Shown: positions 1 through 64,000 of the stretch, piece by piece
Position numbering within the stretch: position 1 is the first letter of the stretch
How the letters are laid out: each line of letters starts with the position of its first letter
From: Pannonibacter sp. SL95
GTDB lineage: Bacteria > Pseudomonadota > Alphaproteobacteria > Rhizobiales > Stappiaceae
DNA length: 64,000 nucleotides
Direction: 5' to 3'
Assembly: GCF_026672425.1 (NCBI RefSeq)
Contig: NZ_JAPPRC010000006.1
Span: 558,001 to 622,000 of the forward strand
Made by a program: the position numbers and the translations under genes
Notes under the pieces: model-generated
Seen by the model: only the letters and a program-made list of their open reading frames with translations
Database searches by the model: none
What the model was told of the DNA's origin: nothing

Positions 1-334
1 TGCCATAGCGCGCCGCGATGAAGTCGGCGATGGAGGTGATCTTTTCCGTCTTTGACAACTGGATGATCCGCCGCAGGATCTTGTAGCCAAAGGCAAACAG
101 GATCACCGGCCCGATGTAGATCGTCAGGAATTCGAAGCCGTTGCGTGTCGCCCCGCCGACGGACCCGTAGAAGGTCCAGGACGTGCAGTAGACCGAAAGC
201 GACAGGGCATAGATCAGCGGGCGCCCTTTGCCACCGCGCCACAGGCGTGCGGTCCGGTCACCATAACTTGCTATCGCGAACAGCAGCAGGATGTATCCCA
301 GCGCCGTCAGCGTGACGATCCAGCCATCCAGCAT
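1..334 (-). CDS. Symporter-domain sensor histidine kinase, N-terminal part (runs off the window)
   Basis: This is the first 111 residues of a larger membrane protein. The start is the ATG read leftward from 334. The translation opens with a hydrophobic helix (LTALGYILLLFAIASYG) and contains the block YALSLSVYCTSWTFYGS followed by KITSIADFIAARYG. That pattern is typical of the sodium/solute-symporter-like N-terminus of CbrA-type sensor kinases, in which an SLC5-like membrane domain precedes PAS, histidine kinase and often receiver domains. The kinase part lies outside the window, so only the membrane start is seen. It is divergent from mscL. A plain SLC5 symporter is the main alternative, but the CTSWTFYG signature favours the kinase family. 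Confidence 0.75.
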   Translation of the reverse strand, partial: MLDGWIVTLTALGYILLLFAIASYGDRTARLWRGGKGRPLIYALSLSVYCTSWTFYGSVGGATRNGFEFLTIYIGPVILFAFGYKILRRIIQLSKTEKITSIADFIAARYG

Positions 335-539
335 GGTCTGTTCGGTTGTCCTCTGTCTGCTTGAATGCCGGCCTGGTATCCGGCAGCACGCGTGATCCGA
401 CCACAGCGCAAAGCCCCTGTCCATTCGCCTTCAGGTGGGGGCTTCATAACGGCGATAAGAACATGTTAAATATTACACTGCAGCGAAGGGCGGTGCAGTG
501 GGGCTGCCGCCCGCGAGAAGAACGCATGGAGCGGACATC

Positions 540-965
540 ATGCTGAAGGAATTCAAGGAATTTGCCATCAAGGGCAACATGCTCGACATGGCGATCGGCA
601 TCGTCATCGGCGCTGCCTTCAGCGCAATTGTCTCGTCCATGGTTGACGACATCATCATGCCGCCGATCGGTCTGATCCTCGGCAACGTGGATTTCTCCGA
701 GCTGTTTCTGGTGCTGAAAGACGGCGCAACCGCTGGCCCCTATGCCACCGTTGATGCCGCCAAGGCCGCGGGCGCTGTGACCTGGAACCTTGGCCTGTTC
801 ATCAATGCGATCGTCAAGTTCACGATCGTGGCTTTCGCCCTTTTCATCGTCGTGAAGGGCGTCAACCAGCTGCGCCGGACCGAAGAAGCCAAGCCCGCAA
901 CGCCGCCGGCACCGAGCCGCGAAGAAGTGCTGCTGGGCGAAATCCGCGATCTTCTGAAGAAGTAA
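540..965 (+). CDS. mscL: Large-conductance mechanosensitive channel MscL
   Basis: A 141-residue inner-membrane channel that opens under high membrane tension and releases solutes during osmotic downshock. It starts with the family hallmark MLKEFKEFAIKGNMLDMAIG. TM1 follows at about residues 15-40 (GIVIGAAFSAIVSSMVDDII), then a periplasmic loop, then TM2 at about 73-95 (NAIVKFTIVAFALFIVVKG). The cytoplasmic end is a helix ending EVLLGEIRDLL. The ATG at 540 is preferred over an upstream in-frame start at 498 because the protein then begins exactly at the conserved N-terminus and a GGAG-like ribosome site lies just upstream. It is monocistronic, with a hairpin terminator downstream. Confidence 0.96.
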   Translation: MLKEFKEFAIKGNMLDMAIGIVIGAAFSAIVSSMVDDIIMPPIGLILGNVDFSELFLVLKDGATAGPYATVDAAKAAGAVTWNLGLFINAIVKFTIVAFALFIVVKGVNQLRRTEEAKPATPPAPSREEVLLGEIRDLLKK

Positions 966-1060
966 GCGGACGATCTGGTCTGTGATCCATCGCTTTGCGT
1001 GATGTGAGCTTCACGCAGTTTGACGTGTCACTGCGTACAAGGCTTTGTAAGATGACCAAC

Positions 1061-1080
1061 GGGCCGGCCTTCGCCGGCCC
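1061..1080 (+). terminator. Hairpin terminator after mscL
   Basis: Perfect 8-bp stem GGGCCGGC/GCCGGCCC with a 4-nt CTTC loop, between the mscL stop and the GTG start of the aminotransferase gene. The T tract after it is weak (GTTCC), so termination may be partial. Confidence 0.6.
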
Positions 1081-1112
1081 GTTCCACATTCGGTCGTGCA
1101 AAAGGTGTCCCC

Positions 1113-2288
1113 GTGTCCCAGTCGCTTCTCTCCGCCCTGCGTGCTCCTGCCCGGGAGGCTCCGGAAAGCGGAATTGTCGAGATCGTGAATGCGGCAAGGG
1201 GACGCGGCGACCTGATCCCGCTCTGGGTCGGTGAAGGCGATTTGCCGACGCCCCGGTTCATCTGCGAGGCGGCCGAAACTGCGCTGAAGGACGGCGAGAC
1301 ATTCTACACCTATCAGCGCGGCTTGCCGGAACTGCGGCAGGCCCTCGCGGACTACCATGCCCGCGTCTATGAGCGGCCCTTTGACGCTGAACGGTTTTTC
1401 ATTACCGGGTCCGGCATGCAGTCCATCCAGATTGCCGTGCAGATGATTGCCGGCAGCGGCGACGAAGTCCTCGTCCCGACGCCGTCCTGGCCCAACATTG
1501 CAGCGGCCGTCGGCATCAGCGGTGGCACTGCGGTGTCTGTGCCGATGAGCTTTGGCAACATGGGTTGGGAGCTGGACATTGACCGGCTGGCGGCTGCGGT
1601 TACTCCGCGCACGCGAGCGATCTTCCTGAATTCGCCGAGCAACCCGACCGGCTGGGTTGCCGACCACTCCACGCTGGCGGCCATCCTCAGCCTGGCCCGC
1701 AAGCATGGTCTCTGGATCATTTCGGACGAGGTCTATGGCCGCTTTTACTACGGTGAAGGCGGGCGCGCTCCGGCGTTCCACGACATTGCCGAGGATGGCG
1801 ACCGCATTCTTTATGTGAATACCTTCTCGAAGAACTGGGCGATGACCGGGTGGCGCATCGGCTGGATTTCAGCGCCGGCCGAACTCGGCCAGGTCATCGA
1901 GAACATGGTTCAGTATTCGACGTCCGGTGTCGCTGCCTTCATGCAAAGGGCAGCCATTGCGGCGCTCTCTCCGCAGGGTGATGCCTTTCTTGTCGAGCAG
2001 ATTGCTCGCGCGTCAGCAGGCCGGCGGATTGTCAGGGACGCGATCTCGCGCTTGCCCGGTGCGCGCTTTGCAGAACCGGAGGGGGCGTTCTACCTGTTCT
2101 TCGGGCTTCAGGATCACCCCGACAGCCGCGAGCTTGCGATGGCGCTTGTCCGCGAGACGGGTCTGGGTCTTGCTCCAGGATCTGCATTCGGCCCTGCGGG
2201 CGAAGGTTTCCTGCGTCTCTGCTATGCGCGCCGCGAGGACCATCTCATAGAAGGCACCCGTCGGCTCGCCGAATGGCTTTCGCATTGA
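1113..2288 (+). CDS. Class I/II pyridoxal-phosphate aminotransferase
   Basis: A 391-residue fold-type I aminotransferase of the aspartate aminotransferase superfamily, cytoplasmic. Visible landmarks are LWVGEGDLPTP near the N-terminus (substrate-gate region), the FLNSPSNPTGWV segment with the cofactor-ring Asn, IISDEVYG with the PLP-pyridine Asp, and NTFSKNWAMTGWRIGW with the Schiff-base Lys. The C-terminal domain carries the substrate-carboxylate Arg region (LRLCYARRED). The start is a GTG. The gene stands alone between mscL and fixL, so context does not reveal the substrate. Aspartate, aromatic or alanine-type specificity cannot be separated by eye. Confidence 0.88.
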   Translation: MSQSLLSALRAPAREAPESGIVEIVNAARGRGDLIPLWVGEGDLPTPRFICEAAETALKDGETFYTYQRGLPELRQALADYHARVYERPFDAERFFITGSGMQSIQIAVQMIAGSGDEVLVPTPSWPNIAAAVGISGGTAVSVPMSFGNMGWELDIDRLAAAVTPRTRAIFLNSPSNPTGWVADHSTLAAILSLARKHGLWIISDEVYGRFYYGEGGRAPAFHDIAEDGDRILYVNTFSKNWAMTGWRIGWISAPAELGQVIENMVQYSTSGVAAFMQRAAIAALSPQGDAFLVEQIARASAGRRIVRDAISRLPGARFAEPEGAFYLFFGLQDHPDSRELAMALVRETGLGLAPGSAFGPAGEGFLRLCYARREDHLIEGTRRLAEWLSH

Positions 2289-2307
2289 CGAACGCCTGAC
2301 AGGTACG

Positions 2308-2324
2308 TTACGCAGTTTTCCGTA
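2308..2324 (+). promoter_or_regulatory. FixJ-like box upstream of fixL
   Basis: The 17-mer TTACGCAGTTTTCCGTA lies 65 nt before the preferred fixL start. It shares the pattern TTANGYA(N4)NCCKTA with a second copy upstream of fixK (4800-4816). Both resemble the phosphorylated-FixJ site of the Sinorhizobium fixK promoter as I recall it (TAAGTAATTTCCCTTA). The match is by eye; binding is inferred. Confidence 0.45.
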
Positions 2325-2388
2325 AGTGGCTGCAAGTCCTGCGGGATGGAAGACAGAGCCGCAGCTGATGCAGGCGGTGAGAGGCACG

Positions 2389-3564
2389 ATGGCAGACGAA
2401 CCTGCTCGGGGCGAAGAAAAGACCACTGAAGAGCCGGTCTGGACAGTCTCGGGCGCACGGCTTGAAAGCGTTCTCGACACCGCCGTCGACGGCATCGTCG
2501 TGATCAACGACAGGATGCAGGTTCTGGCCTACAACAAAGCCTGCGAACATCTGTTCGGATATTCCGTTTCCGAGGTCCTGGGGCGAAACGTCTCGATGAT
2601 CATGCCGGCGCATTATGCCGCCGCGCATGATGGATACGTCCAGCACTATCTCGATACCGGTGAAAAGCGGATCATTGGCATCGGCCGTGAGGTGGCGGCT
2701 CGGCACAAGGACGGCACGGAATTTCCGGTCGAGCTGTCAGTCGGTGAAGCCGTGACGCCCGATGGCCGCCAGTTCATCGGCATCTTGCGTGATCTGCGTC
2801 CACGCAAGCAGATCGAGCGCAGCCTTGCTCAGGCACAGGCCCAGCTGGTGCACATGACCCGGATCAGCGCCATCGACGAGATGGGGGCCGCCATCGCGCA
2901 TGAGCTGAATCAGCCGCTCACGGCCGTGCTTCTTTACCTGCAAGCCGTGGTTCGCAAGTCGCGGGACAAGTCGCTGCTGGATGCGCAGATGCTGGGCGTC
3001 ATCGAAAAGGCCATGCGCGAGGCCGAGCGCGCAGGCGAGATCATCCAGCGCATGCGCCAGCTCGTTGAAAAGCGCGAGCCAGAGCGCAGCGACACGGATG
3101 TCGCGCCCTTTGCCCGATCCTGTGTCGAACTGGTGGAGCTCGGAAGTGCCGACAGTGGTGTGTCCTTCCAGGTCCGTATCGACCCGGACATGCCCTTGGT
3201 GTCAATGGATCCCGTTCAGATCCGCCAGGTTCTTGTCAACCTGCTGCGCAACGCCCGCGAGGCTGTATCTGCTGCGCCGGTCCGGCAAGTGAGCCTCCAT
3301 GTGACCATGGATGAGGGGTACGCCGAGTTTCGCGTGGCGGACAGCGGACCCGGCGTGCCGAAGGAAGTCGTGCCCGAACTGTTCCGGGCTTTTTCCAGCC
3401 AGAAGCGCAAGGGGCTGGGATTGGGTCTCGCGATATCGCGGACGATTGCCCAAAATCACGGGGGTGACCTCGTTTTGCGACAAGCAGCGGGGAAAGGTGC
3501 GACGTTCGTGCTTCGCTTGCCCGTAGAATGTGGCATTGATAGTGCGCTGGCCCCGGATCAATAA
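2389..3564 (+). CDS. fixL: Oxygen-sensing heme-PAS histidine kinase FixL
   Basis: A 391-residue sensor kinase that phosphorylates FixJ when its heme loses oxygen. A PAS domain occupies about residues 25-140. It contains HDGY, whose His (about residue 80) matches the proximal heme ligand, and IIGIGR exactly 20 residues later, matching the distal Arg of rhizobial FixL (H200/R220 spacing). A HisKA domain follows with the phospho-acceptor in AIAHELNQPLTA (about 171), then an HATPase domain with NLLRNAREA and KGLGLGLAISRTI. No membrane segment is visible, so the protein should be cytosolic, unlike the S. meliloti form. The ATG at 2389 is chosen for its GAGAGG ribosome site; in-frame starts at 2326 (GTG) and 2368 are alternatives. 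fixJ follows directly. Confidence 0.93.
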   Translation: MADEPARGEEKTTEEPVWTVSGARLESVLDTAVDGIVVINDRMQVLAYNKACEHLFGYSVSEVLGRNVSMIMPAHYAAAHDGYVQHYLDTGEKRIIGIGREVAARHKDGTEFPVELSVGEAVTPDGRQFIGILRDLRPRKQIERSLAQAQAQLVHMTRISAIDEMGAAIAHELNQPLTAVLLYLQAVVRKSRDKSLLDAQMLGVIEKAMREAERAGEIIQRMRQLVEKREPERSDTDVAPFARSCVELVELGSADSGVSFQVRIDPDMPLVSMDPVQIRQVLVNLLRNAREAVSAAPVRQVSLHVTMDEGYAEFRVADSGPGVPKEVVPELFRAFSSQKRKGLGLGLAISRTIAQNHGGDLVLRQAAGKGATFVLRLPVECGIDSALAPDQ

Positions 3565-3606
3565 GGGTAAGTGCGCAAGACCTTGATTCGCGAGTGAAAG
3601 GACCGA

Positions 3607-4227
3607 ATGGCCATGAGCAACGCAAACTCGGATACAAGCCAGACCATCTATGTTGTCGACGATGACCCGGCTGTCCGCGATGCGCTCTCTGTCGTTTTCG
3701 AGATGGAAGGTTTCAACGTAACGAGCTTCGCCGATGGTGATGCTTTCATTGAGGCCGCCAACTCGCAGGTGCCCGCTTGCGTGATTCTTGATGTCCACAT
3801 GCCGGGACGGTCTGGCATCGATGTGCTGAAGCTTTTGAGCGCCGAGCACTATGCCGCGCCCATCTTCATCATCTCCGGCCAGGGCGATATTCCGATGGCA
3901 GTCGAGGCCATCCGTAACGGTGCATTCGACTTCATCGAAAAGCCATTTGATGCCGACACCGTCGTCGAACGGATCCGCGAGGGCATCGCTGCGATGTCCA
4001 ACCGTGCGCCTTCGAGCGAAAGCCATCCTGATTTCCCGGGAGCGGAGCTTCTGACCCGCCGCGAACGTGAAGTTCTCGGCAAGATCACAGGTGGCGCCTC
4101 CAACAAGGAAGCCGGCCGTGATCTGGGCATCAGCCCGCGAACCGTCGAGGTCCATCGGGCGCGCATCATGGAAAAGCTGGGTGCCCGCAACGCCGCTGAC
4201 CTGGTTCGGATCGTTCTCGGACATTGA
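3607..4227 (+). CDS. fixJ: Two-component response regulator FixJ
   Basis: A 206-residue transcription activator, the partner of FixL. The receiver domain (about 12-125) has the acidic pair in VVDDDP, the phospho-acceptor Asp 62 in VILDVHMPG, the switch Ser in FIISGQGD and the conserved Lys in FIEKPF. The C-terminal LuxR-type helix-turn-helix begins at LLTRREREVLGKI and contains SNKEAGRDLGISPRTVEVHRA. In relatives, phospho-FixJ activates fixK and thereby the cbb3 oxidase genes. It lies 42 nt after fixL and is probably co-transcribed with it. The ATG at 3607 has an AAAGGA site; an ATG at 3613 is an alternative. Confidence 0.95.
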   Translation: MAMSNANSDTSQTIYVVDDDPAVRDALSVVFEMEGFNVTSFADGDAFIEAANSQVPACVILDVHMPGRSGIDVLKLLSAEHYAAPIFIISGQGDIPMAVEAIRNGAFDFIEKPFDADTVVERIREGIAAMSNRAPSSESHPDFPGAELLTRREREVLGKITGGASNKEAGRDLGISPRTVEVHRARIMEKLGARNAADLVRIVLGH

Positions 4228-4237
4228 AGGGTCCTGA

Positions 4238-4263
4238 CGGCGGGGAGAGGTTTCACCCCGCCG
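4238..4263 (+). terminator. Hairpin after fixJ
   Basis: Stem CGGCGGGG/CCCCGCCG (8 bp) with a 10-nt loop, ten bases after the fixJ stop. It is followed by TTCAAAAA rather than a T run, so it is either a weak terminator or an mRNA 3' stabiliser. Confidence 0.45.
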
Positions 4264-4275
4264 GTTCAAAAACTT

Positions 4276-4293
4276 CCTCGTAATAGTGCGTAG
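4276..4293 (-). promoter_or_regulatory. Weak FixJ-like box before the single-domain receiver gene
   Basis: Read on the minus strand, CTACGCACTATTACGAG matches the 17-mer upstream of fixL at about 11 of 17 positions, including the TACGCA core. It lies some 70 nt before the GTG start at 4364. The similarity is suggestive only. Confidence 0.2.
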
Positions 4294-4363
4294 ATCATTC
4301 CCGGCTGGAACGCTCTATACTCTGAGATGCCTGAAGATCGGGCGTAATGGAGTTCCGTTCCCC

Positions 4364-4702
4364 GTGACCGTACACATCATCGAAGATGATTATGGGGTTG
4401 CCGATGCGCTGGCAACGCTCCTCGGTGGTGTGGGCCATGATGCAATCTGCTATCCGGATGCCGAGTCCTTTTTCGAGGCGCCACCACCCCTCTCGCAGGA
4501 CGTTGTGATCGTTGACCTGGGGCTGCCAGGACTGAGTGGCGTGCAGGTCGTGCGGTGGCTTGAGAAGCTCAAGACCCCCCCCCGCATCATTGTGATTTCC
4601 GGGCAATCCAACACGCAGATCAGGAATGTGATTTCCAAACTCCGGCCTGTGGTATTCCTGCGGAAGCCGCTTTCGGAAGATTTGCTTGTGCCTCATCTTT
4701 AA
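4364..4702 (+). CDS. Single-domain response regulator (FixT-like candidate)
   Basis: A 112-residue stand-alone receiver domain with no output domain. It shows the acidic pocket in HIIEDD, the phospho-acceptor Asp in VVIVDLGLPGLSG, the switch Ser in IVISGQS and the Lys in FLRKPLS, so it looks able to accept phosphate. It begins at a GTG with GGAG upstream; longer upstream readings add no recognisable domain. It sits between fixJ and fixK, where other alphaproteobacteria carry FixT, a receiver-fold feedback inhibitor of FixL. It has a single Cys, so an Fe-S-binding FixT like that of Caulobacter seems unlikely. FixT function is inferred from position and size. Confidence 0.65.
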   Translation: MTVHIIEDDYGVADALATLLGGVGHDAICYPDAESFFEAPPPLSQDVVIVDLGLPGLSGVQVVRWLEKLKTPPRIIVISGQSNTQIRNVISKLRPVVFLRKPLSEDLLVPHL

Positions 4703-4984
4703 GGCGCCTCCGGGCGAGGACGTCTTTTTTCGAATTTCCCCTGTATAGCTGCGCAACATTGCCGCAGCGGCAAGACATCTCGCCTTCGTTTCTTGCCCGT
4801 TATGTAAAATACCTTACGCACTCGACCGGATTTTCCCTTTGCCCGGGTCCGTTTAGGTTCCCAATGTCAGCTATCGGGATCGTTTTGGCATCGGACGGGA
4901 TGCACGAACATGGTTCGCAGGCAAACGGGTGGACGGACCCGCTGCGATTGTCCTGACTGGTCATGACAGCCATAGGAGGGCAGA
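4703..4984. other. Intergenic region upstream of fixK
   Basis: A 282-nt stretch with no convincing gene. It contains the FixJ-like box at 4800-4816 and ends in a strong AGGAGGG ribosome site 5 nt before the fixK ATG. No FNR-type box (TTGAT-N4-ATCAA) was found here, so autoregulation by FixK is not evident. Confidence 0.5.
4800..4816 (+). promoter_or_regulatory. FixJ-like box upstream of fixK
   Basis: TTATGTAAAATACCTTA, 168 nt before the fixK ATG. It matches the upstream-of-fixL copy at the TTA, G, A, CC and TA positions. In rhizobia, fixK is the main direct target of FixJ, so the location is as expected. Binding is inferred. Confidence 0.5.
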
Positions 4985-5701
4985 ATGGCTTATCTCGAAC
5001 GTACCCCTGATGCAGATGTGGCTTATCGCGGTCAGTCGCTTGGCACTCGCAAGCCGGCTGAGGCCCAGCCGTCGCTATGCAGCTTCGGCGCCAAGACAGC
5101 GCAGTATCGCCCGCATGAGGTCGTCTATTATGAAGGCGATCCAGCTGATCGCATCTTCGAAGTGGCGCGCGGCACGATCATGCTGTTCAAGCTGTTGCCG
5201 GATGGTCGACGCCAGGTGGTCGAGGTGCTTCGCGCTGGCGACATCTTCGGTCTCCCCAACGGTAGCGAACAGGACTGCACCGCCGAGACGCTGACCGACG
5301 CCAAGGTCAATGCCCTCGATATGCACCAGGTCGAGTCCTCTCCGGCCATCCAGCGCCAGTTGACGCGCTGCCTGGTTGCGCAGATGCAGTCCCTGCATGA
5401 GCACGCGGTTCTACTCGGACGCAAGTCAGCGACCGAACGCGTCGCCAGCTTCCTGATGCATCTGGTGCCGGATCGCGGCACCAATGTCTGCGTCGGTCCG
5501 GTCGATGAGGCCAACGACAGCCGGCAGGTCAAGCTGCACATGACCCGGCAGGAAATCGCAGATTATCTCGGTCTTACAATCGAAACGGTCAGCCGCGTCA
5601 TCTCCGACATGAAGCGCCGTGGCCTGATCAATGTGGAGCGCAACGACGAGATCCGCCTCAATCGGGTCTGCGCCGTTTGTCAGCTCACCGGAAGACACTG
5701 A
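4985..5701 (+). CDS. fixK: CRP/FNR-family transcription regulator FixK
   Basis: A 238-residue regulator with an N-terminal cyclic-nucleotide-like sensor fold (about 30-140, with EGDPADRIFEVARG and LRAGDIFGLP) and a C-terminal winged helix. The recognition helix TIETVSRVISDMKR has the E-x-x-S-R pattern of FNR/FixK proteins that read TTGAT-N4-ATCAA. The N-terminal four-cysteine Fe-S cluster motif of FNR/FnrN is absent; the only N-terminal Cys is in LCSFG. This favours FixK, which is controlled by FixJ rather than directly by oxygen. A C-terminal C-x2-C pair (about 229 and 232) is unusual. The likely targets here are hemN, ccoNOQP and ccoG. Confidence 0.9.
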   Translation: MAYLERTPDADVAYRGQSLGTRKPAEAQPSLCSFGAKTAQYRPHEVVYYEGDPADRIFEVARGTIMLFKLLPDGRRQVVEVLRAGDIFGLPNGSEQDCTAETLTDAKVNALDMHQVESSPAIQRQLTRCLVAQMQSLHEHAVLLGRKSATERVASFLMHLVPDRGTNVCVGPVDEANDSRQVKLHMTRQEIADYLGLTIETVSRVISDMKRRGLINVERNDEIRLNRVCAVCQLTGRH

Positions 5702-5739
5702 CCTTCAAAAAGCACAAAGCCCCATCGGTCAGATGGAGG

Positions 5740-5765
5740 GCCGGTTCCTTGAGGAGCCGGCTTTT
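5740..5765 (+). terminator. Intrinsic terminator between fixK and hemN
   Basis: Nine-base-pair stem GCCGGTTCC/GGAGCCGGC (one G-U pair), TTGA loop, then TTTT. It lies between the convergent fixK and hemN genes and is best oriented for fixK. Confidence 0.75.
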
Positions 5766-5806
5766 CCGCGCTGGAGACTTGCAGCGGTCAGAGATTGGCC
5801 CTGGCG

Positions 5807-7171
5807 TCAAACAGCCATCGAGTGGCGCGGCGGGATGATCGCAGACGCAGCCTTGCCGAAATAGGCATCGAAGGCGGCAGCAACAACACGCACATAGGGT
5901 TGCGCGTCCTCCGGAATGAGGATCACGTCGCCCTCAACAACGGCCAGCCCGTCGGCGGCCAGCGGTTCAAGCTTCGCCCGGCTGTCGTCCAGACAGGCGG
6001 GGGAAAGCCCGTGCCGCAGCAAGATCTCTGCAAGATCAACCCGGTGATCGGTCATCAGGTGTTCGATGATCTCGCCCCGCGCCTTGTCTTCGGCGCTCAT
6101 GGCAAAGCCGCGCAAGACCGGCAGGCGATTGCTGGCCAGCGACCGGCTCCAGGCGCCGGTATCAGAGGCATTCTGGACATAGCCCTGCGGCAAACGACCG
6201 ATGGATGAAACGCCTAGCCCGATCAAGGCTTCACCTGTGTCCGTCGTGTATCCCTGGAAATTGCGTTTCAGCGCGCCGCTGCGCTGTGCAACAGCCATGC
6301 TGTCGTCAGGCAAGGCGAAATGGTCGAGACCAATCGCGACATAGCCGCCAGCGAGCAGGGCTTCGCGGGCAATGCTCGCCATTTCCAGCCGTTCAGCAGG
6401 AGCTGGCAGCGTGCTCTCATCGATCAATCGCTGATGCTTCTTCATCCAGGGCACATGCGCATAGCCAAACAAGGCAATCCGCGATGGGCGCAGGTCCAGC
6501 GTATGGGCAACCGTATCGAGAATTGTCTCACGGCTCTGGTGCGGCAGACCGTACATCAGGTCGAAATTGATGGCGTCAAGGCCAGCCCGGCGAAGATGGG
6601 CCGTCGCTTCTTGCACGACGCTTAGCGGCTGCACCCGGCCGATGGCCGTCTGCACATCTGCGTTGAGATCCTGAACACCAAGGCTGGCGCGATTGACCCC
6701 GATTGCGGCCAGCGTCACGGCAAGGTCGGCCGTCACATGCCGCGGGTCGAGTTCCATCGCGTGTTCCATTCCAGGAACAAGATCGAAGGCGACGCGCATC
6801 AGCCCCGTCAGTTCGATGAGGCGGCGGGCCGGAAGAAGGCTCGGCGTGCCGCCGCCCCAATGAATATGCGTGACGGGCCGGTTTCCGCCCAGATGCCGCG
6901 CAACAAGTTCGATCTCGCTGGCCAGTGTGGCCGCATAGGCGTCGAGTGGGGCATCCTTGCGGCTCGCCTTGGTATGGCAGCCGCAGTAGTGACAGATGTC
7001 CCGGCAGAACGGCACATGGAGATACAGCGACAGTGCCGTTGCCTCCGGCAGATCTCGCAGCCATGCTGCATAGAGTGTTCCGTCGACCTCGTCATGAAAA
7101 TGCGGGGCGGTCGGATAGCTGGTGTAACGTGGCACGTTGCGGGTGCCGTAGGGGGCAAGTCTGTCGCTCAT
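5807..7171 (-). CDS. hemN: Oxygen-independent coproporphyrinogen III oxidase HemN
   Basis: A 454-residue radical-SAM enzyme that decarboxylates coproporphyrinogen III to protoporphyrinogen IX without oxygen, supplying heme under micro-oxic or anoxic conditions. The N-terminus GTRNVPRYTSYPTAPHF is typical of HemN. The cluster-binding motif is in LHVPFCRDICHYCGCHT (C-x3-C-x2-C-x-C), and HIHWGGGTPS follows. The ATG at 7171 gives the standard N-terminus; an in-frame start at 7264 adds 31 unrelated residues. An FNR/FixK-type box lies 35 nt upstream, which links heme supply to assembly of the heme-rich cbb3 oxidase encoded nearby. Confidence 0.95.
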   Translation of the reverse strand: MSDRLAPYGTRNVPRYTSYPTAPHFHDEVDGTLYAAWLRDLPEATALSLYLHVPFCRDICHYCGCHTKASRKDAPLDAYAATLASEIELVARHLGGNRPVTHIHWGGGTPSLLPARRLIELTGLMRVAFDLVPGMEHAMELDPRHVTADLAVTLAAIGVNRASLGVQDLNADVQTAIGRVQPLSVVQEATAHLRRAGLDAINFDLMYGLPHQSRETILDTVAHTLDLRPSRIALFGYAHVPWMKKHQRLIDESTLPAPAERLEMASIAREALLAGGYVAIGLDHFALPDDSMAVAQRSGALKRNFQGYTTDTGEALIGLGVSSIGRLPQGYVQNASDTGAWSRSLASNRLPVLRGFAMSAEDKARGEIIEHLMTDHRVDLAEILLRHGLSPACLDDSRAKLEPLAADGLAVVEGDVILIPEDAQPYVRVVAAAFDAYFGKAASAIIPPRHSMAV

Positions 7172-7205
7172 GCCATCGTGATGCCAGCGGCAGGCGGTTC
7201 CCGCC

Positions 7206-7219
7206 TTGATCTGTCTCAA
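7206..7219 (-). promoter_or_regulatory. FNR/FixK-type box upstream of hemN
   Basis: TTGATCTGTCTCAA matches the FNR/FixK consensus TTGAT-N4-ATCAA with one mismatch. It lies 35 nt before the hemN start, in the divergent gap shared with the gene at 7310, so it could serve either promoter. Confidence 0.6.
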
Positions 7220-7309
7220 CCTGCATCGCGTTGCTGGTGTTTTGGTACGTGCGTATTCGGGCACAAGGCAATATACTGGCCATCCTGCCGCTGTCCCGTC
7301 GAAGTCCCC

Positions 7310-8404
7310 ATGTCCCCATCCAGCCCTTTTGCCGTGAACCTGCGGACACTCCTGCTTACCCTCACCGTCGGAGCGATCGGGGGAGGTGTCTTTGCGTTCG
7401 CCGGTCTACCGGCGGCGTGGCTGTCCGGGGCAATGATTGCAGTTGCGGCCGCAGTCCTGCTCGGAATGCCGAGCTTCGTTCCCAACCGTCTGCGCGATAC
7501 GCTCTTTGTGCTGCTGGGCGTTGCCATGGGAAGCGGCGTCACGCCGGACGTCGTCGAGCGCATCGGCGACTGGCCCATGTCGATGCTGGGACTGTGCGTC
7601 GTGGTCTGCAGCGTCATGGCCGCGACCTACTGGTTTCTGAGATCAGTCGCCGGCTGGTCGCGGGAGACCTGTTACTTCGCGTCGATCCCGGGCGCGCTGT
7701 CGTTTGTCATTGCGCTTGCCTCCGATCGTCAGGCCGATATCGCGCGCGTTGCTGCCTCGCAGACAATCCGCCTGTTTTTCCTCGTTGCGATCTTGCCCGG
7801 CATCATCGTCGGCGCCACGCCGCCGGATCAGCTGCCGGTGCTGGCCGCTCCGGTGCTGGCGCCGTTGCCGCAGTTTCTGATCGCAATGGTGCTGTGCATT
7901 GCCGGCAGTTTCCTTGCCGAACGGCTTCGGTTTCCCGGCGGCTGGCTGACGGGCGCGTTCTTTGTCAGTGCGGCCCTGAATGGCAGCGGGTTGATCAACA
8001 CCCACGTGCCAGAGCCTCTGATGATTCCCTGTTTCGTCGCTCTCGGTGCGATGATCGGGACCCGCTTTGCTGACACCACGCCCGCAATGCTGCTGCGGCT
8101 GCTTGCCGCATCGGTCGGCGCGTTCCTGGTCGGCTTTGCTGTGTCCGGGTTGGGTGCGCTGGCTGCAGCCTGGGCTCTCGGCTTGCCCTTCGGACAAGTG
8201 CTTCTTGCCTACGCCCCGGGCGGGCTTGAGGTGATGATGTTAATCGCCTTCCTCCTGGACCTCGATCCGGCCTATGTCGCGGCCCACCAGCTTGGCCGCT
8301 ACATCGCGCTTGTGCTGGTCCTCCCGCTCGTCACGCTCGCCGTCCTGGGGCGCGCAAAGCAGAATCGCCCAGCTTCGTCAGAAGAGCCGGACCGCCCGGC
8401 TTGA
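7310..8404 (+). CDS. AbrB-family integral membrane protein
   Basis: A 364-residue, very hydrophobic protein with roughly ten membrane segments and an internal twofold repeat. FAGLPAAWLSGAMIAVAAAVL in the first half is echoed by LRFPGGWLTGAFFVSAALN in the second. This is the layout of the Pfam AbrB family (PF05145), annotated historically as putative ammonia monooxygenase or AbrB regulator. It is unrelated to the Bacillus DNA-binding AbrB and is probably a transporter-like protein of unknown substrate. The ATG at 7310 starts directly at the first hydrophobic segment. It lies between hemN and ccoN. No micro-oxic role is established. Confidence 0.75.
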   Translation: MSPSSPFAVNLRTLLLTLTVGAIGGGVFAFAGLPAAWLSGAMIAVAAAVLLGMPSFVPNRLRDTLFVLLGVAMGSGVTPDVVERIGDWPMSMLGLCVVVCSVMAATYWFLRSVAGWSRETCYFASIPGALSFVIALASDRQADIARVAASQTIRLFFLVAILPGIIVGATPPDQLPVLAAPVLAPLPQFLIAMVLCIAGSFLAERLRFPGGWLTGAFFVSAALNGSGLINTHVPEPLMIPCFVALGAMIGTRFADTTPAMLLRLLAASVGAFLVGFAVSGLGALAAAWALGLPFGQVLLAYAPGGLEVMMLIAFLLDLDPAYVAAHQLGRYIALVLVLPLVTLAVLGRAKQNRPASSEEPDRPA

Positions 8405-8517
8405 GCAGATCAGAGCTGCTTCTGTCGCCTGGAAACGCGTCCTGGCACGCATTTGTCGTGGCGCCATCAGCCCGACCAGCCACCTTCTTCCGCATCTGCT
8501 GCGGCATGTCGCTGCGG

Positions 8518-8531
8518 TTGATTTGAATCAA
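8518..8531 (+). promoter_or_regulatory. Perfect FNR/FixK box upstream of ccoN
   Basis: TTGATTTGAATCAA is a perfect TTGAT-N4-ATCAA palindrome centred about 90 nt before the ccoN ATG. That is the expected distance for a class II activation site (-41.5) if transcription starts near 8566. FixK is the obvious candidate to bind it. Confidence 0.85.
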
Positions 8532-8614
8532 CGCAAACTGGACGCCCCCGTGCGCATGGTCTCGCTTGGGTCGCTGGCACTCTGCCGGCGACGGAAAAGA
8601 CTTGGGGCGCAAGA

Positions 8615-10270
8615 ATGGCACAACCAAAAGCCAAACTGATTACGCTCGAGGAGGGGGGCTTCGCGCTCTTTCTCGTGCTGCTCGCCTTCGCCTGCATCAT
8701 CGTGGCAGGGAAGACATACGACCAGGTGATGGCATTCCATACCGCCTTCGGCGCGCTCTGTGCGGCCGCTGGTGCGTTCATCATCTTCAAGAACTACTTC
8801 AACGATGGTGGCGAGCCGATCCCGCAAGAGATCGACGGAAAGCCCAATTACAACATGGGACCAGTCAAGTTCGGCTCGGTCGCGGCCATGTTCTGGGGCA
8901 TCGCTGGCTTTACGGTTGGCCTGATCATCGCGCTTCAGCTGGCCTTTCCGGCGCTGAACTTCGACCTGCCCTGGACCAACTTCGGTCGCCTGCGCCCGCT
9001 GCACACCTCCGCGGTGATCTTCGCCTTTGGCGGTAACGTGCTGCTGGCGACGTCCATGTACGTGGTGCAGCGGACAAGCCGGGCGCGCATGCCTGGTGAA
9101 ATCCTGCCGTGGTTCGTGATCCTTGGCTACAACGCCTTCATCGTCATCGCCGGCACGGGCTACCTGCTCGGCGCAACGCAGGGCAAGGAATACGCAGAGC
9201 CGGAATGGTACGCCGACCTGTGGCTGACCATCGTCTGGGTCGCTTATCTGATGCTGTTCCTCGGCACGCTCTGGAAGCGCAAGGAACCGCACATCTACGT
9301 TGCCAACTGGTTCTACCTGGCTTTCATCGTCACCATCGCGATGCTGCACCTGGTCAACAACGCCACCATTCCGGTGTCGGTGTTCGGAACCAAGTCCTAC
9401 ATCGCCTGGGCTGGCGTGCAGGACGCCATGGTGCAGTGGTGGTATGGTCATAACGCGGTGGGCTTCTTCCTGACCGCCGGCTTCCTGGCCATCATGTACT
9501 ACTTCGTGCCGAAGCGTGCCGAGCGGCCGGTCTACTCCTACCGTCTGTCGATCGTGCACTTCTGGGCTCTGATCTTCATCTACATCTGGGCAGGTCCTCA
9601 CCACCTCCACTACACGGCGCTGCCGCAGTGGGCCTCGACGCTGGGTGCGACCTTCTCGATCATCCTGTGGATGCCGTCCTGGGGTGGCATGATCAACGGT
9701 CTGATGACGCTCTCGGGTGCCTGGGACAAGCTGCGTACGGACCCGGTCCTGCGCATGATGGTGGTGTCCGTCGCCTTCTACGGCATGTCGACCTTCGAAG
9801 GTCCGCTCATGTCGCTGCGCGCGGTGAACTCCCTGTCGCACTACACGGACTGGACCATTGGCCACGTGCACTCGGGTGCTCTCGGCTGGGTGGGCTATAT
9901 CTCCTTCGGTGCGCTCTACTGCCTCATTCCGTGGCTGTGGAACAAGAAGAGCCTGTATTCGCTCAAGCTGGTGAACTGGCATTTCTGGCTCTCCACCATG
10001 GGCATCGTGCTCTACATCTGCGCCATGTGGGTGTCTGGCATCATGCAGGGCCTGATGTGGCGCGCCTACGACAAGATGGGCTTCCTTGAATACTCGTTCA
10101 TCGAAACCGTCGATGCGATGTTCCCCTTCTACGTCATCCGTGCCCTCGGTGGTGCCCTGTTCGTGATCGGTGCGCTCATCATGGCCTACAACCTCTGGAT
10201 GACCGTGCGTCATGGCGAAGCGGCTGTTGCCGAGCGTCAGGCGGGCGGTGCTCTGGCCCCGGCCGAATAA
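8615..10270 (+). CDS. ccoN: cbb3-type cytochrome c oxidase subunit I
   Basis: A 551-residue catalytic subunit of the high-affinity cbb3 oxidase, which reduces oxygen to water and pumps protons at very low oxygen. It has about a dozen membrane helices. Heme and copper ligands are visible in [15 protein letters not shown] (low-spin heme His), [20 protein letters not shown] (CuB His-Tyr region), [11 protein letters not shown] (CuB His pair) and [15 protein letters not shown] (high-spin and low-spin heme His). The first gene of ccoNOQP, it is preceded by a perfect FixK box. Length and composition are typical of alphaproteobacterial CcoN. Confidence 0.97.
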
Positions 10271-10283
10271 GGGGAGGCGAGAC

Positions 10284-11018
10284 ATGTCTGCTTGGAACAA
10301 ACACGAAGTCTTCGAGAAGAACTCGCTGATCCTGCTGGTTGGCATCCTGCTCATGGTTGCCATCGGCGGTCTGGTCGAGATCGTCCCGCTCTTCTATCTG
10401 AAGAGCACCATCGAAAAGGTGGAGGGCATGCGTCCCTACACCCCGCTCGAACTGGCTGGCCGCAACGTCTACATCCGCGAAGGCTGCTATCTCTGCCATT
10501 CGCAGATGATCCGTCCGATGCGTGACGAGCTGGAACGTTATGGCCCGTACTCTCTGGCAGCGGAGTCCATGTACGACCATCCGTTCCAGTGGGGTTCGAA
10601 GCGCACCGGTCCCGACCTTGCCCGCGTCGGCGGCAAGTACTCGGACGACTGGCAGCGTGACCACCTGCGCGACCCGCGTTCGGTCGTGCCGGAATCGATC
10701 ATGCCCGGCTATCCCTTCCTGCTGGAAGCCAAGGCCGAGACACGCGGTATTGTCGATCATCTGAAGGCCAACGTGATCGTCGGCGTTCCTTACACGGACG
10801 CCATGGTCGAGAACGCAGCTGCCGACATGGCGGCCCAGGCCAACCCCGACAGCGACGGCGTCGATGCGTTCCTGGAACGCTACCCGAACGCCAATGTCCG
10901 CGACTTCGACGGCAATCCGAAGGAAGTCACGGAGATGGACGCGCTTGTCGCCTACCTGCAGATGCTCGGCACTCTGGTGGACTTCAAGATGTACGACAAC
11001 AAGGCCGACCTGCGCTGA
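10284..11018 (+). CDS. ccoO: cbb3-type cytochrome c oxidase subunit II (mono-heme)
   Basis: A 244-residue membrane-anchored c-type cytochrome that passes electrons from CcoP to CcoN. One N-terminal helix (about 15-38, [20 protein letters not shown]) is followed by a periplasmic domain. The single heme c motif is in [15 protein letters not shown], and the axial Met is in the SIMPGYPFL segment. It starts 13 nt after ccoN with GGGGAGG upstream. The ATG at 10284 is chosen because it gives the standard [13 protein letters not shown] start. Confidence 0.97.
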
Positions 11019-11028
11019 GGAGACGACC

Positions 11029-11184
11029 ATGACCGAGACTTACACCTCGCTGGCCGGCTTCGCTCAGACCTGGGGACTGCTCTACTTCGTGCTCATGTTT
11101 GCACTGGTGGTTGCCTATGTGGCCTGGCCGAAGAACCGGAAACAGTTCGACGATGCCGCTCAAATCCCGTTTCGGGAGGACTGA
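11029..11184 (+). CDS. ccoQ: cbb3 oxidase small subunit CcoQ
   Basis: A 51-residue single-helix membrane protein (hydrophobic core about 15-33, followed by the typical AWPKNRKQFDDAA tail) that stabilises the cbb3 complex. It starts at an ATG with GGAGACG upstream, 10 nt after ccoO and 3 nt before ccoP. A longer in-frame reading upstream only overlaps ccoO. Confidence 0.93.
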   Translation: MTETYTSLAGFAQTWGLLYFVLMFALVVAYVAWPKNRKQFDDAAQIPFRED

Positions 11185-11187
11185 TCC

Positions 11188-12066
11188 ATGACCGACATTC
11201 ACAAGAGGGACGTCGACGCACTTTCGGGTGTGGAGACGACTGGCCACGAATGGGATGGCCTGAAGGAACTGAACAACCCCCTGCCGAAGTGGTGGCTCTA
11301 CGTCTTCTACGCCTGCATTGTCTGGGCAATCGGCTACTGGGTCGTCTATCCGTCCTGGCCGCTGCTTTCCAGCTACACCACGGGCGTGATGGGCAACAGC
11401 CAGCGCGCGGATGCCCTGGCAGCGCTTGAGGCAGGCAAGGCGGCGCGTGCCGAACTGGGCACCAAGCTGATCGACGCCTCGCTGGCGGACATCTCGTCCA
11501 CCCCGGCGCTGCTCGACTTCGCCATGGCCAACGGCCGCGCGGCATTCGGCGACAACTGCGCCGCATGCCACGGCTCGGGCGGCACCGGTGCGGCCGGCTA
11601 TCCGAACCTTCAGGACGATGGCTGGATCTGGGGTGGTACCCTGGATGACATCCATACGACGCTGAAGTACGGCATCCGCTCTGGCCATTCCGACGCCCGC
11701 ATCGCCGACATGCCGGCCTATGGCCGTGACGGTCTGCTGGAGAAGGACCAGATCACCCAGGTTGCGAATTTCGTGGCCTCGAAGACCGGTCTCGAAACCG
11801 AGGCAGGTGTCGATCTGGCCGCTGGCGAGACGATCTACCAGGAGAACTGCGCCGCCTGCCATGGCGAGGACCTCAAGGGTCTGCGCGAGATGGGCGGCCC
11901 CAACCTGATGGGTGCCAACTACCTCTATGGCAAGTCGCTCGCAGCCATCAAGGCGCAGATCAACAACCCGCGCATGGGCGTCATGCCCGCCTGGGAGGGC
12001 CGTCTTGACCCTGCCACGATCAAGTCCCTTGCCGTCTACGTCCACTCGTTCGGTGGCGGTGAGTAA
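11188..12066 (+). CDS. ccoP: cbb3-type cytochrome c oxidase subunit III (di-heme)
   Basis: A 292-residue membrane-anchored di-heme cytochrome c that receives electrons from the bc1 complex or soluble cytochrome c. The N-terminal LNNPLPKWWLYVFYACI leads into one membrane helix. Two heme c motifs are visible, CAACHGSGG (about 128) and CAACHGEDL (about 224), with axial Met candidates in ADMPAYG and GVMPAWEG. It starts 3 nt after ccoQ and closes the ccoNOQP operon. Confidence 0.97.
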   Translation: MTDIHKRDVDALSGVETTGHEWDGLKELNNPLPKWWLYVFYACIVWAIGYWVVYPSWPLLSSYTTGVMGNSQRADALAALEAGKAARAELGTKLIDASLADISSTPALLDFAMANGRAAFGDNCAACHGSGGTGAAGYPNLQDDGWIWGGTLDDIHTTLKYGIRSGHSDARIADMPAYGRDGLLEKDQITQVANFVASKTGLETEAGVDLAAGETIYQENCAACHGEDLKGLREMGGPNLMGANYLYGKSLAAIKAQINNPRMGVMPAWEGRLDPATIKSLAVYVHSFGGGE

Positions 12067-12099
12067 GGGGCTGTCTGTCACCTGACACGGTGTCGCAGG

Positions 12100-12113
12100 T
12101 TGATCGGTCGCAA
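12100..12113 (+). promoter_or_regulatory. FixK-type box upstream of ccoG
   Basis: TTGATCGGTCGCAA fits the relaxed FixK2-type pattern TTG(A/C)-N6-(T/G)CAA. It lies between ccoP and ccoG, 34 nt after the ccoP stop and 124 nt before the ccoG start, suggesting a separate promoter for ccoGHIS. Confidence 0.45.
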
Positions 12114-12159
12114 GGCCAGACCAGCAGCACCGCACTAGGGTGGCAGCAAGCAGCAAGAG

Positions 12160-12184
12160 CCGGGTCGGCCTGCCGCCGACCCGG
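12160..12184 (+). terminator. Strong hairpin between ccoNOQP and ccoG
   Basis: Perfect 10-bp stem CCGGGTCGGC/GCCGACCCGG with a 5-nt loop and no T tract, 94 nt after the ccoP stop. It is probably a 3' mRNA-protecting or attenuating structure that lets ccoNOQP message exceed ccoGHIS message. Confidence 0.5.
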
Positions 12185-12236
12185 GAACCCTCCCGGGATC
12201 CGTTGGGGCCGGATCCGGACAGGAAAGGACGGAACG

Positions 12237-13694
12237 ATGCGTGTAGAGCCAGACGCCGCACTGGGCGGCAACGAGCCAGAAGAGTGGTTTGCCTCCGCGA
12301 AGAAGATCTACCCCATGGCAACACATGGGACCTTCCGGCGGATCAAGTGGGCGCTCCTCTTCATCACGCTTGGAATCTACTACTTCCTCCCGTTCATCCG
12401 CTGGGACCGCGGTCCGAACGCGCCGGATCAGGCCGTGCTGGTCGATCTCGAAGGCCGGCGGGCCTACTTCTTCTTCATCGAAATCTGGCCGCAGGAAGTC
12501 TATTACCTGACGGGCCTGCTGATTGTTGCCGCGCTGGCGCTGTTCCTCATGAACGCCATCGCCGGCCGCATCTGGTGCGGCTACCTGTGCCCGCAGACTG
12601 TCTGGACCGATCTCTTTATGTGGGTCGAGCGCCAGATTGAAGGGGACCGGCGCGACCGGATCGCACTCGACAAGGCTCCGATGACCTTCTCGAAGTTTGC
12701 CAAGCGGGTCGCAAAGCATACGTCCTGGCTGATGATCGCCTGGTGGACGGGCGGCGCCTGGGTGCTCTACTTCTCCGATGCACCGACCCTGGTGTATGAA
12801 CTGGCCACGTTCCAGGCCCCCTGGTCAGCCTATCTCTGGATCGCGATCCTGACCGCGACCACCTATCTCCTCGCTGGCTTCATGCGCGAGCAGGTCTGCA
12901 TCTACATGTGCCCCTGGCCGCGCATCCAGGCAGCCCTAACCGACGAAAAGGCGCTGAACGTCACCTATCGCTGGGATCGCGGCGAACCGCGCGGCCCGCT
13001 GAAGCGCAACAAGGAACTGGCCGAGCAGGGGCTTCCCGCTGGCGATTGCATCGACTGCGGCCAGTGCTTCCATGTCTGCCCGACGGGTGTCGACATTCGC
13101 GGCGGCCTGCAGCTTGACTGCATCCAGTGCGGCCTGTGCATCGACGCCTGCGACAATGTCATGACCAAGGTCGGCAAGCCGACCGGCCTCATCGGCTATG
13201 ACACCGACGAGAACATCCAGCGCCGGCTGGATGGCAAGGATCCGATCTACGAGATCGTCCGCCCGCGCACGGTGATCTACGCAGTTGTCATTGCCCTGAC
13301 TGGCGCAATCATGCTGTACGCCCTCTTGACCCGCGACTTCGCCGGCATCAGCGCGCTGCATGATCGAAACCCGATCTTTGTCGCCCAGAATGATGGCAGC
13401 ATCCGCAACGGCTTCACCGTTCGCCTGATGAACAAGCGGACGCATGAGCGCAGCTTCCTGCTCAACGTCGAGGGCATGCCGGCCGGATCCCGCATCGAGG
13501 CCGTCGGGATCGAGCACTACTTCGAAGGACGCCCGTACGTGGTCGTCGGTCCAGACCAAACCCGCGAAATCCGGGTGCTTGTCTCTTCGCCGGCCGGTGC
13601 AAAGCTTGATCCATCCACGCCGATCACTTTCCGACTGACCGATACGGTCATGGGTGAGGTGGTCACGACCAAAGACTTCTTCAAAGCACCCTGA
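12237..13694 (+). CDS. ccoG: cbb3 oxidase assembly polyferredoxin CcoG (FixG)
   Basis: A 485-residue membrane protein with about five membrane helices and a central cytoplasmic ferredoxin domain. It is needed for copper delivery during cbb3 maturation, where it is proposed to reduce Cu(II). The motifs GRIWCGYLCPQTVWTD and QVCIYMCPWPRIQ are typical. Two 4Fe-4S motifs follow: CIDCGQCFHVCPTG and CIQCGLCIDACD. The C-terminal periplasmic Ig-like domain is intact. The ATG at 12237 has an AGGAAAGGA site; an upstream in-frame start at 12090 would run through the hairpin and is rejected. Confidence 0.95.
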   Translation: MRVEPDAALGGNEPEEWFASAKKIYPMATHGTFRRIKWALLFITLGIYYFLPFIRWDRGPNAPDQAVLVDLEGRRAYFFFIEIWPQEVYYLTGLLIVAALALFLMNAIAGRIWCGYLCPQTVWTDLFMWVERQIEGDRRDRIALDKAPMTFSKFAKRVAKHTSWLMIAWWTGGAWVLYFSDAPTLVYELATFQAPWSAYLWIAILTATTYLLAGFMREQVCIYMCPWPRIQAALTDEKALNVTYRWDRGEPRGPLKRNKELAEQGLPAGDCIDCGQCFHVCPTGVDIRGGLQLDCIQCGLCIDACDNVMTKVGKPTGLIGYDTDENIQRRLDGKDPIYEIVRPRTVIYAVVIALTGAIMLYALLTRDFAGISALHDRNPIFVAQNDGSIRNGFTVRLMNKRTHERSFLLNVEGMPAGSRIEAVGIEHYFEGRPYVVVGPDQTREIRVLVSSPAGAKLDPSTPITFRLTDTVMGEVVTTKDFFKAP

Positions 13695-13706
13695 AGGGAG
13701 GGAGCA

Positions 13707-14249
13707 ATGACGATCAACAGCAACGCAGGCACACTCAGGCCCGCCGCCGGACCAACGAAGGACGTAAAGCCGTTCACTGGCCGCACGGTGCTTTACTGGG
13801 TTCTCGGCTTCTTCGGCGTCATCTTCGCCGCCAACGCCGCCTTCCTCTACTTCGCCTTCGGGTCCTTCCCGGGAACTGTCGTTGACAGTTCCTACAAGGC
13901 CGGTCTGGCTTTCAACGGGGAAGTGGCGGCAGCCAAGGCACAGGCAGATCGCGGCTGGCAGGTCGGGGCCCATCTCGACCGCAGCAGCGGTGGGGCTGCC
14001 CGCATTACCGTGAGCGCCCGCGATGCCGCGGGCGTGCCGGTCGCGGGCCTTGTCTTCACCGCAAGGCTGTCGCACCCGACCGCCGCTGGTCTGGACCAGA
14101 CGGTTGCGCTCGCTCCGCTGGAGGACGGCCGCTACACCGGTGTGACCGGCCAGCCGCTCGCGCCGGGCAACTGGAACATGGTCATCGAGGCGGAGGGTGC
14201 GGAAGGGCGCATGTTCCGCTCGGAGAACCGCGTCTTCCTCAAGGACTGA
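13707..14249 (+). CDS. fixH: cbb3 assembly protein FixH (CcoH)
   Basis: A 180-residue protein with one N-terminal membrane helix (about 27-50, VLYWVLGFFGVIFAANAAF) and a periplasmic beta-rich domain. FixH/CcoH family members are required for stable cbb3 assembly. SSYKAGLAFN and GWQVGAHLDR are recognisable family segments. It starts 12 nt after ccoG and precedes the copper ATPase gene. Confidence 0.92.
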   Translation: MTINSNAGTLRPAAGPTKDVKPFTGRTVLYWVLGFFGVIFAANAAFLYFAFGSFPGTVVDSSYKAGLAFNGEVAAAKAQADRGWQVGAHLDRSSGGAARITVSARDAAGVPVAGLVFTARLSHPTAAGLDQTVALAPLEDGRYTGVTGQPLAPGNWNMVIEAEGAEGRMFRSENRVFLKD

Positions 14250-14296
14250 CGCGTCGATCCGCGACTGAACGCAACTTGCACGGCACGAGGACGGCT

Positions 14297-16507
14297 ATGA
14301 CGGTGCATATGCGAGACTGGGATGCCTTTGTCACGCCAGCGGCGGACGGTGGCGTCCACATGGACCTGGCGGTGGAGGGCATCACCTGCGCCGCCTGCAT
14401 GGGGGAGATCGAGCGCGGTCTGGCCCAGCTGCCTGGTGTCACAAGGGCCCGCCTCAACCTCACCAGCCATCGGCTGGCCGTGGACTGGGACGCCGAACAG
14501 ACGCCGGCCGATCTCATCGTCTCCACGCTTGACCACATGGGCTATCGCGCCCATCCGTTCGATCCGGCCGCCCAGAAGGCGCGCGAGGATCGCACGGGGC
14601 GCGAGTTGCTGCGGGCCATCGGCGTTGCCGGCTTTGCCTCCATGAACATCATGCTGATGTCCGTGTCTGTGTGGTCCGGCAATGTCACGGATATCACGGA
14701 TGAAACGCGCGACCTGTTCCATTGGGTCTCGGCGCTGATCGCCTTGCCGGCGGTCGCCTACGCCATCCGCCCGTTCCTGCGCAGCGCGCTTGCCGCCATT
14801 CGTGGGCGCCGTCTCAACATGGATGTGCCGATCTGCATCGGCGTGTCGCTGGCTGTCGGCCTTTCCGTCATCCAGACCTTGCAGAGCCAGCATCATGCCT
14901 ATTTTGAATCGGCGACGATGCTGCTCTTCTTCCTGCTGGTCGGGCGCTATCTCGATCACAACATGCGCGGACGCACCAGATCGCTCGCCGAAAACATCGC
15001 GGCGCTGAAAGCGGAAGTCGCCGCACGCATCGCCCCCGATGGCACCGTGCGGGAAGTTCCGCTGTCCAAGATCGAACCGGGTGACCGGGTGCTGGTGACC
15101 GCCGGCGAGCGCATTCCCGTCGATGGCGTCATCGATATTGGCCAGTCTGAAGTCGACCAGAGCCTGGTGACCGGCGAAACCGCGCTTGCACCGGTCGGGC
15201 CGGGCACGCGGGTCTATGCTGGCACGCTCAATGCCGACGGCGTGCTGGAAATCCGCGTTTCGGCGGCTTCTGGCGCAACCCTGCTGGACGAGGTCAATCG
15301 CCTTCTGGAGGCAGCCGGACAGGCAAAGTCGCGGTATGTGGTCCTCGCCGACCGTGCGGCCTCGATGTATTCGCCCATCGTCCATGCAGCTGCGCTGACA
15401 ACTTTCCTTGGCTGGACGCTCTACGGCCTTGGCTGGCAGCCATCCCTGATCATCGCCATCTCGGTGCTGATCATCACGTGCCCCTGCGCACTCGGGCTTG
15501 CCATTCCGGCCGTGCAGGTCGTGGCCTCGGGGCTGCTGTTCCGCGCGGGCGTGTTGATCCATTCCGGTGATGCCATCGAGCGGCTTGCTGCCGCCGACAC
15601 GATCGTCTTCGACAAGACCGGCACCCTGACCCTGGCGCAGCCGGAGCTGTTGGTCTCGGTCGCGGCGCAGGATGAGGAGATGACGCTGGCCGGGCGTCTG
15701 GCGCTGTCCAGCCGGCATCCACTTGCCCTGGCACTGGCACGCGGAACGGGCGCAACCCATCCGCTGAATGGCGTCAGCGAAACAACGGGCTCTGGCGTTG
15801 AGGCTGCCCACGAGGGGCAGTTGATCCGGCTCGGCAGTCCGGCGTTCTGCGGCGTACCGGACCATCAGGTTGCGGACATGCTTGCCCGCCATGGCGATGC
15901 CTCGCTTCTGGCAGTTCGCTGCGGCTCCGGTGAACCGCGCCTGATCCCGATGCGGCAGAGCCTGCGCCCCGATGCAAGGGAGGTGATCGGGCTGCTTCAG
16001 TCGCGTGGCTACCGGATCGAGATCCTGTCGGGTGACCGTTCCGGTGCCGTCGAGGCCGCAGCTGATGCCCTGGGCGTGGCATCCTGGCGCGCTGGAATGA
16101 CACCCGCCGACAAGATCGCGCGCCTCGAGCAGTTGAAGGCCGAAGGGGCGACGGTTCTGATGGTGGGCGACGGCCTGAATGATGCGCCGGCTCTTGCAGG
16201 GGCACATGTCTCGCTGTCTCCGGTGACAGCGGTCCATCTCAGTCAGGCAGCAGCTGACGCCGTGTTCCTGGGCGACGCCTTGGCACCTGTCGCAGATGCC
16301 CTGCTCATTTCGCGCCGGGCCAAGGCTGTAATGATGCAGAACCTCTGGATCTCGGTGATCTACAACCTGATTGCCGTGCCCATTGCCGTGGCTGGTTTCG
16401 TCACGCCGCTGGTCGCAGCTGCTGCAATGTCAGGGTCGTCGCTGATTGTCACCGCCAACGCCCTGCGCCTGCGTCTGTTGCGCAGTGGGGCAAGGGTTTC
16501 CGGGTAA
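14297..16507 (+). CDS. fixI: Copper-exporting P-type ATPase FixI (CcoI/CtpA type)
   Basis: A 736-residue P1B ATPase that moves copper across the membrane for insertion into the cbb3 CuB site. An N-terminal heavy-metal domain has GITCAACMGEIE (Cys about 31 and 34). The membrane metal site is CPC at about 395-397 (ITCPCALGLAIP). The phosphorylation motif DKTGTLT has Asp 439, SSRHPLALA is the nucleotide-domain HP motif, and MVGDGLNDAPAL is the hinge. The ATG at 14297 is preferred to a TTG at 14276 because it has a nearby GAGGA. It lies 47 nt after fixH. Confidence 0.95.
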   Translation: MTVHMRDWDAFVTPAADGGVHMDLAVEGITCAACMGEIERGLAQLPGVTRARLNLTSHRLAVDWDAEQTPADLIVSTLDHMGYRAHPFDPAAQKAREDRTGRELLRAIGVAGFASMNIMLMSVSVWSGNVTDITDETRDLFHWVSALIALPAVAYAIRPFLRSALAAIRGRRLNMDVPICIGVSLAVGLSVIQTLQSQHHAYFESATMLLFFLLVGRYLDHNMRGRTRSLAENIAALKAEVAARIAPDGTVREVPLSKIEPGDRVLVTAGERIPVDGVIDIGQSEVDQSLVTGETALAPVGPGTRVYAGTLNADGVLEIRVSAASGATLLDEVNRLLEAAGQAKSRYVVLADRAASMYSPIVHAAALTTFLGWTLYGLGWQPSLIIAISVLIITCPCALGLAIPAVQVVASGLLFRAGVLIHSGDAIERLAAADTIVFDKTGTLTLAQPELLVSVAAQDEEMTLAGRLALSSRHPLALALARGTGATHPLNGVSETTGSGVEAAHEGQLIRLGSPAFCGVPDHQVADMLARHGDASLLAVRCGSGEPRLIPMRQSLRPDAREVIGLLQSRGYRIEILSGDRSGAVEAAADALGVASWRAGMTPADKIARLEQLKAEGATVLMVGDGLNDAPALAGAHVSLSPVTAVHLSQAAADAVFLGDALAPVADALLISRRAKAVMMQNLWISVIYNLIAVPIAVAGFVTPLVAAAAMSGSSLIVTANALRLRLLRSGARVSG

Positions 16508-16635
16508 AACGCGGCGGCGGCAAGCCTCAGGCAAGCCCTGCCGCCAACGATCCCCTTGCACCGCGCAACGGGGACGCGCGATGATGGGTATGCGACAGGC
16601 TGAACCAGTCTGTTCGGCATCCGGGAGAGTGAATT

Positions 16636-16815
16636 GTGGAAGTGCTGCTTTATCTCATTCCCGTCGCCGTCGGACTTGGCGCTCTGGGATTGTTCGGATT
16701 TCTATGGTCTTTGAAATCCGGTCAGTACGATGATCTCGAAGGCGCGAAATGGCGCGTTCTGGCCGATGACGATCTGCCGGAAAGTCAGAGGCCTGACGGG
16801 GGGCAGAAGAACTGA
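16636..16815 (+). CDS. fixS: cbb3 oxidase maturation protein CcoS (FixS)
   Basis: A 59-residue small membrane protein that starts at a GTG and is easily missed. The translation begins VEVLLYLIPVAVGLGALG, a single membrane helix. It continues with FGFLWSLKSGQYDDLEGAKW and VLADDD, the conserved CcoS signature of a helix, then SGQ-(F/Y)-DDLEG, then an acidic end. It completes the ccoGHIS set. The 128-nt gap after fixI holds two GC-rich hairpins, unusual because fixI and fixS usually abut. A GGGAGAG ribosome site lies upstream. Confidence 0.93.
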   Translation: MEVLLYLIPVAVGLGALGLFGFLWSLKSGQYDDLEGAKWRVLADDDLPESQRPDGGQKN

Positions 16816-16885
16816 TCGAGATGTATCGGGTACGAATGCAAGGGTGTCATGGCCGCCGTGCGGACAGCGGCGGTGTTCAGGGCAG

Positions 16886-17059
16886 TCAACCGATCAGCGT
16901 TGACAGCATCATGCTCGCAGAAACCATGATCAGCGCGACGCCGGAAAACAGCAGCGTGTTTTCACGAAGCGGGAAATTCGATGCCTGAAACTGGTTCGAT
17001 CTGCAGTGTCCGGCAAGATGCACGACTTCGATCTTGCTCTGATTGCGGCTGCTGCGCAT
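16886..17059 (-). CDS. Small hypothetical membrane protein
   Basis: A possible 57-residue protein convergent with fixS. The N-terminal half is polar and basic (MRSSRNQSKIEVVHLAGH). The C-terminal half is a hydrophobic segment, LLFSGVALIMVSASMMLSTL, long enough for one membrane helix. A GGAGC ribosome site lies 6-10 nt before the ATG. I do not recognise the family. The gene is short and supported only by the ribosome site and the membrane-like end. Confidence 0.4.
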   Translation of the reverse strand: MRSSRNQSKIEVVHLAGHCRSNQFQASNFPLRENTLLFSGVALIMVSASMMLSTLIG

Positions 17060-17595
17060 GACTTGCTCCAGATACCTGTTGAAGCGGACATCCGTATTTT
17101 TCCCGCTCTTGCAGTCCCTGTTGTAGGCCGGATTTTTGAAAGGGCAGTTAAGTCATATCGCTGTAATGTCTTAATCTGCGGAAACTTTACCGACTGTTAA
17201 ATTCTGTCGCGACAACTTTAGAACAAATCGGCAGTTCTGATCTAAGGCATTGAATTCAATAAGAATCTATTCGAGTGACGCAAGCTGGCACGCCCTCGAT
17301 GAACACCGATCCATGAGGGTCGAAGACGGCCGCAGGCTGGTGATTGATCGAAAATGGCAGTCAGCGGCCTTCGTTGACGTCAATTCCTTACCGAAAGCCG
17401 GCCTCGCGTTAACACCTCCAAACGCACGCTCATCGGGCATTGCCGACGCGGCCTGGTATGAGCATTGAAAACCGCTGACTTGCGTGAACGGATCGCTTTC
17501 CTGGACCGCGAAAGTCGCCGGATCGCAGGAAAGCTTGCACTAACCCTCTTTTCACCGTTTCCTGTTTAGGATCTGCCTCACATTTGGAGGTCCCG
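17060..17595. other. 536-nt region without a confident gene
   Basis: The stretch around 17085-17280 is clearly more AT-rich than its surroundings. A 72-codon frame from a TTG at 17250 to 17468 has an AAGG 5 nt upstream but no recognisable domain and is not called. The last 50 nt should hold the promoter of the response regulator gene. No RNA gene or repeat was seen. Confidence 0.4.
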
Positions 17596-18150
17596 GTGAG
17601 CGTCGATCTGGCATCGCTGACATTTTTGCTCGTTGAGGACAGTGCGTACATGCGCACGATCCTGCGCACCATGCTGCAGGGCTTCGGGGCCCGGCGGATC
17701 GTCGAGGCGGAAGATGGTGCATCCGGGCTCGAGGCCATGGACCGCGCAAATCCTGATGTGCTTATTCTGGACTGGGTCATGCCCATTCTCGACGGCGCAG
17801 ACATGGTGCGCATGATCCGCACCTCCAACAATCCTTTCGCCTACATCCCGATCATCATGGTGACTGGCCATACCGAGCGCAGCCGCATCATCGAGGCGCG
17901 GCGACTTGGCGTTCATGAATTGCTGTCAAAGCCGATCTCGGCCAAGGCGCTTTATCAGCGGGTCTCGAACGTGATCATGAACCCGCGTGACTTCGTGAAG
18001 ACGCCGAGCTACTTCGGTCCGGCGCCGCGTGAAATTCGCAACCGTCAGAAGATCTGGCAGGGTGGCGTCCGGCCGCCAGAAACGCGTAAGCCTGCCGACA
18101 CTCCGCCGGCCGATGCGGGCGACGCTACGGAAACCCTGGCGATCGGCTGA
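17596..18150 (+). CDS. CheY-like response regulator with a proline-rich tail
   Basis: A 184-residue protein. Residues about 5-130 form a receiver domain: acidic pair in LLVEDSAYMRTIL, phospho-acceptor Asp in VLILDWVMPILDG, switch Thr in IIMVTGHTE and Lys in LLSKPIS. The rest has no DNA-binding domain; it contains FGPAPREIRNRQKIWQGG and a low-complexity Pro/Ala-rich end. The V-DW-MP pattern and FGPxPR(x)R segment recur in alphaproteobacterial receiver proteins of unknown output, so protein-protein signalling is likely. It begins at a GTG preceded by TTGGAGG. No cognate kinase is adjacent. Confidence 0.8.
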   Translation: MSVDLASLTFLLVEDSAYMRTILRTMLQGFGARRIVEAEDGASGLEAMDRANPDVLILDWVMPILDGADMVRMIRTSNNPFAYIPIIMVTGHTERSRIIEARRLGVHELLSKPISAKALYQRVSNVIMNPRDFVKTPSYFGPAPREIRNRQKIWQGGVRPPETRKPADTPPADAGDATETLAIG

Positions 18151-18161
18151 GCGTCCGCGCT

Positions 18162-18374
18162 TCAGGCTGCCAAGGCAGCGAAGGGCCGGACCGGGACCGG
18201 TGGGAGCGCCTTGCGGCGCTCGAAATCGCTCAGGAAATCCTGGATAAGATCGAGGTCGACAGCGTAATTGCTGATCAAGTGGCGCATCAGGCTCTTCGAT
18301 GGAAGATGCCCGTATCCCTCCACCGCTGCGTAGAAACCGTCCAGAGTATCGATGCGCTTCAGCAATTCCACCAT
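18162..18374 (-). CDS. Hypothetical protein (70 aa)
   Basis: A small soluble protein, MVELLKRIDTLDGFYAAVEG at the start, with a mostly helical middle (SLMRHLISNYAVDLDLIQDF) and a Pro/Ala tail. The ATG at 18374 is chosen because an AGGAGA ribosome site lies 6-12 nt upstream; a GTG at 18440 would extend it by 22 basic residues. It is convergent with the preceding response regulator gene, with only 11 nt between the stops. I do not recognise the family. Confidence 0.6.
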   Translation of the reverse strand: MVELLKRIDTLDGFYAAVEGYGHLPSKSLMRHLISNYAVDLDLIQDFLSDFERRKALPPVPVRPFAALAA

Positions 18375-18520
18375 GGCAAGTCTCCTGATTTGCCGATGGG
18401 ACAATTTTCCGCGCTTATGGTTAATGGTCAGTGAATGCACCTGTCATTTTCGTCAATTCACGTAGGGGTCGGTATTTGCCGGCTATGTGAATGATTGCAT
18501 GTGCGCATGTACTTTACCCC

Positions 18521-19927
18521 TCAGGATAGAAACCAGCGCCGGGCATTGCCGTAGCAAACGTCCCTGATGAGGCCGTCCGCAAGATCCCGGTCGTTGGGCA
18601 TGTGTCCCTGTTCGATCCAGTTTCCGACCATGTTGCAGAAAAGACGGCGGAAATACTCGTGCCGGGGGAAGGAAAGGAACGAGCGGCTGTCGGTCAGCAT
18701 GCCGACGAAAGTGGAGATAAGACCCATCTGGGCAAGCTGGGTCATCTGGCGCTCCATGCCGTCGAGCTGGTCATTGAACCACCAGCCGGATCCGGCCTGG
18801 ACCTTGCCCGGAACGCTGCCGTCCTGGAAGTTGCCGGCGGTCGTCACGATCACCTCATTGCGTGTCGGATCAAGGGCATAGAGGATGGTCCGGGGCAGCG
18901 AGCCGGTCCTGTCGAGCCGGTCGAGCAGCGCATTCAGCTCTGCCGCGATCGGACGGTCCGCGATGGAATCGCCGCCGGCATCGGGGCCGAGCTGGCGGAA
19001 GAGGGCGGTGCGGTTGTTGCGGGTGGCGCCGATGTGCAACTGCATGACCAGCCCGCGGGCAGCATAGGCACGGCCGAGGCCGACCAGCACCGCGCCGTGG
19101 AAATCGGCAATCTCGGTCTCATCAAGACTTTGATTTGCAAGGCGTTTTGCCAGGATACCATCGAGCCGTGCCGCACCGCAGTCGGCGCCGGCGCGCAGGA
19201 TCTCGATGCCGTGGTCGGTGGCGACGCAGCCGGCGGCAACGAAGTGATCGAGGCGGGCGATAAGCGCGCCGGTCAGATCCTCGAAGTTGCGGATCGGATG
19301 GCCGACGACGGATGCCAAGCGATTGATGTAGCTCGGGAAACCGTCCAGCTCGATCTTGAAGGCCTTGTCCGGCCGGAAGCTCGGCACCATGCGGAAGCCG
19401 AGGCTCGGATCGTCCTTGAGGGCGATGTGGTGCTCAAGGCTGTCGCAGGGGTCATCGGTGGTGCCGACCAGCTCGACCTTCATCTGCCTGAGGAGGCCGC
19501 GGGCGGAGTGGCTGGACTTGCCAAGTTCGGCGTTGGCGGCGTCCCAGATCGCGGAAGCGGACCCGGAATTGAGCACGGCTCCTGACAGTCCGAAGTAGCG
19601 GGCGAGCTCCAGATGGGACCAGTGATAGAGCGGATTTCCCAGCAATTTCGGCATGATAGCTGCGAAGGCATCATACTTCTCGCGGAAATCTGCCTCGCCG
19701 GTGATGCGCCTTTCGTCAATTCCGGCCCACCGCATCGCGCGCCACTTGTAGTGATCTCCTTCCAGCCAGATGCGCCCGAGACTGTCCCAGGTGGTGTCCG
19801 CGGCGATCTGATCGGGCGGCAGGTGGTTGTGATAATCGATGATCGGCAGACCGCTGGCGACCTCATGGTAGAGGCGGCGGGCGGTGGGGGTGGCGAGCAG
19901 GAAATCGGGGCCGAGGAAGGGCTGCAT
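18521..19927 (-). CDS. uxaC: Glucuronate isomerase
   Basis: A 468-residue cytoplasmic enzyme converting D-glucuronate to D-fructuronate (and galacturonate to tagaturonate), the first step of hexuronate catabolism. The amidohydrolase-like barrel opens with ARRLYHEVASGLPIIDYHNHLPP, where the H-x-H metal motif is visible; further metal and substrate positions are in MQLHIGATRNNR and LYALDPTRN. Length is typical of UxaC. It is the last gene of the leftward operon dctQ-dctM-GH31-uxuB-uxaC, 24 nt after uxuB. Confidence 0.95.
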   Translation of the reverse strand: MQPFLGPDFLLATPTARRLYHEVASGLPIIDYHNHLPPDQIAADTTWDSLGRIWLEGDHYKWRAMRWAGIDERRITGEADFREKYDAFAAIMPKLLGNPLYHWSHLELARYFGLSGAVLNSGSASAIWDAANAELGKSSHSARGLLRQMKVELVGTTDDPCDSLEHHIALKDDPSLGFRMVPSFRPDKAFKIELDGFPSYINRLASVVGHPIRNFEDLTGALIARLDHFVAAGCVATDHGIEILRAGADCGAARLDGILAKRLANQSLDETEIADFHGAVLVGLGRAYAARGLVMQLHIGATRNNRTALFRQLGPDAGGDSIADRPIAAELNALLDRLDRTGSLPRTILYALDPTRNEVIVTTAGNFQDGSVPGKVQAGSGWWFNDQLDGMERQMTQLAQMGLISTFVGMLTDSRSFLSFPRHEYFRRLFCNMVGNWIEQGHMPNDRDLADGLIRDVCYGNARRWFLS

Positions 19928-19951
19928 TGTCAGGAGGCCTTGGCGAAACTG

Positions 19952-21436
19952 TCAGGAGAAGAGGGCGGTCAACGAGGCGCGGACGCCCTGTTCACGCAAG
20001 CGGCAATAGCTGTCGAAAACGGCCGAGCGGAACAGCGGATCGGCAGCGAGCTCTGGCGGGAAAACTTCCGAAAGTTCAAGCATCGCAGAGACATAGCCTG
20101 CGCCATCCGGAACAGCGGCGATGATCTCGGCAAAGCGCGGCGCCATCGGGTCATTGACGGGAAGCGGCTGGCCGGCCTCGTCACTGCCCCTGACATAAGC
20201 CATCCAGCCGGTGACAGCGAGCGCCAGCAGCGGGAAGGCTTTGCCGGCATCGAGATGCCAGCGGATCGAGGCCAGCAGGCGCTGCGGCAGTTTCTGTGAG
20301 CCGTCGTTGGCGATCTGCGTCGTGCGGTGCTTCAGCCGGCTGTTGCTGAAGCGGGCCAGAAGTTCGTCAGAATAGACTTTGAGATCAATGCCTTGCAGGC
20401 CGCTCAGGGTCGGAGCCTGCTCGCTCATCATCAGCCGTCCTGCGGCTGCGGCAAAGAGCGGATCGGCCATGCAGTCCGAAATCGTCGCCTTTCCGGCCAG
20501 CGCGCCAAGATAGGCGAGGAAGGAATGCGAGCCATTCAGCATGCGCAGTTTCATTGCTTCGAAGGGGGCTACATCCGCGACAAACTGTGCGCCTGCGCGG
20601 ACAAAGTCCGGTCTTTTTGCGACAAAATCATCCTCGATCACCCACTGGCGGAACGGCTCGCAGACAATGCCGTTGATGTCGTCCGATCCGATCTCGCGCA
20701 GCAGCTGTTTTGACGGCTCGTCGAGGGCGGGAACGATGCGGTCGACCATGGTCGAGGGGAAGGTGCAGTGCCGGGCGATCCAGACGGCCAGATCTTCGTC
20801 CAGCGCCTTGGCATAACCGATGATCGTCGCCCGGGTCACCGCGCCGTTGTGCGGCAGGTTGTCGAGCGGCAGCACGGTGACGCCGGCCAAGCCGCTGTCG
20901 CGCCGCAGCCGGAGACCTTCGACGATGACGCCGATGGCGGTGCCGGGCTGGCGGGGGGAGGCGAGGTCGGCAACGATGCCGGGATGGGCCGTGTCGAGAG
21001 CGCCCGAGCGTGAGCAGTAGCCCTTCTCGGTGATGGTCAGGCTGATGATCGACAGGTCCGGATGGACGAAGTGGCCAAAGAGCGCCGGAAGTCCGTCTCG
21101 GGCCGGATGGCAGGTTGCGACCAGACAGTCGATGCGCCGGGCCGCGATGCCGGCATCGTCGGCGGCGGCAACCCAGAAGCGTCGGTCGGTTGCATCGAGG
21201 GCCGTGAGCTCCTCAGCGCCGGAATTGAGGCGCACTGCGACGAGGCCCCAGTCGGCAGCCTCACCGGGACCAGCCTGGTCCAGTGTCTCGTCGAGGATCG
21301 AGCAGAGGAAGGCGCGGGCGAAGGCGCCGAAGCCGAAATGCAGGATGCGCGGCTTCAGCATCTGGCGGTCATAGGTCGCGGTCTTGACCCGTACGACCTG
21401 TGTCACCTCGGGAGCAGCGGGAGCGGAAACGGACAT
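19952..21436 (-). CDS. uxuB: D-mannonate oxidoreductase (fructuronate reductase)
   Basis: A 494-residue NAD-dependent enzyme of the mannitol dehydrogenase family that reduces fructuronate to D-mannonate, the step after UxaC and before UxuA. The N-terminal Rossmann fold has ILHFGFGAFARAFLCS. The C-terminal domain has the catalytic helix region KLRMLNGSHSFLAYLGALAG, with the family K-x5-N-x2-H pattern. The ATG at 21436 is preferred to one at 21502 because it has an AGAGG site and does not overlap the upstream glycosidase gene. Mannitol or altronate specificity is possible by sequence alone, but the neighbours argue for uxuB. Confidence 0.9.
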   Translation of the reverse strand: MSVSAPAAPEVTQVVRVKTATYDRQMLKPRILHFGFGAFARAFLCSILDETLDQAGPGEAADWGLVAVRLNSGAEELTALDATDRRFWVAAADDAGIAARRIDCLVATCHPARDGLPALFGHFVHPDLSIISLTITEKGYCSRSGALDTAHPGIVADLASPRQPGTAIGVIVEGLRLRRDSGLAGVTVLPLDNLPHNGAVTRATIIGYAKALDEDLAVWIARHCTFPSTMVDRIVPALDEPSKQLLREIGSDDINGIVCEPFRQWVIEDDFVAKRPDFVRAGAQFVADVAPFEAMKLRMLNGSHSFLAYLGALAGKATISDCMADPLFAAAAGRLMMSEQAPTLSGLQGIDLKVYSDELLARFSNSRLKHRTTQIANDGSQKLPQRLLASIRWHLDAGKAFPLLALAVTGWMAYVRGSDEAGQPLPVNDPMAPRFAEIIAAVPDGAGYVSAMLELSEVFPPELAADPLFRSAVFDSYCRLREQGVRASLTALFS

Positions 21437-21452
21437 GGACTTGACCTCTGCC

Positions 21453-23861
21453 TCAGGCACGGGGAACGGGACGAGCGACGCCTGAGGCGATGGGTTCGCC
21501 ATTCAGGATCAGGGGACGGGTTTCGCCGGAGGGAAGAAGGAAGCTGGCGTCTGCCCAGGCCGGATCATGCCGCCCGCTGCGGGAGACGTCGAGACGGATC
21601 TCGGACGCGGTCGAGGTGAGGGCAAGGCGAATGAGGGCGTGGTTGCCGTCGAGCGCATCGACGGCAAAGCCGTCATCGCCATATTCGAGGCTGACACCGG
21701 TCGCGGTGCCCGGGGCAGGGAAGAGGGCGTAGGTGCGGGACGTGTCCCGGGCGGCCTGGGCGCGATTGAGATCATCGGCCAGCGGCAGCACCGCGCCACC
21801 ACGGACGAAAAGCGGCATGGAGGCGAGCGTCACCGGCAGGGTGACAGTGGTGCCGCCCGCATGCCAGCTGCCGGCCCAGAAGTCCCACCAACCGGTGTCG
21901 TTCTGCGGCAGGTAGACGGTGCGCTCGGTCACGCCGGGATCGACCACATTGGCGACCAGCAGATCGCGGCCGATCAGGAACTCGTCGCATTCCTCGAAGG
22001 TGCGCGGGTCGTGTTCATGGTCGAGGAAGGTCGGCCGCAGCATCGGCTCGTCGGCCGTCACGGCCTGGTGCAGCGCGGTGTAGAGATACGGCAGCAGCCG
22101 GTAGCGGAACTTGATCGCTTCGCGGATGAGCGGCGTCACGTTCGGATACATCCAGGGCTCGTTGACCGTGTGGTCGTCGTTCCAGGAATGGATGGTGAAG
22201 CGCGGATGGAAGATGCCGTTCTGCACCCAGCGGACGAAGAGTTCCGGATCGGGCTTCGGGCCGGCAAAGCCGCCAACGTCGTGGCCGATGTTGTAGAGGC
22301 CGGAGAGTGACATCCCGAGACCCATGCGGATGTTGTAGCGGATCGTCTCCCAGGCGGTGTAGTTGTCGCCGGTCCAGGTCTGGGCGTAGCGCTGCAGGCC
22401 AGGCGCGCCGGAGCGCGAAATGAGATAGGGGCGGGTGTCGGGCTGGTGCGCCACCTGCACTTCATGGCTGGCGCGGGTCATCAGCACCGGCAGCAGCGGC
22501 CGGATCAGGCCAACGTCGATCTCCTCGCCAAAGCCGTGGCAGCGGGCATAGTTGTCCCAGACCTCGAACTCGTTGTTGTCGTTCCAGGTCGAGTTGATGC
22601 CGTAGCGCAGCAGCTTGTCGGCGATGTTGCCCTGCCACCAGGCGATGGTCGCCGGGTTGGTGAAATCGAGGTTCGAGCCCTCGTCATCCCAGAAGACGGA
22701 GCGGGACGGGACGTCGCTCTCGCTGTCTTTGATGAACAGGTCGCGCGCGGCGACGTCCTGGTACATTGGATGGTCCTGCAGCAGGCAGGGCTTGATGTTG
22801 GCAGCCAGATGCAGGCCGGCGCCCGCAAAGGTGGCGGCGAGACCCGCCGGATCGGGCACCTTGGCGCTGTTCCAGGTGAAGACGTAGCGCTTGGCACCGA
22901 TGGACGAATAGCCGGAGGACAGCTGGAAGCTGTCACAGGGAATGTCGTGTTCGTCGACGAGCCGGACAAAGCCTTCGAGCTGCTCCTGAGCATTGGGGGC
23001 ATCGGTGTAATGCATGGTCGAGCCGGAGTAGCCGAGGCTCCACAGCGGCGGGAATGCGGTGCCGCCGGTCAGGCGGACATGATGTTTGACCGCGTCCAGA
23101 ACCGAAGGTGACCAGCGCATGTAGTAGTCGAGATCGCCATCCTCGGCGCGATAGGTGCGGTAGGGCTTGTGGTAGTTGTCCAGCTCATTGCCCAGATCGA
23201 ACCAGCAGCCGGCCAGATTGTCGTAGAAGACCGAGAAGGTCCCGGCATCGGGCGTGCGGGTGATGGTGACGGGGATATGCTTGTAGAGCGGATCGGTCGA
23301 GCGCGCGTCATAGCCCATGGCATCGAGATTGCGCATCTCGTAGCGGCGGCGGGAGCGCTCCAGATCGCCAGCCTTCTCGCCGAGGCCATAGACCTTCTCA
23401 CCCTTGCGGCGATTGAGGTAATGGGCGTGGGCGTGCGACTTCACGTCCAGCATGTAGGCGCCGGTCGGGCGATCCTCGGCGAAGACCAGGAACCGGCCAT
23501 CAGCCTGACGGGCCTCCCAGACGAAGGTCAGGGGCGCGGTGATGGTCAGCCGCAGGTCATCGGTGGAGAGAACGAGCCCGGCCTCGCCACGGTCCTCGAC
23601 GGTGAAGGGCGGGCAGGCAAAGCCGGACAGGTCCAGCCGCGATCGGCCCTCCCAGGCAACGTCGGCGGGCGCTGCCGTGCCTTCAGCCTTTGGCGCAACA
23701 GACCAGGATCGGCCGAGGCGGAACTGGCCATCCTTGCGCAGGACAACACGGAAGAGCTGCGGTTCGAGGACGAATACGGCGAGGAGGTGACGGTTCTCGA
23801 CCAAGAGCTCGATGCCGGTGTCAAAGGTCCGGGCGAGGCGGAAGGAGTGCAGCGTCTTCAT
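21453..23861 (-). CDS. GH31 family alpha-glycosidase (alpha-xylosidase/alpha-glucosidase type)
   Basis: An 802-residue glycoside hydrolase. Family 31 landmarks are the subdomain LWSLGYSGSTMHYTD, the nucleophile motif in NSTWNDNNEFEVWD (W-N-D-x-N-E), the acid/base region NIGHDVGGFAGPKPDPELF, and RWVQNGIFHPRFTIHSWNDD. It ends in beta domains typical of GH31. No signal peptide is present, so it acts on an imported oligosaccharide in the cytoplasm. It sits between the TRAP transporter and the uronate genes, which suggests a substrate with an alpha-linked sugar attached to, or next to, a uronic acid. The exact sugar cannot be read from sequence. Confidence 0.85.
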   Translation of the reverse strand: MKTLHSFRLARTFDTGIELLVENRHLLAVFVLEPQLFRVVLRKDGQFRLGRSWSVAPKAEGTAAPADVAWEGRSRLDLSGFACPPFTVEDRGEAGLVLSTDDLRLTITAPLTFVWEARQADGRFLVFAEDRPTGAYMLDVKSHAHAHYLNRRKGEKVYGLGEKAGDLERSRRRYEMRNLDAMGYDARSTDPLYKHIPVTITRTPDAGTFSVFYDNLAGCWFDLGNELDNYHKPYRTYRAEDGDLDYYMRWSPSVLDAVKHHVRLTGGTAFPPLWSLGYSGSTMHYTDAPNAQEQLEGFVRLVDEHDIPCDSFQLSSGYSSIGAKRYVFTWNSAKVPDPAGLAATFAGAGLHLAANIKPCLLQDHPMYQDVAARDLFIKDSESDVPSRSVFWDDEGSNLDFTNPATIAWWQGNIADKLLRYGINSTWNDNNEFEVWDNYARCHGFGEEIDVGLIRPLLPVLMTRASHEVQVAHQPDTRPYLISRSGAPGLQRYAQTWTGDNYTAWETIRYNIRMGLGMSLSGLYNIGHDVGGFAGPKPDPELFVRWVQNGIFHPRFTIHSWNDDHTVNEPWMYPNVTPLIREAIKFRYRLLPYLYTALHQAVTADEPMLRPTFLDHEHDPRTFEECDEFLIGRDLLVANVVDPGVTERTVYLPQNDTGWWDFWAGSWHAGGTTVTLPVTLASMPLFVRGGAVLPLADDLNRAQAARDTSRTYALFPAPGTATGVSLEYGDDGFAVDALDGNHALIRLALTSTASEIRLDVSRSGRHDPAWADASFLLPSGETRPLILNGEPIASGVARPVPRA

Positions 23862-23971
23862 GGGAACTCCGCAAGGCGGTGCAGCGCCAAGCGGTGAGCG
23901 CTGCAGGATCGGAATGGGTCAGGATGCGGCAGACAGCAGGCACCGCGGATGCGTGCCTGCTGTCATTGAGG

Positions 23972-25279
23972 TCAGCCGCCGTAGCCGAGCAGCCAGCGCG
24001 GCAGCGCGAGGCTGAGGTCCGGCACGTAGGTGATGAGCAGCAGCACCGCGATCTGCATCGCGATCATCGGGATGAGCGGCTTGATGACACGGGCAATCGA
24101 CACCTTGGCAACGGAACAGCCGACGAACAGGGCCGAGCCGACCGGTGGCGAACAGATGCCGATGCAGAGGTTGAAGGTCATCATGACGCCGAAATGCACC
24201 GGATCCATGCCGAGATCCTTGACCACCGGCAGGAAGATCGGCGTGAAGATCAGCAGCGCCGGCGTCATGTCCATGAACATGCCGACAATGAGCAGGGCAA
24301 TGTTGATGATGAGCAGCAGCACAAGCGGATTTTCCGACAGGGCTAGCAGCGCGTCCGATACGGCGTAGGGAATGTCAGCGAAGGCCATCGCCTTGGACAT
24401 GGCAATGGAACAGCCGATCATCAGCAACACGATGGACGTGGTCACGGCCGAGTCCAGGAAAATGGACGGCAGGTCCTTCAGCTGGATTTCACGGTAGATG
24501 ACCAACGCCAGGAACAGGCTATAGACGACCGCGATGGCGGAGGCTTCCGTTGCGGTGAAGACGCCACCGATGATGCCGCCCATGATGACGATAATCAGGC
24601 TGAGCGGCAGCAAGGCATCGATCGTCTTGGCAATGACCGTGCTGAAGCTGGGGCGCGGAGCGACCGGATAGCCACGCTTCTTGGCCATGATTCCGGCGAC
24701 GATCATGATGCCGAGGCCCATGAGAATACCCGGGACATAGCCAGCAACGAACAGCGCCGCGATGGACGTGCCGCCGGAGATCAGCGAGTAGACGATGAAG
24801 GTGGTGGACGGCGGGATCAGCAGGCCGGTGGGGCAGGAGGCGATGTTGACGGCCGCCGAGTATGCCGGATCGTAGCCTTCCTTCTTCTGCAGCGGGGCCA
24901 TGACGCCGCCAACCGCAGCCGCGGCCGCGACCGCCGAGCCCGAGATGGCGCCGAACATCATGTTGGCGAGGACGTTGCAGTGGGCGAGTGAACCCGGAAG
25001 GCGGCCACCCAGAACCTTGGCGAACTCGATGAGGCGCAGGGCGATGCCGCCCCGGTTCATGATGTTACCGGCCAGGATGAAGAACGGAATGGCGAGCAGG
25101 GTGAAGCTGTCGAGACCCGAGGCGATCTGCTGCGCCGTGATGAAGATCGACTGGTCGACCGTCATGAACAGGGCGAAGGTCAAGACCGAGGCGATGCCAA
25201 TGGCATAGGCGACGGGGACGCCCAGAACCATGAAAAGGCCGAAGGATCCGAACAGGACGAATGCGCTGAAGAGTTCCAT
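23972..25279 (-). CDS. TRAP transporter large permease DctM
   Basis: A 435-residue membrane protein with about twelve hydrophobic segments. It is the cation-coupled transport subunit of a tripartite ATP-independent periplasmic importer. Typical segments are GVPVAYAIGIASVLTF, IPFFILAGNIMNRGGIA, MFGAISGSAVAAAAAVG and IGICSPPVGSALFVG. It lies 12 nt after the small permease gene and is followed by the GH31 gene. With the divergent binding-protein gene it forms one transporter, probably for glucuronate or a glucuronide. Confidence 0.93.
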   Translation of the reverse strand: MELFSAFVLFGSFGLFMVLGVPVAYAIGIASVLTFALFMTVDQSIFITAQQIASGLDSFTLLAIPFFILAGNIMNRGGIALRLIEFAKVLGGRLPGSLAHCNVLANMMFGAISGSAVAAAAAVGGVMAPLQKKEGYDPAYSAAVNIASCPTGLLIPPSTTFIVYSLISGGTSIAALFVAGYVPGILMGLGIMIVAGIMAKKRGYPVAPRPSFSTVIAKTIDALLPLSLIIVIMGGIIGGVFTATEASAIAVVYSLFLALVIYREIQLKDLPSIFLDSAVTTSIVLLMIGCSIAMSKAMAFADIPYAVSDALLALSENPLVLLLIINIALLIVGMFMDMTPALLIFTPIFLPVVKDLGMDPVHFGVMMTFNLCIGICSPPVGSALFVGCSVAKVSIARVIKPLIPMIAMQIAVLLLITYVPDLSLALPRWLLGYGG

Positions 25280-25290
25280 GGGTTCGTCCC

Positions 25291-25815
25291 TCAGTCCAGG
25301 GGGCCGCCGGCCGGGGCTTCGGCGTCAGCATCGATGGGATGAATGCGTCCGGAGACGAGGCCTGCTGCAAACTCGAGGCAGTAAAGCACCATCATGATTC
25401 CGGCGAACGGTACCGCGCCGTAGACATAGCCCATCGGCAGACGCAGGGCGGGGGAGAGCTGGCCGGTTGCGAGCGTTTTCTGCACCAAGGTCGTGCCGCC
25501 ATAGACAAGCACGACGGCCGAGAAGAGACCGACCAGCAAGGTGACAAGCAGGGCAAGCCAGCGGGCCCTGTCCGGTCCGGCCAGATGCAACAGGATGTCG
25601 ATGGCCAGATGCTTGCGCTGGCCGAGCGTGTAGGCAGCACCGATCAGGCCGACCCACATGAACAGAAACCGGGCGAGTTCGTCGGTCACTGTGCTGGGAG
25701 CATTGAGGACGTAGCGCGAGAAGACCTGCCAGACCACGCAGGCGACGAGCACCGCGAAGACGGCGGCAATAAACACACCCAGCGCGTGGTCGACGCGGGC
25801 TTTCAGTGCATGCAT
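25291..25815 (-). CDS. TRAP transporter small permease DctQ
   Basis: A 174-residue protein with four membrane segments, pairing with DctM. The family pattern VFSRYVLNAPSTVTDELARF followed by LGQRKHLAIDILLH is clear. The ATG at 25815 is selected for its GGAGG site; an upstream in-frame start at 25932 adds a non-homologous polar stretch. It is the first gene of the leftward hexuronate operon and faces the divergent binding-protein gene. Confidence 0.9.
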   Translation of the reverse strand: MHALKARVDHALGVFIAAVFAVLVACVVWQVFSRYVLNAPSTVTDELARFLFMWVGLIGAAYTLGQRKHLAIDILLHLAGPDRARWLALLVTLLVGLFSAVVLVYGGTTLVQKTLATGQLSPALRLPMGYVYGAVPFAGIMMVLYCLEFAAGLVSGRIHPIDADAEAPAGGPLD

Positions 25816-26309
25816 GAGCGCATGTCCTCCACTTCGGAGCCGTCTGCCGGAGCAGCGCCCCTGTTTCCTCCCCGAACCTTGCGGTTCGGCCCCGGTTCCG
25901 GATTGGTTGACCAGAACGATGCCCGACGGCATCCGGTCAGCTTATGGGCAGTCCGATTCTTCCGGAACGACAAATCGGCTCTGAATGCAGGCGCAGACTC
26001 GTGATTTTGGTCGGCAACGTCAGGGTGGCGCACCGCGACCGAGCAAGCAAGCGCAGTCACTGCCGGGAGCACGCTCCCTGTCAGCGCCCTAGAGAATGCG
26101 CATTTTCAAAAATTGGTCAACCAATTTTCAAAACTGGTTGACACAGGGCCGTGTTTGGCGAAGTCTCTGGTCGCAAGCCGAGCCAGGAGTGATCGGCCAA
26201 TTCGTCCGGACCGGTGATCCGCCCGCCCGCCCCTGACCCGATCTTGCGAGGTCACGCGGAGAGGGCAGGCGCGTAAGGTCCGGGTCTGGATCATCGGGAG
26301 GAATTTGAC
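25816..26309. other. Divergent regulatory region of the glucuronide locus
   Basis: A 494-nt gap between dctQ (leftward) and the binding-protein gene (rightward). It carries the UxuR-like operator at 26111-26126 and, just after it, a half-site CTGGTTGAC that overlaps a TTGACA hexamer (26138-26143), a plausible -35 element for the rightward promoter. No gene is supported here. Confidence 0.6.
26111..26126. promoter_or_regulatory. UxuR/ExuR-like operator
   Basis: Palindrome with 7-bp arms AATTGGT/ACCAATT and a 2-bp spacer. It closely resembles the E. coli ExuR/UxuR consensus (AAATTGGTATACCAATTT). It lies between the divergent uronide operons, and a GntR/FCD repressor is encoded in the rightward operon. 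A second partial site follows at about 26133-26143. Confidence 0.75.
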
Positions 26310-27290
26310 ATGCGTATGATGAACCGTCTCGCCGTTCTGGCGGGTGTTGCGCTCATGGCGTTCACTGCTGTCGCCGACGCAAAGACGCTGAAGCTGAACC
26401 ACAACAACCCGGAAGACCATCCGCTGCACAAGTCCATGGAATTCATGGGCAAGCGCGTGGAAGAGCTGACCAACGGCGACATCAAGATCCGCGTCTATGC
26501 CAATGCGCAGCTGGGCAACCAGCGCGAATCCATGGAGCTGATGCAGAACGGCACGCTCGATATGGCCCGTTCCAACGCCAGCGAGCTGGAAGCCTTCGAA
26601 GAGTCCTATTCGGCGCTGAACCTGCCCTTCATCTTTGCCAATGACGACCACTACTACAAGGTTCTGACCAGCGACATCGGCGACGACATCCTGGCGGCTT
26701 CCAAGGACAAGGGCTTCGTTGGCCTGGCCTACTACGTCGAAGGCGCGCGCTCCTTCTATTCCAACAAGGAAATCAAGACCCCGGCCGACCTGAAGGGCAT
26801 GAAGATCCGCGTGCAGCCGAGCCCGTCGGCCATCCGCATGGTCGAGCTGCTGGGTGCGGCTCCGACGCCGATTGCCTTCGGTGAACTCTACAGCGCCCTG
26901 CAGCAGGGCGTGGTTGATGGTGCCGAGAACAACCCGCTGGCGCTGACCGTCAACCGTCACGGCGAGATCGCCAAGGTCTACTCCGAGAACGAGCACACCA
27001 TGATCCCGTCGGTGGTGATGGTGTCCACCCAGACCTGGGACGGCCTGACCGCCGACCAGCAGAAGGCCCTGAAGCAGGCCGCGCGCGAGTCCATGGACTT
27101 CCACCGCGATGGCTGGAACAAGCAGGTCGCAGCCGGCAAGGCGCTGGCCGAAAAGGAAATGGGCGTGAAGTTCGTGGCCGTCGAAAAGGCCCCGTTCGTC
27201 GAAGCCGTGAAGCCGATGTATGAGGAAGCCGCTGCCAAGTCGCCGCGCGTTGCCGACCTCATCAAGCGCATCCAGGCTGCTGCCAACTAA
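26310..27290 (+). CDS. TRAP transporter solute-binding protein DctP
   Basis: A 326-residue periplasmic binding protein with a Sec signal peptide (MRMMNRLAVLAGVALMAFTA, cleavage near VADA-K). Characteristic segments are AQLGNQRESMELMQNGTLDM and DLKGMKIRVQPSPSAIRMV, in which the Arg is the usual carboxylate-binding residue, and FGELYSALQQGVVDGAENN. It should deliver a hexuronate or glucuronoside to the DctQM permease encoded divergently. A GGGAGGA site precedes the ATG. It is the first gene of the rightward operon. Confidence 0.93.
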   Translation: MRMMNRLAVLAGVALMAFTAVADAKTLKLNHNNPEDHPLHKSMEFMGKRVEELTNGDIKIRVYANAQLGNQRESMELMQNGTLDMARSNASELEAFEESYSALNLPFIFANDDHYYKVLTSDIGDDILAASKDKGFVGLAYYVEGARSFYSNKEIKTPADLKGMKIRVQPSPSAIRMVELLGAAPTPIAFGELYSALQQGVVDGAENNPLALTVNRHGEIAKVYSENEHTMIPSVVMVSTQTWDGLTADQQKALKQAARESMDFHRDGWNKQVAAGKALAEKEMGVKFVAVEKAPFVEAVKPMYEEAAAKSPRVADLIKRIQAAAN

Positions 27291-27302
27291 GATACCAGAC
27301 GG

Positions 27303-27328
27303 ACCCCGGGCCGGGTGCGGCCCGGGGT
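27303..27328 (+). terminator. Hairpin between binding-protein gene and uidA
   Basis: Perfect 10-bp stem ACCCCGGGCC/GGCCCGGGGT with a 6-nt loop, 12 nt after the dctP stop, followed by TCCTATT rather than a T run. It is probably a partial terminator or mRNA-stabilising element that keeps binding-protein message in excess. Confidence 0.6.
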
Positions 27329-27381
27329 TCCTATTGGCTGTTTCAAGACTTTCCTGCTGCTTGTACCCCCGGAGACCTGCC

Positions 27382-29202
27382 GTGCTTGAACGTTCCGCCC
27401 TCGCCGAAAACGCCCTGCAGGCGCTGCATGACGAGGACTATGACCGCCCGTTCAACACGCAGGCGCTGAACCATTCGACGCTGGTCTTCACCCGTGGCCG
27501 CCCGCGCATCAGCCTCAATGGCGACTGGAACTTCTGCGTTGACCTGCTCGACACCGGGCTGCGGCAGAAGTGGTTCGCCATGCTGCCGATGGCGGCCGAG
27601 GAGCGGCCGGAGCCCTGGGACTATGACCCCTATGAGGGCGAGACCGTGCCGGTGCCCTCCAACTGGCAGATGCTGAAGGAGAAGTGGTACTTCTTCGAAG
27701 GCAGCGCCTGGTACACCCGGCCGCTCGACATGGCCGCAATCAACCCGGGCACGCGCAAGTTCCTGCGCGTGGGCGCAGCGCAATATGACTGCAAGGTCTT
27801 CCTCAACGGCGCATTTCTCGGCAACCACTACGGCGGCTCGACGCCGTTCATGGTGGAGCTGACCGAGCACCTGAAGCCCGGCCGCAACTGGCTGATGCTG
27901 ATGGTCAACAACACCCGCACGCTGGACCGCGTGCCGATGCGCAACACCGACTGGTTCAACTATGGCGGCGTCTACCGCGAGGTGGAACTGTTCGAGACGC
28001 CGAAGACGCTGATCCGCGATCTGTTCGTCCATCTGGTGCCCGACGGCCGCTTCGGCACGATCCGCGCCGAAGTGGCGGTCGAGGGCGCGGACACGGCACG
28101 GCTGGAAATCCCGGCGCTCGGCATCGACACGGCCCTTGCGCTGGACGCCAGCGGGCGCGGCGTCATCGAGATCGCGGCCAAGCCCGCGCTGTGGTCGCCG
28201 GAGAGCCCGGTGCTCTACGACGTGCGCCTGACGGCGGGCGAGGACAGCGTTCGCGACCGTGTCGGCTTCCGCGAGATCCGCACGGTTGGCGACGAGATCC
28301 ATCTCAACGGCAAGCCGCTGTTCCTGCGCGGGATTTCCGTGCATGAGGACGACCGCACGCTCGGCAAGGTGATGCGCGAGGAAGATCTCGCCCGCCGCTT
28401 TGCCCATGCGCGGGAGCTGAACTGCAACTACCTCCGCCTGGCCCATTATCCGCACCACGAGCGCGCCGCCGAGATGGCGGATGAGCTCGGGTTCCTGCTC
28501 TGGGAAGAGATCCCGGTCTACTGGGCGATCGACTTTGCCAATCCGGCCACCTACCGCGATGCTGAGAACCAGCTGATCGAGCTGATCAAGCGCGACCGCA
28601 ACCGCGCGTCCGTCATCATCTGGTCGGTCGGCAACGAGAACCCGGACACCGATGCGCGGCTCGCCTTCATGCGCGGCCTTGCCGAGACGGCCAAGGCCTA
28701 TGACCCGACCCGGCTGACTTCGGCGGCCTGTCTCGTCAACCACGCCAAGACCTGCATCGAGGACCGGCTGGCCGACCACATCGATGTCATCGGCATCAAC
28801 GAGTATTACGGCTGGTACGAGGAGAACTTCGAGGATCTCGCCGCCATCGGCCGCAATTCCAATCCGGGCAAGCCGGTGGTGATCTCCGAGACCGGCGCCG
28901 ATGCCGACATCAGCGCCACCGGCCCGCGCCGGGCCCTCTTCAGCGAGGCCTACCAGACCGAAGTCTACGAAAAGCAGATTGCGACGCTGCGTCCGCTTGA
29001 CTACGTGAAGGGGATGTCCCCCTGGATCCTCTATGACTTCCGTGTCGAACGGCGGCAGAATGTGTTCCAGAAGGGCTTCAACAAGAAGGGCCTGATCGCC
29101 GGTGACAAGGCGACCAAGAAGGAGGCCTTCGCGGTGCTTTCGGCCTATTACGCCGAGCGCCGGGACGAGGACCAGGCGCGCGGCGGCGGGGGAGAAGCAT
29201 GA
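27382..29202 (+). CDS. uidA: Beta-glucuronidase, glycoside hydrolase family 2
   Basis: A 606-residue GH2 enzyme with sugar-binding, immunoglobulin-like and TIM-barrel domains. The barrel shows acid/base Glu 419 in SVGNENP and nucleophile Glu 503 in VVISETGAD. N567-K-K569 in GFNKKGLI matches the N-x-K motif that binds the glucuronate carboxylate in E. coli GusA (N566/K568). That motif supports a true glucuronidase rather than a galactosidase. There is no signal peptide, so glucuronides are imported first. The GTG at 27382 is preceded by GGAG; a start at 27220 inside dctP is rejected. It overlaps the next gene by 4 nt. Confidence 0.88.
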   Translation: MLERSALAENALQALHDEDYDRPFNTQALNHSTLVFTRGRPRISLNGDWNFCVDLLDTGLRQKWFAMLPMAAEERPEPWDYDPYEGETVPVPSNWQMLKEKWYFFEGSAWYTRPLDMAAINPGTRKFLRVGAAQYDCKVFLNGAFLGNHYGGSTPFMVELTEHLKPGRNWLMLMVNNTRTLDRVPMRNTDWFNYGGVYREVELFETPKTLIRDLFVHLVPDGRFGTIRAEVAVEGADTARLEIPALGIDTALALDASGRGVIEIAAKPALWSPESPVLYDVRLTAGEDSVRDRVGFREIRTVGDEIHLNGKPLFLRGISVHEDDRTLGKVMREEDLARRFAHARELNCNYLRLAHYPHHERAAEMADELGFLLWEEIPVYWAIDFANPATYRDAENQLIELIKRDRNRASVIIWSVGNENPDTDARLAFMRGLAETAKAYDPTRLTSAACLVNHAKTCIEDRLADHIDVIGINEYYGWYEENFEDLAAIGRNSNPGKPVVISETGADADISATGPRRALFSEAYQTEVYEKQIATLRPLDYVKGMSPWILYDFRVERRQNVFQKGFNKKGLIAGDKATKKEAFAVLSAYYAERRDEDQARGGGGEA

Positions 29203-29948
29203 TCGAAGCGGCGGGCAAGCGGCGCTACGAAGAGGTGGCCGAAGCGCTCCGCAGGGAGCTGGCCGAGGGCCGTTACAAGGTCGGCGACCGGATGAAGCCG
29301 GAACGCCAGATCTCGGACGAGATGGGCGTGTCGCGCTCTCTGGTGCGCGAAGCGATCATCCGGCTCGAGATCGAGGGCCTTGTCGACGTGCGCAAGGGCT
29401 CGGGCACCTATGTGGTGCGCCTGCCGGCCGGCGATACGGAAGATCCGCGCGGCGATATCGGCCCGTTTGAACTGCTGCAGGCGCGGCAGGTACTGGAAAG
29501 CTCCATCGCTGCCTTTGCTGCCACGACTGTGACCAAGGCCGACATCCTGCGCATGCGCGAGGCGCTGGACATGGAGCGCCGCGCCATCGAGGAGGGCAGC
29601 GGCGACTATTCCGGCGATGAGCTGTTCCATCATCTCATCGCCGAGGCGACGCAGAACAGCGTGCTGGTCGACATGATCGACGAGCTGTGGGGCAAGCGCG
29701 AGCAGAGCCCGATGTGGGAACGCCTGCATGCCCGCATCTTCGATGTCAGCTACCGCGGCCGCTGGCTGGAGGACCATCAGGCGATCCTGACGGCGCTGCA
29801 GTGCAAGGACCCGCGCGCGGCGCGTCAGGCCATGTGGCAGCACCTCGAAAACGTGCGCCAGACCCTGATGGAACTCTCGGACGTCGATGATCCGGAGTTC
29901 GATGGTTACCTCTTCGACAGCGGCCTTGTTGCCGCTGCCGTGTCCTGA
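29199..29948 (+). CDS. GntR/FadR-family repressor (UxuR/ExuR-like)
   Basis: A 249-residue regulator. The N-terminal winged helix (about 8-75) has the GntR pattern KPERQISDEMGVSRSLVREA followed by GLVDVRKGSGTYV. The C-terminal FCD domain has metal-site candidates Asp and His in GDELFHHLIAEAT and EDHQAILTAL. FadR-subgroup uronate repressors bind TTGGT-N-ACCAA-type palindromes, as found at 26111. Release by fructuronate or another pathway intermediate is likely by analogy. The ATG overlaps the uidA stop (ATGA). Confidence 0.85.
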   Translation: MIEAAGKRRYEEVAEALRRELAEGRYKVGDRMKPERQISDEMGVSRSLVREAIIRLEIEGLVDVRKGSGTYVVRLPAGDTEDPRGDIGPFELLQARQVLESSIAAFAATTVTKADILRMREALDMERRAIEEGSGDYSGDELFHHLIAEATQNSVLVDMIDELWGKREQSPMWERLHARIFDVSYRGRWLEDHQAILTALQCKDPRAARQAMWQHLENVRQTLMELSDVDDPEFDGYLFDSGLVAAAVS

Positions 29949-30005
29949 CCTGTGCCCCATCACCACCTGAACAACAAGACCGCCTCCAACTGAGGACAGA
30001 CCAAG

Positions 30006-31166
30006 ATGCAACAGACCTGGCGCTGGTTCGGCCCCGCCGATCCCGTTTCCCTCGCCGATATCCGGCAGGCCGGCGCAACCGGTATCGTCACCGCGCTGCA
30101 TGACCTGCCCAATGGCGTGGTCTGGCCGGTTGCGCGGATCCTCGAGCGCAAGGCCATGATCGAGGCTGCCGGCCTGACCTGGGCCGTGGTCGAGAGCATC
30201 CCGGTGCATGAGGACATCAAGACCGCCGCGCCGGGCTGGGAGCGCTATGCCGAGGCCTGGGCCGAGAGCCTGACCAACCTTGCGCGCTGCGGCATCCGCA
30301 CGATCTGCTACAACTTCATGCCGGTGATCGACTGGACCCGCACGGACCTCGCCTATGAGCTGCCGGACGGGGCGAAATGCCTGCGCTTCGACGCGGTGGC
30401 CTTCGCCGCCTTCGACCTGTTCATCCTGCAGCGGGACGGGGCAGAGGCAAGCTACAGCGCCGCCGAGATCGAGGCCGCGCGGGCAGCCCATACGGCCATG
30501 TCCGACGCCGACATCGCCAAGCTCACCGCCAACATCATTGCCGGACTGCCGGGCGCTGAGGAAAGCTATTCGCTGGACAGCTTCAAGGCGCGGCTGGCCA
30601 CCTATGCCGAAACCGACGCCGAGCGCCTGCGTGCCAATCTGGCGGCGTTCCTGAAGATCGTGGTGCCGGTGGCCGAAAAGGAAGGCGTCGTGCTGGCAAT
30701 TCACCCGGACGATCCGCCGCGCCCGCTGTTCGGCCTGCCGCGCATCGTCTCGACCGCCGCCGACATGAAGGCAATTGCCGCCATGGTCGACAGCCCGGCA
30801 AACGGATTCACGTTCTGCACCGGATCCTATGGTGTGCGGCCCGACAACGATCTGTGTGCCATGTTCCGCACCCATGCGGACCGGGTGCATTTCCTGCATT
30901 TGCGAGCGACCAAGCGCGAGGAGGGCGGCCTGACCTTCCACGAGGCGGCGCATCTGGACGGCGATGTGGACATGGTTGCCGTGATCCGCGAGATCGTCGC
31001 GGTCGAGCGCCGGCGCGGCAACGCTCTTCCCATGCGCCCGGACCATGGCCATCAGTTGCTCGACGACCTGCGCAAGACCTCGACCCCCGGCTACCCCGCG
31101 ATCGGCCGCCTGCGCGGCCTTGCCGAACTGCGTGGTGTCGAGCGGGCGGTGAAGGCGCTGATCTGA
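30006..31166 (+). CDS. uxuA: D-mannonate dehydratase
   Basis: A 386-residue cytoplasmic enzyme that converts D-mannonate to 2-keto-3-deoxygluconate. Family segments are [16 protein letters not shown] at the N-terminus, [38 protein letters not shown] with metal His/Asp, [14 protein letters not shown] with the metal Cys, and [12 protein letters not shown]. It completes UxaC-UxuB-UxuA. No KDG kinase or aldolase gene lies in the window. It follows uxuR by 57 nt and ends before a T-rich terminator. Confidence 0.95.
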
Positions 31167-31207
31167 TAAAGGCGTTGCTGCCGGGCTGAAGGCACTGATC
31201 ATTCAAG

Positions 31208-31238
31208 AAATGGCCGGGCGTAAAGCCCTGCCATTTTT
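31208..31238 (+). terminator. Terminator after uxuA
   Basis: Twelve-base-pair stem AAATGGCCGGGC/GCCCTGCCATTT with one mismatch, loop GTAAA, followed by a T run. It ends the dctP-uidA-uxuR-uxuA operon. Confidence 0.8.
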
Positions 31239-31250
31239 GGTTGATGACAA

Positions 31251-31412
31251 ACCTCGACTTCTCCGCAGTCATCCCGGCCAAGCGCAGCGCTGAGCCGGGA
31301 CCGGAGAGTCGAGGCCTCTATATTTCAATCAGCTAACCCGGGAGAGACCTAGGCTCTCCGGTCCCGGATCTCCGCTTCGCTGCGTCCGGGATGACGGCGG
31401 TTAGGTCGAGGG
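31251..31412. repeat. Palindromic intergenic repeat, family B, copy 1 (intact)
   Basis: Two arms of about 60 nt in inverted orientation around a short AT-rich centre. The left arm carries GTCATCCCGG and GGGACCGGAGAG; the right arm carries CTCTCCGGTCCCGGATC and GTCCGGGATGACGG. The transcript would form a long hairpin. A second copy at 40957 is interrupted by the IS110 element. Similar CGTCATCCCGGACGC-type repeats are common in alphaproteobacterial intergenic DNA. Confidence 0.8.
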
Positions 31413-31425
31413 TCGCCTCTAAACA

Positions 31426-31454
31426 AAATGGCCGGGCACAAAGCCCGGCCATTT
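31426..31454 (-). terminator. Bidirectional terminator before the Fe-alcohol dehydrogenase stop
   Basis: Perfect 12-bp stem AAATGGCCGGGC/GCCCGGCCATTT with loop ACAAA. Read leftward it ends in TTTTGTTT, so it should terminate the leftward operon that ends with the gene at 31482-32645. It is nearly identical in sequence to the terminator at 31208. Confidence 0.8.
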
Positions 31455-31481
31455 GTCATTGGGGCTGTGACGGGGCTCTTG

Positions 31482-32645
31482 TCAGAGCTTGCCTTCGAGC
31501 GCCGCGTCGAAGATCGACAGGGCGGCGTCGCGGGTCAGTTCGACCGGGTTGCCGCCGGCGGTCGGGTCGACGATGGCCATGTCGGCGATGAGGTCGCGCT
31601 TGGCGCCGTCGACGCCGAGGCCGCCGATGGTGTGCGGTACGCCGAGGTCGGAGCGCATCTTCAGGATATGCGCCTGGAAACCGTCGAAGCCGCCGGCAAT
31701 GCCGCAGAAGGCCGCCAGACGCTCGATCTTGGCCTGGATGGCCGGGCGGTTGAACTTCAGCACATAGGGCATGAACACGGCGTTGGTCATGCCGTGGTGC
31801 GTGTCATAGAGCGCGCCGACCGGGTGGGACAGGGCGTGGATGGCACCAAGGCCCTTCTGGAAGGCGACGGCACCCATGGCGCCCGCGCTCATCATGTGGC
31901 CACGCGCCAAGAGATCGGAGCCGTTGGCGGCGACGATCGGCAGGTTGTGGATCGCCAGACGCGCGCCTTCGACCGCGATGCCTTCCGACATCGGGTGATA
32001 GAACGGCGAGCACAGCGCCTCCAGGCAGTGGGCGAGGGCGTCCATGCCGGTGCCGACGGTGATCATGCGCGGCATGCCGGTGGTCAGTTCCGGATCGCAG
32101 ATGACATATGCCGGCAGCATCTTCGGGTGGAAGATCACCTTCTTGGTGTGGGTCGCCTCGTTGGTGACGACGCCGGCGCGGCCGACTTCCGAGCCGGTGC
32201 CGGCCGTGGTCGGCACGGCAACGATCGGGGCAATGCCGGCCGGATCGGCGCGGGTGTACCAGTCGCCGATGTCCTCGAAGTCCCAGATCGGGCGGGTCTG
32301 GCCGGACATGAAGGCAATCAGCTTGCCGGCATCGAGGCCGGAGCCGCCGCCAACCGCCAGCACGCCGTCATGGCCGCCGGCCTTGTAGGCGGCAACGCCT
32401 GCGGAAATGTTGCTGTCGACCGGGTTCGGCTTGACGTCGGAGAAAACGGCGCAGTCGATGCCATCGGCTTTCAAGAGCGCGACCATGTCGGCGATCATCG
32501 GCAGCTTCGCAAGGCCCGGATCGGTGACCAGCAGCGGGCGCTTCATGCCGGCGAGCTTGACGACAGCAGGCAGTTCCTTGATGCGGCCCGCGCCGAAGCG
32601 CACGGCGGTGGGATAGGACCAGTTCACGGACGGAAGGGCAGTCAT
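31482..32645 (-). CDS. Iron-containing alcohol dehydrogenase
   Basis: A 387-residue NAD(P)-dependent dehydrogenase of the group III (Fe-ADH) family. The cofactor loop VLAVGGGSGLDAGK and PTTAGTGSEV are clear. Metal ligands are in MDALAHCLEALCS (Asp, His), HALSHPVGAL (His) and YDTHHGMTN (His). It would oxidise an alcohol group to an aldehyde. It is the last gene of the leftward TRAP operon, separated from the aldehyde dehydrogenase gene by a 375-nt gap with a composite repeat. A gamma-glutamylated amino alcohol is a candidate substrate by context. Confidence 0.88.
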   Translation of the reverse strand: MTALPSVNWSYPTAVRFGAGRIKELPAVVKLAGMKRPLLVTDPGLAKLPMIADMVALLKADGIDCAVFSDVKPNPVDSNISAGVAAYKAGGHDGVLAVGGGSGLDAGKLIAFMSGQTRPIWDFEDIGDWYTRADPAGIAPIVAVPTTAGTGSEVGRAGVVTNEATHTKKVIFHPKMLPAYVICDPELTTGMPRMITVGTGMDALAHCLEALCSPFYHPMSEGIAVEGARLAIHNLPIVAANGSDLLARGHMMSAGAMGAVAFQKGLGAIHALSHPVGALYDTHHGMTNAVFMPYVLKFNRPAIQAKIERLAAFCGIAGGFDGFQAHILKMRSDLGVPHTIGGLGVDGAKRDLIADMAIVDPTAGGNPVELTRDAALSIFDAALEGKL

Positions 32646-33020
32646 GGGTCGGGCTTTCAGTCAGTTGGTGCGTTGGGGTCAACGCGGTGAATGGTGTTGC
32701 ACGGGGGACAGGCTGGGCCTTGCCATCCCATTGTCACTTGAAGCTTGGCTCATCCCGGGCAACTGGCAGAGCCTCAACCCCTCTCCCTCCTTGAGGGGGA
32801 GATGCCCCCGGCAGGGGGCAGAGGGGGGTATCGGTCTGTCAAGTCATCCGGCGGTGATCATGCGCTGAAACGCTGGCACCCCCCTCTGTCTGCATTCGCA
32901 GACATCTCCCCCTCAAGGGGGGAGAGGGCGCTGCGGCCAGCAGGCCAGTCGCAGGGCAGCTCCGGTCTCTTTGCCTGTTCCCCATTCCCATGCGGCGAGG
33001 GGAACATGCGGGTTTCAAAC
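32646..33020. other. 375-nt gap holding a composite repeat
   Basis: No gene is supported. The region contains the family A composite inverted repeat (32778-32929) between two genes of the same leftward operon. Transcription either crosses it or the downstream Fe-ADH gene has its own promoter. Confidence 0.5.
32778..32929. repeat. Composite inverted repeat, family A, copy 1
   Basis: Left arm (32778-32828) CCCTCTCC...TTGAGGGGGAGATGCCCCC...GGGGGCAGAGGGGGG. Right arm (32879-32929) starts CCCCCCTCTGTCTGC and ends ATCTCCCCCTCAAGGGGGGA. About 50 nt of unrelated sequence lie between them. The same architecture occurs at 51011 and 56209. Each arm also folds by itself (CTCCCTCCTTGAGGGGGAG). Confidence 0.85.
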
Positions 33021-34409
33021 TCAGTGCTCGAGGCGCAGGTGGTAGGACTTCGGGCGTGTCAGGTTGGCGAAGCCGACTTCCGACAGGGCGGCGCCCTTGC
33101 CGGTGTCCTTCACGCCGGTCCAGACAAGGCCCGGATCCACGTAGTCGCAGCGGTTCATGAACACGGTGCCGGTATCGATCTGGTGACCGATCTTCTCGGC
33201 AGCCACGGCATCCTCGGTCCAGATGGACGCGGTGAGGCCATAGGGGCTGTCGTTCATGAGCTGGATCGCCTCGGCGTCGTCCTTCACCTTCATGATGCCG
33301 ACGACCGGGCCGAAGCTTTCCTCGCGCATCACCGACATTTGGTGATTGACGTTGGTCAGCACCTGCGGGGCGAGGTAAGGCGTGCCGGCCTTGTCCATGG
33401 CAAAGGCAGACATGTCGATGTGGGCCTTGGCGCCCTTGCGGATCGCTTCCTCGGTCTGCTCGCGGACCCAGGTGGCAAAGCGGGTCTGGGCCATCGGGCC
33501 GATGGTGGTTTCCGGATCGAGCGGGTTGCCAAGCTTGTAGTCGCGCGTCATGGCGACGAAGCCATCGACGAACGCGTCGTAGCGGCTTTCGTGCACATAG
33601 ATGCGCTCGATGCCGCAGCAGCACTGGCCGGAGTTGAAGAAGGCGCCGTCGACGAGGTTGGCGACCGCGTAATCGAGATCCGCATCGGCCATGACATAGG
33701 CCGGATCCTTGCCGCCAAGCTCCAGGCCCATGGTGGCGAAGGTGCCGGCCAGTGCACGTTCGATGGCCTTGCCGCCAGCGACCGAGCCGGTGAAGTTGAC
33801 ATGGTCGATGACGCCGGAGCCGAGCAGCTTCTCGGTGCCGTCATGCGACAGCACGATGTTCTGGAACACGCCCTTGGGCAGGCCGGCCTTCTCGAAGGCG
33901 GCAGCGAAGCGCTCGCCGACCAGCAGCGTCTGCGCGGCGTGCTTCAGGATGACCACGTTGCCCGCCATCAACGCCGGGAAGATGGCGTTGCCGGCGGTCA
34001 TGAAGGGGTAGTTCCACGGCGCGATGACCATGACGATGCCGAGCGGCTCCATCTTGAGGTAGCGCTTGAAGCCCGGGCGGTCGTTGCGTTCGATGTTGGC
34101 CAGCGCGCTTTCGGCAATGCTGGCCATGTAGCGGGTGCGCTCGGTGAGGCCACCCTTCTCGCCGCCGTAGCGCACGGGGCGGCCCATCTGCCAGGCCAGT
34201 TCGGTGACGATGTCGTCGTTCATCGCCAGGAGGGCATCAAGCGCCTTGAGGCAGAGGTCAACGCGGGTGGCAAGCGGGGTCGCAGCCCATCCGGCCTGCG
34301 CGCTGCGGGCGGCGGTGACCACCCGTTCCACCGCGACAGCGTCCAGCGCCGCGCGTTCCGCATAGACCGATCCATCGACCGGCGAGATGAGTTTGATCGT
34401 GTCCGACAT
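33021..34409 (-). CDS. NAD(P)-dependent aldehyde dehydrogenase
   Basis: A 462-residue ALDH-superfamily enzyme oxidising an aldehyde to a carboxylate. Visible motifs are VIAPWNYPFMTAGNAIFPAL (cofactor site), FTGSVAGGKAIE, the general-base Glu in MGLELGGKDPAYVM, the catalytic Cys in FFNSGQCCCGIERIYV, and EESFGPVVGIMKV. It lies between the glutamine-synthetase-like gene and the Fe-ADH gene, consistent with sequential oxidation of an alcohol via an aldehyde to an acid. The aldehyde is not known. Confidence 0.9.
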   Translation of the reverse strand: MSDTIKLISPVDGSVYAERAALDAVAVERVVTAARSAQAGWAATPLATRVDLCLKALDALLAMNDDIVTELAWQMGRPVRYGGEKGGLTERTRYMASIAESALANIERNDRPGFKRYLKMEPLGIVMVIAPWNYPFMTAGNAIFPALMAGNVVILKHAAQTLLVGERFAAAFEKAGLPKGVFQNIVLSHDGTEKLLGSGVIDHVNFTGSVAGGKAIERALAGTFATMGLELGGKDPAYVMADADLDYAVANLVDGAFFNSGQCCCGIERIYVHESRYDAFVDGFVAMTRDYKLGNPLDPETTIGPMAQTRFATWVREQTEEAIRKGAKAHIDMSAFAMDKAGTPYLAPQVLTNVNHQMSVMREESFGPVVGIMKVKDDAEAIQLMNDSPYGLTASIWTEDAVAAEKIGHQIDTGTVFMNRCDYVDPGLVWTGVKDTGKGAALSEVGFANLTRPKSYHLRLEH

Positions 34410-34495
34410 GGGTCACCTTCAAAGAAACACCGCCGGGTGCCGGCGGCTGCAGTGTTCGCCGGGACGGCGGCCCGGGTGATCCGGGCCAGCCCTCC

Positions 34496-35863
34496 TCAGG
34501 CGCGTTCAAACCCGCGGGCGATCTCGTAATCGGTCACCACACGGTCGAATTCTTCCTGTTCCCATTCGCCTGCGCGCAGGTAATGGTCAATCACCTTGTC
34601 ACCGAATGCCTCGCGCAGCATGGACGAGGCATTCAGTGCCGACAGCGCATCGCGCAGGTTGCGCGGGATCTGCGGGGTCTTCTGCGCCTCGTAGAGGTCG
34701 CCGGTCATGGCCGGGGCCAGCTCCAGCTTCTCCTCGATGCCGCGCAGACCGGCTGCGATCTGCACCGCAAGCGCCAGATAGGGATTGAGGTCGGAGCCGC
34801 CAATGCGGCATTCGACGCGCACGCCCTTGCTGTCCTCGCCGCAGAGCCGGAAGCCGGCGGTGCGGTTGTCGATCGACCAGACCATCCGCGTCGGCGCGAA
34901 GGTGCCCTTCTGGAAGCGCTTGTAGCTGTTGATGTAGGGCGCCAGGAAATAGGTGTAGTCCGGCGCATACTTGATCAGCCCGGCCATGTAATGGCGCATC
35001 AGGTCCGACATGCCATGCGGCTTGGAGGGATCGTAGAAAGCCGGCTTGCCGTCCTTGGTCCAGAGCGACTGGTGCACATGGGCGGAGGAGCCGGTGCGGT
35101 CCTTGTGCCACTTGGGCAGGAAGGTCGCACCGTGGCCGTGCTGCCAGGCAATCTCCTTCACCGCGTGCTTGGCGATGGAGTGATAGTCGGCGCAGTTGAG
35201 CGCGTCGGCGTAACGGATGTTGAGTTCTTCCTGGCCGGCCTCGGCTTCGCCCTTGGTGTTCTCCACCGGGATGCCCGCAGCATAGAGATGGTTGCGCAGC
35301 GGGCGCATCACATGCTCTTCCTTGGTCGTCGCCAGGATGTGGTAGTCCTCGTTATAGGCCGAGATCGGCTCCAGGTCGCGGAAGCCGGACTTGCGGATCT
35401 CGTCGAAGCTCTTGGCGAACAGGAAGAATTCCAGTTCCGTCGCCATCATGGCGGTAAACCCAAGCGCATCAAGCCGGGCAATCTGTGCCTTCAGCATGGC
35501 GCGCGGGGAGTGCGGCACGTCGGCGTGGGTGTGGTGGTCCTGCACATCACAGAGCACCATGGCGGTGCCTTCGAGCCACGGCACCAGGCGCAGGGTGGAA
35601 AGGTCCGGCTTCAGCACATAGTCGCCATAGCCGCCTGCCCAGCTGGTCGAGGCATATCCGGGCACGGTGTACATCTCGAGGTCGGTCGCCAGGAGATAGT
35701 TGCACCCGTGTGTCTCCTCGTGCGCGCTCGACAGGAAATGCTGCACATGGAAGCGCTTGCCCATGAGGCGGCCCTGCATGTCGACCATGCAGGCCAGCAC
35801 GGTGTCGATCCTGCCCTCAGTAGCCGCCACTTTCAGGGCGTCGATAGTCAGATTGCCAGCCAT
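34496..35863 (-). CDS. Glutamine-synthetase-family ligase (gamma-glutamyl-amide synthetase type)
   Basis: A 455-residue protein of the GS fold resembling PuuA/IpuC-type enzymes, which join glutamate to an amine using ATP. Motifs are MMATELEFFLF and ENTKGEAEAGQEELNI (metal Glu residues), GSSAHVHQSLW (ATP/metal His), FAPTRMVWSIDNRTAGFR and ECRIGGSDLNPYLAL (phosphate Arg and Glu). The GlnA adenylylation loop is not evident. Its place in a TRAP operon with ADH, ALDH and an amidohydrolase argues for a catabolic ligase acting on an imported amine, not for nitrogen assimilation. The amine is unknown. Confidence 0.82.
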   Translation of the reverse strand: MAGNLTIDALKVAATEGRIDTVLACMVDMQGRLMGKRFHVQHFLSSAHEETHGCNYLLATDLEMYTVPGYASTSWAGGYGDYVLKPDLSTLRLVPWLEGTAMVLCDVQDHHTHADVPHSPRAMLKAQIARLDALGFTAMMATELEFFLFAKSFDEIRKSGFRDLEPISAYNEDYHILATTKEEHVMRPLRNHLYAAGIPVENTKGEAEAGQEELNIRYADALNCADYHSIAKHAVKEIAWQHGHGATFLPKWHKDRTGSSAHVHQSLWTKDGKPAFYDPSKPHGMSDLMRHYMAGLIKYAPDYTYFLAPYINSYKRFQKGTFAPTRMVWSIDNRTAGFRLCGEDSKGVRVECRIGGSDLNPYLALAVQIAAGLRGIEEKLELAPAMTGDLYEAQKTPQIPRNLRDALSALNASSMLREAFGDKVIDHYLRAGEWEQEEFDRVVTDYEIARGFERA

Positions 35864-35946
35864 CTGGATGTACTTTTCTTGTTGTCCGGAGAAGGTCAGT
35901 GCGGGGCAGCCCGGACCGCAGAACGGTCCGGGCCACGATCAGCTCA

Positions 35947-36996
35947 TCAGCCGTAGCGGTACGGACGGCCGGCCTTCGCCATGACGTCGTTGTACTTCTT
36001 GATGATCTCGACCACCTGGGCCTTGACCGGGGACTCGGCAGCAATCTCGTCCCAGAAGGACAGGGCGGCCTGCTCGACCACAACCCACTCGTAGTCCGGG
36101 ATCGAGGTCAGCTGCAGCTTCGGACCGTTGACGCGCAGGTCCGCTTCGCCGCCCCAGTACCACCACTGGCGATAGAGGTGGGATGAGTCCATCGCGAGCT
36201 GCAGCATCACCTTGAGATGATCCGGCAGTTCGTTCCAGCGGTCGTTGTTGGCGAAGAAGTGGCCAACCCAGGCGCCGGAGATGTTGTTGGTCAGGAAGTA
36301 CTTGGTCACGTCAGCCCAGCCGACGGTGTAGTCCTCGGTGATGCCCGACCAGGCGATGCCGTCGAGCTCGCCGGTCTGCACGGCGACCTGGATGTCTTCC
36401 CAGGGCAGGGTGACCGGAACGACGCCGAACTGGGTCAGGAAGCGACCGGCGGTCGGGAAGGTGAAGATGCGCTTGCCCTTCAGGTCTTCCAGCTTGGTGA
36501 TCGGGTCCTTGGTGGCAAAGTGGCACGGATCCCAGGAGCCGGCCGAAATGTGCTTCACACCGACCTTGGCATATTCGTCTTCCCAGATCTTCTTCAGGCC
36601 GTACTGGTTGAACAGCACCGGCACGTCGAGCGAATAACGCGTCGCGAAGGGGAAGTAGCCGCCGAACACGGCGACTTCCGTCGGCGAGGCCATGGAGTCG
36701 TCATCGGACTGCACGGCGTCGATGGTGCCCTTCTGCATGGCGCGGAAGAGTTCCGAGGTCGGAACCAGCTGGTCGGCGTAGAACAGCTCGATTTCCATCT
36801 GGCCATTGGCTGCCTTGTTGAAGGCGTCGATGGCCGGCTTGATCACATGTTCGCCGAGAGCGGGACCGGCATAGGTCTGCAGGCGCCACTTGATCGGGGC
36901 CTGGCCCAGCACGGCCGGGGCCGCGAGGGTGGTTGCACCGGCTGCCGCAACCGTCGTCAGGCCAGCGTTCTTCAGGAATTCACGTCTGCTCGTCAT
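35947..36996 (-). CDS. TRAP transporter solute-binding protein (Tat-type signal)
   Basis: A 349-residue periplasmic binding protein. The N-terminus has a twin-arginine signal (TSRREFLKNAGLTTVAAAG) with an Ala-rich h-region and probable cleavage near VLGQA. Downstream are FYADQLVPTSELFRAMQKGT and LKGKRIFTFPTAGRFLTQFG, with the family Arg replaced by a short loop as in TakP/mannitol-chloroaromatic subgroup members. It follows dctM in the leftward operon, separated by a strong hairpin. The ligand is unknown; TakP-group proteins bind oxo acids, polyols or aromatic compounds. Confidence 0.88.
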   Translation of the reverse strand: MTSRREFLKNAGLTTVAAAGATTLAAPAVLGQAPIKWRLQTYAGPALGEHVIKPAIDAFNKAANGQMEIELFYADQLVPTSELFRAMQKGTIDAVQSDDDSMASPTEVAVFGGYFPFATRYSLDVPVLFNQYGLKKIWEDEYAKVGVKHISAGSWDPCHFATKDPITKLEDLKGKRIFTFPTAGRFLTQFGVVPVTLPWEDIQVAVQTGELDGIAWSGITEDYTVGWADVTKYFLTNNISGAWVGHFFANNDRWNELPDHLKVMLQLAMDSSHLYRQWWYWGGEADLRVNGPKLQLTSIPDYEWVVVEQAALSFWDEIAAESPVKAQVVEIIKKYNDVMAKAGRPYRYG

Positions 36997-37024
36997 GTCA
37001 AGTCACTCCCCTTTTAGGTGATCT

Positions 37025-37071
37025 GACCCGGGCGGGGTGGCCTTTGGCCATTGTTCTTGCCCGCCGGGGTC
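37025..37071 (-). terminator. Large hairpin between dctM and the binding-protein gene
   Basis: Twelve-nucleotide arms GACCCGGGCGGG and CCCGCCGGGGTC (one mismatch) enclose a smaller hairpin TGGCCTTTGGCCA. It lies 28 nt upstream of the leftward binding-protein start. It is likely an mRNA 5'-protecting or processing structure rather than a terminator, as there is no T tract. Confidence 0.45.
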
Positions 37072-37167
37072 ATCCGCATGTCGAAATCGTGTCTTTCAGG
37101 CCGCCAAAGAGGCGGGTCTTCCTTCCTCCCTTGCCGCCGGGCCCTCAGGTCCGGCCGGCACGATTGG

Positions 37168-38508
37168 CTACTTTGCGTAGACCAGTCCCGGCAGCCACAA
37201 GGCAATCTGCGGGAAAATCATGATGATCGCCAGCGCCAGGACCATGATCAGCACGAACGGGATGATCGAGGCGTAGATGTCGCGCATCGAGAATTCCGGC
37301 GGGGCCATGGCGCGCATCAGGAACAGGTTGTAGCCGAACGGCGGCGTCATGTAGGCGATCTGGGTCGTGATCGTGTAGAGCACGCCGTACCAGATCAGCA
37401 CCTGGTCAGCCGGCATGCCAAGATCCAGCTTGGCAACCAGCGGCACATAGAGCGGCGCCACGATGACCAGCATTGCCGTGTCGTCGAGGAACGTGCCCAT
37501 GACCAGGAACGACAGCTGCATCAGGATCAGGATCGTCCAGGGATTGAGGCCCAGCTCGCCGGTGAAGAAATACTCGATCGACTTCACCGCGCCGAGACCG
37601 TCGAAGACCGCGCCGAACCCGAGGGCGGCCAGGATGATCCACATGAACATGCAGGAGATGAACAGCGTCTGCTTCACGCAGGAGTGGAAGATCACCCAGG
37701 TCATCCGCCGCTTGGCCAGTGCCACCGCGAAGGCGGTCAGCGCACCGATGGCGGAGCTCTCGACAAGGCTTGTCCAGCCGTTGACGAAAGGCACCATCAT
37801 CACGAGGAAGATGCCGATGGGCAGCAGGCCGGCCGACAGAAGGCGCAGCTTCTCACGCATCGGCACGTTGCGTTCTTCCGCCGGAAGGGCGGGGCCCAGT
37901 TCCGGCTGCAGCTTGCAGCGGACCACGACATAGACGATGAACATCGCCGCCATCATCAGGCCCGGCACCACGCCGGCAAGCCAGAGGTTGCCGACCGGCT
38001 GACGCGCGATCATGGCATAGAGCACCAGAACCACGGACGGCGGGATGAGAATGCCGAGCGAGGACCCGGCCTGGATGACGCCGGAGATCATGCGCTTGTC
38101 GTAGCCACGACGCAGCAGTTCCGGCAGGGCTATGGTCGCGCCGATGGCCATGCCGGCCACCGACAGGCCGTTCATCGCCGATACCAGCACCATGAGAAGG
38201 ATGGTGCCGATGGCCAGACCGCCGCTGACCGGGCCCATCCAGACGTGGAACATGCGGTAGAGGTCTTCCGCGATGCGCGATTCCGACAGGATGTAGCCCA
38301 TGAAGATGAACATGGGCAGCGTCAGCATCGGGTACCAGTTCATCAGCTTGATTGCCTGGGCGAAGGGAATGTCCGTCGAGCCGGTGCCCCAGAGCGCCAG
38401 CGCGGCAATGGCCGCGACACCGCCGATGGCGCCGAAGACGCGCTGACCTGTCAGCATCATCAGCATCATCGAGGCGAACATGAAGAGGGTGATCATCTCA
38501 TAGGACAT
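37168..38508 (-). CDS. TRAP transporter large permease DctM (second system)
   Basis: A 446-residue membrane protein with many hydrophobic segments; typical stretches are LVSAMNGLSVAGMAIGATIA, GVIQAGSSLGILIPPSVVLV and YMTPPFGYNLFLM. It is the transport subunit for the Tat-exported binding protein. The ATG at 38508 overlaps the dctQ stop by one base (TGATG), so translation is probably coupled; an in-frame start at 38613 inside dctQ is rejected. Confidence 0.92.
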   Translation of the reverse strand: MSYEMITLFMFASMMLMMLTGQRVFGAIGGVAAIAALALWGTGSTDIPFAQAIKLMNWYPMLTLPMFIFMGYILSESRIAEDLYRMFHVWMGPVSGGLAIGTILLMVLVSAMNGLSVAGMAIGATIALPELLRRGYDKRMISGVIQAGSSLGILIPPSVVLVLYAMIARQPVGNLWLAGVVPGLMMAAMFIVYVVVRCKLQPELGPALPAEERNVPMREKLRLLSAGLLPIGIFLVMMVPFVNGWTSLVESSAIGALTAFAVALAKRRMTWVIFHSCVKQTLFISCMFMWIILAALGFGAVFDGLGAVKSIEYFFTGELGLNPWTILILMQLSFLVMGTFLDDTAMLVIVAPLYVPLVAKLDLGMPADQVLIWYGVLYTITTQIAYMTPPFGYNLFLMRAMAPPEFSMRDIYASIIPFVLIMVLALAIIMIFPQIALWLPGLVYAK

Positions 38509-39107
38509 CAGATCGCCTCCCCACGAATGCGAGCGATGTCCTTGATCAGCTCGGAAATGGCCTGCAGCAGCATCAGGAAGAAACCGAATGTCATGATCAC
38601 CTTGATCGGCCACATGTAGGCGCGGAAGGCCGTACGGCTGCGCTCCAGATGACCCATCACCTCGCCGGCGGCATCCGGACCTCCGGTGACGAAGGCCACA
38701 ATGAGGTCCCAGTAGAACAGCAGGGGATGATCGTCGAAATAACCGAGCGAAAACGCCGTCGAGGCGAGCGAGCCGTAGAGCAGGACGCCGAGATAGAACA
38801 TCAGCAGGAAGACTGTCAGGGCATCCACCGATGCCTTCTTGCGCGGGGACCAGTTGGCGTAGAAGAGGTCCATCCGCACATGCGCACCGGCCTGCAGGGA
38901 GTAGGGACCACCAAGCACGTAGTAGGTGACCATCGCAAACTGGGCGAATTCAAGCGTCCAGAGTGACGGCGTGAAGAAGGTCTTGGACATCGACGACCAC
39001 AAGAGGATCCCCATCATCACGAACAGCCCGTACATGATGAAACGGCCGAGACCGATGCTGAACCCGTCGACCCAGCGGACATAGGTGCGTGCGAAACCGG
39101 GCATCAT
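38508..39107 (-). CDS. TRAP transporter small permease DctQ (second system)
   Basis: A 199-residue membrane protein with four hydrophobic segments, longer than the usual DctQ because of a polar loop (about residues 130-160, DDHPLLFYWDLIVAF and following). It contains the family pattern EFAQFAMVTYYVLGGPYSLQ and AHVRMDLFY. It overlaps the amidohydrolase gene by 4 nt upstream and dctM by 1 nt downstream. Confidence 0.88.
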   Translation of the reverse strand: MMPGFARTYVRWVDGFSIGLGRFIMYGLFVMMGILLWSSMSKTFFTPSLWTLEFAQFAMVTYYVLGGPYSLQAGAHVRMDLFYANWSPRKKASVDALTVFLLMFYLGVLLYGSLASTAFSLGYFDDHPLLFYWDLIVAFVTGGPDAAGEVMGHLERSRTAFRAYMWPIKVIMTFGFFLMLLQAISELIKDIARIRGEAI

Positions 39108-39883
39108 GCCTCCTCCGCCAGAGCGGGCAGGCTGTCAGCCAGGATCTTGCCCAGCCGCTGGCCCCAGGCCTTCTCGGCCTCCGGCGTCGCGACATCGGTG
39201 TTGCGGATTTCGATCATGGCGCAGGCCCGGCCCTGGGATTCGCCGTGACGCGTCAGGGTGTAGTAGACGCCATCCGCGGGAGAATAGGGCTCGTTGTCGC
39301 CGACCGTCAGATCGCCGGGAGCCTTTAGCGCCGCGATCATCGCGTCGCCGAGCCGCCGGTCCTTGTCGGCAATGATGCCGATTTCCCAGGGGCGGGAGAC
39401 GCCCTTGTAGACGGGGGTGTAGGTGTGGACGGAGACGATGACGCTGCGCTTGCCGGCCAGCGCCCGCTCCGCCACCAGCGTTTCGATGGCGCTGTGGAAG
39501 GGCACATGCGCCAGCTCGATACGCTGTTTGCGATCCTGTTCGCTCAGGTTCTCGTTGCCGGGAATGCGCGTGGTCTCGCTGATCGCCGGGATGAGGTCAT
39601 GCGCCGCGTGGTCGCGGTTGCAATCGATGATCAGGCGCGAGATGCGCGGATAGACGAGCGGGGCGTCGAGAAGACGCGACATCTCCTGGGCCGTGCCAAG
39701 CGCTCCCGGGTCCCAGGCGATGTGGGCCACACGTGCCTCGGCGCTCAGGCCAAGATCACCATAGGCCTCGGGAATGAAATTCGAGGCGTGGTCGCACACA
39801 AGAACATAGTCACTGCTGCCGCTGCGGTTTTCGATGGACACACGTGTCCCGTCGCTGGCAAGCGGCCCCTCCGGCTGCGCCAT
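39104..39883 (-). CDS. N-formylglutamate amidohydrolase family protein (HutG-like)
   Basis: A 259-residue hydrolase of the FGase family (Pfam FGase). Signature segments are VLVCDHASNFIPEAYGDLGL (metal His), HIAWDPGALGTAQEMSRLL, SRLIIDCNRDHAAHDLIPAI and IVSVHTYTPVY (metal His). It is the first gene of the leftward TRAP operon and faces the RpiR regulator. The hut genes are absent, so formylglutamate from histidine is an unlikely substrate. Hydrolysis of a gamma-glutamyl or N-acyl amide made by the GS-like ligase is the favoured inference. Confidence 0.82.
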   Translation of the reverse strand: MAQPEGPLASDGTRVSIENRSGSSDYVLVCDHASNFIPEAYGDLGLSAEARVAHIAWDPGALGTAQEMSRLLDAPLVYPRISRLIIDCNRDHAAHDLIPAISETTRIPGNENLSEQDRKQRIELAHVPFHSAIETLVAERALAGKRSVIVSVHTYTPVYKGVSRPWEIGIIADKDRRLGDAMIAALKAPGDLTVGDNEPYSPADGVYYTLTRHGESQGRACAMIEIRNTDVATPEAEKAWGQRLGKILADSLPALAEEA

Positions 39884-39921
39884 GCTGCCTCCCCATCTGG
39901 AAGTGACCGTCCGTTTACGTT

Positions 39922-39937
39922 TGTATTTTTTGTTACA
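39922..39937. promoter_or_regulatory. RpiR-type palindrome, site 1
   Basis: TGTAT-N6-TTACA, matching the perfect palindrome at 39961 in nine of ten arm positions with the same spacer length. It lies 39 nt upstream of that site, in the gap between the amidohydrolase and the RpiR gene. Confidence 0.5.
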
Positions 39938-39960
39938 GAATTGCGTAGACGGCCACGCTG

Positions 39961-39976
39961 TGTATGATTTGATACA
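39961..39976. promoter_or_regulatory. RpiR-type palindrome, site 2
   Basis: Perfect 5-bp arms TGTAT/ATACA around a 6-nt spacer, in the 187-nt divergent promoter region. With site 1 it forms two direct copies of the same operator, suggesting cooperative binding by the adjacent regulator. Confidence 0.6.
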
Positions 39977-40070
39977 AGGAAACGGTGCCTGTCAAACATA
40001 AAACATCAAACGGCCTGACGGGCCGGGGCAGGGGGCGGGCGAAAGGCTTGCGCCGAATGGGGGAACGCTG

Positions 40071-40946
40071 ATGGACCAGGCTCTGGTCGAGGAAATCCGC
40101 GAGCGGCTGGACGAATTCACCACGACGGAACGCCGGGCCGCACAGGCGTTGCTGGCCAATTTCCCCTTGCTGGGATTGCAGACCGTGGCCCAGTTCGCCG
40201 ATGCGGCGGGGGTCAGTTCGCCGACAATCCTGCGCTTCGTGGCAAGGCTCGGGTTTCCGGGCTTTCCCGAATTTCAGCGACGGCTGAAATTCGAACTGGA
40301 AAACCAGCTGAAAGCGCCGCTGGCGCGGGACCTCGCGTTGCCATCCGGGGACACGGGCTGCGGCAATGCCTTTGCCGACAAGCTGGTCGAGAACCTGCGC
40401 GAGACGTTCCAGCATCTGCCCGAACGGGAAATCGAGGCCTTCGTGCGCCTGCTGGCGGATGAGAGGCGGACGGTCTACCTGCTGGGGGGGCGCTTCACCG
40501 ATGCGCTGGCCCGCTACATGGCGGCGCATCTGCGCATCGTGCGGTCTGGCGTGCACCATATGGCCGGGCAGGAAAGCAACTGGCTCGACCAGCTCATTGG
40601 CATGGGGCCGAAGGATGTGCTCGTTGTCTTCGACATCCGCCGCTATCAGGCCGGCATCGTGCGCTTTGCCGAGGCGGCGGCAAAGCAGGGCGTCACGGTT
40701 GGTCTCATCACCGACAGCTGGATGTCGCCCGTTGCCCGGATCTCGCAGCACGTGCTGCCCGTGCGGGTGGCCGTGCCTTCGCCCTGGGACTCCTCGACGG
40801 CGCTGATGGCTGTCGCGGAAGTGCTGATTGCCGGTGTGACCAAGGAAAACTGGCAGCGCAGCGAGCAGCGCATGCAGGCGCTGGAAGCCCTGCGCAACGG
40901 GGCCGACCCGGTGCGCCCATTGGAGAGCGACGACGGAGAGGCCTGA
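40071..40946 (+). CDS. MurR/RpiR-family transcription regulator
   Basis: A 291-residue regulator. The N-terminal HTH_6 domain (about 10-85) has LQTVAQFADAAGVSSPTILR and FVARLGFPGFPEFQRRLK. The SIS domain (about 125-265) has RTVYLLGGRFTDALARYMA and PKDVLVVFDIRRYQAG. SIS domains usually bind phosphosugars or related ligands; no sugar genes are nearby, so the ligand may be atypical. It is divergent from, and probably controls, the TRAP/ligase operon via the palindromes at 39922 and 39961. Confidence 0.88.
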   Translation: MDQALVEEIRERLDEFTTTERRAAQALLANFPLLGLQTVAQFADAAGVSSPTILRFVARLGFPGFPEFQRRLKFELENQLKAPLARDLALPSGDTGCGNAFADKLVENLRETFQHLPEREIEAFVRLLADERRTVYLLGGRFTDALARYMAAHLRIVRSGVHHMAGQESNWLDQLIGMGPKDVLVVFDIRRYQAGIVRFAEAAAKQGVTVGLITDSWMSPVARISQHVLPVRVAVPSPWDSSTALMAVAEVLIAGVTKENWQRSEQRMQALEALRNGADPVRPLESDDGEA

Positions 40947-40956
40947 GATTGAAGAC

Positions 40957-41099
40957 ACACCTCGACACACCGTCGTCGTCCCGGACGAGCGTCAGCTCGA
41001 GCCGGGACCGGAGGGTCGAGGTTTCGGGGATCCAATGCGATGGAACCGGAGGCGCATTGGCTCACCGGTCCCGGGTCTTCGCTGCGCTGCGCCCGGGAT
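40957..41099. repeat. Palindromic repeat, family B, copy 2, left part
   Basis: The left arm (from ACACCTCGAC, with CGTCGTCGTCCCGGACG and CCGGGACCGGAGGGTCGAGG) and most of the right arm (CACCGGTCCCGGGTC to GCCCGGGAT) are present. The right arm then stops at 41099, where copy 1 continues GATGACGGCGG. That continuation resumes at 42267, after the IS110 element. Confidence 0.8.
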
Positions 41100-41130
41100 T
41101 GTTTGTTGTCCGTGGTGCTAGGGTAAAGGG

Positions 41131-41290
41131 GAAGCTGCGACCCTTAACCCGCAGCTTCAGCGTCAGGCGACCGTCCCGGGGTCGGGTTTTCACCCGCTGT
41201 CATCATGGCTCCCTGACGCTTCCCTTTTCCCGCTTGGAGAGTTGATTGGGCCTCTGGCTGACACCCACGCCCGCAAACAATCCGAAGCAC
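41131..41290 (+). ncRNA. Predicted bridge RNA of the IS110 element
   Basis: Three structures are read in order. The 5' stem-loop has GAAGCTGCG/CGCAGCTTC (41131-41139/41150-41158). The target-binding hairpin is closed by AGCGTCAGG/CCTGACGCT (41159-41167/41212-41220) with inner stem CGGGT/ACCCG (41183-41187/41192-41196). Its left guide CCCGGGGT (41175-41182) matches flank CCCGGGAT (7/8), and its right guide CTGTCATC (41197-41204) is complementary to flank GATGACGG (7 pairs plus one wobble). The donor-binding hairpin has outer stem GCTT/AAGC and inner stem GGGC/GCCC. Its left guide AGAGTTGAT (41238-41246) is identical to the right end of the element, and its right guide CAAACAATC (41274-41282) is the exact complement of the left end. 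RNA ends are estimates. Confidence 0.85.
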
Positions 41291-41308
41291 GTCAAGGATA
41301 GCACGGCC

Positions 41309-42268
41309 ATGCCCGCCCTGCAGCAGCCTCCCGCCCATGTCTGCGGCTTCGATGTCGCCAAGGACAGCATCACCGCCTTCGACACCGCCACCGGCCGTGT
41401 CACGACCTTCCCCAACCGCTCCGCCAGCATCCGCAAGGCGCTGACAGGCCTGTCGGCCGACTGCCTGTGCGTGTTGGAGCCGACCGGCGGCCACGAGCGC
41501 CTGCTGGTGGGCGAACTGACGGCAGCAGGCCTTGCCTGCCACCGGGCCGATACCGTTAAGGTCAAGGCATTCAGCCGGTCCTTCGGCCGTCTTGCCAAGA
41601 CAGACGCCATCGATGCCCAGGCTCTGGCCCGCTATGGCGAGGAGCGCTGGAAGACACTCGCCCTGTTCACGCCGGCCGATGAGACCCAGAGCACACTCGC
41701 CAGCCTCAATGCCCGCCGTCAGGAGCTTCTCGCCCTCAAGGTGGCCGAGCAGAACCGCTCAAAGATCCCCGGAGAGGGACCTGGCATCGCGATCATCCGC
41801 CGCTCCTGCCAGGTCATCCTGCGGGCGATCCTGCACGAGATCGAGGCCATCGACGCCGCCATCGAGGCGCTCGTCGACGCCTCGCCGCAGCTCGCCCGCC
41901 GGATCGAGGTCTGCTGCTCCCTGCCGGGCGTGGGCAAGCGCACCGCCATCACCCTCGCCGCAACCATGCCGGAACTGGGAACGATGGACCGGCGCCAGGC
42001 CGCAAGCCTCGCCGGGGTCGCCCCTCATCCCAAGGACAGCGGAACCCTCAAGGGATATCGCCGGATGCACGGCGGACGCTCCACCGTCAAGCCGGCCCTC
42101 TTCATGGCCGCCTTGTCCGCAAGCCGCGCAAACGGGCCATTAAAGGAGGTCTATCAAAGGCTTATCAACAACGGGAAGAAGCCAATCCTCGCAATCGCCG
42201 CCCTCATGCGAAAGATCATCGTCATCCTGAACGCAAGGATCAGGCACAACGCACAACAACAGAGTTGA
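41309..42268 (+). CDS. IS110-family transposase (bridge recombinase)
   Basis: A 319-residue recombinase with an N-terminal RuvC-like DEDD domain and a C-terminal Transposase_20 domain. Acidic residues are Asp 15 in CGFDVAKD, Glu 57 in LEPTGGHE, and Asp 99/Asp 102 in KTDAIDAQALARYG. The C-terminal half has SLPGVGKRTAITLA (helix-hairpin-helix) and Ser 244 in PKDSGTLKG, the candidate nucleophile by comparison with IS621 (Ser 241). The ATG at 41309 is chosen because an earlier in-frame TTG at 41246 lies inside the donor loop of the bridge RNA. The stop coincides with the right boundary of the element. Confidence 0.93.
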   Translation: MPALQQPPAHVCGFDVAKDSITAFDTATGRVTTFPNRSASIRKALTGLSADCLCVLEPTGGHERLLVGELTAAGLACHRADTVKVKAFSRSFGRLAKTDAIDAQALARYGEERWKTLALFTPADETQSTLASLNARRQELLALKVAEQNRSKIPGEGPGIAIIRRSCQVILRAILHEIEAIDAAIEALVDASPQLARRIEVCCSLPGVGKRTAITLAATMPELGTMDRRQAASLAGVAPHPKDSGTLKGYRRMHGGRSTVKPALFMAALSASRANGPLKEVYQRLINNGKKPILAIAALMRKIIVILNARIRHNAQQQS

Positions 42269-42293
42269 TGACGGCGGCGGAGGGCAGAGGTCC
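42267..42293. repeat. Palindromic repeat, family B, copy 2, right remnant
   Basis: GATGACGGCGGCGGAGGG and the following AGAGGTCC continue the right arm cut at 41099. Joining 41099 to 42270 restores GCCCGGGATGACGGCGG, equivalent to GTCCGGGATGACGGCGG in copy 1. Confidence 0.7.
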
Positions 42294-42385
42294 AGACCGA
42301 CGATGTCCGTGTCTGCGACCGCGCCACGACACTCCGGCCGCCCCCTTCGCCCGCGAAGCGCAGCACGGGCTTGCAATCAGAACCA

Positions 42386-42409
42386 AAACATGAATAGTGA
42401 TTCATGTTT
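42386..42409. promoter_or_regulatory. TetR-type operator upstream of the acyl-CoA operon
   Basis: Perfect palindrome with 10-bp arms AAACATGAAT and ATTCATGTTT around AGTG. It lies 46 nt before the GTG start of the TetR gene. A related site with the same spacing occurs at 49460-49483 in front of the ABC transporter gene. Confidence 0.8.
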
Positions 42410-42454
42410 CATGTTGGCGCGGCTTTCGGCGCGCCGGCCAGACAAAGGTGTCCC

Positions 42455-43156
42455 GTGAGCGAACACAGGCGTCAAGTCCGATCTGAAGCTGCCAGCGCAA
42501 GGCCGCGCAAGGCGAAGGCCGTGCCGGATGCGCTGCCGGTGGCCGAAGACGAACCGCGCGGCATCCAGCCGAAGACGGCGCGCGGCGAGGCGACGCGGCG
42601 GGCGATCCTGGATGCGGCCGAGCGGGTGATCGGCGCGAAGGGCTTCAGCGAGGCGTCCATCGGCGCGATCACGCGTGAGGCCGGCTGTGCGCAGGGCACG
42701 TTCTACATCTACTTCAAGGGCAAGGAGGAGGTGTTCTCCGAACTCGTCCTCGAGATGGGCCGGCTGGTGCGACGGGCGCTGACCCAGGCGACCGCGAACA
42801 TTCCGGACCGGCTGGCGGCGGAAAAGGCGGGCCTGCGCGGCTTCCTCGACTTTGTTGCCGCCCATCCGGATCTCTATCGCATCATTCAGGAGGCGCTGTT
42901 CGTCGATCCGGCGGCCTATCGCGCCTATTTCAGCAGTTTCGCGGAAGGCTACCGTTCGGCACTGGCCGATGCGGAAGCGGCCGGGCAGATCCGGCCCGGC
43001 GATTGCGATGTTCGCGCATGGGCCCTCATGGGGATTGCCCGTGCGCTCGGCGAGCGTGCGGTCATCTGGGAGGACCGCACGCCCGTTGCCGAGGTGGTGG
43101 ACGCCGCGCATGACCTGATCGTGCATGGCCTGCAGCCACGCGGGGACAAGCCGTGA
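42455..43156 (+). CDS. TetR-family transcription regulator
   Basis: A 233-residue regulator. After a basic, Pro/Ala-rich N-terminal extension of about 40 residues comes the TetR helix-turn-helix: RRAILDAAERVIGAKGFSEA, then IGAITREAGCAQGTFYIYFK. The C-terminal ligand/dimer domain is helical, with AHPDLYRIIQEALFVDPAAY. The GTG at 42455 is preferred; an ATG at 42404 would start inside the operator. Its stop overlaps the next start (GTGA), so it is the first gene of the operon it probably represses. Acyl-CoA ligands are common for regulators in this setting. Confidence 0.88.
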   Translation: MSEHRRQVRSEAASARPRKAKAVPDALPVAEDEPRGIQPKTARGEATRRAILDAAERVIGAKGFSEASIGAITREAGCAQGTFYIYFKGKEEVFSELVLEMGRLVRRALTQATANIPDRLAAEKAGLRGFLDFVAAHPDLYRIIQEALFVDPAAYRAYFSSFAEGYRSALADAEAAGQIRPGDCDVRAWALMGIARALGERAVIWEDRTPVAEVVDAAHDLIVHGLQPRGDKP

Positions 43157-43959
43157 GCCTTGCTGCGACCGAGGCCGCCGGGCCGCTGGCGGCGCTGCAG
43201 CTGGAAGGCGGGTACGCCCGCATCACGCTCTCCCGCACCCGCCGCCACAATGCGCTGGTGCCGGAGCTGCTGGCTGACCTGCGTGCCGCCATCGCGGTGG
43301 CGCGGCAGTCCGGGGCAAGGGCGCTGGTGCTGGGCTCCTCGGCGCGCAGTTTTTCGATTGGCGGCGACATCGCCGGGTTTCTTGCCCATGCGGGCAGCGC
43401 GGGCGAGCTCAACGCCTATGCTGCCGATCTGGTGGGGGAGCTGAACGGGGCGATCCTTGACCTGTTGGCGTTCCCGATGCCGGTGCTGACGGCGCTCAAT
43501 GGCCCGGTCACCGGCGGCTCGACCGGACTGGTGCTGGCGAGCGATCTGGTCGCCGCCGATCCTTCCGCGTTCTTCCAGCCCTATTACGTGGACATGGGCT
43601 TTGCGCCCGATGGCGGCTGGACCGCCTTGCTGCCCGACCGGATCGGCACGGGCGCGGCCCTGTCGATCCAGTATTTCAACCGCCGGATCAGCGCCGACGA
43701 GGCGCTGCGTCTGGGTCTGGTCAGCGAACTGGCCGCACCGGGCGGGGTGGAGGCGGTGATTGCCGGCTGGCTCGCCACCCTGGAGGCCAAGGATCCGCGC
43801 AGCCTTGCCGCCACTCGTGCTGGCGTCTGGCCGAAGGAGCGGGTGTCAGTGGTGGCGGCGCGGCTTGAGGCCGAGCGCCAGCGGTTCCTCGCTCTTGTCA
43901 CCCATCCTGACACGCTGGCGCGCATGCGCGACTTTGCGGCGGGGAGCGCCCGCACCTGA
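43153..43959 (+). CDS. Enoyl-CoA hydratase/isomerase family protein
   Basis: A 268-residue crotonase-fold enzyme. Oxyanion-hole segments are RSFSIGGDIAGFL and LNGPVTGGSTGLVLASDLVA; FFQPYYVDMGFAPDGGWTALL covers the active-site region. The canonical crotonase Glu pair is not evident: the first position is in the GPVTGGSTG loop, and the second is the Asp of GFAPDGG. It may therefore be an isomerase or hydrolase variant rather than a standard hydratase. It starts at a GTG overlapping tetR by 4 nt and belongs to the acyl-CoA operon. Confidence 0.82.
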   Translation: MSLAATEAAGPLAALQLEGGYARITLSRTRRHNALVPELLADLRAAIAVARQSGARALVLGSSARSFSIGGDIAGFLAHAGSAGELNAYAADLVGELNGAILDLLAFPMPVLTALNGPVTGGSTGLVLASDLVAADPSAFFQPYYVDMGFAPDGGWTALLPDRIGTGAALSIQYFNRRISADEALRLGLVSELAAPGGVEAVIAGWLATLEAKDPRSLAATRAGVWPKERVSVVAARLEAERQRFLALVTHPDTLARMRDFAAGSART

Positions 43960-43997
43960 ACGCGGCCGGATGGCCGGAACACATCTCTGGAGGACCG

Positions 43998-45542
43998 ATG
44001 GATCACGTGACCGACATGGCCGCCCGCCGGGCCGAACTGACCCCGGACCGCGTCGCCTTCATCGACCAGGCAACGGGGGAGAGCCTCACCTTTGCCCAAG
44101 TGGAGCGGCAGGCGAGCCGGCTGGCCGCTGCCCTCCTCGACATGGGGCTGGTGGAAGGGGCAAGGGTGCCGATCCTCAGCCTCAACCGGCCGGAGTTCTT
44201 CATCGCGCTGTTCGCGGCACAGAAGGCGCGGCTCGTGCTGGTGCCGCTCAACTGGCGCCAGCCCTTTGCCGAGCTGTCGCCGCTGCTTGCCACCTGCCGC
44301 GCGCATGTGCTGCTGCATGACACGGCCTTCACGGATGTCGCCCGCGAGCTGGCCGCCCGCCATGGCCTTGCCCGCATCGGGCTGGAACCCGGCATGGACA
44401 CGCCCTTCGTGCTGGCCGATCTGATTGCCGACGCGGATGCATCCGCCGCTGCCGCTGTTTCGGGACGACCCGTCAAGGCCAGCGCGCCGTGGTATCTGCT
44501 CTTCACCTCCGGCACCACGGGCCTGCCCAAGGCGGTGATCCAGACCGCCGGCATGGCCTGGGCCAATGCGGTCAACTATGTCCAGGCGACGGATCTCACC
44601 AGCACCGATACCTCGGTGAACTATCTGCCGCTGTTTCACACTGCCGGGATCAATCTCCTCACCCTGCCGCTGTTCTTGTTCGGCGGCCGCTCCACCATCC
44701 TGCGCAAGTTCGAGGCCGATGACGTGGTGCGGCTGATCGACGAGGGCGAGGTGACCGCCTTCTTTGGCGTGCCGGCGATCTATCAGGCTCTGGCGCTGCA
44801 TCCGCGCTTCGGTGATCTCGACATCGCCCGCCTGCGTTCTCTGGTCTGCGGCGGGGCGCCGGTGCCGGAAAAGCTCCTCAGCGAATATCAGGCGCGCGGC
44901 GCCACCATCTGCAACGGCATGGGCATGACCGAAACCGGGCCGACGCTGTTCATCATGGACCCGGCCCAGGCCAGCGCCAAGCTCGGCTCGGTCGGCAAGG
45001 CGCAGATCCTCGCCGAGGTGCGGCTGGAGGGGGCGGACGGGCGCGTTGTCGAGGGCGCCGGGGAGGGCGAGCTGCAGGTGCGCGGGCCCGGCATCACGCC
45101 GGGCTACATGGACAATCCTGAGGCGACAGCCGGTTCTCTCACCGGGGACGGCTGGCTCCGGACCGGCGACATCGCCCGGCGCGATTCGGATGGCTATTAC
45201 TTCATCGTCGACCGCATCAAGGACATGTACATCTCCGGCGGCGAGAACATCTACCCGGCCGAGGTCGAGCGGGTGCTGCTCACCCATCCGGCCGTGCTGG
45301 AGGCCGTGGTCATCGGCGTGCCGGACGAGAAATGGGGCGAGGTCGGTGCGGCCTTCCTGATTGCCCGTCCCGGCGCGGCGCTGGAGGTGGCCGACCTGCC
45401 CGCCTGGTGCCGCGAGCGGCTGGCCGCCTACAAGGTGCCCAAGAGCTTCTCCCTTGTCACCGACCTGCCCCGCACCGCCGCCGGCAAGGTGCGTAAGAAC
45501 ATCCTCAAGGACAGGCTGGGGGAGGGGTCTCCTTACGGCTGA
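43998..45542 (+). CDS. Acyl-CoA synthetase (AMP-forming)
   Basis: A 514-residue adenylate-forming ligase that activates a carboxylic acid to its CoA thioester. Motifs are the P-loop-like WYLLFTSGTTGLPKAVIQ, CNGMGMTETGPTLFI, the Asp of DGWLRTGDIARRDSDGYY, the hinge DRIKDMYISGGENIYPAEVE, and the catalytic Lys in PRTAAGKVRKNIL. It lies 38 nt after the crotonase gene. Fatty, branched or aromatic acid specificity cannot be read. A CoA ligase with crotonase and MaoC partners implies beta-oxidation-like chemistry. Confidence 0.92.
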   Translation: MDHVTDMAARRAELTPDRVAFIDQATGESLTFAQVERQASRLAAALLDMGLVEGARVPILSLNRPEFFIALFAAQKARLVLVPLNWRQPFAELSPLLATCRAHVLLHDTAFTDVARELAARHGLARIGLEPGMDTPFVLADLIADADASAAAAVSGRPVKASAPWYLLFTSGTTGLPKAVIQTAGMAWANAVNYVQATDLTSTDTSVNYLPLFHTAGINLLTLPLFLFGGRSTILRKFEADDVVRLIDEGEVTAFFGVPAIYQALALHPRFGDLDIARLRSLVCGGAPVPEKLLSEYQARGATICNGMGMTETGPTLFIMDPAQASAKLGSVGKAQILAEVRLEGADGRVVEGAGEGELQVRGPGITPGYMDNPEATAGSLTGDGWLRTGDIARRDSDGYYFIVDRIKDMYISGGENIYPAEVERVLLTHPAVLEAVVIGVPDEKWGEVGAAFLIARPGAALEVADLPAWCRERLAAYKVPKSFSLVTDLPRTAAGKVRKNILKDRLGEGSPYG

Positions 45543-45639
45543 AGCAACGGCTCCGCAGCCTCTCCGCCCCCCTCCCCACGAGAGGGAGGGGAGCTGTGAG
45601 GCCCCGCAAGAGACCAAACCTGAACCCCCGGAGACCCGC

Positions 45640-46020
45640 ATGACACCAGCCGATCCCTTGCCGCATCGCCGGTCCTGGACGCCGAGCCAGGCGGAGTTTG
45701 ATGCCTTTGCCGCCGTGTCGGGAGATGACAACCCGATCCATGTCGATCCCGCGTTTTCCGCCCGCACGCGCTTCGGCCGCACCGTGTCGCACGGGATGCT
45801 GATCTACACCCGCGTGTTCGGGCTGCTCGGCGAACTGTTTCCAGGGCACCGGCATCAGGCGCAGGCGCTGATGTTTCCTCATCCGGCCTTTGCCGGCGAG
45901 GAACTGGTGATCGCGCTGGAGCGGGGCGAAGCGACTGGCACCGTCGGCATCCGCGTCAGCCGGGCGGCGACAGGCGAAGAGGTGCTGACCGGTCTGGCGA
46001 CGCTCGAAGGAGGCGCATGA
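45640..46020 (+). CDS. MaoC-like hot-dog hydratase, catalytic subunit candidate
   Basis: A 126-residue single hot-dog protein. The hydratase-2 motif is intact in FAAVSGDDNPIHVDPAFSAR (Asp and His of D-x-NP-x-H), followed by TRFGRTVSHGMLIYTRVFGL. These residues catalyse R-specific hydration of enoyl-CoA in relatives. The ATG at 45640 has GGAG upstream; an earlier in-frame start lies inside the ligase gene. It overlaps the next gene by 4 nt (ATGA). The gap before it carries a short GC-rich hairpin. Confidence 0.85.
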   Translation: MTPADPLPHRRSWTPSQAEFDAFAAVSGDDNPIHVDPAFSARTRFGRTVSHGMLIYTRVFGLLGELFPGHRHQAQALMFPHPAFAGEELVIALERGEATGTVGIRVSRAATGEEVLTGLATLEGGA

Positions 46021-46400
46021 TGGGGTTTGTTGTGGGTGAGAGCGCGAGCCTGATGCGCAGCTATTCGGATGCGGATCTGGCCGCATTCTCGCGCCTCTCG
46101 GGCACGGCGGTGTCTCCGGCGGAGGGCGTGCCGGGTCCGCTGATCGGGGCGTTGTTCTCCTGTCTCCTTGGCGTCGACCTGCCGGGGCCGGGCACCAACT
46201 ATCTGAAGCAGGAGATGCGGTTTCTCGCGCCGGTGCCGCTCGATGTGGAGCTGACCGCACGGGTGACGATCACCCGTCTTCGGCCGGAGAAGCATCTGGT
46301 CGATCTGGAGACGGTCTGCGAATTGCCCGAAGGCACGCGCGTCTGCGAGGGCCGCGCCCTCGTCTATGTCGAGGACGCGGTGAAGCGGCTGGAGGCCTGA
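46017..46400 (+). CDS. MaoC-like hot-dog protein lacking the catalytic motif
   Basis: A 127-residue protein with the general PhaJ/MaoC layout: VGESASLMRSYSDADLAAFS, then VPGPLIGALFSCLLGVDLPG, then YLKQEMRFLAPVPLDVELTA. Where active hydratases have D-x-NP-x-H after the first helix, this one has SRLSGTAVSPAEG, so the Asp-His dyad is missing. Directly coupled to an intact MaoC gene, it is probably the non-catalytic partner of a heteromeric hydratase, as in steroid-degradation ChsH1/ChsH2. That pairing is inferred from the sequence and the ATGA overlap. Confidence 0.75.
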   Translation: MMGFVVGESASLMRSYSDADLAAFSRLSGTAVSPAEGVPGPLIGALFSCLLGVDLPGPGTNYLKQEMRFLAPVPLDVELTARVTITRLRPEKHLVDLETVCELPEGTRVCEGRALVYVEDAVKRLEA

Positions 46401-46430
46401 ACCGGAGGGCGTGACGCAGGACGGGGCCGC

Positions 46431-47183
46431 TCAGATGCAGCGGCCGCCGTCGACTTCAAGCGCCACGCCCGTGATGAACTCGGCCTCGTCGGAAGCGAGC
46501 CACAGCGCGGCATTGGCCATGTCCATCGGCTTCGACAGGCGGCCAAGCGGGATCGAGGCCTTGAACTGGGCCCGCTTTTCCGGCGTGTCTTCGCCCATGA
46601 AGAGATGCAGCATGCCCGTCTCGCCGGCCACGGGGCAGAGCGCGTTGACGCGGATGTTCTTTGGCGCGAGTTCCACGGCCATCGACTTGGAGGCGGTGAT
46701 CGCCCAGCCCTTGGAGGCGTTGTACCAGGTGAGACCCGGCCGGGGCCGCAGGCCGGCGGTCGACGCGGTGGTGAGGATGACGCCGCCGCCTTGCGCTTCC
46801 ATGATGGGCACCACGGCGAGGGTGGACAGGTAGATCGCCTTGGCGTTGACGGCGAGGATGCGGTCGAACTCGTCTTCGCTCACCTCAAGCAGTGACTTGT
46901 TGCGGTGGGAATAGCCGGCGTTGTTGATGAGGATGTCGAGCCGGCCGAAGCCCTCGGATGCGGCCTTGACCATGCGGTCGACATCGGCGCGCACCGTGAC
47001 ATCGGCGGTAACAGCGACGGCAGAAGCGCCGATCTCGCCGGCGACGCGGGCTGCGGCCTCGCCGTTGAGATCCGCCACCACGACCCTTGCGCCTTCCTCG
47101 GCAAAGCGTTTGGCCATGCCCTCGCCGAAGCCGGATCCCGCTCCGGTGATCACTGCCACCTTGCCCGTCAGCCTGTCTGCCAT
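46431..47183 (-). CDS. Short-chain dehydrogenase/reductase
   Basis: A 250-residue classical SDR. The NAD(P) motif is VITGAGSGFGEGMAKRF (T-G-x3-G-x-G), with Asp in VVVADLNGEA suggesting NAD preference, INNAGYS, and catalytic Ser/Tyr/Lys in TTASTAG and WYNASKGWAI. It oxidises or reduces a hydroxy/keto group. It is the last gene of the leftward unit NUDIX-ALDH-SDR, convergent with the acyl-CoA operon. Confidence 0.9.
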   Translation of the reverse strand: MADRLTGKVAVITGAGSGFGEGMAKRFAEEGARVVVADLNGEAAARVAGEIGASAVAVTADVTVRADVDRMVKAASEGFGRLDILINNAGYSHRNKSLLEVSEDEFDRILAVNAKAIYLSTLAVVPIMEAQGGGVILTTASTAGLRPRPGLTWYNASKGWAITASKSMAVELAPKNIRVNALCPVAGETGMLHLFMGEDTPEKRAQFKASIPLGRLSKPMDMANAALWLASDEAEFITGVALEVDGGRCI

Positions 47184-47221
47184 GCATGTTCCTCCCCGGT
47201 TTCGATCAGTTATTTTGCTGG

Positions 47222-48694
47222 CTAACCATGGCGCAGGACGAGGGTCTTGGTCGCCGAGAATTCATACAGCGCCTCGAAGCCCTTCTCGCGGCCGTGGCCG
47301 GATTTCTTGAAGCCGCCGAAGGGCAGCTCGATGCCGCCGCCCGCGCCATAGGCGTTGACGAAGACCTGACCGGCGCGGACCTGCCGCGCGACGCGCACGG
47401 CACGCTGGCCGTCGCGGCTCCACACGCCGGCGACAAGGCCGTAGTCGGTGCCATTGGCGAGCCGGATCGCCTCGGTCTCGTCGCGGAAGGGGATCAGCGA
47501 CAGGACCGGGCCGAACACTTCCTCCCGCGCCAGCAGATGCTCGGGCGGCACGGGGCCATAGATCCGGGCTGGCACGTAGAAGCCGGTGTCAGGTGCATCA
47601 GGGGCGATGGCGCCTTCGGCTATGAGGGGAATGCCGTCGTTGGCGGCCCGCTCGACAAAGGACCGGACCCGGCGCAGCTGGCCCTCCGAAATGAGGGGGC
47701 CGAGATCAAGATCGCGGTCATGGGGACCGGCGACCAGCGTGCGAACGCGGGCACGCAAGGCATCGGCGAGCGGCTGCCAGATGCCCTGCTGCACCAGGAC
47801 CCGGCTGCCAGCCGAACAGGTCTGGCCACAGTTCTGGATGATGGCGTTGATGATGACCGGAACGGCCTGTTCGAGATCGGCATCCTCGAAGACGATCTGG
47901 GGCGACTTGCCGCCCAGTTCCAGCGTGCAGCCAATGTGGTTGCGCGCCGCCGCCGTCTGGATCATCACCCCGACTTCCGGCGAGCCGGTGAAGGTGAGGA
48001 AATCAAGGCCCGGATGGTTGGCAAGGGCAGCGCCTGCCTCGTGGCCGAAACCGGAGACGACGTTGAAGACACCGGCCGGAAAGCCGGCCTCCAGCGCCAG
48101 TTCGCCGACACGCAGGACGCTGAGACAGGCATCTTCCGCCGGCTTCAGCACCAGCGTGTTGCCCATCGCGAGGGCCGCCCCGGCGACGCGGCCCATGATC
48201 TGCGCCGGATAGTTCCACGGGATGATGCCGCCGACGACGCCGAGCGGTTCGCGCAGGGTCATGGCGAGGAAGCCGTCGGCGGTGGGGATGGTGTCGCCCA
48301 TCACCTTGTCGGCAGCGCCGCCATAAAATTCGAAATAGCGGGCGAGGGCGACGATGTCGGCCTTGCCCTGACGCAGCGGTTTGCCCGCATCGAGCGATTC
48401 GAGGGCCGCCAGTTCCTCGGCGTGTTCGCTGACCAGCGCGGACAGCCTGAGCAGCAAGCGGCCCCGCTCCAGCGCGGTGAGCCGCGGCCAAGGGCCGTCG
48501 TCGAAAGCGCGGCGGGCGCTGGCAACGGCCCGGCCGACATCGGCGGCGTCGCAGCGCGGAATACGGGCGATCAGCCGGCCATCCGAGGGGCAGAGGCTGT
48601 CAAACCGGTCATCGCCTGTGGCGGGTCCAACAATCCCGTCGATGACGGCCCCCGGCAGCAGAATCTCGCGTGTCTGGACCATCTCTCCCGGCAT
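47222..48694 (-). CDS. NAD(P)-dependent aldehyde dehydrogenase
   Basis: A 490-residue ALDH of the betaine/gamma-aminobutyraldehyde-like group. Motifs are VGGIIPWNYPAQIMGRVAGA, LDFLTFTGSPEVG, the Glu of CTLELGGKSPQIVF, catalytic Cys in NCGQTCSAGSRVLV, and EEVFGPVLSLIPF. The ATG at 48694 has a GGGAG site; an in-frame start at 48742 adds 16 residues. It lies 38 nt before the SDR gene, suggesting alcohol-to-acid oxidation feeding the CoA ligase. Confidence 0.9.
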   Translation of the reverse strand: MPGEMVQTREILLPGAVIDGIVGPATGDDRFDSLCPSDGRLIARIPRCDAADVGRAVASARRAFDDGPWPRLTALERGRLLLRLSALVSEHAEELAALESLDAGKPLRQGKADIVALARYFEFYGGAADKVMGDTIPTADGFLAMTLREPLGVVGGIIPWNYPAQIMGRVAGAALAMGNTLVLKPAEDACLSVLRVGELALEAGFPAGVFNVVSGFGHEAGAALANHPGLDFLTFTGSPEVGVMIQTAAARNHIGCTLELGGKSPQIVFEDADLEQAVPVIINAIIQNCGQTCSAGSRVLVQQGIWQPLADALRARVRTLVAGPHDRDLDLGPLISEGQLRRVRSFVERAANDGIPLIAEGAIAPDAPDTGFYVPARIYGPVPPEHLLAREEVFGPVLSLIPFRDETEAIRLANGTDYGLVAGVWSRDGQRAVRVARQVRAGQVFVNAYGAGGGIELPFGGFKKSGHGREKGFEALYEFSATKTLVLRHG

Positions 48695-48760
48695 CGTATC
48701 CGCTCCCGTTTCGGTTGTCTTTCCGAACGCTAGCGGATGCAACGAGACGCCGCAATGCGC

Positions 48761-49381
48761 TCAAGGGGGAGAGACGGCGGGAAACCGGTCCGGGTGTTTC
48801 AACATGAGATGCTGCAGCAGGATGACCGACTTGGCATCGCGCAGCTGGCCGGTGCGCAGGAGATGTGCGGCTTCAGCAAAGCCAATTTCCAGCACCTCGA
48901 TGTCCTCGCCTTCCTCTGCAAGGCCCCCGCCACTGGCCCGCGCCGCGCTGTCATAGATGGCCAGGTAAAGGTCAGCCCGGGCGCCGAGAATGCCCGGGCT
49001 GGTGTAGCTCGCCATCACATGGGTCAGCGTCAGTGCCGTAACGCCGAACTCCTCCAGAAGTTCACGGCGCGCGCCCTCTTCCGCATCCTCGCCCTGTTCC
49101 AGCCGGCCGGCACAGGCCTCCAGCGGGAACGGATCGTTCTGGTCCACCAGCATTGGCAGGCGCAGCTGGCGGCACAAAAGCAGTCTTCCCTCGACGGGAT
49201 CAACCGGCAGCACCGCCACCACATTGAGCCCGTAGCGGACAACCTCGCGGGTGAGGTCCTGGACGGACCCGTCCCGGCGGCGCTGGCGGAAGGTGATTTC
49301 TTCAACGCTTGCCCGGCCCCGGTACACCTCGCGGCGGGACAGGATCTCGACGTCGGGCACAGTGTTGTCGGGGGCGGTCAT
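48761..49381 (-). CDS. NUDIX hydrolase (ADP-sugar/nucleoside diphosphatase type)
   Basis: A 206-residue protein. A complete Nudix box G-x5-E-x7-RE-U-x-EE-x-G-U is visible as AGRLEQGEDAEEGARRELLE followed by EFGV. The N-terminal segment VEEITFRQRRRDGS and LLLCRQLRLPM fit the ADP-ribose pyrophosphatase/GDP-mannose hydrolase (NudK/YffH) group. It is the first gene of the leftward NUDIX-ALDH-SDR unit and shares its promoter region, including a TetR-type operator, with the ABC transporter. Its role in this pathway is unknown. Confidence 0.85.
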   Translation of the reverse strand: MTAPDNTVPDVEILSRREVYRGRASVEEITFRQRRRDGSVQDLTREVVRYGLNVVAVLPVDPVEGRLLLCRQLRLPMLVDQNDPFPLEACAGRLEQGEDAEEGARRELLEEFGVTALTLTHVMASYTSPGILGARADLYLAIYDSAARASGGGLAEEGEDIEVLEIGFAEAAHLLRTGQLRDAKSVILLQHLMLKHPDRFPAVSPP

Positions 49382-49459
49382 GCGATGGTCATGCTCCTGT
49401 CTTGCGGGCGCTGCAGCTTAGCCGATGGCACGAACTGCACCAGATGCGAAACTGTCATT

Positions 49460-49483
49460 TGACATGACGCCTGATTCAGGTTT
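49460..49483. promoter_or_regulatory. TetR-type operator in the NUDIX/ABC divergent promoter
   Basis: Left half TGACATGACG, spacer CCTG and right half ATTCAGGTTT match the operator at 42386-42409 in 17 of 24 positions with identical spacing; the following CAT is also shared. It lies between the leftward NUDIX-ALDH-SDR unit and the rightward transporter operon. An overlapping palindrome TGTCATTTGACA (49453-49464) precedes it. Confidence 0.55.
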
Positions 49484-49672
49484 CATATTCTCTTGTCCGG
49501 TGACCGTTGTGCCGGCTGGCGTCTTCAACTCAAGGGAAGGCAGCCGGCCTTGCAGTTCGGCATGAGCCCCATCGACATGGTGGCCCCGTCAGAGGGCCCG
49601 ACAGGATTTGCGGGAGCTGGACACATCAGGAGCGCGGGGGAGCGCGCTCCGGCACTCGGGAGGATGTTGCCA

Positions 49673-50893
49673 ATGAACACGACCTTGCATTCGAAACTGC
49701 GACGGATGGCCCTGGTCACCGTTTTGGGGCTGGCCATTGCCGGACCTGTCGCGATGGCTGGACAGGCGCAGGCGGAGGACATCCGCATCGCCCATGTCTA
49801 TGACAAGACCGGCGCGCTGGAAGCCTATGCCAAGCAGTCGCATATCGGCCTGATGATGGGCCTCGAATATGCCACCGGCGGCACCATGGAAGTGAACGGC
49901 CGCAAGCTGGTTGTCATCGAAAAGGACACCCAGACCAAGCCGGACATTGCCAAGGCCGTGCTGGCTGAGGCCTATGGCGATGACAATGCCGACATTGCCG
50001 TTGGCCCCGTTGCCTCCGGTGTTGCGCTGGCCATGCTGCCGGTTGCCGAGGAATACGAGAAGCTGCTGATCGTCGAGCCGGCCGTGGCCGACAGCATCAC
50101 GGGCGAAGCCTGGAACCGCTACATCTTCCGCACCGGCCGCAACTCATCGCAGGACGCCATCGCCAACGCGGTCGCGCTCGGCAAGGATGGCGTGACCATC
50201 GCCACGCTGGCGCAGGATTATGCCTTTGGCCGCGACGGCGTTGCTGCCTTCAAGGACGCCCTGGGGCCGACCGGCGCCAAGCTCGCCTTCGAGGAATATG
50301 TCCCGACCGACACCCAGGACTTCACTGCCAGCGCACAGCGCATCTTTGATGCGATGAAGGACCAGCCGGGCCGCAAGTTCCTGTTCGTGATCTGGGCCGG
50401 TGCCAACAACCCGATCGGCAAGATCAAGGCCATGGAGCCGGAGCGCTTCGGCATCGAGATCGCCACGGGCGGCAACATCCTGGCCGCGATGGCTGCCTAC
50501 AAGGCGCTGCCGGGCATGGAAGGGGCGACCTATTACTACTACGACATCCCGAAGAACCCGGTGAACGACTGGCTCGTCACCGAACACCAGAAGCGTCATG
50601 AGTCCCCGCCGGACTTCTTCACCGCCGGTGGCATGACCGCAGGCATCGCCGTGGTCGAGGCCATCAAGAAGGCCGGTTCGACGGACACCGAAGCGCTGAT
50701 CAAGGCGATGGAAGGCATGGAATTCCAGACGCCGAAGGGCAAGATGGTGTTCCGTCCCGAGGACCATCAGGCGCTGCAGTCGATGTACCACTTCAAGATC
50801 AAGGTTGACCCGGCTGTGGCCTGGGGCATCCCGGAACTGGTGCGCGAGCTGAAGATCGAGGACATGAACATCCCGATCAAGAACAAGAAGTAA
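49673..50893 (+). CDS. ABC transporter substrate-binding protein, branched-chain amino acid type
   Basis: A 406-residue periplasmic protein with a Sec signal peptide (LRRMALVTVLGLAIAGPVAM, cleavage near GQAQA-E) and a LivK-like type I binding fold: IRIAHVYDKTGALEAYAKQS, GRKLVVIEKDTQTKPDIAKA and VPTDTQDFTASAQRI. The second ATG at 49673 is chosen because a GGGAGG site lies 9 nt upstream. LivK-type proteins in catabolic operons often bind aromatic or aliphatic acids rather than amino acids, and the neighbouring CoA-ligase pathway suggests this here. Confidence 0.9.
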   Translation: MNTTLHSKLRRMALVTVLGLAIAGPVAMAGQAQAEDIRIAHVYDKTGALEAYAKQSHIGLMMGLEYATGGTMEVNGRKLVVIEKDTQTKPDIAKAVLAEAYGDDNADIAVGPVASGVALAMLPVAEEYEKLLIVEPAVADSITGEAWNRYIFRTGRNSSQDAIANAVALGKDGVTIATLAQDYAFGRDGVAAFKDALGPTGAKLAFEEYVPTDTQDFTASAQRIFDAMKDQPGRKFLFVIWAGANNPIGKIKAMEPERFGIEIATGGNILAAMAAYKALPGMEGATYYYYDIPKNPVNDWLVTEHQKRHESPPDFFTAGGMTAGIAVVEAIKKAGSTDTEALIKAMEGMEFQTPKGKMVFRPEDHQALQSMYHFKIKVDPAVAWGIPELVRELKIEDMNIPIKNKK

Positions 50894-51232
50894 GCTTGTG
50901 AGTGCAAGCGGTGCCCTCTCTTGCTCCTCTCCCCCTCGTGGGGAGGGGTTGGGAGTGGGGCCGGACACACCAAACAGGCTTTGGTCCGGAGTATCCCGTT
51001 AAGCCGCAGCCCCCTCTCCCCCCTTGAGGGGGAGTTGCCCCCGGATGGGGGCAGAGGGGGTAACGGGACATCCGCTTGCTCCGGTCGTGCTGCCCAGCTG
51101 TTGCACCCCCCTCTGTCTGCTGTTGCAGACATCTCCCCCTCAAGGGGGGAGAGGGGCGCTGCCGCTCGCCGGAGCTGCTGTGGCCCCGGAACACCAATCT
51201 CGCCTTCCCCCAACCCCGCATGGAACGATCCA
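50894..51232. other. 339-nt gap with repeats inside the ABC operon
   Basis: No gene is supported. It holds a short hairpin CTCCTCTCCCCCTCGTGGGG (about 50930-50949) and the family A composite repeat copy 2. An in-frame extension of the next gene through the repeat translates to low-complexity residues and is not credible. Confidence 0.6.
51011..51156. repeat. Composite inverted repeat, family A, copy 2
   Basis: Left arm 51011-51061 (CCCTCTCCCCCCTTGAGGGG, then GGGGGCAGAGGGGG) and right arm 51105-51156 (CCCCCCTCTGTCTGC to CCCCTCAAGGGGGGAGAGG), separated by about 44 nt of unrelated sequence. It lies between the substrate-binding gene and the first ATPase gene. Confidence 0.85.
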
Positions 51233-52012
51233 GTGGCGCGTGAACATCCCATTCTGGAAACCCATGAGCTGACGATCCGCTTCGGCGGGCATGTGGCCGT
51301 GGATCATGTCAGCTGTGCGTTCGAGCGCGGGACGCTGACGGCCATTGTCGGGCCGAATGGCGCCGGCAAGACGACCTATTTCAACCTGATTTCCGGCCAG
51401 CTCCGGGCGAGCCATGGCAAGGTTGTGCTGAATGGTCAGGACATCACCCGGATGAGCGTGCCGGAGCGGACGCTGAAGGGGATCGGCCGCGCGTTCCAGC
51501 TCACCAACCTGTTTCCAACCCTGACGGTGCGCGAGAACGTGCGCCTGGTGGCGCAGGCCAGGGCGAACCTTGGCCTTGATCTCTTCTCCATGGCCGACAG
51601 CCACGTGGAGCTGATCGAGCGGGCCGAACATGTGCTGGCCGAAGTGCGCCTGCTCGACAAGGCGAGCCAGACCGTGAGCGCCCTGCCGCATGGCGACCAG
51701 CGCAAGCTGGAGGTGGCGCTGCTGATCGCGCTGGGGCCGCAGGTGCTGATGTTCGACGAGCCGACCGCCGGCATGAGCGTCGACGAGGTGCCTGTGATCC
51801 TCAATCTCATCCAGGAGCTGAAGGCCGACAAGGATCGCACGATCCTGCTGGTCGAGCACAAGATGGACGTGATCCGGACCCTCGCAGACCGCATCATCGT
51901 GCTGCACAACGGGGCGCTGGTCGCCGATGGCGAACCGGCCACCGTGATCAATTCGGCCGTGGTGCAGGAAGCCTATCTCGGCAAGCGCGTGACGGAGGCC
52001 GCCCATGGCTGA
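51233..52012 (+). CDS. ABC transporter ATPase, LivG type
   Basis: A 259-residue ATP-binding subunit. Walker A is IVGPNGAGKTTYF, the ABC signature is degenerate (ALPHGDQRKLEVALL), Walker B is PQVLMFDEPTAGM, and the switch His is in ILLVEHKMD. LPHGDQ in place of LSGGQ is typical for LivG-like proteins. It begins at a GTG with GGAAC upstream. It overlaps the next gene by 8 nt. With the LivF, LivH and LivM partners it forms a full importer. Confidence 0.9.
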   Translation: MAREHPILETHELTIRFGGHVAVDHVSCAFERGTLTAIVGPNGAGKTTYFNLISGQLRASHGKVVLNGQDITRMSVPERTLKGIGRAFQLTNLFPTLTVRENVRLVAQARANLGLDLFSMADSHVELIERAEHVLAEVRLLDKASQTVSALPHGDQRKLEVALLIALGPQVLMFDEPTAGMSVDEVPVILNLIQELKADKDRTILLVEHKMDVIRTLADRIIVLHNGALVADGEPATVINSAVVQEAYLGKRVTEAAHG

Positions 52013-52730
52013 ACCGCTTCTGACGCTGGACGGCGTCCATACCCATATCGGGCCCTATCACATCCTGCAGGGCGTTTCGCTGACCGTGCCGCAGGGCGGG
52101 GTATCGGTTCTGCTTGGCCGCAACGGCGCCGGCAAGACCACGACCTTGCGCACCATCATGGGCCTGTGGCGGGCAAGCCGGGGGGAGGTCCGCTTTGATG
52201 GCCGCGACATCACGCAACTGGACACACCGTCGATCGCCCGCGCCGGCATTGCCTATGTGCCGGAAAACATGGGCATCTTCACGGATCTGACGGTGGCGGA
52301 GAACATGGCGCTGGCCGCGACCTCCGGACCGATCGATGCGAAGCGGCTCTCCTGGGTGCAGGATCTGTTCCCGCCGATCCGCAATTTCTGGAATTCCTCG
52401 GCTGGCACGCTGTCGGGCGGGCAGAAGCAGATGCTGGCCGTGTCGCGTGCGATCATCGAGCCGCGCCGCCTGATCCTGATCGACGAACCGACCAAGGGGC
52501 TGGCCCCGGCGATCATCGTCGCCATGACCGACGCGCTGCGCCAGCTCAAGGAAACCGAGACGACCATCCTGCTGGTCGAGCAGAACTTCGCCATGGCCTC
52601 AAGCCTCGGCGACACGGTGGCCGTGATGGATGATGGCCGCATCGTGCATGCCGGCGGCATGGCGACGCTGGTGGCCGATGCCGGACTGCAGGAACGGCTG
52701 ATGGGACTAAGCCTGGAGGCGCATCAATGA
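52005..52730 (+). CDS. ABC transporter ATPase, LivF type
   Basis: A 241-residue second ATPase. Walker A is LLGRNGAGKTTTL, the signature is TLSGGQKQMLAVSRA, Walker B is RLILIDEPTKGL, and the switch His is replaced by Gln in LLVEQNF, normal for LivF. It is translationally coupled to its neighbours on both sides (8-nt and 4-nt overlaps). Confidence 0.92.
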   Translation: MAEPLLTLDGVHTHIGPYHILQGVSLTVPQGGVSVLLGRNGAGKTTTLRTIMGLWRASRGEVRFDGRDITQLDTPSIARAGIAYVPENMGIFTDLTVAENMALAATSGPIDAKRLSWVQDLFPPIRNFWNSSAGTLSGGQKQMLAVSRAIIEPRRLILIDEPTKGLAPAIIVAMTDALRQLKETETTILLVEQNFAMASSLGDTVAVMDDGRIVHAGGMATLVADAGLQERLMGLSLEAHQ

Positions 52731-53755
52731 GCGAGACCCTGATCCGGCCCCGCATCGAGGCGCGGCCGCTTGGTGAACGGCTGGCGGAAAAACTGCCGCT
52801 GCTACTGGTTCCCCTGCTGATGCTGGGCGGGCTGATCGTCACCGGCAGCCCCTCCACCTGGGCGACGCTGACGGTGGCGGGCCTCGCCATGGGGCTGATG
52901 ATCTTCATCATGGCCTCGGGCCTGACGCTGGTGTTCGGCCTGATGGACATCATCAACTTCGGCCATGGGGCCTTCGTCGCAGTCGGAGCGTTCATCGGCT
53001 TCACCGTGCTGACGTGGCTGTCCGGCTGGACTGGGCATCCGTCGGTGCTGATGAACCTTGCGGCCATGTTGATCGCCGTCACGGTGACCATGCTGGCCAC
53101 GGGCCTGATCGGCTACGGCTTCGAGAAGGTGATCATCAAGCCGGTCTATGGCCAGCACCTGAAGCAGATCCTCGTCACCATGGGCGGCATGATCATCGCG
53201 CAGCAGCTCATCCATGTGGTCTGGGGGCCGGATGCGCTGCACCTGTCGCGGCCGCTGGCGCTGCAGGGCTCCTGGGTCATCGGCGATGCGGCCATCGAGA
53301 AATACCGCATTGTCGCCGTCGGGGTCGGGCTGGCGCTGTTTGTCGCCATGCGGCATGTGCTGAAGCACACCAAGGTCGGCCTGCTGGTGCGGGCCGGGGT
53401 GGAGAACGGCGAGATGGTGGAAGCGCTCGGCTACCGCATCCGCCGGCTGTTCCTCGTGGTGTTCATGGTCGGCTCGGCGCTTGCCGGTCTCGGCGGCGTG
53501 ATGTGGGGCCTCTATCAGGAAACCATCACCGCGCACATGGGCTCGGAAATCATGGTGCTGGTGTTCATCGTCGTCATCATCGGCGGTCTCGGCTCGGTCG
53601 AGGGCTGTTTCATCGGCGCGCTGCTGGTCGGGCTTCTGGCCAACTACACCGCCTTCGCCGCGCCCAAGGTGGCGCTCGTCTCCACCATCGGACTGATGGT
53701 GGTGGTGCTGATGTGGCGGCCGCAGGGCCTCTATCCCGTCGTCAAGGCCAAGTGA
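52727..53755 (+). CDS. ABC transporter permease, LivH type
   Basis: A 342-residue inner-membrane permease with about eight hydrophobic segments. Family segments are SGLTLVFGLMDIINFGHGAF, VRAGVENGEMVEALGYRIRR (the EAA-like loop that contacts the ATPases) and IVVIIGGLGSVEGCFIGALL. It starts with a 4-nt overlap on the LivF gene. Confidence 0.92.
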   Translation: MSETLIRPRIEARPLGERLAEKLPLLLVPLLMLGGLIVTGSPSTWATLTVAGLAMGLMIFIMASGLTLVFGLMDIINFGHGAFVAVGAFIGFTVLTWLSGWTGHPSVLMNLAAMLIAVTVTMLATGLIGYGFEKVIIKPVYGQHLKQILVTMGGMIIAQQLIHVVWGPDALHLSRPLALQGSWVIGDAAIEKYRIVAVGVGLALFVAMRHVLKHTKVGLLVRAGVENGEMVEALGYRIRRLFLVVFMVGSALAGLGGVMWGLYQETITAHMGSEIMVLVFIVVIIGGLGSVEGCFIGALLVGLLANYTAFAAPKVALVSTIGLMVVVLMWRPQGLYPVVKAK

Positions 53756-53765
53756 GGAGCGCGCC

Positions 53766-54836
53766 ATGCTGATGAAACTCCTGTCCGGCGACCGGCCGGC
53801 AAGCCCGGTCCTCACCGTTCTCCTGCTTGTCATCCTCATCGGTCTTGCCTTTGCCCCGTTCCTGTTCCCCGGCAGCAAGCCGCTGGAGACGGCCGCGCGG
53901 ATCTGCATCTTCATCGTGCTGGTGGCAAGCTATGACCTCCTGATCGGTTACACCGGCATCGTCTCCTTCGCCCACACGATGTTCTTCGGCCTCGGCGCCT
54001 ATGGCACCGCGCTCGGGCTGACGCTGGGTGGGGCAAGCTTTGCCGCTGCCGGACTTGGCGCGCTGTGCGGGGTGGGCCTCGCGGCGCTGCTGGCGCTGGC
54101 CATCGGGCTATTTTCGCTGCGCGTGAAGGCGATCTTCTTCGCCATGGTGACGCTGGCGATTGCCAGCGCCTTCGCCGTGCTGGTGTCGCAGCTCTCCTTC
54201 CTCACCGGCGGCGAGGACGGGCTCAACTACAAGATCCCGCGCGAACTGACGCCGGCGTTCAAGCTGTTCGCGGAGCCGGTGCTGGGTCTGCGCATCGATG
54301 GCAAGGTGCTGAGCTATTATCTCGTTTTCGGCGTGGCGCTGGCGCTGTTCCTCGCCTTGGTGCGGATCGTCAACTCGCCCTTCGGCCGGGTGCTGAAGGC
54401 GGTGCGAGACAATGGCTTCCGCGCGGAGGCCATCGGCTACAAGGCCGTGCATTACCGCACGGCGGCGACGGTGCTGTCGGCGATGATGGCGGCGATGGCG
54501 GGCGTGCTGCTCGCCCTGTGGCTGCGCTACACCGGACCGGCGACGACCCTGTCGATGGAGATCATGGTCGACATCCTGCTGATGGTGGTGATCGGCGGCA
54601 TGGGCACGATGTATGGCGCGGTCATCGGCGCGACGCTGTTCATCCTGGCCCAGACCTACCTGCAGGCCCTGATGGGACTGGCGGAAGGCGCGACGGCGGG
54701 CATTCCGCTGCTGTCGGCGCTGGTGGCCCCGGATCGCTGGCTGTTGTGGCTGGGCGTTCTTTTCGTGCTGTCGGTCTATTTCTTTCCGACCGGCATTGTC
54801 GGCCGGCTCAGGGCTGGCAAGGCGGGAGCGGCATGA
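53766..54836 (+). CDS. ABC transporter permease, LivM type
   Basis: A 356-residue permease pairing with the LivH-type subunit. Recognisable segments are SYDLLIGYTGIVSFAHTMFF, AVRDNGFRAEAIGYKAVHYR (cytoplasmic coupling loop) and MVVIGGMGTMYGAVIGATLF. It lies 10 nt after the preceding gene with GAGGAG upstream. The stop overlaps the hydrolase start (ATGA). Confidence 0.92.
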   Translation: MLMKLLSGDRPASPVLTVLLLVILIGLAFAPFLFPGSKPLETAARICIFIVLVASYDLLIGYTGIVSFAHTMFFGLGAYGTALGLTLGGASFAAAGLGALCGVGLAALLALAIGLFSLRVKAIFFAMVTLAIASAFAVLVSQLSFLTGGEDGLNYKIPRELTPAFKLFAEPVLGLRIDGKVLSYYLVFGVALALFLALVRIVNSPFGRVLKAVRDNGFRAEAIGYKAVHYRTAATVLSAMMAAMAGVLLALWLRYTGPATTLSMEIMVDILLMVVIGGMGTMYGAVIGATLFILAQTYLQALMGLAEGATAGIPLLSALVAPDRWLLWLGVLFVLSVYFFPTGIVGRLRAGKAGAA

Positions 54837-55654
54837 CGCAGCTGGGCATGGCAGACGGGGTGTTCCTGCGGGAGCGCCAGCCGGCGGCGGGACGCGCCGC
54901 GTCGCCTCTGGTCCTGCTGCATGGCTGGTCCTGTCACGGCGGCTTTTTCGAGCCCCAGCTGGAGGCGCTGGGCAGCGTTGTTCCGGTGCTTGTGCCCGAT
55001 CTTCCCGGACACGGCCAGACGGGCGCTGCCCGGCCGAGGTCCATCGAGGCAGCGGCGGATGCGGTCGCGGGCCTGCTCGCCGCGCGCGATCTGTCCGGCG
55101 TGGTTCTGGTCGGCTGGTCGATGGGCGCGCATGTGGCCTATGCGCTGGCAGAACGGCATGGGACGGAACGGCTGAAGTCGGTCGTCGCCCTCGACATGAC
55201 GCCGAAGGTCATCAACGACGCCACATGGGCGGGCGGGGTGCGCGACGGGCTCGACATCCTGCACAATGCCGAGGTGCTGGAGGCGATCATTCCGCGCTGG
55301 CCTGACATGGCCGAGCGGATCGCAACGCGGATGTTTGCGACCACTGAAACGCCGGATCCGCATTGGCTCGGCTATGCCCGGCGCGAGGTTCTGGCGTCAG
55401 ACCCGGTGCTGCTGAAGCCGATGTGGGCCTCGCTGACGCAGCAGGATTTCCGCGCCTTCCTGCCGAAGCTGGGCCGTCCGCTGCATCTGGTCTGCGGCGG
55501 GCAGAGCGCGCTTTACGGCGAGACCGTTGCCGACTGGCATGCGGACCATGTGCCTGGCGTCACCCTGCACCGCTTCGCCCGCTCGGGCCACGCGCCGCAT
55601 CTTGAGGAAGCCGGACGGCTCAACCGGCTGCTCCTGGACCTTGCGGGAAATTAG
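54833..55654 (+). CDS. Alpha/beta-hydrolase fold protein
   Basis: A 273-residue hydrolase. The oxyanion segment LVLLHGWSCHGGFFEPQLEA, nucleophile elbow VLVGWSMGAHVAYAL (Ser) and C-terminal catalytic His in FARSGHAPHLEEAGR are present; the acid is probably the Asp or Glu near LVCGGQSALYGE. It resembles BioH/esterase-like enzymes. There is no signal peptide. It is coupled by an ATGA overlap to the importer, so it likely acts on the imported compound, for instance by opening an ester or lactone before oxidation by the SDR/ALDH and CoA activation. Confidence 0.85.
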   Translation: MTQLGMADGVFLRERQPAAGRAASPLVLLHGWSCHGGFFEPQLEALGSVVPVLVPDLPGHGQTGAARPRSIEAAADAVAGLLAARDLSGVVLVGWSMGAHVAYALAERHGTERLKSVVALDMTPKVINDATWAGGVRDGLDILHNAEVLEAIIPRWPDMAERIATRMFATTETPDPHWLGYARREVLASDPVLLKPMWASLTQQDFRAFLPKLGRPLHLVCGGQSALYGETVADWHADHVPGVTLHRFARSGHAPHLEEAGRLNRLLLDLAGN

Positions 55655-55898
55655 CCGGGCATCAAACCTTGCACGCGCCGGGTGGGCGCCTTATCTTGCC
55701 CGCATCGGCCCAGCTTCTGCCAGCCGTACGGGCATCGACCCAGACAAAATGGGACCCGGAAAGACTGGTTTGACCGGCGCCTGGCGCCAACTCGTTCTGC
55801 CTTTCCCGTTTCTGCCTTGACTGCATCGTTGCCGTATCGCCGCAAGACAAGCTTGCGGCGGTCGACCTGAATACGACTATCCGGGAAAGGATACCGCC
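55655..55898. other. Leader region of the cold-shock gene
   Basis: A 244-nt stretch without a gene. A TTGACT hexamer at 55817 is a possible -35. A 9-bp hairpin (55838-55860) lies about 40 nt before the csp start. Long structured leaders are usual for cold-shock mRNAs. Confidence 0.4.
55838..55860 (+). promoter_or_regulatory. 5' leader hairpin of the csp gene
   Basis: Perfect 9-bp stem CGCCGCAAG/CTTGCGGCG with loop ACAAG, located between a putative -35 and the ribosome site of the cold-shock gene. It may tune translation or mRNA stability with temperature. Confidence 0.4.
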
Positions 55899-56111
55899 AT
55901 GCGCGAAACCGGCACCATCAAGTTCTTCAACCATGACCGTGGCTTCGGCTTCATCACGCCGGAAGGTGGCGGCAAGGATGTGTTCGTGCACATCTCGGCC
56001 TTCGAGCGCTCTGGTCTCGGCACGCCGGAAGAAGGCGCCAAGGTGACCTTCATCACCGAAGACGACCGCCGCGGCCGTGGCAAGCAGGCTGCCGATCTGG
56101 CTCTGGCCTGA
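55899..56111 (+). CDS. Cold-shock domain protein (CspA family)
   Basis: A 70-residue single OB-fold RNA chaperone. RNP1 is in RGFGFITPEGG and RNP2 is in KDVFVHISAFE; the N-terminus is GTIKFFNHDRGFGF. The usual Trp after KFF-N is replaced (FFNHDRG instead of WFNxxKG), a variant common in alphaproteobacterial Csp. GGAAAGGA precedes the ATG. It is monocistronic with a strong terminator. Confidence 0.95.
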   Translation: MRETGTIKFFNHDRGFGFITPEGGGKDVFVHISAFERSGLGTPEEGAKVTFITEDDRRGRGKQAADLALA

Positions 56112-56129
56112 TCCGCGAGATTTCAAGGA

Positions 56130-56159
56130 AACGGGGCGGCCAGTGGCCGCCCCGTTTTT
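56130..56159 (+). terminator. Intrinsic terminator after csp
   Basis: Perfect 12-bp stem AACGGGGCGGCC/GGCCGCCCCGTT with a 3-nt loop AGT, directly followed by a T run. It is a textbook rho-independent terminator 18 nt after the csp stop. Confidence 0.95.
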
Positions 56160-56208
56160 GTTTGGGCGATGATCTGCGCAGCATCTTCGACTTTGGCAAA
56201 GCCGCAGC

Positions 56209-56359
56209 ACCCTCTCCCCCTTGAGGGGGAGATGCCCCCGATAGGGGGCAGAGGGGGGTAAGCGGCATCTCAGCCAACTCTCAAGCATCGTGTCTGCCGA
56301 TACGCCCACACCCCCCTCTGTCCGCTTCGCGGACATCTCCCCCTCAAGGGGGGAGAGGG
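56209..56359. repeat. Composite inverted repeat, family A, copy 3
   Basis: Left arm 56209-56259 (CACCCTCTCCCCCTTGAGGG, then GGGGGCAGAGGGGGG) and right arm 56310-56359 (CACCCCCCTCTGTCCGC to CCTCAAGGGGGGAGAGG), with about 50 nt between them. It fills the 307-nt gap between the csp terminator and the end of the leftward cys operon. Confidence 0.85.
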
Positions 56360-56418
56360 AGCTCGTGCGACGACCCGTGCTCAAGCAGCAGTCAAGGCGA
56401 GCCAAACGGGACCGAAAG

Positions 56419-56973
56419 TTACTCGGCGGCCTGGTCGACCTTGTGCAGGTCGGAGGGGCGGCGGGCCCAGGGGCGGGTGCCGGCCGGGATTTCGGCGACA
56501 CTGCCAACCGGCTGGAGGTAATGCGTGACTTCCGGCCATTCGCCCGCGCGAAGCGAGGCTTCCACCTGGGGTTTGACGATCTCGAAGCTGGACACGCCGC
56601 AGCGGCGCATCAGCGGGATCTGGTCAAGGATGAAGTCGCCGATGGCGCGGATGTCGCCGGCGTAGCCAAGCTGTTCGCGCAGGATGCGGGCTGCAGAAAA
56701 GCCGCGCCCGTCGGTGAATTTCGGAAATTCCACCAGCACGCGCGGCAGACGGGCCAGATGCGGCTCCAGCTGCTGCACGTCCTCACCGGCAGCAACCAGC
56801 ACCGCAGCGCCGTCACCAAGCGCAACAAGGCGCGAGGGATCGGCAAGGAAGCGGGACAGCGGAACCATCAGCTTCACCCCGTCGGCGGCGGGCTGAGCCG
56901 GCAGCTCTGCGTCGGCCTCAAGGCGCACCCAGGCTTCTTCGGTAAAGACGCCATTGGCGTAGATCTTGGTCAT
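56419..56973 (-). CDS. DUF934 family protein of the sulfur-assimilation operon
   Basis: A 184-residue protein with the family features FPKFTDGRGFSAARILREQL and GYAGDIRAIGDFILDQIPLM, and GVSSFEIVKP near the C-terminus. DUF934 genes almost always follow cysI/cysH in alpha- and betaproteobacteria; a helper role in sulfite or sulfate reduction is assumed but not defined. It is the last gene of the leftward cys operon, 21 nt after cysH. Confidence 0.9.
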   Translation of the reverse strand: MTKIYANGVFTEEAWVRLEADAELPAQPAADGVKLMVPLSRFLADPSRLVALGDGAAVLVAAGEDVQQLEPHLARLPRVLVEFPKFTDGRGFSAARILREQLGYAGDIRAIGDFILDQIPLMRRCGVSSFEIVKPQVEASLRAGEWPEVTHYLQPVGSVAEIPAGTRPWARRPSDLHKVDQAAE

Positions 56974-56994
56974 GCGAGGTGCGTCCTTGCAGCG

Positions 56995-57759
56995 TCAGGT
57001 GTTGCCCGCGCCCGGCAGCGGGCTCGAGGACAGGGAAAGATGAATGCCGCATTCGGTCTTGGCCTGACCGCGCCAGCGTCCGGCGCGCGGGTCTTCCCCC
57101 GGGGCGACCTTGTCGGTGCAGGGCAGGCAGCCGATGGACGGATAGCCCTCGGCGACCAGCGGATGCGGCGGCAGGTCATGCAGCTTGGCGTATTCGAGAA
57201 TGTCGGCCGCTGTCCAGTTGGCGAGCGGGTTGACCTTGACGCGGCCATCCTCGGCCTCGAACACGGGCAGGGCAGCCCGGGTGGCGCTCTGGAACCGCTT
57301 GCGGCCGGAGATCCAGGCGTCAAAGCCCTTCAGCGCACGGGCCAGCGGCAGCACCTTGCGCACGTTGCAGCAGGCATCCGTGTCGTTCATCCAGAGCATG
57401 CCGGCCGGGTCGATGGCGGTCAGCTCGTCCCGCTCGGGCCGCGCGACGCGCACGTCGGTGAGGCCAAGCTTCTCCACCAGCGCATCGCGGTAGCGCAGCG
57501 TCTGCGAGAACAGCTTGCCCGTGTCGACGAACAGAACCGGCGTCGACGGATCGACCGCAGCCACCATATGCAGCAGCACCGAGGAGTCGGCTCCGAAGGA
57601 CGACACCAGCGCGATGCGGCCACTGTAGTGGCTGTTGATGGCGTCGCTCAGGATTTCGAGCGGCGCCGCGCCGTCATACTGGGCCGCGAAGGCGCGAGCT
57701 TCCGCGCCAGCACCCAGATCAGGATCGAGGGCCAGACCGGCCAGATCACTCAGCCCCAT
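56995..57759 (-). CDS. cysH: Adenylyl-sulfate reductase, thioredoxin-dependent (CysH)
   Basis: A 254-residue reductase that converts activated sulfate to sulfite. The PP-loop is in IALVSSFGADSSVLLHM. Cys pairs DACCNVRK and SIGCLPCTD are the 4Fe-4S ligands that mark the APS-reducing (plant/rhizobial) type rather than the PAPS-reducing enterobacterial type. The catalytic Cys is in KTECGIHL. The start overlaps the cysI stop by 14 nt. It acts in the cytoplasm. Confidence 0.93.
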   Translation of the reverse strand: MGLSDLAGLALDPDLGAGAEARAFAAQYDGAAPLEILSDAINSHYSGRIALVSSFGADSSVLLHMVAAVDPSTPVLFVDTGKLFSQTLRYRDALVEKLGLTDVRVARPERDELTAIDPAGMLWMNDTDACCNVRKVLPLARALKGFDAWISGRKRFQSATRAALPVFEAEDGRVKVNPLANWTAADILEYAKLHDLPPHPLVAEGYPSIGCLPCTDKVAPGEDPRAGRWRGQAKTECGIHLSLSSSPLPGAGNT

Positions 57760-59404
57760 AGAGAGCCTCCTTGAACGGGTCTTCGCCGACGCGGCGGTAG
57801 ACGTCGAGGAAAGTCTCGTCCTTCGAGCTGCGCAGCTTCAGGTAGGTGTCCACCAGCGTCTCGATGGCATCCACCACCTCGTCGGAGGAGAAGCCGCGGC
57901 CGATGATCTCGCCGATCGAGGACTGCTCGTCGGCCGAGCCGCCGAGCGTGATCTGGTAGAACTCCTCGCCCTTCTTCTCGAGGCCGAGAATTCCGATGTG
58001 GCCGACATGGTGATGGCCGCAGGCGTTGATGCAGCCGGAGATCTTGATCTTCAGCTCGCCGATGTCGCTCTGCCGCTCCGGTGCGCCGAAACGTTCGGAA
58101 ATCCGCTGCGCCACCGGGATGGACCGGGCCGTGGCAAGGGCGCAATAGTCCATGCCGGGGCAGGCGATGATGTCGGTGATGAGCCCGGCGTTGCCCTCCG
58201 CCATGCCGTTCTTCACCAGCACGTCGAAGATTTCCGGCAGGTCATCAAGCGCCACATGCGGCAGGATGACGTTCTGCTCGTGGCTGATGCGGATCTCGTC
58301 GAAGGCATAGCCCTCGGCGAGATTGGCGATCACGTCCATCTGGGCGTCGGTCGCGTCGCCCGGGATGCCGCCGATCGGCTTCATCGACAGGGTCACGCTG
58401 GTGTAGCCCGGCACCCGGTGCGGGTTGAGGTTGTGTGCCACGAAGCGGGCGAAGGCGGGGTCGGTGGCCTTGCGCGTCTCGACCTTGGCGCTCGTCTCGG
58501 CGCGCGGGTCCAGCTGCGGCGGGGCGAAATAGGTTTCGATGCGGCGCACTTCCGCGTCCGGCAGGCGCAGGATGCCGAAGCGGATCTTCTCGAACTCGGC
58601 CTCGATATCCGCCTTCAGGTCTTCCAGGCCCGTCTCGTGCACGAGGATCTTGATGCGCGCCTTGTACTTGTTGTCGCGGCGGCCATACCGGTTGTAGACG
58701 CGCAGGATCGCTTCCGAATAGGCCAGAAGGTCTTCCTCGGGCAGGAAGTCGCGGACCTTGCGGCCGATCATCGGCGTGCGGCCAAGACCGCCGCCGACGA
58801 ACACGACAAAGCCGATCTCGCCGGCCTCGTTGCGGGCGAGCTGCAGGCCGATGTCATGCACCTGCACGGCGGCGCGGTCATGCGGCGCGCCGGTGATGGC
58901 CACCTTGAACTTGCGCGGCAGGAACGAGAATTCCGGATGCAGCGATGACCACTGGCGCAGGATCTCTGCATAGGGGCGCGGATCGGCGATCTCGTCGGCG
59001 GCAGCGCCGGCGAAGTGATCCGCCGTCACGTTGCGGATGCAGTTGCCGGAGGTCTGGATGGCATGCATCTCGACTTCGGCCAGCTCTTCCAGGATGCGCG
59101 GCGTGTCTTTGAGGCTCGGCCAGTTGAACTGGATGTTCTGGCGCGTGGTGAAATGGCCATAGCCCTTGTCATAGGTGCGGGCGATATGCGCCAGCTTGCG
59201 CATCTGGCGGCTGTTCAGCGTGCCATAGGGGATGGCGACGCGCAGCATGTAGGCGTGCAGCTGCAGGTACAGCCCGTTCATCAGGCGCAGCGGCTTGAAC
59301 TCGTCTTCCGACAGCTCGCCCGACAGGCGGCGGCGCACCTGGTCGGCGAATTGCGCGGTGCGTTCCTGAACGAAGGCCTGGTCGAATTCATCGTAGCGGT
59401 ACAT
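57746..59404 (-). CDS. cysI: Sulfite reductase hemoprotein (siroheme) CysI
   Basis: A 552-residue enzyme reducing sulfite to sulfide. Siroheme/4Fe-4S ligands are visible as ACPGMDYCALATARS and KISGCINACGHHHVGHIG (C-x5-C ... C-x3-C). NIQFNWPSLKDTPRILEEL is a conserved barrel segment. No cysJ flavoprotein is present, so electrons probably come from ferredoxin. The ATG at 59404 is preferred; an in-frame start at 59554 overlaps the upstream DUF2849 gene. It is followed by cysH with overlap. Confidence 0.94.
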   Translation of the reverse strand: MYRYDEFDQAFVQERTAQFADQVRRRLSGELSEDEFKPLRLMNGLYLQLHAYMLRVAIPYGTLNSRQMRKLAHIARTYDKGYGHFTTRQNIQFNWPSLKDTPRILEELAEVEMHAIQTSGNCIRNVTADHFAGAAADEIADPRPYAEILRQWSSLHPEFSFLPRKFKVAITGAPHDRAAVQVHDIGLQLARNEAGEIGFVVFVGGGLGRTPMIGRKVRDFLPEEDLLAYSEAILRVYNRYGRRDNKYKARIKILVHETGLEDLKADIEAEFEKIRFGILRLPDAEVRRIETYFAPPQLDPRAETSAKVETRKATDPAFARFVAHNLNPHRVPGYTSVTLSMKPIGGIPGDATDAQMDVIANLAEGYAFDEIRISHEQNVILPHVALDDLPEIFDVLVKNGMAEGNAGLITDIIACPGMDYCALATARSIPVAQRISERFGAPERQSDIGELKIKISGCINACGHHHVGHIGILGLEKKGEEFYQITLGGSADEQSSIGEIIGRGFSSDEVVDAIETLVDTYLKLRSSKDETFLDVYRRVGEDPFKEALYGAE

Positions 59405-59456
59405 GGCGCGTCTCCGGCAGGCGGAAGGCCGATGCCTTCCCCCGCAAATCTCGTTG

Positions 59457-59753
59457 TCAGGCGGTCTCGCGGGCCTGCTTGCCAAGGGCGGGATGGGTGG
59501 TGGGGCCGGCGGCGCGGATCTTCTCGCGGAAGCGCGCCGGTTCGAGCCGTCCATCGGTCTCGATCACGTCGATCTCGTAGGGCTCGACGATCAGCCGGGC
59601 GGCAACAGCCTGTGCCCCAAGGGCGAGCGCAGCGGCAATCTCGTCCTTGTCCGCAAGCACGCGCGCCTCGCCGATCAGCTCGACCCAGGTGCCCTCAGGG
59701 CCCTGGAACACGACCTCGCCGTCGATCAGACGGTTGGCGGTGATGACCTTCAT
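59457..59753 (-). CDS. DUF2849 family protein
   Basis: A 98-residue small soluble protein beginning MKVITANRLIDGEVVF and containing WVELIGEARVLADKDEIAAA and PYEIDVIETDG, the pattern of DUF2849. The gene is characteristically placed between cysG and cysI in alphaproteobacteria. A role in siroheme or sulfite-reductase function is plausible but unproven. Confidence 0.9.
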   Translation of the reverse strand: MKVITANRLIDGEVVFQGPEGTWVELIGEARVLADKDEIAAALALGAQAVAARLIVEPYEIDVIETDGRLEPARFREKIRAAGPTTHPALGKQARETA

Positions 59754-59803
59754 TCCTCTCTCCTCAGGCCGCCCCGCGACGGGCAGCCACTTGTTCTGCG
59801 CCC

Positions 59804-61255
59804 TCAGGCGGCGATGGTGGCCCGCAGGCGCGGAGCAATCGGGGCGGCCTTCGACAGGGCCGCATGAGCGACGGCTTCGCCGATGACGATCAGCGTCGCG
59901 CCGGAAATGTCCGCGCGCTCACCGAGCGCCGGCAGATCGGCAAGCGTGCCGGCAAACTGGCGCTCCTCCGGATGGGCGGCATTCTCGATGATGGCGACGG
60001 GCGTGGTGCCAGCAAGGCCGGCCTCCATCAGCCGCTGCGACACCGCAGCGGCCACGGTGCGGCCCATGTAGACGGCAACGGTCGCGCCCTTCAGCGCCAG
60101 GCCGGCCCAGTCGGGCAGGGTCTCGCTGTCGGCACTGTGGCCGGTGGCAAACACCAGTGTCGAGGCGACCCCGCGCAGGGTCAGCGGGATCTGGGCCGAG
60201 GCGGCGGCGGCAAAGGCGGCGGTGACGCCGGGCACAACCTCAAAGCCGATGTCTGCGGCGCGCAGGGCGTCCATTTCCTCGCCCGCCCGGCCGAACACCA
60301 GCGGATCGCCGGCCTTCAGGCGCACCACCTTGTGGCCGTCCTGCGCCAGCTCGACCAGCACGGTGTTGATCTGGTCCTGCGGCACGGAATGGGCGCCCTT
60401 GCGCTTGCCGACCGAAATGCGCTGCGCATCGCGCCGGCCCATGGCCACCACGGCTTCCGGCACCAGCGCGTCATAGACGATGACATCGGCTTCCTGCAGC
60501 AAGCGCTGGGCCCGCAGGGTCAGGAGATCCTCGGCACCGGGGCCGGCACCGACCAGCCAGACGAAACCACTCTCGTCCTGGGCCGCATTCAGCAGGCGCT
60601 GTGCTTCCACGCGCGCCACATCCGGGCGGCCGGCATAGAAATTGGTGGCAACGGGGCCGGAGAAGAACTTCGCCCAGAAGCGGCGGCGGGTCGCGCCATC
60701 GGTGAGGACACGGGCGGCTGTCTCGCGCAGGCTCTCGGCCAGACGGGCAAGGTCACCGGTCGAGCGCGGCAGCAGGCCCTCGATGCGGGCGCGGATATGC
60801 CGGGCGAGCACGGGGCCGACGCCGGTGGACGTGATGGCAACGGCAATCGGGGCGCGGTTGACCAGCGCGCCGGTGTAGAAGTCGCAAAGCTCCGGCTTGT
60901 CGACCGCGTTGGCGGGAACGCCGAGAATACGGGCGGCCTCCACGACCGCGCGGTCCAGCCGCTCGTCCTCGCGGGCGGAGAACACCAGCGCCACGCCGTT
61001 CAGGTGGCGCGGGCGGAAATCCTCGGCAATGTGATGCGCGCCGACGGCGGCGATGACCTCGGCCAGCTCCGGCTCGATCTCCGCAGACACCACCTCGATG
61101 ATGGCGTTGGTCTCGCCCAGGAGCCGCACCTTGGCCGCCGCTTCGCCGCCATGTCCAACGACGAGGACCCGCCGGTCCGCCACCTTGTGGAAGGCGGGGA
61201 ACACGTCGAGGCGCGACAGGCGCTTCAGATCAGTCGTTTCGCTGCGAACGGACAT
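59804..61255 (-). CDS. cysG: Siroheme synthase CysG (fused)
   Basis: A 483-residue trifunctional enzyme making the siroheme needed by CysI. The N-terminal dehydrogenase/ferrochelatase domain (about 1-210) has the NAD motif RRVLVVGHGGEAAAKVRLL and AITSTGVGPVLARHIR. The C-terminal uroporphyrinogen III methyltransferase domain (about 225-470) has VWLVGAGPGAEDLLTLRAQR, VIVYDALVP, RLKAGDPLVFGRAGEE and VVPGVTAAFAAAA. It is the first gene of the leftward operon cysG-DUF2849-cysI-cysH-DUF934. Confidence 0.95.
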   Translation of the reverse strand: MSVRSETTDLKRLSRLDVFPAFHKVADRRVLVVGHGGEAAAKVRLLGETNAIIEVVSAEIEPELAEVIAAVGAHHIAEDFRPRHLNGVALVFSAREDERLDRAVVEAARILGVPANAVDKPELCDFYTGALVNRAPIAVAITSTGVGPVLARHIRARIEGLLPRSTGDLARLAESLRETAARVLTDGATRRRFWAKFFSGPVATNFYAGRPDVARVEAQRLLNAAQDESGFVWLVGAGPGAEDLLTLRAQRLLQEADVIVYDALVPEAVVAMGRRDAQRISVGKRKGAHSVPQDQINTVLVELAQDGHKVVRLKAGDPLVFGRAGEEMDALRAADIGFEVVPGVTAAFAAAASAQIPLTLRGVASTLVFATGHSADSETLPDWAGLALKGATVAVYMGRTVAAAVSQRLMEAGLAGTTPVAIIENAAHPEERQFAGTLADLPALGERADISGATLIVIGEAVAHAALSKAAPIAPRLRATIAA

Positions 61256-61290
61256 GGCCGCACTCCGGGCGATGAAAAACTATGCTCAAG

Positions 61291-61319
61291 ATACCGGGCG
61301 CTTTCGCAAAATACCGGGC
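61291..61319. promoter_or_regulatory. Paired ATACCGGGC direct repeats upstream of cysG
   Basis: ATACCGGGC occurs at 61291-61299 and again at 61311-61319, exactly 20 bp apart (about two helical turns), 36-64 nt upstream of the cysG start. CTCCGGGC at 61263 may be a third partial unit. This could be the operator of the sulfur regulator. The regulator is not identified. Confidence 0.4.
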
Positions 61320-61474
61320 ATCGTTTTTCAAAGTTCTGAAGCGGGGGAGAAAATGCTCCTGTGTCAGCGAATTTTGCCGGAAATGGCGGGGACACAGAGG
61401 TCCACTCCGGGTCCCGCTGTCTGGCAAGCGCAAGTGGGTGGCGGACGGGGAAAGCCCGGCCGCAGATCCGCGTC

Positions 61475-62413
61475 TTACCCCGCCATCTCGCCGCGCAGCT
61501 GGCTGGGGGTGCAGCCGTAGCGCTTGCGGAAGGCGCGGGAGAAGTGGGCGCTGGAGGAGAAGCCGCAAGAATAGGCGACTTCCGAGATCGAGCTGCCGCG
61601 GAAGGTCGGATCCGTGAGCCGGGCATGGGCCCGCTCCAGGCGCAGGTCCCAAAGGAAGCTGGCCGGGGTCACGTTCTCGGCCTCGAAGGCGCGGAAGATG
61701 TAGCGGCGCGAGCAGCCCATACGCTGGGCGATTTCTTCGACATCGAGATTGGGACGGGCCAGATTGGCCTCGACATAGGCCTTCACCCGGCTCCGCAGGA
61801 TCTTCAGCGACATGGAATCGCGTTCGTCCTCGGTTTCCTCAGGCAGGATCAGGCTGGTGGCGAGGCGGACAATCGTGTCGCCAACGCGGGCGCGGGCAGT
61901 TTCATCGAGCACGGGCGCCTCCGTCATTGCGTTGCGGACAAGGCCGGCAACGATGCGTGAAATTCCGTTCTGTTCGGCCGTGAAGAGATGCGGGCCGGTT
62001 AGACGCTGGAGCAGGGCCGCAGAAAAATTGTGCCGGGGCACCTGCAACAGGAACTGTGTGATGCGCGAGACGTTGTTGAGGGCGTAGGGGCGGGTCGGGT
62101 CATAAAGCAGCATGGAGCCGGTGCCGACGATCAGGCTCATGCCGCCCTGTTCCATCACCGAACGGCCATCCGCCTGCAGGATCAGCTTGATGGAATCCAC
62201 GTCATGGGACCGCTGCGCCACCCGCTGACCGCGCACGCCATGCGCCGTCGCGTCGATGCGCGACAGGCGGCAGGGGCCGAAATCGGCAGACTGCAGCGTC
62301 GCGGCACGGGTTTCGGTTTCGAAGTCGAGCTGGATGTTTCCGAACAGCCGCCGGGCCAGACCGGGCAGTTCCGGTCCTGACCCGATGTCCATCGGGGCGT
62401 GGGTGAAAGCCAT
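61475..62413 (-). CDS. AraC-family transcription regulator
   Basis: A 312-residue regulator. The N-terminal half has a beta-rich sensing domain of the AraC_binding_2/FeaR-like kind (SIKLILQADGRSVMEQGG, MLLYDPTRPYALNN). The C-terminal HTH_18 domain (about 205-308) has LDVEEIAQRMGCSRRYIFRA and ISEVAYSCGFSSSAHFSRAF. The effector is unknown. It is monocistronic, transcribed in the same direction as, and upstream of, the cys operon, with a 219-nt gap. Confidence 0.87.
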   Translation of the reverse strand: MAFTHAPMDIGSGPELPGLARRLFGNIQLDFETETRAATLQSADFGPCRLSRIDATAHGVRGQRVAQRSHDVDSIKLILQADGRSVMEQGGMSLIVGTGSMLLYDPTRPYALNNVSRITQFLLQVPRHNFSAALLQRLTGPHLFTAEQNGISRIVAGLVRNAMTEAPVLDETARARVGDTIVRLATSLILPEETEDERDSMSLKILRSRVKAYVEANLARPNLDVEEIAQRMGCSRRYIFRAFEAENVTPASFLWDLRLERAHARLTDPTFRGSSISEVAYSCGFSSSAHFSRAFRKRYGCTPSQLRGEMAG

Positions 62414-62692
62414 GACGTCCTCCCGCCATCTGCCGGTCTGTCGCCCTTTTGGGTGACCGGTCTGGTTCTGCCGTCCGGATCACCTGCGCCAGATGGCGTC
62501 AGTCCTCCAGATCCGGGTGCGGCACGGTTCCAGCCAGTGGAACGTCCTAGATAATAAACATATTAAATATCTCATTGGAAGAGGGGTGTGAGATACCTCG
62601 AGAAAAATGCTGAACCGGTTGGGGTGGGGACGTCTGGCTGTTGCCGGGCGCTATTGGTAGGCTCTGCCATTCCGATGCAATTGGGGAAACGA
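62414..62692. other. Intergenic region between the AraC gene and the Imm50-like gene
   Basis: A 279-nt divergent region. An AT-rich segment around 62550-62580 (AATAAACATATTAAATATC) is the likely promoter area. No repeat or RNA gene was recognised. Confidence 0.4.
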
Positions 62693-63088
62693 ATGGAACC
62701 GGCCGATACCTTACTGATGCTGCCCGGCGGACAAGCTGTGGCTGACTGGTTCGGGCGGGTGCCTCGTTTTCACGATGCCGAGATTTTTGCGCTTGGCTTC
62801 GACATGTCCAGCGGGGCAACCCTGCGCCTGCATGCATGGAACCTGACAGGGGAACGCGACGGCAAGGGCGTCTTCCTAGTAGACAAGAACGCTGTCGTAT
62901 CCATCCAGTTCGCAGGCGTCCGCGAAGTGAATCTGACCGATCTGAACCTCCTGCCGGCGATTGTTTACGAGCTGTCTGTCAGCAAAGTAGATTACGATTT
63001 CCGCGTTGAATGGTCGTCGAGTTACGGTGTTTACGGGTACATCGTTGCGTCAGACGCGCGTTTGGACCTGACGCCAGGCGCGCCCTGA
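62693..63088 (+). CDS. Imm50-like immunity family protein
   Basis: A 131-residue cytoplasmic protein. WFGRVPRFHDAEIFALGF, followed by TLRLHAWN, VSIQFAGVREVNLTDLN and SYGVYGYIVAS, follows the pattern of the Imm50 family of polymorphic-toxin immunity proteins (W-x2-FHDAE, then F-x-GV, then YG-x-x-G). The ATG at 62693 has a GGGGAA site; an in-frame start at 62588 is less likely. No toxin gene is adjacent, so it is an orphan copy. Codon use appears less GC-biased than its neighbours, hinting at acquisition. Confidence 0.6.
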   Translation: MEPADTLLMLPGGQAVADWFGRVPRFHDAEIFALGFDMSSGATLRLHAWNLTGERDGKGVFLVDKNAVVSIQFAGVREVNLTDLNLLPAIVYELSVSKVDYDFRVEWSSSYGVYGYIVASDARLDLTPGAP

Positions 63089-63151
63089 GTCTGGACCGGC
63101 GCTTGGTGGCTGTTGAGCTATGCGATGCGGACAAAGAGGGGTGGTAATCTT

Positions 63152-63261
63152 TCATCGTCGCTCCTGCGCAGGCAGGAACCTAGTAATCGAGGCGTCGTCT
63201 GCTGAAATACACAACGCCCACCGGGGATACTGGATCCCTGCCTTCGCAGGGATGACGAGGG
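63152..63261. repeat. Intergenic inverted repeat, family C
   Basis: Left arm CGTCGCTCCTGCGCAGGCAG and GAACCTAGTAATC; right arm GGATACTGGATCCCTGCC and TTCGCAGGGATGACGAG. The arms are imperfect inverted copies about 35 nt long around a 40-nt centre. It is of the widely distributed CGTCATTCCTGCGAAGGCAG type and distinct from families A and B. Confidence 0.75.
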
Positions 63262-63298
63262 GGAGAGACGCGGGACGGCGCGGGGGGCAATGAAAACG

Positions 63299-63916
63299 TC
63301 AGTCTTCGAGGGGCTCGTCGCCCTTGCGCGGCCGGCCGCGGCGGGGGGAGGGGCTGGGGGCGCGGGTGCCGAGGTCGAGGCCGAGGGATTCGGCGATGAG
63401 CGGACCGTCGTTCATGACTTCGTCTAGCTCGCGCAGCATGTCCTGCAGGACGGCGAGCCGCTCGGCACCATAGCGGCGCGTGATCTCGGCATAGATGCCT
63501 TCCGAGTGCTGGCCGGCCTGGTCGATGAGGATCTGACCGGCCGGGCTGATGGAGATCAGCACGCGGCGCATGTCGTTCTCGTCGGCCATGCGCTGCACAA
63601 GATCCCGCTCCTCAAGACCCTTGAGGATGCGCGACAGGCTGGGTGCGAGCAGGCAAGTGGCGTCGGCCAGTTCCAGCACCTCGATTGCGGAGACCGAGGA
63701 GAGGGCCCGCAGCACGCGCCATTGCTGCTCGGTGATGCCAAACCGGGCAAGGCTGGGGCGGAACTGGCGCATCACGGCTTCCCGCGCGCGCAGCAGGGAC
63801 ATGGGCAGTGACTTGGAGAAATCACGCAGCCGAACCCGCATGCCGGCGCCCGACAGGGAGACGATGCTCTCGGTCGCCGGCAGACGGCGATGGGTGGGGC
63901 GAGAATCTCTTGTCAT
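63299..63916 (-). CDS. MarR-family regulator, HpaR-like
   Basis: A 205-residue regulator. The segment LRDFSKSLPMSLLRAREAVM, followed by FRPSLARFGITEQQWRVLRA, is the hallmark of HpaR, which represses homoprotocatechuate degradation. The winged helix has LELADATCLLAPSLSRILKG and the wing DENDMRRVLISISPAG. A basic tail (RRGRPRKGDE) follows. The start at 63916 is one of several in-frame options (63988, 63841). Target genes are not in the window, so they may lie beyond the right edge. Confidence 0.8.
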   Translation of the reverse strand: MTRDSRPTHRRLPATESIVSLSGAGMRVRLRDFSKSLPMSLLRAREAVMRQFRPSLARFGITEQQWRVLRALSSVSAIEVLELADATCLLAPSLSRILKGLEERDLVQRMADENDMRRVLISISPAGQILIDQAGQHSEGIYAEITRRYGAERLAVLQDMLRELDEVMNDGPLIAESLGLDLGTRAPSPSPRRGRPRKGDEPLED

Positions 63917-64000
63917 GTTCACAAATTTTCCAAGTGGCTGATGCCTATCCCGAAAGTGGCCATATGGAAAGCGCCATCGTTCCGGCAATGGGGCAAACCC

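What the first reader, a model, noticed from the sequence alone, without database searches (positions are those of the whole stretch)
41131..41290. Bridge RNA readable by eye in the left end of an IS110 element
Seen: an RNA of about 160 nt can fold into a 5' stem-loop plus two hairpins with internal loops, the order known for IS621-type bridge RNAs (5' stem-loop, target loop, donor loop). In the second hairpin, the left strand AGAGTTGAT (41238-41246) is identical to the right end of the element (42261-42269). The right strand CAAACAATC (41274-41282) is the exact reverse complement of the left boundary GATTGTTTG (41097-41105). Each guide sits on one side of an inner stem (GGGC/GCCC), the topology expected of donor guides. 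Known: in IS110-subgroup elements the left guide has the sequence of the top strand and the right guide is complementary to it, both including the core. Two independent 9-nt matches in the right order and polarity are unlikely by chance. This would be a new bridge RNA/recombinase pair.
Basis: partly seen in the sequence, partly recalled or inferred. Interest (0 to 1): 0.93.

Follow-up and report, generated by a model that had tools for sequence, protein, structure and literature searches.

The report
REP-targeting IS110 element with bridge RNA
A jumping gene in an alphaproteobacterium carries a predicted guide RNA that matches both its own ends and the short genome repeats it inserts into; this looks like a well-supported new example of the known bridge-RNA mechanism, not a new mechanism.

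Summary
The window carries a complete 1,170-bp IS110-group element (41100-42269). Its left end encodes a predicted bridge RNA of about 160 nt: 5' stem-loop, target loop, donor loop. Both donor guides match the element ends at the stated coordinates.

The host genome (genus of Pannonibacter carbonis) has 19 full copies. All 19 sit at the same point of a REP-like palindrome, [CGT]CCGGG(A/G)T|GAC. The left one, TCCCGGGGT (41174-41182), fits the REP stem. The right one, GTCAT (41199-41203), fits the constant REP head.

Across 68 insertions of related elements, left guides match their own targets at positions 1-5 far better than re-dealt ones (79% vs 43%, 0 of 5000). In the window's genome, sites matching the guide at position 2 are occupied 17 of 48 times, the T or G variants 2 of 165. 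One relative (G095) shows no such preference, another (G028) no significant one.

Handshake nucleotides, a promoter rebuilt in the circle, and the catalytic residues also fit IS621. Nothing here shows transcription or activity. Novelty is modest: a new member of a known kind, with unusually clean natural evidence for guide-target coupling.

The parts
41064..41099 (+). Left part of the REP-like palindrome that is the target site; target positions 1-9 = 41091-41099 (GCCCGGGAT, core A41098 T41099)
   Evidence: Same kind of sequence flanks 19 of 19 full copies and occurs empty elsewhere in the genome as CGCCCGGG(A/G)TGAC, 24 places
41100..42269 (+). Complete IS110-group element, TGTTTG...GAGTTGAT, 1170 bp
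   Evidence: Boundaries common to the 19 full copies
41100..41105 (+). Right donor half-site TGTTTG (left end of the element)
   Evidence: Reverse complement contained in the right donor guide
41119..41124 (+). Predicted -10 box TAGGGT; its -35 TTGATT is formed only in the circle by 42265-42269 plus 41100
   Evidence: TTGATT-17/18-TAnnnT in 21 of 21 representative elements, 20 of them with an observed right end; inferred, no transcript data
41131..41158 (+). 5' stem-loop of the bridge RNA (GAAGCTGCG/CGCAGCTTC)
   Evidence: Folds; a stem of 9-14 pairs at this place in 21 of 21 representatives, 11 different left arms
41160..41219 (+). Target-binding hairpin
   Evidence: 13-pair outer helix with 5 pairs changed on both sides
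41174..41182 (+). Left target guide TCCCGGGGT (matches target positions 2-9 CCCGGG(A/G)T)
   Evidence: Covaries with target across 22 element groups; occupancy bias in own genome
41199..41203 (+). Right target guide GTCAT (complement of target positions 8-12 ATGAC); pairing can extend to 41195 in this copy
   Evidence: 92 of 92 distinct right junctions examined read AT|GAC
41204..41205 (+). Putative handshake nucleotides CA of the target loop, complementary to donor T6 G7 rather than target G6
   Evidence: Sequence; analogy to IS621 positions 81-82 (PMC11208158)
41232..41288 (+). Donor-binding hairpin, inner stem GGGC (41248-41251)/GCCC (41269-41272)
   Evidence: Helices invariant or nearly so in 21 of 21
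41238..41246 (+). Left donor guide AGAGTTGAT
   Evidence: Identical to 42261-42269; positions 2-7 agree in 67 of 67 insertions, position 1 in 40 of 67
41274..41281 (+). Right donor guide CAAACAAT (complement of donor positions 8-15)
41282..41283 (+). Putative handshake nucleotides CC of the donor loop, complementary to target G6 G7
   Evidence: GGATTGTTTG is contiguous across target 6-7, core and left end; analogy to IS621 166-167
41309..42268 (+). IS110 recombinase, 319 aa, DEDD (D15 E57 D99 D102) and S244
   Evidence: PF01548 and PF02371; residues invariant in 6 aligned proteins (which residues are catalytic is by analogy to IS621); profile matches IS621 8wt6 at 1.4e-34
42261..42269 (+). Left donor half-site AGAGTTGAT (right end of the element); it also encodes the last codon and the TGA stop (donor positions 6-8)
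   Evidence: Open frame ending at this TGA in 64 of 67 insertions
42270..42272 (+). Right target half GAC (REP head, reverse complement GTC)

Best explanation
This is an IS110-group insertion sequence that moves by bridge-RNA-guided recombination. Shown by sequence: element ends, guides, target, conserved RNA structure, catalytic-residue pattern, guide-target coupling. Inferred: the element is excised as a circle, the joined ends form a promoter (TTGATT, 18 nt, TAGGGT), and this transcribes the bridge RNA from about 41131 and probably also the recombinase. The donor loop pairs with the joined ends (GAGTTGAT|TGTTTG). The target loop pairs with a REP-like repeat: its left guide with the REP stem (CCCGGG(A/G)T), its right guide with the REP head (GAC). 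Top strands are cut after the core (A/G)T|, exchanged with help from handshake nucleotides (CA in the target loop, CC in the donor loop), and the element lands between T9 and G10 of the REP. The left junction keeps a target-type core base and the right junction the donor's, as a cut after the core predicts.
For: 19 of 19 full copies at the same REP position, empty sites present. Left-guide/target identity at positions 1-5 is 0.79 against 0.43 permuted, 0 of 5000; with 16 distinct guides 4.00 of 5 against 2.09, 0 of 20,000; a sharp edge at position 1. Own-genome occupancy by base at position 2: C 17 of 48, T 1 of 42, G 1 of 123 (C against G+T p = 9e-11). G102 (guide T): 6 T and 1 A inserted; T against C+G p = 0.0016. 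At core position 8 the window's guide (G) goes with G sites (13 G, 6 A inserted; 67 G, 144 A empty; p = 0.0021), whereas in five genomes with guide A the insertions favour A (23 A, 5 G; expected A 15.0; MH odds ratio 4.5; one-sided p = 0.001) (one search gave the window's genome as 12 and 7 by my miscount). Right donor guide and left end agree at donor position 14 in 65 of 69, T in 45 and C in 20. Structure: 99.5% cells paired, 5 pairs with both-side changes, 0 of 500 shuffles; slid versions 36-49%. Junction promoter in 21 of 21, scoring above the integrated left end in each. Recombinase.
Against: No transcript, circle or activity data. G095 (left guide G at position 2) shows no position-2 preference: T3 C1 G1 inserted against 55 G, 50 C, 49 T empty. 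G007 type B (guide A at position 2) matches none of its 5 targets there. G028 is not significant (p = 0.08). No single one of the five A-guide genomes is significant at position 8. Position 1 matches only 56%, and own guide is best or tied for only 11 of 16 targets. Some guides mismatch the core: the left target guide ends AC in 3 Mesorhizobium groups, the left donor guide reads AGAGTTGGA in 5 G095 copies and AGAGTTGAC in L058; the left donor guide also mismatches the end at position 1 in 27 of 67, and the right donor guide mismatches at position 12 in 3, position 14 in 4 and position 15 in 15 of 69. The donor hairpin hardly varies, so its structure has almost no covariation support. Related elements are not independent in the permutation test.
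Confidence: 0.95

Rival explanations
1. The recombinase protein itself recognises the REP palindrome, and the structured left end is only a 5' UTR or small RNA regulating the recombinase, as reported for ISPpu9 (Asr9/Ssr9).
For: REP-specific insertion was once discussed as recognition of palindromes by transposases (PMC1525189, passages); [quoted passage not shown] A ribosome-binding-site-like AAGGAT follows the RNA.
Against: Does not explain two exact 9-nt donor matches, the left guide covarying with the target, or single-base occupancy biases at positions 2 and 8, the latter with opposite sign for G and A guides.
Confidence: 0.03
2. The guide-target similarity is shared ancestry: related hosts have related REPs and related elements, without pairing.
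For: Groups are related, and the permutation does not model the tree. G095 and G007 type B show poor matches at position 2.
Against: REP and element are unlinked loci. The signal is confined to positions 1-5 of the guide, while adjacent positions -3, -1 and 0 match less than chance. Bias within one genome (17 of 48 against 2 of 165) cannot come from ancestry of hosts, although REP variants differ outside the guide region too.
Confidence: 0.02

Closest known systems
IS621 (IS110 group), bridge RNA and recombinase (PMC11208160, PMC11208158; passages read)
   Same: Recombinase family and catalytic-residue pattern; bridge RNA upstream of the gene in the long left end; 5' stem-loop, target loop, donor loop; guide polarity; two-base core with cut after it; handshake positions; promoter rebuilt across the joined ends; REP target.
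   Different: Core (A/G)T/AT instead of CT; different guides, target and host; stop codon lies inside the donor half-site, whereas the IS621 right-left end construct of 298 bp with a 191-bp left end implies a right end of about 107 bp (inference); right donor pairing contiguous in the window copy, discontiguous in IS621.
ISCro4 (solved structure 9t56)
   Same: Recombinase homology (7.4e-35).
   Different: Only the sequence match was seen; no comparison of guides made.
ISRm19 of Sinorhizobium meliloti (IS110 family, REP-inserting, PMC1525189)
   Same: IS110 family, inserts into REPs of an alphaproteobacterium, 4 of 4.
   Different: Sequence not obtained here; whether it belongs to this clade is not tested.
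ISPa11, ISPpu9, ISPpu10 (REP-targeting, PMC1525189; ISPa11 is treated as IS1111 type with a seekRNA in PMC11187229)
   Same: REP targets; RNA-guided for ISPa11.
   Different: ISPa11's RNA maps downstream of the gene; here it lies upstream.

Membership tests
IS110-group element with bridge RNA (IS621 type) | DEDD RuvC-like plus Transposase_20 recombinase with catalytic serine | tested here: met
IS110-group element with bridge RNA (IS621 type) | Long non-coding left end upstream of the gene holding the RNA | tested here: met
   209 nt upstream (41100-41308), none downstream
IS110-group element with bridge RNA (IS621 type) | 5' stem-loop plus two hairpins with internal loops, conserved in homologues | tested here: met
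   donor hairpin conserved but almost without covariation
IS110-group element with bridge RNA (IS621 type) | Left and right donor guides match the joined ends, core included | tested here: met
   Exact in the window copy. Across relatives positions 2-7 of the left guide agree in 67 of 67, core mismatched in 6 of 67; right guide positions 8-11 and 13 agree in 69 of 69
IS110-group element with bridge RNA (IS621 type) | Left and right target guides match the target, and the left guide covaries with it | tested here: met
   right guide and right target invariant, so no covariation there; G095 and G007 type B fit poorly at position 2
IS110-group element with bridge RNA (IS621 type) | Handshake nucleotides complementary to the partner DNA | tested here: met
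   CA to donor TG, CC to target GG; invariant, therefore weak evidence
IS110-group element with bridge RNA (IS621 type) | Promoter formed in the excised circle | tested here: inconclusive
   Consensus-like match in 21 of 21, but the -10 boxes match TATAAT at only 3-5 of 6 and activity was not tested
IS110-group element with bridge RNA (IS621 type) | RNA is transcribed, binds the recombinase and directs recombination | not testable with these tools
   Needs experiment
IS1111 group (seekRNA downstream, long subterminal inverted repeats) | Guide RNA downstream of the gene | tested here: not met
   The gene's stop codon lies in the right end itself

The most novel reading that the evidence does not exclude
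A clade of REP-parasitic IS110 elements in Hyphomicrobiales in which donor ends, donor loop and right target guide are nearly frozen, and only about five nucleotides of the left target guide evolve to follow each host's REP stem. The donor half-site is locked because it is at once the -35 box, the last codons and stop of the recombinase, and the guide-paired site. A G at core position 8 of the window's guide, in place of A, shifts insertion from A-type to G-type REPs.
Probability: 0.6. Interest if true: 0.5.

Novelty: new member of a known kind. Interest (0 to 1): 0.42.

Why it matters
It adds a well-delimited predicted bridge RNA/recombinase pair with known ends, target and 19 natural insertions. 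REPs give a natural specificity assay: about two hundred near-identical empty sites in one genome, of which the guide-matching ones are preferentially filled. It suggests natural retargeting by a few guide bases between hosts, and shows how promoter, stop codon and guide pairing can share the same nine bases.

Tried and rejected
Rfam, both thresholds: no bridge-RNA match; the only weak hit, mir-1343 at 41018-41073 (23 bits, gathering 51), is below threshold and lies partly on the REP palindrome, so I treat it as chance. Plasmid collection: 948 records, none at 60% identity or above; best of the 40 listed rows about 40%, not used further. RNAalifold on A2 misaligned the 5' stem, so I scored that stem per sequence and left it out of the pair count. 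Start codon TTG 41246 from the ORF listing rejected in favour of ATG 41309, which is ATG in 69 of 69 insertions at the aligned position. A test of A/G at core position 8 in G032 uses empty sites that are not its own REP type; without it the pooled test becomes 20 A, 5 G, p = 0.002. My first count of G and A junctions in the window's genome (12 and 7) was wrong; one search recounts 13 and 6.

Rows dropped before the counts (tallied): 75 loci, of which 30 had no N-terminus, 15 were below 45% identity, 29 were a place already held, and 1 (L103) had no junction pattern. L128 had no readable target loop. L071 had no observed right end; a typed placeholder end was used for it in the promoter scan. 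The invariance of GG at target positions 6-7 was partly required by my junction pattern; only L103 of the loci reaching that step failed it. The right side was rechecked without the pattern: 92 of 92, plus one distant locus (L121) without a match.

Full report
What is there. The window contains an IS110 recombinase gene at 41309-42268 (PF01548 and PF02371). A profile of it and five homologues matches the solved IS621 and ISCro4 recombinases (1.4e-34 and 7.4e-35), and D15, E57, D99, D102 and S244 are invariant in the six. The genome holding the window has 19 full copies and one 3' fragment of about 428 bp. A 97-98% identical single copy is in Pannonibacter carbonis (L058 = L098), a genome that the tool places in the window's own genus, so the host is a Pannonibacter or very near it.

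Ends and target. All 19 full copies were fetched with flanks. Each is flanked on the left by ...CCGGG(A/G)T and on the right by GAC, inside a REP-like palindrome. Repeats of the same kind occur empty as CCGGG(A/G)TGAC, often in opposed pairs. This fixes the element as TGTTTG...GAGTTGAT (41100-42269, 1170 bp) and the insertion point as after (A/G)T. The left junction has 13 G and 6 A at core position 8; the right has A in 19 of 19. IS621 cuts the top strand directly after its CT core (PMC11208158, passages read), which predicts a target base on the left and the donor base on the right.

Shuffling 150 nt of the left end 20,000 times gave both together 0 times. Across relatives the left donor guide and the right end agree at positions 2-7 in 67 of 67 insertions, but position 1 differs in 27 and the core in 6. 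The right donor guide follows a T-to-C change in the left end (donor position 14: T in 45, C in 20, mismatch in 4 of 69).

Numbering the target so that the core is positions 8-9, the left strand of the first hairpin holds TCCCGGGGT (41174-41182), which fits CCCGGG(A/G)T at positions 2-9. The right strand holds GTCAT (41199-41203), complementary to ATGAC at 8-12. I collected 69 distinct insertions of related elements, recombinase identity 47% and up; 68 had a readable left guide, in 22 genome-by-element groups, 19 of the 68 being in the window's own genome. Positions 1-5 of the guide are identical to the element's own target in 79% of cases against 43% when targets are dealt out anew (0 of 5000). 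With one entry per distinct guide (16) the score is 4.00 of 5 against 2.09 (0 of 20,000). Examples: GCGTAGGAT/GCGTAGGAT (L099), CCCTGGGAT/CCCTGGGAT (L104), CCCTAGGAT/CCCTAGGAT (L119). Misfits exist: L106 CCCTGGGAT/CCCAAGGAT, G014 AGCCGGGAT/GCCCGGGAT; own guide is best or tied for 11 of 16. Positions -3, -1 and 0 match less often than chance, so the guide has a sharp edge. The right target triplet is GAC in 92 of 92 distinct right junctions, and GTCATC is in the right guide of all 21 aligned representatives. The REP head is thus read by a fixed guide and the variable REP stem by an evolving one.

A natural specificity test. In the window's genome, sites CCCGGGRTGAC, TCCGGGRTGAC and GCCGGGRTGAC occur empty 31, 41 and 122 times. 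Insertions are 17, 1 and 1. The guide has C there; p = 9e-11 for C against the rest. In G102 (guide T) insertions are 6 T and 1 A, with 35 C, 59 T and 85 G empty (p = 0.0016). In G028 (guide T) the trend is not significant (p = 0.08). In G095 (guide G) there is no preference, which speaks against strict use of position 2. REP variants also differ outside the guide, so part of the bias may have other causes. At core position 8 the window's guide has G, the other 21 groups A. Its insertions favour G (13 G, 6 A; empty 67 G, 144 A; p = 0.0021; within position-2 C sites p = 0.016), while pooled insertions of five genomes with guide A favour A (23 against 5, expected 15.0 A; p = 0.001), none of the five being significant alone. 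This opposite sign is hard to explain without pairing.

RNA structure. Twenty-one representative left ends were aligned. The target and donor hairpins keep 99.5% of cells paired; five pairs in the target hairpin change on both sides; no shuffle of 500 reaches this and slid versions pair at 36-49%. The donor hairpin is almost invariant and so gives next to no covariation. A 5' stem of 9-14 pairs exists in 21 of 21, with 11 different left arms.

Handshake and promoter. In IS621, two nucleotides next to each right guide pair with the partner DNA after strand exchange. Here CA (41204-41205) fits donor T6 G7, and CC (41282-41283) fits target G6 G7; the complement GGATTGTTTG runs unbroken through target, core and left end. 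These positions do not vary, so this is agreement, not proof. Joining the ends creates TTGATT, 17-18 nt, TAnnnT in 21 of 21 representatives (one with an assumed right end), each scoring above its integrated left end. The -35 follows from the constant ends; the -10 boxes fit TATAAT at 3-5 of 6.

An economy worth noting. The gene's stop TGA is donor positions 6-8; the frame is open to that stop in 64 of 67 insertions, the exceptions being L058, L060 and L119. The last bases of the element are donor site, stop codon and -35 box together. That may be why the ends hardly vary while targets do (inference).

Comparison with print. Bridge RNAs as a general feature of IS110 and their covariation with targets are published (PMC11208160, passages). 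REP targets for IS621 and REP-targeting IS110 elements had been reported by 2006 (PMC1525189, abstract and passages). In one study the RNA lies upstream of the gene in the IS110-type element and downstream in IS1111 types (PMC11187229, passages). A search for Pannonibacter with IS110 listed one paper, on Paracoccus yeei (listing only); one for bridge RNA, IS110, Mesorhizobium, REP sequence and Alphaproteobacteria (three of five, 2024 on) listed two, neither by title on this clade. Supplements were not readable, so I cannot exclude that it is in a table.

Verdict. It is a new member of a known kind, with good natural evidence for guide-directed target choice.

Noticed in passing
L057 (G000:C6:1136258-1137385): A 3' fragment of the element (about 428 bp, 98% identical) lies about 2 kb from a full copy (L042), without a left end.
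   Followed up: no
L113, L114, L139 (Woodsholea maritima contig ends): Recombinase C-termini at 92, 91 and 83% identity over about 129, 125 and 29 residues in Woodsholea maritima; suggests recent horizontal transfer. The contigs end inside the element.
   Followed up: no
L058 (Pannonibacter carbonis): Single copy with an internal TAG in the recombinase and a left donor guide changed to AGAGTTGAC; probably dead.
   Followed up: partly
L103: A homologue whose 5' part, including the left end and 5' stem-loop, appears replaced by unrelated sequence while the donor hairpin is intact.
   Followed up: no
L151, L171, L183-L185 (G095): Left donor guide reads AGAGTTGGA while the right end reads TGAGTTGAT in five copies, so a core mismatch in the left donor guide seems tolerated.
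   Followed up: partly
L078-L093: Empty REPs often stand as inverted pairs of two variants (...GCGCCCGGG(A/G)TGAC and ...TTGGCCGGG(A/G)TGAC), roughly 115-170 nt apart by the coordinates, a BIME-like arrangement.
   Followed up: partly
L043, L051: Two insertions have G at core position 8 although the opposite REP arm is of the A type; possible repair of a core mismatch or plain variation.
   Followed up: no
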